DNA from: Glaciozyma antarctica PI12
Taxonomy: Eukaryota > Basidiomycota > Microbotryomycetes > Kriegeriales > Camptobasidiaceae
NCBI GenBank assembly: GCA_002917775.1
Contig: KZ627148.1
Span: 1,565,241 to 1,589,168 of the forward strand
DNA length: 23,928 bases
Reading direction: 5' to 3'
Shown: one piece after another, positions 1-23,928 of the stretch
How the letters are laid out: the number at the start of each line of letters is the position of its first letter
How positions within the stretch are numbered: position 1 is the stretch's first letter
Translations under genes and position numbers: made by a program
The notes under the pieces: model-generated
What the model was told of the DNA's origin: nothing
The model's database searches: none
The model's input: only the letters and a program-made list of their open reading frames with translations

Positions 1-307
1 GATGGTATCTGCCACGCGAGCGCCGACGAGGACGGCTCCAGTGAACTCACAGCAGGCGGCGGCGAAGACGGCCTGCTTCATCGTGAGGGATCGGGAAGAG
101 ACGGAAGTTGCGAAGGAGTTGGCGACCTGCGAACGAACTGGGTCAGCTTCTCGCTCTGACGACGTACATCGTTGGCTCCGATGTTGAAGGCATCGAGGGC
201 GGCGAAGATGGCCTGCGCGAGCAGTGTGTCAGGGCGAGCCAGCGAAGGAAGGAGAGGCCACGTACTCCGAAGGCGAAGAGGTAGTCCCACTGGTGAAGAG
301 CGCTCAT
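1..307 (-). CDS. PHO89: Na+/phosphate symporter, N-terminal part (window edge)
   Basis: This is the start of a PiT-family (PF01384) plasma-membrane sodium/inorganic phosphate symporter. Three exons read right to left: 266-307, 168-212 and 1-126. The introns are 213-265 (GTACGT...CAG) and 127-167 (GTACGT...CAG). The spliced product begins MSALHQWDYLFAFG and runs into AIFAALDAFNIGANDVANS. It then has KQAVFAAACCEF and VLVGARVADTI. The GANDVANS signature and the layout match yeast Pho89, which starts MALHQFDY...DAFNIGANDVANSF. The ATG at 307 is chosen because the family start aligns there and a CT-rich leader precedes it. Only 71 residues are visible, covering about the first two membrane helices; the rest lies left of the window. 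The family identity is firm. Co-transport of sodium is inferred from the family. Confidence 0.93.
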
Positions 308-746
308 TGAGGAGGGAGGAGGAGGGAGGAGGAGGGAGGAGCTGATTAGGCGGTCGTGAGGAAGGTGACGGTTCGTGTCGAAGGATCAAAACTCTTCTCG
401 CAAGTCGTGCGACCTCGCCTCGCCGACGGCAAAGTGTTCCAGATCGAGGAGAAGGAACGTGCCTTGGCGAAGAATTTTGGTCGACGAATCACAACTCGAA
501 GTCTGAGAACGTTCAGTCGACTTGACCTCTTCTCTTCTTCAGCGACGAGTCTCAGCTCACCCTCCGAGGACTCCAAGGAATCAGTAGAGGAAAGAGTTAC
601 AGCAGTGTTACAGCCCTCCGAGAATTGACTGGACTCCGGACGCACTTTGACCGCGGAAGTCCCATCTCAAGCACGTTCCTGAGCCAAAAACAGGTCGTCT
701 CGCTCATCGAGATGCTGCTGAAGAACAAGAAAGCGCGTAGAATTGA
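308..746 (-). promoter_or_regulatory. PHO89 upstream region with two CACGTT cores
   Basis: This 439-bp gap lies between the PHO89 start and the stop of the PPR gene, so it must hold the PHO89 promoter. Positions 308-342 are a near-perfect GGAGGA-type purine tract, which is CT-rich on the coding strand just before the ATG. Two CACGTT cores lie in opposite orientation at 456-461 and 672-677. In budding yeast Pho4 binds CACGTG or CACGTT at PHO genes; its use here is inference. Short open frames in this stretch show no family resemblance. Confidence 0.5.
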
Positions 747-2681
747 TCAACAAGGATCCCCGCGCTTCGCAGCCTCCTGCGCCTCAAACGCCTCCCGATG
801 CCCTCTAATCCTGCTCGCCAACCTCTTGTCCATCCTCCACCCCTTCCACCCCCTCTGTCCCTCCATCTCCTCAAACGCCTCCTCGACCTCCTCCCAAACC
901 CTAAGCACCAGCCGACTGTCCCACCCCGAGAGCTTCTCGAACGCCAGGACGAGCCAAAAGAGCTGCTTTGACGTCGGCGCCGTGCGCTTCCCTGCGAATG
1001 GAAGAGCGAGGGAGGGATCCAAAGGAGGGGAGAGGGCACGGAAGGCGTTGTAGAGAGATTGAAGCGCCGCGAGCGTCCAGGCGTTCTCCTCCGGCGCGTC
1101 GGGGCTTCGCTCCGCTAGCCGACGAAAGGCGGAAAAGGACTCGGTGCGAGCGATGGCGTTGGATGAGACGCGGTCGCCGCTGAGGAGACGAGGGTCGATG
1201 GCGAAAGAGTGGAGGGAGGGAGGAGGAGAGCCGTGGGTTGCGAAACCCCGGAAGAGGCAGGTGAAGGCGTGGAGAGTGGGAGGGTAGGAGTGGTGGTACG
1301 GTGGGGACTTGGTGACTTGGTCCCGCATGATGCTAAGCGCCTTATGGAGGTCCCCGCGGTGCGCAAACGCCTGAATGAGCATCGTGTACGTCGCGAGGTC
1401 CGGAGAGGGAGGGACCGTCCAGTGCGTCGTCGTCGATTCCGGTCCTCCCTCGCTCCGCGGCGCCAACGTTCCCAAATCGACCTGCTTCCCCGCCCGCATC
1501 GCCAAATACATCCTCATCGCGTCCTCGGTCGATCCCCGCTTCGCCATGATCCACATCATCGTGTTCCACAGCTCCGTCCACCTCGTCCCATCGTTCGCAG
1601 GATCCTCCCACAATCGCACGAATCCTCGCTCGAACTTGGCCCAAATCGTCTCGACGTGCGCTCCCCGCTCGTCGTCCTTGAGGAGGTGAATCCCGACCGT
1701 ATGAACGTCTCCCAGCACTCGCTCTCTCTGCATCCTCTCCTCCACCCCCTCAAAAAGTCCCCACGACCTCGCCTTGACCGCGACCCGGAGGAGCGAGTTG
1801 TACATCTCCGTCGTCGCCTGCGGGCTCACTTCTCCGCGCATATGCTTCCTCGACCATTGGGAGAAAAGCGAGGTCGCAGAAGCGATCTCCGGCGTCTGAC
1901 GGGGCGAACGATACGACCCCGCTGCGACGAGGATGAGCGCTACCCAGTCCTTGTTCCTCAGCCCGATTCCACCACCTCGTAGCTCCCCTAGCTCCCGATC
2001 CCGTTCGACTCCTTCGACAATCGGTGCAGGTGGAAGATGCTTGAGCGACCGCATCGCGAGTAGCTCGACGAGGACGAGGAGGCGCGAGAGACCCGTCCTC
2101 GTTCGCGGTTTTGCGCGCGAGAGGATCGTGAAAGCTCGACGGAGCTCGAAAAGGGAGAGTTGGATCGGTCGACGAGGGTCTTCTGCGCCATCTGTTGCAG
2201 CGCGTTCGGAGGAGGGGAAGTGGGAAGGAGGGAGGGAGGGGACGACGGAGGGGTATTGGAGGACTTTGACGAGAGATTCCCAGAGGGCGTCCGGGTCGTG
2301 TATCGCGGTGTAGAGCTGGGTGCGAAGGAGGGAGAGGAGAAAGTTTCGCTCTCGCGTGACGAGGGGGAGGTGCGGGGAGATGGAGGAACGAGCTGGTGGA
2401 GAGTCGACGGGGACGCGGCGGGGGGAGGGAGTCGTTAGAGGCGAGAGGGGGCGGAAGGCTTGTGCGAGGCGAAGCTGGCGGGGTGTGAGGATCTTCTTAG
2501 GGCGTGGGCGGAGTGGGAAGGAGGTGTTGGGAGGGAGGAGAGCTTCGAAGGAAGGGAGGTCGTCGAGGGTCGTTGCGGAGGTCGACGGGATGGGGTAGGC
2601 GTACTGCGGTGTTGAGTAAGCTCGTAGGTGACTGCAGGTGCAAGGGAGCAACGGCCTGGCTTGCCTCACCACAGGCAGCAT
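747..2681 (-). CDS. Mitochondrial PPR-like protein, intronless
   Basis: This is a single open frame of 644 residues. The start is the ATG at 2681; the codon before it is TTG. The N-terminus (MLPVVRQARPLLP..., with RAYSTPQYAYP near residue 25) is rich in Arg and Ser with almost no acidic residues, as in a mitochondrial presequence. Three helical-pair segments look like pentatricopeptide repeats: about 290-322 (around TEMYNSLLRVAVKARSWGL), 370-402 (WNTMMWIMAKRGSTEDAMRM) and 427-460 (DLATYTMLIQAFAHRGDLHK). PPR proteins bind organellar RNA and act in its processing, stability or translation. The target here cannot be told, and no named yeast orthologue is obvious. It is the only multi-exon-length gene in the window without an intron. 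It shares a short divergent promoter with the TTC4/CNS1 gene. Confidence 0.8.
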   Translation of the reverse strand: MLPVVRQARPLLPCTCSHLRAYSTPQYAYPIPSTSATTLDDLPSFEALLPPNTSFPLRPRPKKILTPRQLRLAQAFRPLSPLTTPSPRRVPVDSPPARSSISPHLPLVTRERNFLLSLLRTQLYTAIHDPDALWESLVKVLQYPSVVPSLPPSHFPSSERAATDGAEDPRRPIQLSLFELRRAFTILSRAKPRTRTGLSRLLVLVELLAMRSLKHLPPAPIVEGVERDRELGELRGGGIGLRNKDWVALILVAAGSYRSPRQTPEIASATSLFSQWSRKHMRGEVSPQATTEMYNSLLRVAVKARSWGLFEGVEERMQRERVLGDVHTVGIHLLKDDERGAHVETIWAKFERGFVRLWEDPANDGTRWTELWNTMMWIMAKRGSTEDAMRMYLAMRAGKQVDLGTLAPRSEGGPESTTTHWTVPPSPDLATYTMLIQAFAHRGDLHKALSIMRDQVTKSPPYHHSYPPTLHAFTCLFRGFATHGSPPPSLHSFAIDPRLLSGDRVSSNAIARTESFSAFRRLAERSPDAPEENAWTLAALQSLYNAFRALSPPLDPSLALPFAGKRTAPTSKQLFWLVLAFEKLSGWDSRLVLRVWEEVEEAFEEMEGQRGWKGWRMDKRLASRIRGHREAFEAQEAAKRGDPC

Positions 2682-2788
2682 CAAGTGAGTTGGCGGAGGG
2701 TGAGCTCGGAGTGGTCGGAGAACTTGGAAGTTGATAAGATTTCGACGACCTCACTTGTCCTTGAACGCCTCCCTCCGAGCTACTCAAG
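2682..2788. promoter_or_regulatory. Divergent promoter between PPR and TTC4 genes
   Basis: Only 107 bp separate the two start codons, which point away from each other. Both core promoters and leaders must fit here or overlap the neighbouring coding sequence. No TATA box is seen. Co-regulation of the two genes is possible but is only inferred from spacing. Confidence 0.55.
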
Positions 2789-4268
2789 ATGGCAGAAGCT
2801 CTCGCTCCTGAACGACCTCCTCAGTATGTCCTCGCTGTGCCGTGTCCCCAGCTCGGGACTGACTTCTTGCAGGTCCGTAGCTGGCGCCGCCGACCCTTTC
2901 GTGGGATGGAACGATGTGCCTCTCTTCATGAAGTCGCTACCAAAGGAGCAAGGCGGAGTATCAGAGGGGAACGGTGCAGAGGAGAACAACACGCTTGCCG
3001 CTATCCAGGCATTGCTGTACGAGGGAGATGCATCCGGTGCGCACTTCCTCCTTCGACCTCGTTTTGCTCCTGCTGACCTAGCTGGGAGATTGCAGAGGTG
3101 GCAGCTGGGCTCAAGGTGCAGGCGAACGAGCTCTTCGCGCAGAAGAAGTACCGCGACGCGATTGGATTCTACACCAGGGCTATTGACGAAGTTGGCAAGG
3201 ACCTAGAGGTGGAGGAGCGGAGGGTGCTGTGGTGCAACCGAGCTGCTGCCAACTTGGAGCTTGGTGAGTCGATCGTGCTTGCTACGCTGTGCTCGAGAGC
3301 TAACGAAGCTTGGTGCGGCTGTCAGGCAACCTCGGTGCCACACTTCGCGATGTCTCCCTCGTCCTCTCTGCCCCTCTCTCTTCCTACCCCGACCCTCCCT
3401 CCGCTGCATCCAACAAGACGACTCTTAAAGCTCTCCTTCGCTCTGCACGCGCGCTTTCAGGGCTCGCGAAGCTTCCCGAGGCGTTGGATGCGCTACTACG
3501 ACTGCGAACGCTCGAGGTGGAGATGGACGAGGGGGAGAAGGACGTGGGAAAGAAAGTTCGGCTGGAGGTCGAGGGAAAGATTGCAAAAAAGGAGAAGCGT
3601 GAGGGGGAGACGAGGGAGAAGGCGCGACGAGCCAAGGAGGGGGAGAAGCGGATCAAGGAGGCCCTCCTCGTGCGTGATTTATCTCGTCGGGGCTTTCTTC
3701 CTCGAATTAACCCTTTGTGCACAGCTCCGAGGCGTCGTTCTCCCCAAGGTGGTCGCTTCCAAATCCCTCTTCTCATCCTGCCCAAGCGACATCACTCCGC
3801 CCCACTTTGACCCCGACTCGCTCCCTCCCTCCAGTCACCCATCTCTCCCACTCCTCCCTTCCCCTTCCGCCCCCAGATTCTTTCGTCACCTGGGACCCTC
3901 CACCTCCCACCACCCCTCCCACCTCCCACAACCCCCCTCATCCTCCCAATCTCGCAACACCTCCCACTCGCGACCTCTGCCTCGCCTTCCACACCTCTGC
4001 GACCTTTGGCGAAGTTCTCCTATCAATGGAGCACGATCCATCGGCATTCAACCTCTACATCGCGACGAAGAAGGGGAAGGTCCTCAAGGTCGGTGCGAAG
4101 CTCGACTTGGGCAAGGTGCTCGAGGCGGCTAGTCGGGACGGAGATGGGTGGGAGTTGAAGGAGGGCTGGGCGCTGGAGATGGTGGGTGTTCCGAAGGGGG
4201 CGCAGGGAGATGCTTGGGTTGCTGGGTGGAAGCAGAAGCTCAAGGATGGAGTCAAGACGATCCTGTAA
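2789..4268 (+). CDS. CNS1: TTC4/Cns1-type TPR co-chaperone of Hsp90
   Basis: Six exons give 403 residues: 2789-2823, 2873-3036, 3096-3263, 3326-3669, 3725-3833 and 3877-4268. The N-terminus carries PFVGWNDVPLFMKSLP, typical of TTC4. TPRs follow from about residue 66 to 180 (EVAAGLKVQANELFAQKKYR, VLWCNRAAANLELGNLG). A charged helix comes next, then a C-terminal domain with PHFDPDSLPP, TWDPPPPTTP and DLCLAFHTSATFGEVLLSM. Length and domain order match human TTC4 (387 aa) and yeast Cns1 (385 aa). Cns1 is an essential cytosolic partner of Hsp90 and Hsp70 that supports folding of translation factors. Intron 5 (3834-3876) is only 43 nt with a weak GTCACC donor. It is needed to move from DPDSLPP to the frame holding SFVTWDPP, so that junction is less certain than the others. 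Confidence 0.9.
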
Positions 4269-5573
4269 TTCGTTCAAGAGCGAGCGAGCGAGTGCGTTTC
4301 GTTTTTCTGGACTGTTTCGAGAGCGGTGTGTTTTCAAGGAATGCGTACAGACTGCACAACAAGACACAGTACCAGTCAAACAGCGCTCTGTACGTGTTCC
4401 AGGAGACTCTGCGAGCACCGCTGAAAGATCGGCGCCCTGGGCGAACTTGGGGCTTGACTCGCCCGCCACCTTGCTCTTCCCTCCCCACCCCAAGGCACAA
4501 CTCGTTCAGCCAAAGGAGCAACAGCAGCGGCACAAGGGAATCACTCCTCCTCCCCAAGATCGTTGCAGCTTTCTCCTTCCTCCCTCCACCCGCCCTCTTC
4601 TCCCCCACGCCGAGTCGTCTCCCCAGTGGCGTCTGAGACAGTTTCTTCCTGAGACCCCTCCTCTAAACTCGACTAGGGCGTGTTATCCCGGCCATCCGCT
4701 GTCAGTCGTGTGCGGTCGTGGGACCAGCGGAGGAATGGGAGCTGACCGCGTGCTCTGACCCACACAGTCTTGGACCCTTACGCTCGGCCTTCCTTCCCTC
4801 TCTCCACCTTTCGCCCCATCCGCCCCAGGCACCTCCTCTCGTCCGCCAGTCGAAGGACGACCAAAGCGTTCGACACCCTCTCCCGCCCAATTCGACCCAG
4901 CCCCCTCCTTCCCTCCCCCTCCCACCTTCCTACCCACTCGCCACCGGACCTCAAAACCGATTCCCCAGCGTCAAGGCATCTTCTCGACGAACACAACTGG
5001 ATCAAAGCCCTTCCAAGCGTACCCTTCACTCGTCAACTCACCGCCACCCCACCTCGCCACCATGTCCTTCGCCACCTCCACCTCCGCCGCGAGTGCTGCT
5101 GCACTCCGCATCCTCGTCTAAAAAGCGGCTCTCAACCCACACGCACTTTGTCCGCGCAGCTCGGAAGCCTCCCCGGCCCCCGTCCTTCGCCAACACCCCA
5201 CAACCATCTTCCCCATTCCCTTCCCCAATTCCACTCCACCCCTCCACCAAGCAGGCCTTACTAGCCTCCTCGTCGTCTTAGGTCCTTCACCACCGGTCTC
5301 GCCGTTTTCGCCACCAACACCCTCAATTTCCGCCTTTGCGTTCATTCGAACCTTCCCCCACCTTCACCACTCCACCATTCCGACTGCGTCTGCAAGGCCT
5401 ACTCAACAACACCCACCGAGCGTAACCAGAAGCAGGAGAGTGTCACCTATTTCATAGCCACTGTGAGTACTTGATCGTTTTGACTCGACGTTTCGCCACC
5501 GAACGCCTCTGACTCCCAGCTCTCTACCCAGTCATATCCTTCTCCACCACATCCCTCTCCCACTCGCACCAAA
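4269..5573 (+). other. 1.3-kb intergenic stretch and cyclin leader
   Basis: This stretch contains the 3' end of the TTC4 transcript and the promoter and leader of the PCL cyclin gene. From about 4790 to 5400 it is strongly pyrimidine-rich on the plus strand (long runs of CCTCC, CACC and TCCC), as expected for a fungal promoter or leader. Open frames on either strand are low-complexity Pro/Ser/Arg peptides without family resemblance, so no gene is called. An apparent leader intron lies at 5463-5519. Confidence 0.5.
5463..5519 (+). other. Probable 5'-leader intron of the cyclin gene
   Basis: A strong GTGAGT donor at 5463, a CTGAC branch-like motif at about 5508-5512 and a CCCAG acceptor ending at 5519 define a 57-nt intron. 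It ends 54 nt before the cyclin ATG at 5574. All signals match the coding introns in the window. It implies that the transcript starts upstream of 5463. Confidence 0.6.
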
Positions 5574-7571
5574 ATGAACAATCCTCCATCGTCATCTCCT
5601 CCCGGCAGCGCCACTCGCTCCATCACCGCCGCATCGAACGCGCTCGCCGGGATTCAACCTCGCCAGCGCGCCGCTTCGTCGGACATCCCTGGCGCGAAGC
5701 GGAGCAAGCTCAACTCCTACACGGTGGCACAGCCTTCTCCCAACCTCGAATCCGCCACTCCTGAGCACTGGCGCCACTCGACCGCCACTACTCCGTCAGA
5801 CGACGCGCTCGAAGCCGCAGCGGACCAGTTCCAGCAATCCCTCGCCGCGCTCGAAGACTCGAGCAGCTGGGGATCTTCATTCTCCTTCTCCACCTCCGCC
5901 TCCGTCGTCAGCGATACCCCAACCGCGCTCGCGCGCGTCCAGGGTGTTCGTACGAACCTCCCCAGTCCCTCCGCCACTCCGCAATCCAACCAAGCTACCA
6001 AGCTTACGCCCATGCCTCGCCAACGACGCTCAACTCTCGCCCTCCCCACCTCCGCGCAACGACCCTTCCTCTCGGCTCGAGCAAGTCCCTCACCGTCAAA
6101 GCTCTCGCGCGAGCGACGGCGCTCGCTGCGGGAGTCATGGGTGCTGAGAGGGAAATTCAGGCAGGAGGCCCTGTCGAGGTCACTGGGTCGCAATTGGGCT
6201 CGTCGATGTTGAAACTGGGGATGCCGGAGAGGAGGAGCTCGGATCCGACGCCTGAGCCGGTCGAGGCGCTTTCGAGCAAGGAGCGCTTCGTCGCTGGACT
6301 TGTCGGTGAGTCTGACTCGGCGAATGAGGGTGGAGTGGGAGCTGATGAGTCGTTTGTAGGCGCCTCTGTTCTCGCCATCGAGTCCATCTGGGGACCGGCT
6401 GCCGCGCCCGACCCTTCGACTCCTCCGGAGAGCAGCGTGCTGCCTCTCCAGTGGTTCGTCAAGGAAGTCCTTCGCCGCTCCCGCACCTCGTGCTCGACGC
6501 TCCAACTCGCGCTCTACTACCTCCACAAAGCTCGTCGCGACATCCGCGACGTCGTCGCCAAAGCCGAAACCTGCCGCGAGGAGCTCGCTCAACCCGGCGC
6601 ACGAGCGATCATCATGGCCGAGCAGCGCCAGCGGAGGATTCGCGATGCGTACCCTTCGCCGCCGCTCTCGCCCGTCGACTCGATCGACTCTCTCGCGCTC
6701 GGAATCGACGTGACGGACGTGCAGAACTCGCCGATCCTCTGCGGTCGGCGGATGTTCCTCGCGTCCCTCATCGCCGCGAGCAAGTTCCTTCAGGACCGCA
6801 ACTACTCGAACCGCGCGTGGGCCAAGATCTCGGGACTTCCGACGACGGAGATCAACGTCAACGAGCGCTCGTTCCTTAACATGATGAAGTTCGAGCTTCA
6901 CATTGGCGCCGAAGACTTCCACAAGTGTGAGTCGTCTCTTCGTCGCATCTCTGGTTCAAGAGCTGATGAACGTCGCAGGGACCGAACGCCTCGCCTCGCT
7001 CGCGATCAAGGGAGCCGAAGTCGAATCCGCCTCCATCGCTGCGACGTCGACGCCCGACCGCTTTGGTCTCAGTCGCTCCGCCTCCGAGTACCCCGCCACT
7101 CCCATCACCCAGGAACTCTGCGCCGACAACTCCCCCTCCTCCCTTCCCCGCCCCGCCACCGTCCTCGGCCGCTCGAACAGCGATCCCGAGTTGGAGTCGA
7201 AGCGTCGCCTCGCCTCCCGTCCTATCGCCCCTTCCTCGAATCTTCGCCAGCAGTTCGTCGCTGCCGAATCGATGACGATCCCGCGCCAGAACGCCAGCCC
7301 GGAGCATAGCGAGGAGCCTTCGTCGTCGGAGGAAGAGGAGGGAGCCACTCGGCGCGTTCGCGCGATGCCCAAGCGTCCTTCTCTCGCCGTCAACACGTCG
7401 TCGTCGTTGTCGTCGTCCAGGAACGTTCTAAAGTCGTGGTCAACGACGCAGGGGATGGAGGGCGACTCGGGCTGTGGCGATCAGGCGAACGCGCCGTGGG
7501 TCTCGGTCGCAGTTCCAGGGACGGGGTCGGGATTCCCTTGGACGTCGGGCGCGGGCGTCGTCGCTCACTGA
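5574..7571 (+). CDS. Pho85-type (PCL) cyclin
   Basis: This is a cyclin of the Pcl1/2/5-Pas1 group, the activating partner of a Pho85/CDK5-like kinase. Likely exons are 5574-5949, 6003-6305, 6360-6926 and 6979-7571, giving 612 residues. The first 225 or so are Ser/Thr/Pro-rich and disordered. The cyclin box spans about residues 250-415, with QWFVKEVLRRSRTS, CGRRMFLASLIAASKFL and SKFLQDRNYSNRAWAKISG, the last being the hallmark of the family. A Ser-rich tail with an acidic cluster (SSSEEEEGATRR) follows. The start ATG has a good context (ACCAAAATG). Introns 2 and 3 are clean. The first splice is ambiguous: donors at 5946 or 5950 and acceptors ending at 6002 or 6085 both reach the frame with KALARATALAAGVMGAE. 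Which member of the PCL family it is cannot be decided. Confidence 0.87.
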
Positions 7572-8273
7572 GCTCACCCTCAGCGTGGCTTTGACGTCTC
7601 CTCGACGGACCGTCTCCTCCTTTCGACTCCCCTCTGCAGTACGTGGCTTTCCCCCGTTACCTCCTTCTCCGACTCCACCTCGTTAGTACATGCCCTCCTT
7701 CCCTCGCAGTTCTCCCCTTGCCTTTCTATCACCCCCCGCTGTCCCTGTTCAACCCTCCTTTGCCCCTCGTTTACGTTTATTGCTCTCGATCTCTGCAAAC
7801 GACGTACTGTTCTTAGCCTCACCTCCCGGTGCCAAACACGCCTGCGAGCGTCGGAGAGGAGAGCAGCGAGATCGGCCTGAGTTGTACTTGAGGAGCTGAG
7901 GCACGCCTTGCGAGCGGGGGCCCGAGAGGAGCATGCGGTTCGTCTGGGCGTGATCGACGAGGCTCGAGGCAGAGAGCCGATACGAGTGCTCTTAGCTCTG
8001 GCTCACGAGCTATTCTAGGAAGCAGGAGAGAACAGGCGGCCCAGCGTGCTGGGGCCGCCTGAGTATAGTTTGTTCGGCTTCGAGCTCGCTTGTACCTCTT
8101 GTTTCCCCCACCTTACGACTCCTTGTAGTCTATTAAACTACTCAATGGCTCCAGCAGTCAATCTGTCGCCGACAAAGGTTTCATCGCTGATAGAGTTGCA
8201 CTCGAAGCTCGTCGCGCAGGCTTCTCCTCCTACCACATTCCTCTCCCTCTCACCGACTCTCACTCGCCGCACC
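7572..8273 (+). other. Intergenic region between cyclin and eIF4E-like gene
   Basis: About 700 bp hold the cyclin 3' end and the promoter and leader of the next gene. A stable hairpin lies at 8033-8061. The frame of the eIF4E-like gene is open upstream to about 8046 and contains an earlier in-frame ATG at 8145. The ATG at 8274 has a far better context (GCCGCACCATGTCC). No separate gene is seen. Confidence 0.45.
8033..8061 (+). promoter_or_regulatory. Stable GC hairpin upstream of eIF4E-like gene
   Basis: CAGGCGGCCCAG (8033-8044), loop CGTG, then CTGGGGCCGCCTG (8049-8061) form a 12-bp stem with one bulged G. It lies about 213 nt before the ATG at 8274. If transcribed it would sit in the 5' leader. 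Otherwise it may be a terminator-like or protein-binding inverted repeat. Confidence 0.6.
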
Positions 8274-9678
8274 ATGTCCTCTGCAACCCCGGACGCCTCT
8301 TCCAATCCTTCTCCTCCCGCCTCTCCTTCCCCCGTCCCCGCCGTAGCCGCCCTCGCCACCTCTTCCGACCCCGTTTCTTCTCGCGGAGGAACGCCTCCCG
8401 CTTCGATGAGCGGGAGCCTGACGCTCGGCGACATTAAGGAGGGTGAAGCACTGGTTGTGGAGGAGGCGGCAATGGACTCGGACAGCGATGGAGACCTTGA
8501 GGACGGCAACATGACGGAGAGCGTCCTCTTCCCTCCTCCTTCTGCCACCACTCCTTCCGCCCCTTCCACCAGCGCTGAGGATGCCACCCCTGCTGCTGAT
8601 GCCTCTGCTTCCCTCCCCACTCCTCCCCCTTCCGCCAAGCCTCAGGTCGTCAACGAGACCCCCATCACTAAAATCGTCGAAGGTGGGCACTGGAACTTCT
8701 CTGAGCTTGCAACGAGGGTGGAAGCTAATGAGGCGTACTGTGCAGATATCGAGGCGCTCTCCCAAAAGGAGCAGGATAGCATCACGCTGAACCTCGAGCG
8801 CCTCGGCACCTACCCCAGCAGCCTCCCCCTCAGCGCCTCCTGGAGTGCGTCCATCCTCTCCCTCGGCGCTCAAGCGCGCAGCTAACCTCCTCGCAGCTCT
8901 CCACTTTAGCGACACAGCTCAAGCGACCAAAGCCTCCTCTCACGGCGCGACCAAGGACCAGTACACCGAAGCCATCACCCCGCTCTTCACGGTTGACACC
9001 GTCCCCGGACTCTGCGGCTCCCTCAAGGCGTACAAGCGCCTCGTGCGCTCCAAGCGCGCCCGCCCTGGGCCCGACACGATGGGCCTCTCGACGTTCCGTG
9101 CGGGACAGAACCTCCACTTTTTCCGCGCGGGCGTTAGCCCCACTTGGGAGGATCCCTGGAACGAGAAGGTGCGTCTCGCGTTCCGTGTGTGCCTTAAAGA
9201 CGATGGAGCTGACGAGGTGTGCAGGGTGGTCGTCTCACCATCTCTCCCAGCCCGGCTCTCTTCGACTCGACGTTCGAGCGTATCGTCCTCCTCCTCGCTG
9301 GATCCGCTCTCGAGGCGTCGACGACCGATATCCTCAACGGTCCCGCCGAAGTGGGCGCAGCAAAGGAGGGACTCATCATCGGCGTCGTGGCGAGTCGGAG
9401 GGCGCGTGGAGACCGTATTGAGTTGTGGCTGGGAGGCAAGGAGAAGAGGTCGTGAGTCGTCCCTGCCGAGGTGCCGACGAACGAAACGCTGATCGATCCA
9501 CTCGTCTGCGCAGCTCCCCTCCTATGGACTGGATCGACGTGCTCAAGGGAGTCTTGAGCGACGAGTTGGAGATGCCTGAGGTGAGATTTGACTCGTCGTT
9601 CGACCTTTTGGCGGGCGGTTGCTGACGATTCGTTTCTCGTTGCAGCTGAGGCACGGCAAGTGGAAGAAGCACTTCTGA
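8274..9678 (+). CDS. Divergent eIF4E-family cap-binding protein
   Basis: Six exons (8274-8682, 8746-8844, 8897-9168, 9225-9451, 9514-9580, 9646-9678) give 368 residues. About 165 N-terminal residues are Ser/Pro/Ala-rich and disordered; canonical eIF4E is near 215 residues in total. The fold then follows: PLSASWTLHFSDT, FTVDTVPGLCGSLKAYKRL, LHFFRAGVSPTWEDPWNEK, GGRLTISPSPALFDSTFERI and ARGDRIELWLGG. The second cap-stacking Trp and its Glu are present (W253, E254), as is a Trp at the human W166 position (W328). The first cap-stacking Trp (human W56) aligns with Tyr192, and the dorsal Trp that contacts eIF4G/4E-BP (human W73) aligns with Cys209. This points to a non-canonical 4EHP- or class III-like member rather than the housekeeping factor. 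Intron 1 is 63 nt and readable in frame, so retention would add 21 residues. Confidence 0.9.
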
Positions 9679-10021
9679 AGGAGCAAGTGCGAGCGGGGAG
9701 GAGTGGAGGAGGAGCAGACGTTATTGTAGCGCGGACTTGGGCAATCCAACCCCGGAAAGCAGCGAACCCCTCCCGTCGTCGGTCGCCACTCGCTCGTGGT
9801 ACTTGTCCAGAGATTCCAGAAACGTCCTTTGCGGTATCCTCTGCGTTCTTTTTATCGCTGACTGCGTTCGGCGTGGGAGGAGCGAGGAGCGAGACCCGAT
9901 CGCTCTCATCTCGAGGCTTCGCGCCAAAAAGTCGATGACCCGGCCGGCCGAACAGCTTTCTTTCTCTCCTTCCAACTCCGACCGAAGCACCACTTCAAGC
10001 ACACAAGCCACCTTTCAGATC
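9679..10021 (+). other. Intergenic region, 343 bp
   Basis: This holds the 3' end of the eIF4E-like gene and the promoter of the small membrane-protein gene. No gene, RNA or strong motif is seen. Confidence 0.4.
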
Positions 10022-10755
10022 ATGTCCACCAGCTCAACAAAGTGAGCCCCACGATCGTCAGCCACCCGCGCTCGGCAACAGGGCTAACTTCGGTGCTTTC
10101 TCCAGACGCGTTCGCCACGGAGAGGAGGACGAGGAGATCGCTTACCGCCTGCAAGTGATGGGAGCTCGCGAGGGAGCCATCAAGGGAACACTCGTTATGG
10201 GAACTCTCGTCGGTCAGTCCTTGCGCGCTCACACCACGAAAAGGGACGAACCCAAGCTGAATCTGGTGCAGCTTTGGCAAACTGGAGGTACGCCCGCGGT
10301 CTGGGCTTGGTGGGACGATGGGGCTGATGAGAGTGTTGTGCAGGTTCCCGATGGTGCGGAGGCAGACGCTCGCGGGCAAGGCGTTCTTGACGATGTGGGG
10401 AACGATCTTTGGTGTGCGTTCGGTCGTGTGGCGTCCTCTGTCCGTTCTCAAGCTGACGTCTCTCGCTTGCAGCTGGTTACTCATGCCGACAAGTACTTGC
10501 TGGCGTGGGAGCACGAGCACCGTGTCGCTTCAGAGGCCTGGCGCAGTCGAGCACGAACGGGTACGTTATCTCCCTCTCCCATCCCCCGATCCCCCGCTGA
10601 CACTCGTCGTAGAACTCGCGGCGCAAGGAACGGTACCTACGGAGACGACGATGCAGGCGTGGAAGATCGCAAAGGAGGAGGAGACGGCTAAGTTGGCGTC
10701 GATCAAGACGGTCAAGACGCCCTTAATGCAGGAGCTGGAGAACGCCAAGGCGTAA
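10022..10755 (+). CDS. Small two-helix mitochondrial membrane protein, Rcf2-like?
   Basis: Six exons give 147 residues: 10022-10041, 10106-10212, 10272-10287 (only 16 nt), 10344-10413, 10473-10560 and 10613-10755. All introns are 52-64 nt with good signals. The product has a polar start (RVRHGEEDEEIAYRLQ) and a first hydrophobic Gly-rich segment (EGAIKGTLVMGTLVGALANW). A basic loop (RFPMVRRQTLAGK) and a second hydrophobic segment (AFLTMWGTIFGLV) follow. The tail is long, charged and helical (WEHEHRVASEAWRSRAR). This order resembles the N-terminal HIG1-related part of yeast Rcf2 (respiratory supercomplex factor 2), which has a GxxEGALAG helix and a basic RRYPKFKPST loop. The C-terminal membrane pair of Rcf2 is absent. 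That it is mitochondrial is inferred from this resemblance alone. It converges on NDUFB9. Confidence 0.72.
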
Positions 10756-10991
10756 GCCAGGGTTTCGTTAGTAGTTTAATAGATCGTTCAGCACCCGCAA
10801 CGTCCGCACGAGAGAGCTTCGGAAGGAGAGGAACGACCTCGTCGACCCTGCTCGACGCTCCCCCGCTCTCCTCCTCCTCAGACACGCCCTGCTCAATCTG
10901 TTTTGACTCCAGCTCCTCGTTACACCATCGCGATACGGCTCCACCACCTTCGCCTCGCCTCCCCTCCTCCCCAACGGCTCTTGCCCTCCCT
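10756..10991. other. Convergent intergenic region
   Basis: This 236-bp stretch separates two convergent stop codons (TAA at 10753-10755 on plus, TAG at 10992-10994 on minus), so both transcripts must end in or across it. An open minus-strand frame continues through it down to 10768. That frame matters only if the alternative NDUFB9 acceptor is used. Confidence 0.5.
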
Positions 10992-11709
10992 CTAATGACT
11001 CCTGAACGCCTCCAACGCCTCGGCCTTCTCCTCCGCCGTAAACATCTTGGGCTGCGCGACGAAGCCCATCAGCCAACTGCCCTTCCTGCACTCGAGCAGT
11101 CAGAGAGAGAGAAAACGTACAGGCAAGTTCCGCTCCCTGCGCAACCGAAGAAGAAAGGAATCCCCAAGTCAGCACGCCGTCCTCGCCCACCCCGCAGAGT
11201 CGCCAACACGCACCACTTGGTCCCATCATTGAACATCGAAGCTGCGCGCAACCCATCAGCCCCCACTCGACCTCGCTCACGAAAAGGACGTACCCCGATA
11301 CGGATCCGGGTGGCTAAGCCTCTGGACCTCCTTCTCCGCCTCGTTCAACAGCCTCGCCACCGCGCGCGGGTCCTTGACCTCCCTATTCTTCTCGAACAAA
11401 ACTCGGATCTCGATCGCGCGGTTACGCCAGAGGTCCCGACGGACGTACCTGCTCTCTCTCGTCAGTCCGCGTGGGAGGAAGAGGAGGGAGGGCGTACCAG
11501 TCCTGGCTGCCTTTGAGGGCGCGGCGGTAGAGGTGCTGTTTGAGAGGTTGTTAGTGAGGGAGGAGGAGGGGGAGGAGGGAGGGCCGACCTGGACGTAGCG
11601 GCGGTGAGCTTGGGACTGGGGAAGAACGGGTTAGGACGGGAGGAGCGGCGGCGGGGAGGAGAAGGGGACGCACGAAGGGGGTGACGGCGGAGGCGGGTTT
11701 GGCGCTCAT
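10992..11709 (-). CDS. NDUFB9: Complex I LYR subunit NDUFB9 (B22)
   Basis: Seven exons on the minus strand: 11674-11709, 11589-11615, 11498-11535, 11294-11448, 11214-11241, 11121-11136 and 10992-11081, giving 129 residues. The product contains SQAHRRYVQHLYRRALKGSQ with the LYR motif, then DWYVRRDLWRNRAIEIRVLF, EKNREVKDPR, LSHPDPYR and GTKWERNLP. These match human NDUFB9 ([45 protein letters not shown]). The protein is an accessory subunit of the distal membrane arm of mitochondrial complex I and binds acyl-carrier protein. The last exon (GSWLMGFVAQPKM, AEEKAEALEAFRSH, stop) needs the acceptor AAG ending at 11082, which makes a 39-nt intron. A CAG four bases earlier would give a different C-terminus. 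Several exons are only 16-38 nt. Confidence 0.88.
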
Positions 11710-12050
11710 CGTTGTGTGGGGGTCGGGAGGCGGAGGAGGGGGAGGGAGGGGGAGGGGGAGGACTATTCGCTTGGTCGAGGAGTTCTTTCTTCTACTCGAG
11801 TACTTTCTCTCTCTCTCTCTCCGACTTCGCAAGAGCTGTGATGAAATCGCGTATGAATATGTGCAAAGTAACAAGGATATATCAAGAGAGAGAGGACGAG
11901 GAAAGGGCATCGAAAGGGGCGCTTCTAACGGCGACAAAAAACGAGGGGGGCTAAAGCACGACAGGGTGTAGGAAGGGCTCAAGGTGTGGAGAGGGTAGGA
12001 TTGACGAGGAATAAAGGTACGCTGCACGACACGGTGGTGGTGGGAGGGAG
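11710..12050 (-). promoter_or_regulatory. NDUFB9 promoter and ATF1 3' region
   Basis: This 341-bp gap lies between the NDUFB9 start and the ATF1 stop. A C/T-rich tract on the minus strand (G-rich at about 11718-11762 on plus) lies directly upstream of the NDUFB9 ATG. A short CT dinucleotide run lies near 11806-11822 on plus. No gene is seen. Confidence 0.45.
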
Positions 12051-14328
12051 CTAGAACCGCTGACCGAACTGCTGCTGCTGCTGCTGCATCATCATCCCAT
12101 TCTGGCTCGCCCGCCTATCGCTCCCTCCGTTCGCCGAGCTGATAGGGCAGTTCGAGTGCGCCGAGAGGATAGCGCGGAGGGAGGAGATCTCGTCCTTAAG
12201 GTTCGTGACGGTCGATTGAAGGGTGTCGTTGTCGGCGGTGAGGAACTCGACTTTGGACTGAAGGTTGGCGAGCCAGGCCTTTTTGCGTTGACGACATTTG
12301 AGCGCGGCTGCGAACGACGACGACGTTAGCGAAACGATTACGAACGAACGAGGGAAAGGAGTAACGCACCTTGTCGATTCCTCTCGAGGAAGTTCTTCCT
12401 CTTCTCCTCCTCCGTCTCATTCGGGTTATGCGCCTGAGGACTCATACTCCCCTCCTCTCCAGGATCATCAAAATCGTCCATCTCCTCCTCCCTCTCCGCC
12501 GCCTTCCCCTTCTTCCCCTTCTTCGCCACCGGGCCCTTCTTCTCCTCGTCCCCCTTCTTCCTCTTGTTCCCCCCCGCAGCAACCCTCTTCCCCTTCCCAC
12601 TCGTCGCCGGACTCTCTTTCGTCGACTCGGGTTTCGGAGCTACGACGGGGGCGATACCGTTCAGAGCCGAAGTCCCGATCGCGTCGTCGACTGGGACGGG
12701 GAAGCCTGGGCCGGAGAGGTTCGAGAGAGCGGCGGCGGCGACGACGGCGTCGTCGTTATGAGTCGACGAGAGGTCTTGCGCTTGGGAGAGGAGGTAGAGA
12801 GGGTTTTGGTTCGAGTACGCTTGAGGTTGGTGCGACTGCTGGTGCTGCTGCTGATGATGGAGTTGCTGCTGCATGAGTTGGTGCTGCTGTTGCTGTTGCT
12901 GCTGCGTCATGGGCGGGTACCCACTTTGCATGTGCGGGTTGTTGGCGAGTTGGAGAGGGTGCATCGACTGGGGCATGATCGATCGTGGAGGTGGCTGCTG
13001 TGACGCGGGTCGATGGAGGAGAGGAGCGGGAGGTCCTTGGACGTGCTGAGGCGTAAAGTCGCGGAGCTGTTGCTGGTGCTGCTGATGCGCGAGTTGGTGC
13101 TGCTGAACTTGCATATGCTGTTGCTGCTGCTGCTGTCCGCGAGGGTCGATTTGGCTCCTCGTCGACGAGACGATCCCACCCTTGCCGTCCGTCGCGCGCG
13201 CGAAGCTCGCCTCGAAATAGTTCCCCTCGTTCGCGCCCTCGTGCGGTCGAGAACCTCCTCCTCCCATCCCAGCCGCCATCGCGGCGTCCGACGTTCCGGG
13301 CGTGTTGTTCGTCATCATCGCGAAGAGGGCGGCGGTGGCGGGGGAAGGAGGGGGGAACGAGACGCTGTTGCCGCCGACGAGGGGAGTGAGGCCGGTTCGC
13401 ATCATGCTGGGGTCGAAGATGGAGCTCGAGACGGTGTGCGAAGGGCCGCTGAGGAGGGAGGGGGAGAGGGGGCCGGTGCGAAGCGAGTCGGAGCCCCATC
13501 CGAACCCTTGCAGCTCGCTCGCCGCGCCGGGAGACTCGATGAGGGAGAGGGGAGGGAGTTTGGGGATTCCGCCAGAGTTGGTGCGAGGGTTGGTCGGGAC
13601 GGGGCTGGTCGATCGTGCGCGACGAGGGGGGAGGCCGGAGGAGGGACCGGCGATGGCGTTGACGGTCGGTCCGCGAGCTTTTACGTAGTCGAACGAGTGC
13701 TCGGTGGGGCCGGACGAGGGGCGAGGACCGGAGAAGGACTGTTCGAAAGGGTTGGGTTCGAATTCGAGACCGTTCGAGTCGCCCGTAAAGGCTCCTCCTC
13801 GCGAGATGGGATCGGAGGAAGCGCGAATGTGTCGAGTTAGGGCTGCGGGTGGAAAGAACACCGAGTCAGTTCGCAAGTTCATAAAGCAGCCTGGTGGACG
13901 GTCGCCCTTTGCGCACGCCTTTGTGCGTCTTCCCTCGTCCCGCTCCCTCTCCAGTCTCTTCCCAGTCTACCGTGCCTCCACCATCGTGATAGTCCTTCGC
14001 ACACCAGTCCCTTAAACGAGCAGGAAGCGCCCCTACGATCTTCATCCCAGGTAGACTTTGCTCCCCCCCGGACGACCCTTCCCAGCACGACCGCGTGCAC
14101 GCGACAAGGTTCCCTCCCCTCTTCTCCCTTCCCAGATCCCTCCGCGATGCCGTAAAAGAAACGGCAAGACTAACGCATTCCCTCGTCCCGCTTTGTACCC
14201 ATCCCTTCCGGAGAATCGTCTTGGAGGCCAAACATGGAGAAATCGCCGTTTGGAATGAACGAGGTCGGGTCGGCCGGTGGAGCGGGAGGAGGAGGTGCTT
14301 GTCTTGACCGAGTACTGATACCTGCCAT
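12051..14328 (-). CDS. ATF1: Atf1/AtfA-type bZIP stress transcription factor
   Basis: Three exons (14199-14328, 12370-13842, 12051-12307) give 619 residues. The basic region and zipper lie at about 520-590: EEEKRKNFLERNRQAALKC, RQRKKAWLANLQSKVEFL, then heptad leucines. This is nearly the same as fission yeast Atf1 (EEKRKSFLERNRQAALKCRQ). The CPIS after the zipper echoes CPVA there. Upstream, FEPNPFEQSFSG (about 72-83), LTPLVGGNSVSFPPPSPATA and GNYFEASF match the N-terminal stress segment of Atf1. The middle is Gln/His-rich. The protein is a nuclear CREB/ATF factor controlled by the Sty1/Hog1 MAP kinase in relatives. The N-terminal exon (SFIPNGDFSMFGLQDDSPEG) is joined through an unusually long 356-nt intron (13843-14198) with a GTACAA donor, so that join is the weakest part. 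The bZIP intron (12308-12369) is clean. Confidence 0.92.
12833..13138. repeat. CAG/CTG-rich trinucleotide tracts in ATF1
   Basis: Several interrupted CTG runs on plus (CAG on the coding strand), near 12836-12906 and 13064-13135, encode the Gln/His-rich linker of ATF1. A further run at about 12068-12086 encodes a six-Gln tract near the C-terminus. Such tracts often vary in length between strains. Confidence 0.75.
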
Positions 14329-14858
14329 GCGGCTACGGGAGTGGATGGATGACTGGAGGGCGGTCGTTGGGGAGGGCGGGAGAGGGGTGTGTCGGACGGC
14401 GGGTTTTTTTCGAGCAGGAGGTGACTAAACTGTGGGATGGAGTGGCGGTGGTCGAGTGGTAGGGCGGGGAGGGGATTAGTTTTACTGTTTGTAGGGTTGC
14501 GGTCTCCGAGGGGGGATTGGGTTGTTTTCCTGCAACGAGATCTCGAGTGATGACGAGCCGAGGGGGAGAAGAGAGCAGCAAGAGATGACGCAGAGGAAAG
14601 TTCACAGAAATAATATTAAATTTACACAAAAGTTTCACAGGGTTCGCTCAGCGAGCTCTTCCTTCGCAGGGGAGGACACCCGCACAGCATCTCAGCCAGC
14701 GGTGCATTCCCCGGAAACAGAAACAGCTCCAGTCAAGCGTCGCCAGGTCGGCCTCGTTTCAGATCTGCCTCGTTGCAGACAAGGTCACTCTCCGCACAAC
14801 ACTCTGCGCCAACGACCGCTTTTATTCCCAGCATACTCCCCCCCCCCCCCCCCCCCCC
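14329..14858 (-). other. ATF1 upstream region; G21 run after mS42/43 stop
   Basis: This 530-bp gap serves as ATF1 promoter and as the 3' end of the mS42/43 gene. Positions 14838-14858 are 21 consecutive C on plus, hence G21 in the mS42/43 transcript starting directly after its TGA (14859-14861). A short AT-rich patch lies at about 14609-14636, unusual for this DNA. No gene is seen. Confidence 0.5.
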
Positions 14859-15957
14859 TCAAATCCTACTCGACGACTCCGAGTACTTCTCAAACTTCTC
14901 CTCGACCGCCTTCCAATCGACCGCCTTCCACCAGTTCTTGACGTACTCCTCGCGACCCCACACTCCGTAATCGGCCAAGTAGCAATGAGGATGCACGCTC
15001 AAGCACAACAACGGCTGGAGGTTCTTTCCTTGGGTACTCGTCCTGTTCGTCATCGACCTCATCGGCGGCGTAATCAACGAGCTCGCCAAATCGATCCTGC
15101 TCGCTCCATCCTCCCTCGCGTCCCCACTCCGCTCCTTGGGCTCCTTCTCCGTCGCCACCCACTCGCTCTTCACCTCGACCTCCTTCTCCGGCTCCGGGAT
15201 CGCCTCGCCCAAAACGCGAAGGTTGTGCCCACCGGGGAGGAGCTGCTTCCGCTCGTGCACGAGGACAGTTCCGCCCGCGTACGTGCCTACGACGCCTAGG
15301 GCGTTGCCTTCCGCGACGAGCCAGATGTAAGCGCCCGAGGAGGGGTGGAGGCCCGCCACGTGAGAGGAGAAGTGGGAGAAGAGGGAGGGGAACGACTTGA
15401 GGGGCGAGGCTCGGAGGGCTTGGGAGAGGGCGTGGTTCGGGTCGAGAGGGGATTGGGAGGAAGGCTCGACGGGGGTGGCGTTGGGGGTCTGCGGGAAAGG
15501 ACAGGGCTTAGGCGGGCTTCCGAGGAGAGGGAGAGAGCAGGGACGACGCACGAGGGTGGAGAGGAAGAAGCTGTTGTTGAGCGCTTCGCTGGCGTAGTTG
15601 AACACGAGCGCTTGCGTAGGGTCCGACGCCGTCTGCCTGACCGTCTGCAGCACCGAAAGTCCCTCATACTCAGTCCCTAAACGCCCACCCGACAAAAAAG
15701 TCAGCTCCCTCCTCCCCGTCTGCTCCCGAGACGAACAACGCACCTCGTACGAGCTCGTTTAACCGACTCAAAATCCCCTGCTGCCAGTCCATCGCTACCG
15801 TCTTGAGAGCTGAGGGGGAGAGGAAGGAGCCGACGCCGGCTTCGAGCGAGTAGGGGAGAGGCACGCGTTCGTGTAGGCATCGGCGGATGGCGAGGGCGGG
15901 GGAGAGGGAGGAGGCCGCTTGCCGCAGAGTGGGGCGGAGGGTTCGGAAGGCTGCCAT
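14859..15957 (-). CDS. Mitoribosomal small-subunit protein mS42/mS43 (SOD fold)
   Basis: Three exons (15744-15957, 15552-15676, 14859-15488) give 322 residues. The N-terminus (MAAFRTLRPTLRQAASS) is a mitochondrial presequence. The rest is a degenerate Fe/Mn superoxide-dismutase fold: HERVPLPYSLEAGVGSFLS, LVFNYASEALNNSFFLSTL, AYIWLVAEGNALGVVGTYAG, then LQPLLCLSVHPHCYLADYG and EYVKNWWKAVDWKAVEEKF. In fungi this architecture belongs to the 37S proteins Rsm26 (mS42) and Mrp1 (mS43); I cannot decide which. The SOD metal ligands are largely gone: NHS is replaced by NNS, and DVWEH by SVHPH. This fits a structural ribosomal protein and argues against enzyme activity. A linker (about 115-150) and a second insert with charged repeats (about 225-275) lengthen it relative to SOD. 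Confidence 0.87.
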
Positions 15958-17311
15958 CGCGTGCTGTGGAGGTCGAGAGAGTTGAGATCGGGCGGAACCT
16001 CGTCCCTCCTCCAAGTTGTGAACCTCCTCCTCCGACTCCTTTGACTCCTACCACTTCCCCCTCCTTTCTATTTCACTCGTGCCAGCGTCTAGTACTTCGC
16101 CGACGCCCTGCCAGCCAGCCGCCGAGCCTCCGACGCCCACCAATCGCCTCCGCAAACTCTGCCCGACCCGACCAGCTTCAACGCGCCGTCGCTCGCCTTC
16201 CTGGCCGCCCAGCCGCCCCAGCAGCGAACTCTACACGCGCGCACCACCTGGTACTGCGATCCCACTTGAGGCGTGATCACTTCAGTGCACTACGCTGTCA
16301 TAAAATCCTGCTCGGGAGTAAATTCTTCGATGGAGCTGGAACGGACTGCTTTCAGGTGCTGAGGGATGGGTCGCGACGAGCAAGGAGAGGAGCCGCGAGC
16401 GAGTTCGGGATTTGGCTGAGGAGGAACGGCTTGCTGAGGCTTTGTGCGCTATCGGATCTAGTGAGCTCCCTTCATGCCCTTCTCGCTCCGAGACTAACCC
16501 TGCCCTTCACAGCTCGTCTCCCTGCGGCGCGTTCCTCCTTCCCTCCACCCCACTTCACCCACACAAGCTTCTCCAGGTCGACGTCGTTGCTAGCACCCCA
16601 CGCACGGCGCCGACACACTGATCCTCTGTGATCTCGAAAGCAAGAGCGATGGTCCTTCTACTCACCAGACACAAGAGCCTCATTGGCTATGATGTGATTC
16701 GGTCCAAGAAGTAGCCTGCATTCCAATTTTGTCGTAGCCCTTCTTTGCGTGGAATCGAGTGGCGTGACGTTTTCTCGATACCTTTTTCGGTGGGAGCGAT
16801 GCAGCGAGTGGAGGGCGGCTACGAGGCTTTGATGAATGCTCTGGCCTCGTTCTCTGCTCTCCTGGGGGAAGCTGATCCCTAGAATGTCCGCGCGACACCG
16901 CGACTCGACCACTCGCTCCTGAGCTTCGCACACGACCGAGGCGTATCGAAGGTCTACAAAGCGGTGTACGCGAAGCTCCTAACTAGGCATTCCAGAGGCG
17001 ACATTTGGGATGGATCTACCGCGCAGAGCAGCTCGTTCGGCACCTCCTCGCTCCCCTCGCCCGCGCGACGGATCTCTGGCCCCACCGCACGCACATTTTT
17101 GCAATCCATGTATCCCAAACACAGCTCCAGAACGCACCACGACAAGTGCCTCTCGCGCAGGATCTCCGAAGGTCCCGAACAACGGAGGAAGCGAGTGCCT
17201 GGACAGCGACCCGTCAAATCCCCTCTCAGCAAGCCCCAAAAAAGCTGCTGCTCTCGCTCCCACCTGCTCAACGATAACTAGAGAGATACCTTGCACCCTC
17301 CCCAACTCTCG
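15958..17311. other. 1.35-kb region without a supported gene
   Basis: This lies between the mS42/43 start and the MAM3 stop, both on minus, and must include the mS42/43 promoter. Open frames exist on both strands (15966-16631 on plus; 16954-17271 and 16658-16933 on minus), but none starts with ATG, and none resembles a family I know. An intron-like GTGAGC...CTAAC...CACAG lies at 16461-16512 on plus, after a plausible stretch (DLAEEERLAEALCAIGS). A poorly conserved or non-coding transcript therefore remains possible. No tRNA fold was found by eye. Confidence 0.4.
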
Positions 17312-19772
17312 TTACTTTTTCCCCCCAATCAACGGACTCGACTCCCCAGCCTCCTGCTCCTCCTCTCTCCCCACAATCGCACTCCCCTCCGGACTCCCAT
17401 AATACAACGGCGTGACCTCCTGACTCTCTTCCGCCGCCCCCTCAGCGCGCGCGACGAACGCGGAACGACGTTCGGGCATCCCACCGCCTCGAGTCTTGAT
17501 TTTCGAAAACGCTTTAGAGGCGGTGGAGGCGTCGACGGTACTCCCGTAATCCGTGTTTTGGCGATAGACCTTGCGGCGCTCGATTACGCCTAGGAGGAGT
17601 TAGTGGGGTCTGGGAAGGGGAGAGGAAGGACGGACCTTGGATGAGGGGGGCGAGAGCTTGGTTCGCTGCGACGCGTTTTGCGGGTCCGCGAATCACCTTC
17701 TGTGGACGGGAACGAGAGTCAGCGATGAAGAAGCGTGGAGGAGTGAAGTTGAACGAACAATCTTGTTCGCGAGATCGACGTAGAGGTCCGTCTCGTCGAC
17801 AATCTCCTCGCCGACTGCGATGCTCAATCGTTAGTTTCGTTCAAAGATGAACGAGATCACGTCGACGTACTCATCTCCTCGATAACGTCTTCGAGACTGA
17901 CGACGCCAATCGCACCACCTTCACGCCCAGGAGTCTGCGTAACCAACCCCGTCAGCATGCGCGCATCTCACACGATCGCAGGACTCACAGTCGTCACGAG
18001 AAGGATGTGCGACCTCCCTTGTTGGAAATAGTTGAGCGCATCGAGGCAGGTAGAGTCGGGTCCAGTTTCGGGGAGGACGGAGAGGGGGAAGGAACTGATG
18101 GGTTTCGCTTGAGAGGGGTCGTACGAGATGAGCTTTCAGACGAGCGTTAGCGGTCTTGTCGGGAGCTGAGAAGCGGCTCGCGCACCTTCTTGACGATCAG
18201 CATGCCTTGGTAGTTGAGCTTGTCGTCGGGGTGATGGATAGGAATACGGGAGTGGCCGAGAGCGAGGATCTGAGCGAGTCGCGTCAGCTCCGCTACTAAC
18301 CGATCCACAGGAGCCATCGCACCTCGTCAACCTTGTCCTGGTCCAAAATACTGTTCGAGGAGAGGGAATAGATATCCTCGACTGCGAGAAAGCGGTCAGC
18401 CAGCGTCGAATGCGCGCAAGGGAGGCGGCGACGAACTGGGAGTCATGATCAAGCTGACGGGCTTGTCGGACAGCTCGAGTACAGCTGAGATGATTGTAAC
18501 TTCGTCCTCGTTGAGAGTCTCGGTGCCAAGATCTAGGTGGCCAGCGTTGAGCGCAAGTCCGAGAGCAAGCGCGGGAGGACGGCCAACTCACGACGATGCA
18601 GTCCCACAAACGTCTTGAGCTCAGCTTTCTTGTACGTCGTGCCGTGACTCTTCCCCAGAAGGTAGTCGAGGAGCTTGGCGATGGGCCAGGCGATTGGGAA
18701 CTCGATATACATCTAGGAGAGGGAGGAACGTATGAGCAGGAGTCGCCCTTTGGGAATCGGGAGAGGTCACGCACGAGAGCGAGAACAAAAGGCGTGCAGA
18801 CGGCGCCGATACGAAGGCCGTAGCGTGCGCAGAGTGATTGCGGAATGACCTGGGGAGAGCTTCAGTCCGAGTGGCGCGGGGCGAGGCGGGTGAGAACGAA
18901 CCTCTCCAAAGATAACGACTGCGGGAGTGAGAATGGTTAGTGTGTGCGACAGGTCGTGCGCGGGGTGCTGTGACGTACTGAGGCAGGTAGAGACCACGAC
19001 TGCGCCGACTCCTCCGCCGAGCACCGAGTCGAGAAAGATGGCTATGGACGGGAGCGATAAGCTGGCTGATCGAGACAAGGGAAGATGCCAGACGTACGAA
19101 GGGATTCGTTTACCACTACGTTGGAAAGCAGCAAGCACACGAGCACCCAGTGCCTTCCACGTTCGAGCAGTCTTAGCACCTTGACCGCGTCCTTCCTCTC
19201 TCGCTCGGAGCCAGAGGTCGACATGACTTGGAGGTTGACCATATCCAGTCCTGTTCGCTTCGTTAGCTATCGTGCCTGCTGGCCATAGAGCACTGCAGCA
19301 GCTTACCCATCAAGCCAAGCGCTGAGAGAGGAGGCATCGTTAGCTTCCTTCAGCAGGGCGCGAAGGGAGGGATCTACGCACTCAAACCAGCAAACACTCC
19401 TCCCATGATGACCAGCACAGCAACGATAATCAACTTGTAGTAGTACGCTGTGACGAGAACGTTAGCTGCCTCCCTCCTCTCAAGGACCTGTCCACACGTG
19501 TTGCCCTGCGTCCTCCAGCTGTTCCCTCAAGCTGTCCCTCCCTCCCTCGGTTTAACAGCATCGCGTTGTCCTCCAGACCATCTCCGCGGCCTCTTTCGCC
19601 CGTCGAACGCACCTTTCGATCCAAGCTTGGGTCCCTCGTGCTCCATCGCCTCAGCGATCCATGCCGCCGTCGGCGCCGCTCGAACGGAGAGTAGCGGTGC
19701 AGTCGAGGTGAGGAGGAGGGCAAGCTTGGTTAGGGCTGGTGCGAGCGTGCGTCTTCGATTGCTGAGGTCCAT
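17312..19772 (-). CDS. MAM3: MAM3/CNNM-type DUF21-CBS metal transporter
   Basis: Sixteen exons give 504 residues. From the start they are 19613-19772, 19382-19447, 19307-19321 (15 nt), 19098-19250, 18979-19041, 18902-18918 (17 nt), 18775-18849, 18592-18712, 18437-18532, 18323-18381, 18186-18269, 17989-18132, 17871-17934, 17759-17814, 17636-17699 and 17312-17589. A signal-like start ([17 protein letters not shown]) precedes the DUF21 membrane domain (about 55-225), with [19 protein letters not shown], the hallmark [29 protein letters not shown] and [21 protein letters not shown] pair (about 245-385) follows: [26 protein letters not shown] and [20 protein letters not shown]. The tail is polar. 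Yeast Mam3 (706 aa) is vacuolar and affects manganese and magnesium handling; animal CNNMs move Mg2+. Metal and membrane here are inferred from family. Confidence 0.93.
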
Positions 19773-21076
19773 AGGTCGAGAGAGGTGATGGCCGGAGATG
19801 GGATGGGTGGGGCGCCTTGGTTGAGATTGGCGTGGCTGGTTGGCTGGATAAGTTGCTGCTGTCTTCTCGCTGGACTGTAGGCCTCTGTGCTGAGTCAATC
19901 TGTGTGTGGAGGAGGGGAAGGAGGACAAGCTCAGCAGCCCCTACAGCTCAACCTATCCTCCTCAGCCAAAACGCGGCATTCTCCGCCAGCAGAGGTACGC
20001 GCCAGAGTATGCTCAGAGCGTGCTCAGTAATCATTTCAAGCTGCTCAGAGAACTGCTTTAACAAAACGAAGAACAGCGCGCGCCCTCGCAGCTCGAGAGA
20101 GACGGCAGCTCCAACGCGACGACGAGCTCCCTCCTTCCTCCCTCTTACACACGAGTCAACGTCCTTCAAGCAACGCCATTCTTACAGCCAAAGGAGCGTA
20201 CACTCCACCCGACGTTCGCACGACACGCCCCGCCCGACTCGCCTTCCTCCTATCCCACCAGCTCACACCAGCTCCCACCTACGCCCACGTCAGCTCACGC
20301 TCAGCTCGCAGGCGCAGGCGTCGGCTCTACTCATTGCCAACCGCAACCCTACACGCCTCTCGTCATCGTTGCTGGACAGGATCCCGTTCCAACTTTGGTG
20401 CGGCCTTCTCATACGCGTCCTGGTCGAATGGACGTTGCACGGGGCTCGCTCGCCTACGGGTCGCGACTGCAGGGCGGTGGGGTTCCGGTTAAGACTCGCT
20501 GAGATCGCTGGGTCCGAACGTTTCAGCGCCAAGGTCCCGCACCTTGCGGCTCTGGCTCAAGACCTAGCTGGCTGAGCTCTGCGCCTTGACTCCAGCCCTC
20601 TCCATTTTGCTCCCCCCGGGCCAGCCTGACTGGAAGAGACTGGAAGGCCGACGACGACTCGACGGATATCATCTCTTGCAATCACCCACCGACTCCCACC
20701 GAGTCGCTCGTGACCTCTCTTGGAGAGTTCCGGCTTCGTGGGATCCATCTTTCTCGCCCCACTGCGCGTTCTCGTGACGTAGCCACGCGACGGTCTTCAA
20801 TATATACTTCCCAAAACAGGACGCTGATCGCAAGAGGTTAAAGCTTTGGAAACTCCCTCGCAGAAGCTCAAACGGCCTCCGCTGGGCTTTGAACTGCTTT
20901 AATCGCTTTACCCGCGTCAGCTGTATCGCAGCTGCGATCGCCTGCGTGATCGCCCAGCGGGTCTTGAACAGGACGACAGGAAGCCAACGCGGAATGCATG
21001 GGTGGACTCTACTCAACCTGCTCGCTGTGGCTGGGCCATCTCTCTTCTTCTTCTTCCAGTTGCGCTCCCTCAAGAA
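19773..21076. other. Divergent 1.3-kb intergenic region
   Basis: This separates the divergent MAM3 and cysteine-rich genes. A long plus-strand open frame (19817-20575) begins with TTG, not ATG, and is compositionally biased, so it is not called. Two out-of-frame ATGs at 20994 and 20998 precede the chosen start at 21077 and could form short upstream frames if the leader includes them. A TATA-like element lies at 20801-20806. Nothing else is supported. Confidence 0.45.
20801..20806 (+). promoter_or_regulatory. TATA-like box of the cysteine-rich gene
   Basis: TATATA within CAATATATAC stands out in GC-rich surroundings, 271 bp before the ATG at 21077. It is the only clear TATA-type element noticed ahead of a gene here. 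In fungi this often marks regulated rather than housekeeping genes. Confidence 0.45.
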
Positions 21077-23928
21077 ATGCGACCCGATTGCAAGCTGCCT
21101 GTTGCCGCCCTCCTGGGTGGTCTCATGGCCTCACTACTCATCACAACCGCCGCCGCCTCCTCAGGTGGCTTCGGATTCCGCCGGCTCATGCGAAACACAG
21201 CTGTGGCGTGTGGAGACGGGTACGTGGGACCGAAGCATTGGGGGAGACGGGTAGCTGGCTTCGACCTTCTCCAGCTTCTCAATCAACACCACCTCCAACG
21301 CCTGCGACTGCGTCTCTCCTCGCAGGCTCCAAGTCAGCCCGCTCCAATGTCTCGCTCCTTGCGAAGATGGGACGTACCCCGCCATGTCTCAGCGCAACAG
21401 TACGGCCTTTCTCTCATTTCTTGGAGCTCGTCAGCTGATTTTCGTGCGCTCTTTCGCTCAGCTGCCGTCTGTAACCCCTGCCCCACCTGGTTCGCCACCT
21501 GCTCCTCCTCAACGCTCGCACTCTCATGGTAAGCCTTCAAACCTTTTTGGGGGTAGGAAAGCTCGCTAACCCGACGCAACCAACAGCAAGTCGGGCTACT
21601 TCCTCTCCGAAGGCAAATGCGTTATCGCTGGCGATTGCCCCGACAAGACGTACCCCAAGATCAAGGCGAACACCTGTGCACCGTGCTATGACAGGGATGC
21701 TCTCAGCTGCGCCAATGGCAAGTTCGGCAGGGCGACTTCGTGGTTCGTCTTTTCTGCGCGCTCGGGGACCCGCTCGCTGACGACTTCCTCGGCAGCGATA
21801 CGCTCTACCTCTACCAAGGCAGCTGCGTTTACGAGTCACACTGCGGACCAGGAACTGTGCCTGAACGTACGCGTAGGTTGTTCCTTGCTGCGTCTCGCGC
21901 AGGGCTCAAATTAAGCGACGACTCCTCCTCTCAGTACGCATCTGCAAGGAACCTACCTGCCCAGTTGGCCAGTTTTCAGCCTGTAACGACTGCGGCAGCA
22001 ATGCTTTGACTTGCGAGTCTCCGACTCACGCTTTCACCTGGTACGCCTTCTCATCGCAAAGTTACGACCGTCCCCTGACTTGCTCCTTCATCGCAGCCGT
22101 CCCTCCTACTACCTCAACAGCGGAGCCTGCGTTCTTCACTGCCCGATTGGTAGCTACATTCAGCCTGGTAGGTTCTCCCTCTTGCGTGGTTTTCGGCAGC
22201 AGCTGATCGATCTCGAGTCGCAGGCGACGGTTCCTCACCCGACGTCTGCAAAGTCTGCGCACCTGGCACGCACTCCATCAAAGAGAGAACCGCCTGCATT
22301 CCTTGCGGGGACCCTAATGCGCTCACCTGCTCGGAGAGCGGAGCTTCGTTGACCTGGTGAGCAGGACCGTCCTTTGCTCTTCTTCGCTGCTGACTTCTCC
22401 TTCTCCTCCTCAGCAATTTTCGTGCACTCGTCGTCGTCCAAGGCGTCTGCTCCTGGTAAAATTTGCTGCTCTTCGCTTCTCGAGCACATGCCTGACGTTG
22501 GGTATGCAGCGCGAACAAGCCGAGCTACCTCACCGCCCACGGGCAGTGTGTCGACTGCCAGGATCCTTCTGGGTTGACCTGCGATAGCTCTGGATCTCTA
22601 ACCTGGTGCGTAGAACTCTTCATGTTCTTATGCAAGACCTGGCTGACGCCTCGTTCTCTCTCAGCAAGCCTGGCCTCGCCCCCGTCAACGGCGTCTGTGC
22701 ATGGTGAGTCTCGCACTGATCTTACGGCCGTCGCTGATTCACTTATTCTTGTTCAGCACGAGGCCAAATACGTACCTCGACAGCGCAGCAAAATGCTCTG
22801 CTTGCCGAGATAGGAACGGGCTCTCGTGTGACAGTTCGGGCTCCCTCACCTGGTACGTCTCTGAATCTCGTACGGTAGCTTGTTCTAACACCACCTTCGC
22901 AGCAAATCGGACGCGCTGAAGGTCCTGAATGGAGTCTGCGACTGGTACTTGCTTCCCCCTTTTGATTACGGGGACGACGCTGACCCCGAGGATCCAGCAT
23001 CGACGCTACGCGGTTCCTCAGCAGTTGGGGAACTTGTACGGTCTGCCGAGATCCTGGAGCTCTCACCTGCGACGGTAACGGCGGAGGATCTCTTACTTGG
23101 TAAGCTCGCTCTCCCCCTCGCTGACCCTCGCTGATCACTTTTTCGCAGCGCGAACCCGGCGTACGTGGTTCGCAACGGTCAATGCGTCTGGTGAGGAGCT
23201 CCCGCTCCTTGTTCGGCGGAGCAGATAGGCTGATTGGCGCTCGAGCAGCCGACATCCTTCTTGCGGAAACTGTCCGGACGATCCAAACGCTATCACATGC
23301 GACAGCGGAGGATCTTTGACTTGGTGAGCTCCTCCTTCGCGTGATAGCCTTTCGAGCAGCTTGCTGACACCTGCATCTACAGCTCGAGCCCGGCTCTTTC
23401 GGTCGTCGGCGGCGTCTGCGTCTGGTGACGTTTCTCGAGCGTGCCTTGCGAAGGGCTGAGCGAGGCTGATCGCTCGAAACAGTACCAACCCGGCGAGCTT
23501 CCTCAACGCCGGCCTGTGCACTCAATGTGCAGATCCCAATGCCCTCACCTGTGACATCGGCGGAGCTTTGACTTGGTGAGCTCCTCCTTCGCGTGATAGC
23601 CTTTCAAGCAGCTCGCTGACACCTGAATCTACAGCTCGAGCCCGGCTCTTTCGGTCGTCGGCGGCGTCTGCGTCTGGTGACGTTTCTCGAGCGTGCCTTG
23701 CGAAGGGCTGAGCGAGGCTGATCGCTCGAAACAGTACCAACCCGGCGAGCTTCCTCAACGCCGGCCTGTGCACTCAATGTGCGAGTACTACCTAGTCCCG
23801 TCCCTACCCTACCGTTCGTACGAAGTACCGGTCGGACCGACGGTTCGAACCTTACGGGTAGGGGGAAGTACGGTCCTCCGTCGCGTGATAGCCTTTCGAG
23901 CAGCTCGCTGACACCTGAATCTACAGCT
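21077..23928 (+). CDS. Secreted cysteine-rich modular repeat protein (3' incomplete)
   Basis: Exons: 21077-21219, 21275-21399, 21462-21528, 21587-21742, 21796-21866, 21935-22040, 22097-22167, 22224-22356, 22414-22455, 22510-22605, 22665-22703, 22757-22852, 22903-22944, 22998-23099, 23149-23190, 23249-23323, 23383-23424, 23483-23575, 23635-23676 and a partial one from 23735. At least 527 residues are visible. The start has a signal peptide (KLPVAALLGGLMASLLITTA). Cysteine-dense modules follow, such as GQCVDCQDPSGLTC, DSSGSLTC, KPGLAPVNGVCAC and NALTCDIGGALTC, resembling furin-like/growth-factor-receptor Cys-rich repeats. From exon 8 on, long exons (75-133 nt) alternate with short ones (39-42 nt). 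Fifteen of 19 introns split a Cys codon after TG. A secreted or surface role is inferred; no enzyme domain or anchor is visible. The frame is disturbed near the right edge, where a palindromic segment intervenes, so the end is uncertain. Confidence 0.82.
23311..23928 (+). repeat. Tandem exon-pair repeat, period 252 then 292
   Basis: The unit is short exon, intron, long exon, intron. Positions 23383-23530 and 23635-23782 are identical over 148 nt, including a 58-nt intron. Similarity extends left through the preceding intron: 23324-23382 against 23576-23634, both 59 nt, with only a few differences. A third copy of that intron resumes at about 23874 and runs to the window end, with the spacing lengthened by 40 nt. 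Confidence 0.9.
23783..23873. repeat. Palindrome-rich 91-nt segment in last repeat copy
   Basis: This replaces the 51 nt (23531-23581) expected from the preceding repeat. It holds perfect palindromes TTCGTACGAA (23815-23824), ACCGGT (23827-23832) and GGTTCGAACC (23842-23851). It also has an imperfect inverted repeat with arms at 23802-23818 (CCCTACCC...GTTCG) and 23846-23863 (CGAAC...GGGTAGGG). No target-site duplication is evident. It may be a small hairpin element, a recombination scar or an assembly error. Confidence 0.6.

Follow-up and report, generated by a model that had tools for sequence, protein, structure and literature searches.

A predicted cysteine-rich gene of the basidiomycete Glaciozyma antarctica PI12 is interrupted again and again inside its cysteine codons, and the question raised by this locus is whether such a layout was selected as a means of diversifying a protein or was inherited as the gene grew. 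The window, by which we mean the whole stretch of 23,928 nt that was analysed, corresponds to positions 1565241-1589168 of contig KZ627148.1 (C3), and the genome searched comprises 20 Mb in 18 contigs. In the hand-curated model, the gene starts with an ATG at 21077, and its 3' side is cut by a run of N at the end of the window. Neighbouring open reading frames matched PPR (747-2684, minus strand), cyclin (6137-7309, plus strand), Aft1 HRA (12338-13882, minus strand; Aft1 domains being fungal) and the C-terminal domain of Fe/Mn superoxide dismutase (14859-15743, minus strand), while two of the six tested had no domain match.

The gene model is a prediction from DNA that combines a dynamic-programming search for splice sites with hand curation. 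The search was run with relaxed thresholds and without any preference for cysteine codons, branch-point-like motifs being rewarded. By hand, intron 1 (21220-21325) was added, the donor of intron 2 was shifted and an intron at 22546-22587 was dropped; none of these three is Cys-split, and the computed and the hand model alike have 19 introns, with the same 15 Cys-split. The short GT-AG introns with CTRAY motifs, like the Aft1 neighbour, are in keeping with a fungus, and the predicted protein contains 64 Cys in 529 residues. Based on the gene model and an alignment of its six-cysteine modules, three intron positions were assigned by hand: a, which lies in phase 1 where modules meet, and b and c, which interrupt the codons of Cys4 and Cys6, respectively, in phase 2. 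The features are as follows, with a slash marking the point of interruption:

21077-21219, plus strand: exon 1, with the ATG and a hydrophobic, signal-peptide-like stretch (by eye); ends GG/ in phase 2, in a Gly codon; border set by hand
21326-21399, plus strand: exon 2, ends in phase 1 (A/CT), position a; borders set by hand
21462-21528, plus strand: exon 3, ends TG/C, position b (Cys4); computed and hand model
21587-21742, plus strand: exon 4, 156 nt, 2-2 symmetric, 6 Cys; ends TG/C (b)
21796-21872, plus strand: exon 5, ends in phase 1 (a); computed and hand model
21935-22040, plus strand: exon 6, ends TG/C (b); computed and hand model
22097-22167, plus strand: exon 7, ends in phase 1 (a); computed and hand model
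22224-22356, plus strand: exon 8, ends TG/C (b); computed and hand model
22414-22455, plus strand: exon 9, with which the short exons begin, 42 nt, 2 Cys; interrupted at TG/C, position c (Cys6)
22510-22605, plus strand: exon 10, long, 96 nt, 4 Cys, b
22665-22703, plus strand: exon 11, short, 39 nt, 2 Cys, c
22757-22852, plus strand: exon 12, long, 96 nt, 4 Cys, b
22903-22944, plus strand: exon 13, short, 42 nt, 2 Cys, c
22998-23099, plus strand: exon 14, long, 102 nt, 4 Cys, b
23149-23190, plus strand: exon 15, short, 42 nt, 2 Cys, c
23249-23323, plus strand: exon 16, a shortened long exon, 75 nt, 4 Cys, b
23383-23424, plus strand: exon 17, short, TG/T, c; identical to exon 19
23483-23575, plus strand: exon 18, long, 93 nt, 4 Cys, b
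23635-23676, plus strand: exon 19, short, TG/T, c
23735-23783, plus strand: exon 20, the opening part of a long exon, after which the normal sequence stops
23293-23782, plus strand: 1.9 copies of a 252-bp period, a recent tandem duplication that takes in introns
23784-23876, plus strand: anomalous stretch where the remainder of exon 20 and a donor would be expected; not read as exon
23877-23928, plus strand: 3' part of a further copy of the b intron, running into a 4,014-bp run of N

On the minus strand, a 260-aa open frame lies antisense to the array (22743-23525), perhaps a by-product of composition.

A preliminary description of the locus had placed 15 of the 19 complete introns after the TG of a Cys codon, twelve of them in a row between 22357 and 23734, and both counts proved exact. 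The split codons (TG/C or TG/T) are those of introns 3, 4, 6 and 8-19, the last twelve forming the uninterrupted series in the hand model. Position b accounts for nine of them (3, 4, 6, 8, 10, 12, 14, 16 and 18) and position c for six (9, 11, 13, 15, 17 and 19); introns 2, 5 and 7 are phase 1 at position a, and intron 1 lies at GG/G in phase 2. All 12 exons concerned (exons 4 and 9-19) have a length that is a multiple of three and phase 2 on both sides, so that, as had been proposed, the frame and the junction cysteine survive the gain or loss of an exon.

If the introns were independent, the probability of finding at least 15 of 19 Cys-split would be 4e-18, a figure that is inapt because most of them are duplicated copies; counted by position class, with two of the four classes falling on Cys, it is about 0.009. 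The pattern is largely a matter of inheritance, that is, of homology of one or two intron positions that were copied together with the module. Comparisons between introns revealed that the recent pairs stand out (z 14.4 for introns 17 and 19, z 11.8 for introns 16 and 18, the next score being 4.5). Among older introns, the median z is 0.7 within b, 0.67 within c and 0.83 between classes; those of the same class are no more alike than those of different classes, and their common descent is thus argued from position alone. Independent insertion at many Cys codons was set aside, rather than disproved, because b and c are constant positions of the module. In a comparison of the c headers, designed to relate c either to b or to the module border and from which one of six (exon 16) was left out because it is truncated, four of the five lean slightly towards the headers found after Cys4 (z 1.6 to 2.2 versus -0.6 to 1.0) and the fifth scored 0.7 with the after-Cys4 headers versus 0.9, all below the 3.5 to 6.1 of the positive controls.

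Directly beyond the window, the run of 4,014 N (L002:3070-7083), taken as an assembly gap, is followed by the 3' part of the gene (L002:7084-7736), which ends in TAG. All four introns of this part are Cys-split in the hand model (positions c, b, b and b), bringing the visible gene to 19 of 23; three long exons stand in a row, and the three complete exons are again 2-2 and multiples of three. Dynamic programming was run here in three starting phases, and with a carried T it yielded Cys introns 1 to 3 of this part as they stand in the final model. The ends that it favoured lie past the TAG at L002:7736; the fourth acceptor and the stop were set by hand in the reading that keeps the Cys pattern, and the last junction and the end of the gene therefore lean towards the finding. 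The C-terminus of this hand model reads MPGFNLNIFSGQCV-stop, in which no membrane or GPI-like tail was recognized by eye, the last junction and stop being the hand-chosen ones, and the 3' part matched no Pfam family.

The 93 bp at 23784-23876 are unlike the repeat, matched only their own place in the genome and fold no better than shuffled sequences. A mobile element was rejected on the grounds of this single genomic place and ordinary folding, and the stretch, which adjoins the gap, is probably a contig-edge artefact. Filled entirely with array, the run of N would hold about 16 units of 252 bp, its length being possibly the assembler's figure only. Because N runs of about 4 kb cut off two arrays of the family (the present one at L002:3070-7083 and that of a relative at C5:1079801-1083692), the true number of copies is probably higher than it appears.

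Searches of the same genome revealed at least three relatives, two of them (on contigs C5 and C6) by protein searches and one (on C7) by a family search at E<=1; these counts are lower bounds, and more relatives may exist. The C5 and C6 relatives have the six-cysteine module in common with the window gene but carry the introns of their arrays in phase 1 at module borders, whereas those of the window gene lie in Cys codons. The prediction that homologues would keep their introns in Cys codons failed in these three relatives, where only 3 of 32 modelled introns are Cys-split (3/19 in C5, 0/7 in C6 and 0/6 in C7) and the others are mostly phase 1 at module borders. Fisher tests of this proportion gave p 7e-7 against the 15/19 of the window and p 3e-8 against 19/23, values that overstate the case because duplicated introns are treated as independent.

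Intron 1 of the C5 relative (GG/C) is of the window-gene kind, position b occurs three times and position a fifteen times, the phases being direct for introns 2-11, following from a frame restart at exon 13 for introns 13-19 and set to 1 by that restart for intron 12. Exons 9-19 form an array with one module each and phase-1 introns, which runs into the N run at C5:1079801-1083692. This array is comparable to that of the window gene, and the Cys rule is thus unneeded for expansion. Exon 12 of the same relative (L015) is 158 nt long between neighbours that are multiples of three, which points to a frame shift or an assembly error. The C6 relative has seven modelled introns, all phase 1, and its protein matched no Pfam family; downstream of the modules, this locus (L016) seems to run on into non-repeat sequence with further possible introns. 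The C7 relative, with six introns that are all phase 1, encodes a protein with growth-factor-receptor-like Cys repeats and, by eye, a transmembrane-like segment (L036:2054-4865) and is without a tandem exon array. Its repeats weakly match Furin-like_2 and Giardia VSP, below cut-off, and profile comparison (hhalign) with the family of the window gene gave a probability of 41% (E 0.00028).

Within the window, the array retains the trace of recent growth. The segment 23293-23530 is identical at 230 of 238 sites, introns included, to its copy 252 bp further on, and this identity falls off leftwards within exon 16, at what may be the edge of a duplication or of a conversion. Exons 17 and 19 are identical, and similarity is 47-65% in the remaining pairs of one type within exons 9-19. 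The alternation of long and short exons announced in the preliminary description is unbroken from exon 9 to exon 20 and breaks down past the gap, where the three long exons follow each other. Taken together, the unbroken alternation and the loss of identity inside exon 16 indicate a long-plus-short pair as the unit, with an exonic edge, while the three consecutive long exons indicate that this pair was not the sole unit. The enlargement of the gene by tandem duplication of small exons is thus supported by sequence comparison, yet the evidence is for a two-exon unit of 252 bp and does not extend to the shuffling of single exons. The likeliest unit of recent growth is the long-plus-short pair, multiplied by exchange inside the repeats, and such exchange keeps the frame whatever the intron phase.

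The module itself follows the spacing C1-x2-C2-x6..7-C3-x7..10-C4-x9..11-C5-x1..8-C6. In an alignment of 17 hand-picked modules (eight from this gene, six from C5 and three from C6), each has exactly six cysteines, five of which are invariant in position; Cys3 is in register in 15 rows and off by one in two. The suggested kinship with growth-factor-receptor or furin-like repeats was borne out by weak profile matches, and in sequence the modules appear weakly furin-like. The proposed profile search was answered in part: 3 of the 17 single modules matched the Pfam family Furin-like_2 (PF15913; best E 0.00069), but the whole window protein scored 16.9 bits, under the gathering cut-off of 28. The best score in the genome, at the C7 locus (26.5 bits), is also under this cut-off, and the family search, run at E<=1, gave a hit in 1 of 14 control genomes as well. 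Viral and prokaryote collections, searched with a single-protein query, yielded no relatives.

Among structures in the PDB, the first match of the module profile was R-spondin-2, aligned with profile positions 1-41 at an E value of only 0.33. R-spondin repeats have eight Cys and four disulphides, compared with six Cys in the aligned modules, and two cysteines in the aligned stretch of R-spondin-2 are absent from the window family. According to the R-spondin-1 list, these two presumably form one disulphide pair, which would leave C2-C3, C4-C5 and C6 with the next C1. If the modules pair like R-spondin furin repeats, the array exons would correspond to whole disulphide-closed hairpins. In a study of R-spondin, each repeat is described as a ladder of hairpins, with three hairpins and four disulphides, and the furin domains are delimited on their disulphide pattern (39-94 and 97-142), limits that agree with the pairing proposed here (PMC3905715).

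Cysteine parity was counted in two ways. When a split codon is credited to the upstream exon, even numbers are found in 19 of 19 complete window exons, one cysteine of exon 1 lying in its signal-like part, and in all three internal post-gap exons, the last exon having 1 Cys; the same holds for 17 of 18 scored exons in C5 (exon 1 odd, exons 12 and 20 unscored), 8 of 8 in C6 (its start and the end of exon 8 being uncertain) and 6 of 7 in C7. Credited downstream, array exons 9-19 read 2, 4, 2, 4 and so on, the last four exons of the gene read 4, 6, 4 and 2, and an even count is found in 14 of 19 exons of the window, exons 3 and 5-8 being those with an odd one. Such parity is suggestive only, because repeats are not independent.

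These observations bear on three explanations other than descent. The array might be partly an assembly artefact, with introns that are not spliced as drawn, and indeed the window closes in an anomalous stretch and a run of N. We regard this as very improbable, given that the frame stays open across all 19 introns, that the C5 and C6 loci carry the same module and that adjacent copies differ at 8 of 238 sites; moreover, of the 23 introns, 19 of which lie in the window and 4 past the gap, 20 contain the branch-point-like motif CTRAY, versus 3.2 expected by shuffling, an enrichment that is partly built in because the search rewarded such motifs. Phase-2 introns in Cys codons might also have been selected so that single exons can duplicate, drop out or be skipped, thereby diversifying a surface protein. 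The 12 complete 2-2 exons of the window and the three past the gap, all multiples of three, would suit this purpose, as would the even number of cysteines per 2-2 exon, by which exon gain or loss would leave no Cys unpaired, and the three long post-gap exons, from which alternation is not obligatory. The unbroken alternation of exons 9-20, a recent duplication whose identity is lost inside an exon, the comparable array of a relative with phase-1 introns and the absence of an anchor by eye all argue the other way. Evidence from Schizophyllum commune points in both directions: in one study, exon skipping makes up 1% of coding-region alternative-splicing events at the transcript level, intron retention being the commonest, but when junctions were analysed separately, 1,527 skipping events were counted within coding regions (PMC5034255). 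If a Cys-split intron of the window gene were retained, Cys would become Trp, and in 10 of 15 cases (introns 3, 8, 9, 11 and 14-19) the intron starts with GTRA after the TG, so that the retained sequence reads TGG-TRA with an immediate in-frame stop. The layout had been called ideal for generating diversity, a view at odds with the C5 array, the low share of skipping in that fungus and these stops; selection for such a device appears distinctly unlikely, and a system that creates diversity by skipping, though possible, is not indicated.

A further explanation holds that exon borders were selected to coincide with disulphide borders, introns being tolerated or gained only between disulphide-closed units and the Cys codons that open each hairpin being favoured as intron sites. 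The upstream-credited parity of the window gene and its three relatives, the 2, 4, 2, 4 reading of exons 9-19 in the downstream count and, provided that the R-spondin pattern applies, the placement of b and c at the opening Cys of consecutive hairpins are consistent with it. Yet with about three free spacings, chance alone would yield such a fit about once in 8 to 10 by our own estimate, the two ways of crediting disagree (a last exon with 1 Cys in one, 14 of 19 even in the other), position a would cut the hairpin between C6 and the next C1, and the disulphides are themselves deduced from the R-spondin comparison; we consider this selection unlikely. Somewhat less doubtful, and put forward tentatively, is that the borders shifted from an a/b to a b/c register in which each array exon would hold one or two disulphide-closed rungs, the array being registered to the disulphides. 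In that case, frame, junction cysteine and cysteine parity would be preserved at once, and if exon borders do match disulphide units, the gene would show in a clear-cut way how its structure follows that of the protein.

The account that we favour, and consider probable, is that of a secreted, probably unanchored and disulphide-rich rod of furin-like six-cysteine modules, in which the Cys-split pattern was inherited and the array expanded pair by pair. In an ancestral gene, introns would have lain in phase 1 between modules (a) and in phase 2 within the codon of Cys4 (b), and both positions are still seen in the C5 relative. The array of the window gene would then have lost a and acquired in its place a phase-2 intron in the Cys6 codon (c), a replacement that makes all array exons 2-2 symmetric, and unequal exchange between repeats would have multiplied the long-plus-short pair, the introns being copied passively. 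The product may be an extracellular structural or adhesive protein of variable length, most likely a secreted rod in the wall or the medium whose length varies with repeat number. Its designation as a surface protein is unproven, as the C-terminus shows no anchor-like feature by eye, while exon 1 encodes, again by eye, a signal-like N-terminus.

Overall, the layout is real, orderly and mostly explained by descent. The relative with another intron phase in the same genome provides a natural control for the role of phase in repeat growth, and comparison of the two arrays suggests that repeat expansion carries introns passively. Both also illustrate how long arrays are lost by assemblies, since each ends in a run of N. 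Among the titles listed in the literature searches, none describes a fungal family with such a layout, and the nearest published one found is that of the Tetrahymena genes with leucine-rich repeats, described as tandem symmetric exons of exactly 90 bp with phase-2 introns and a junction residue shared by neighbours, in thousands of genes of this ciliate, whose growth is attributed in that study to clonal expansion and unequal crossing over (PMC6564038). Consecutive phase-2 exons with lengths that are multiples of three are likewise found in the window gene (the 11 exons 9-19, as well as exon 4 and three past the gap). In contrast to the uniform 90-bp leucine-rich exon of Tetrahymena, this single gene uses two exon sizes (39-42 and 75-102 nt), is rich in cysteine and has cysteines at its junctions. 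Symmetric exon arrays are already known as a kind, of which this gene is a probable fungal example, with another module and in another taxon.
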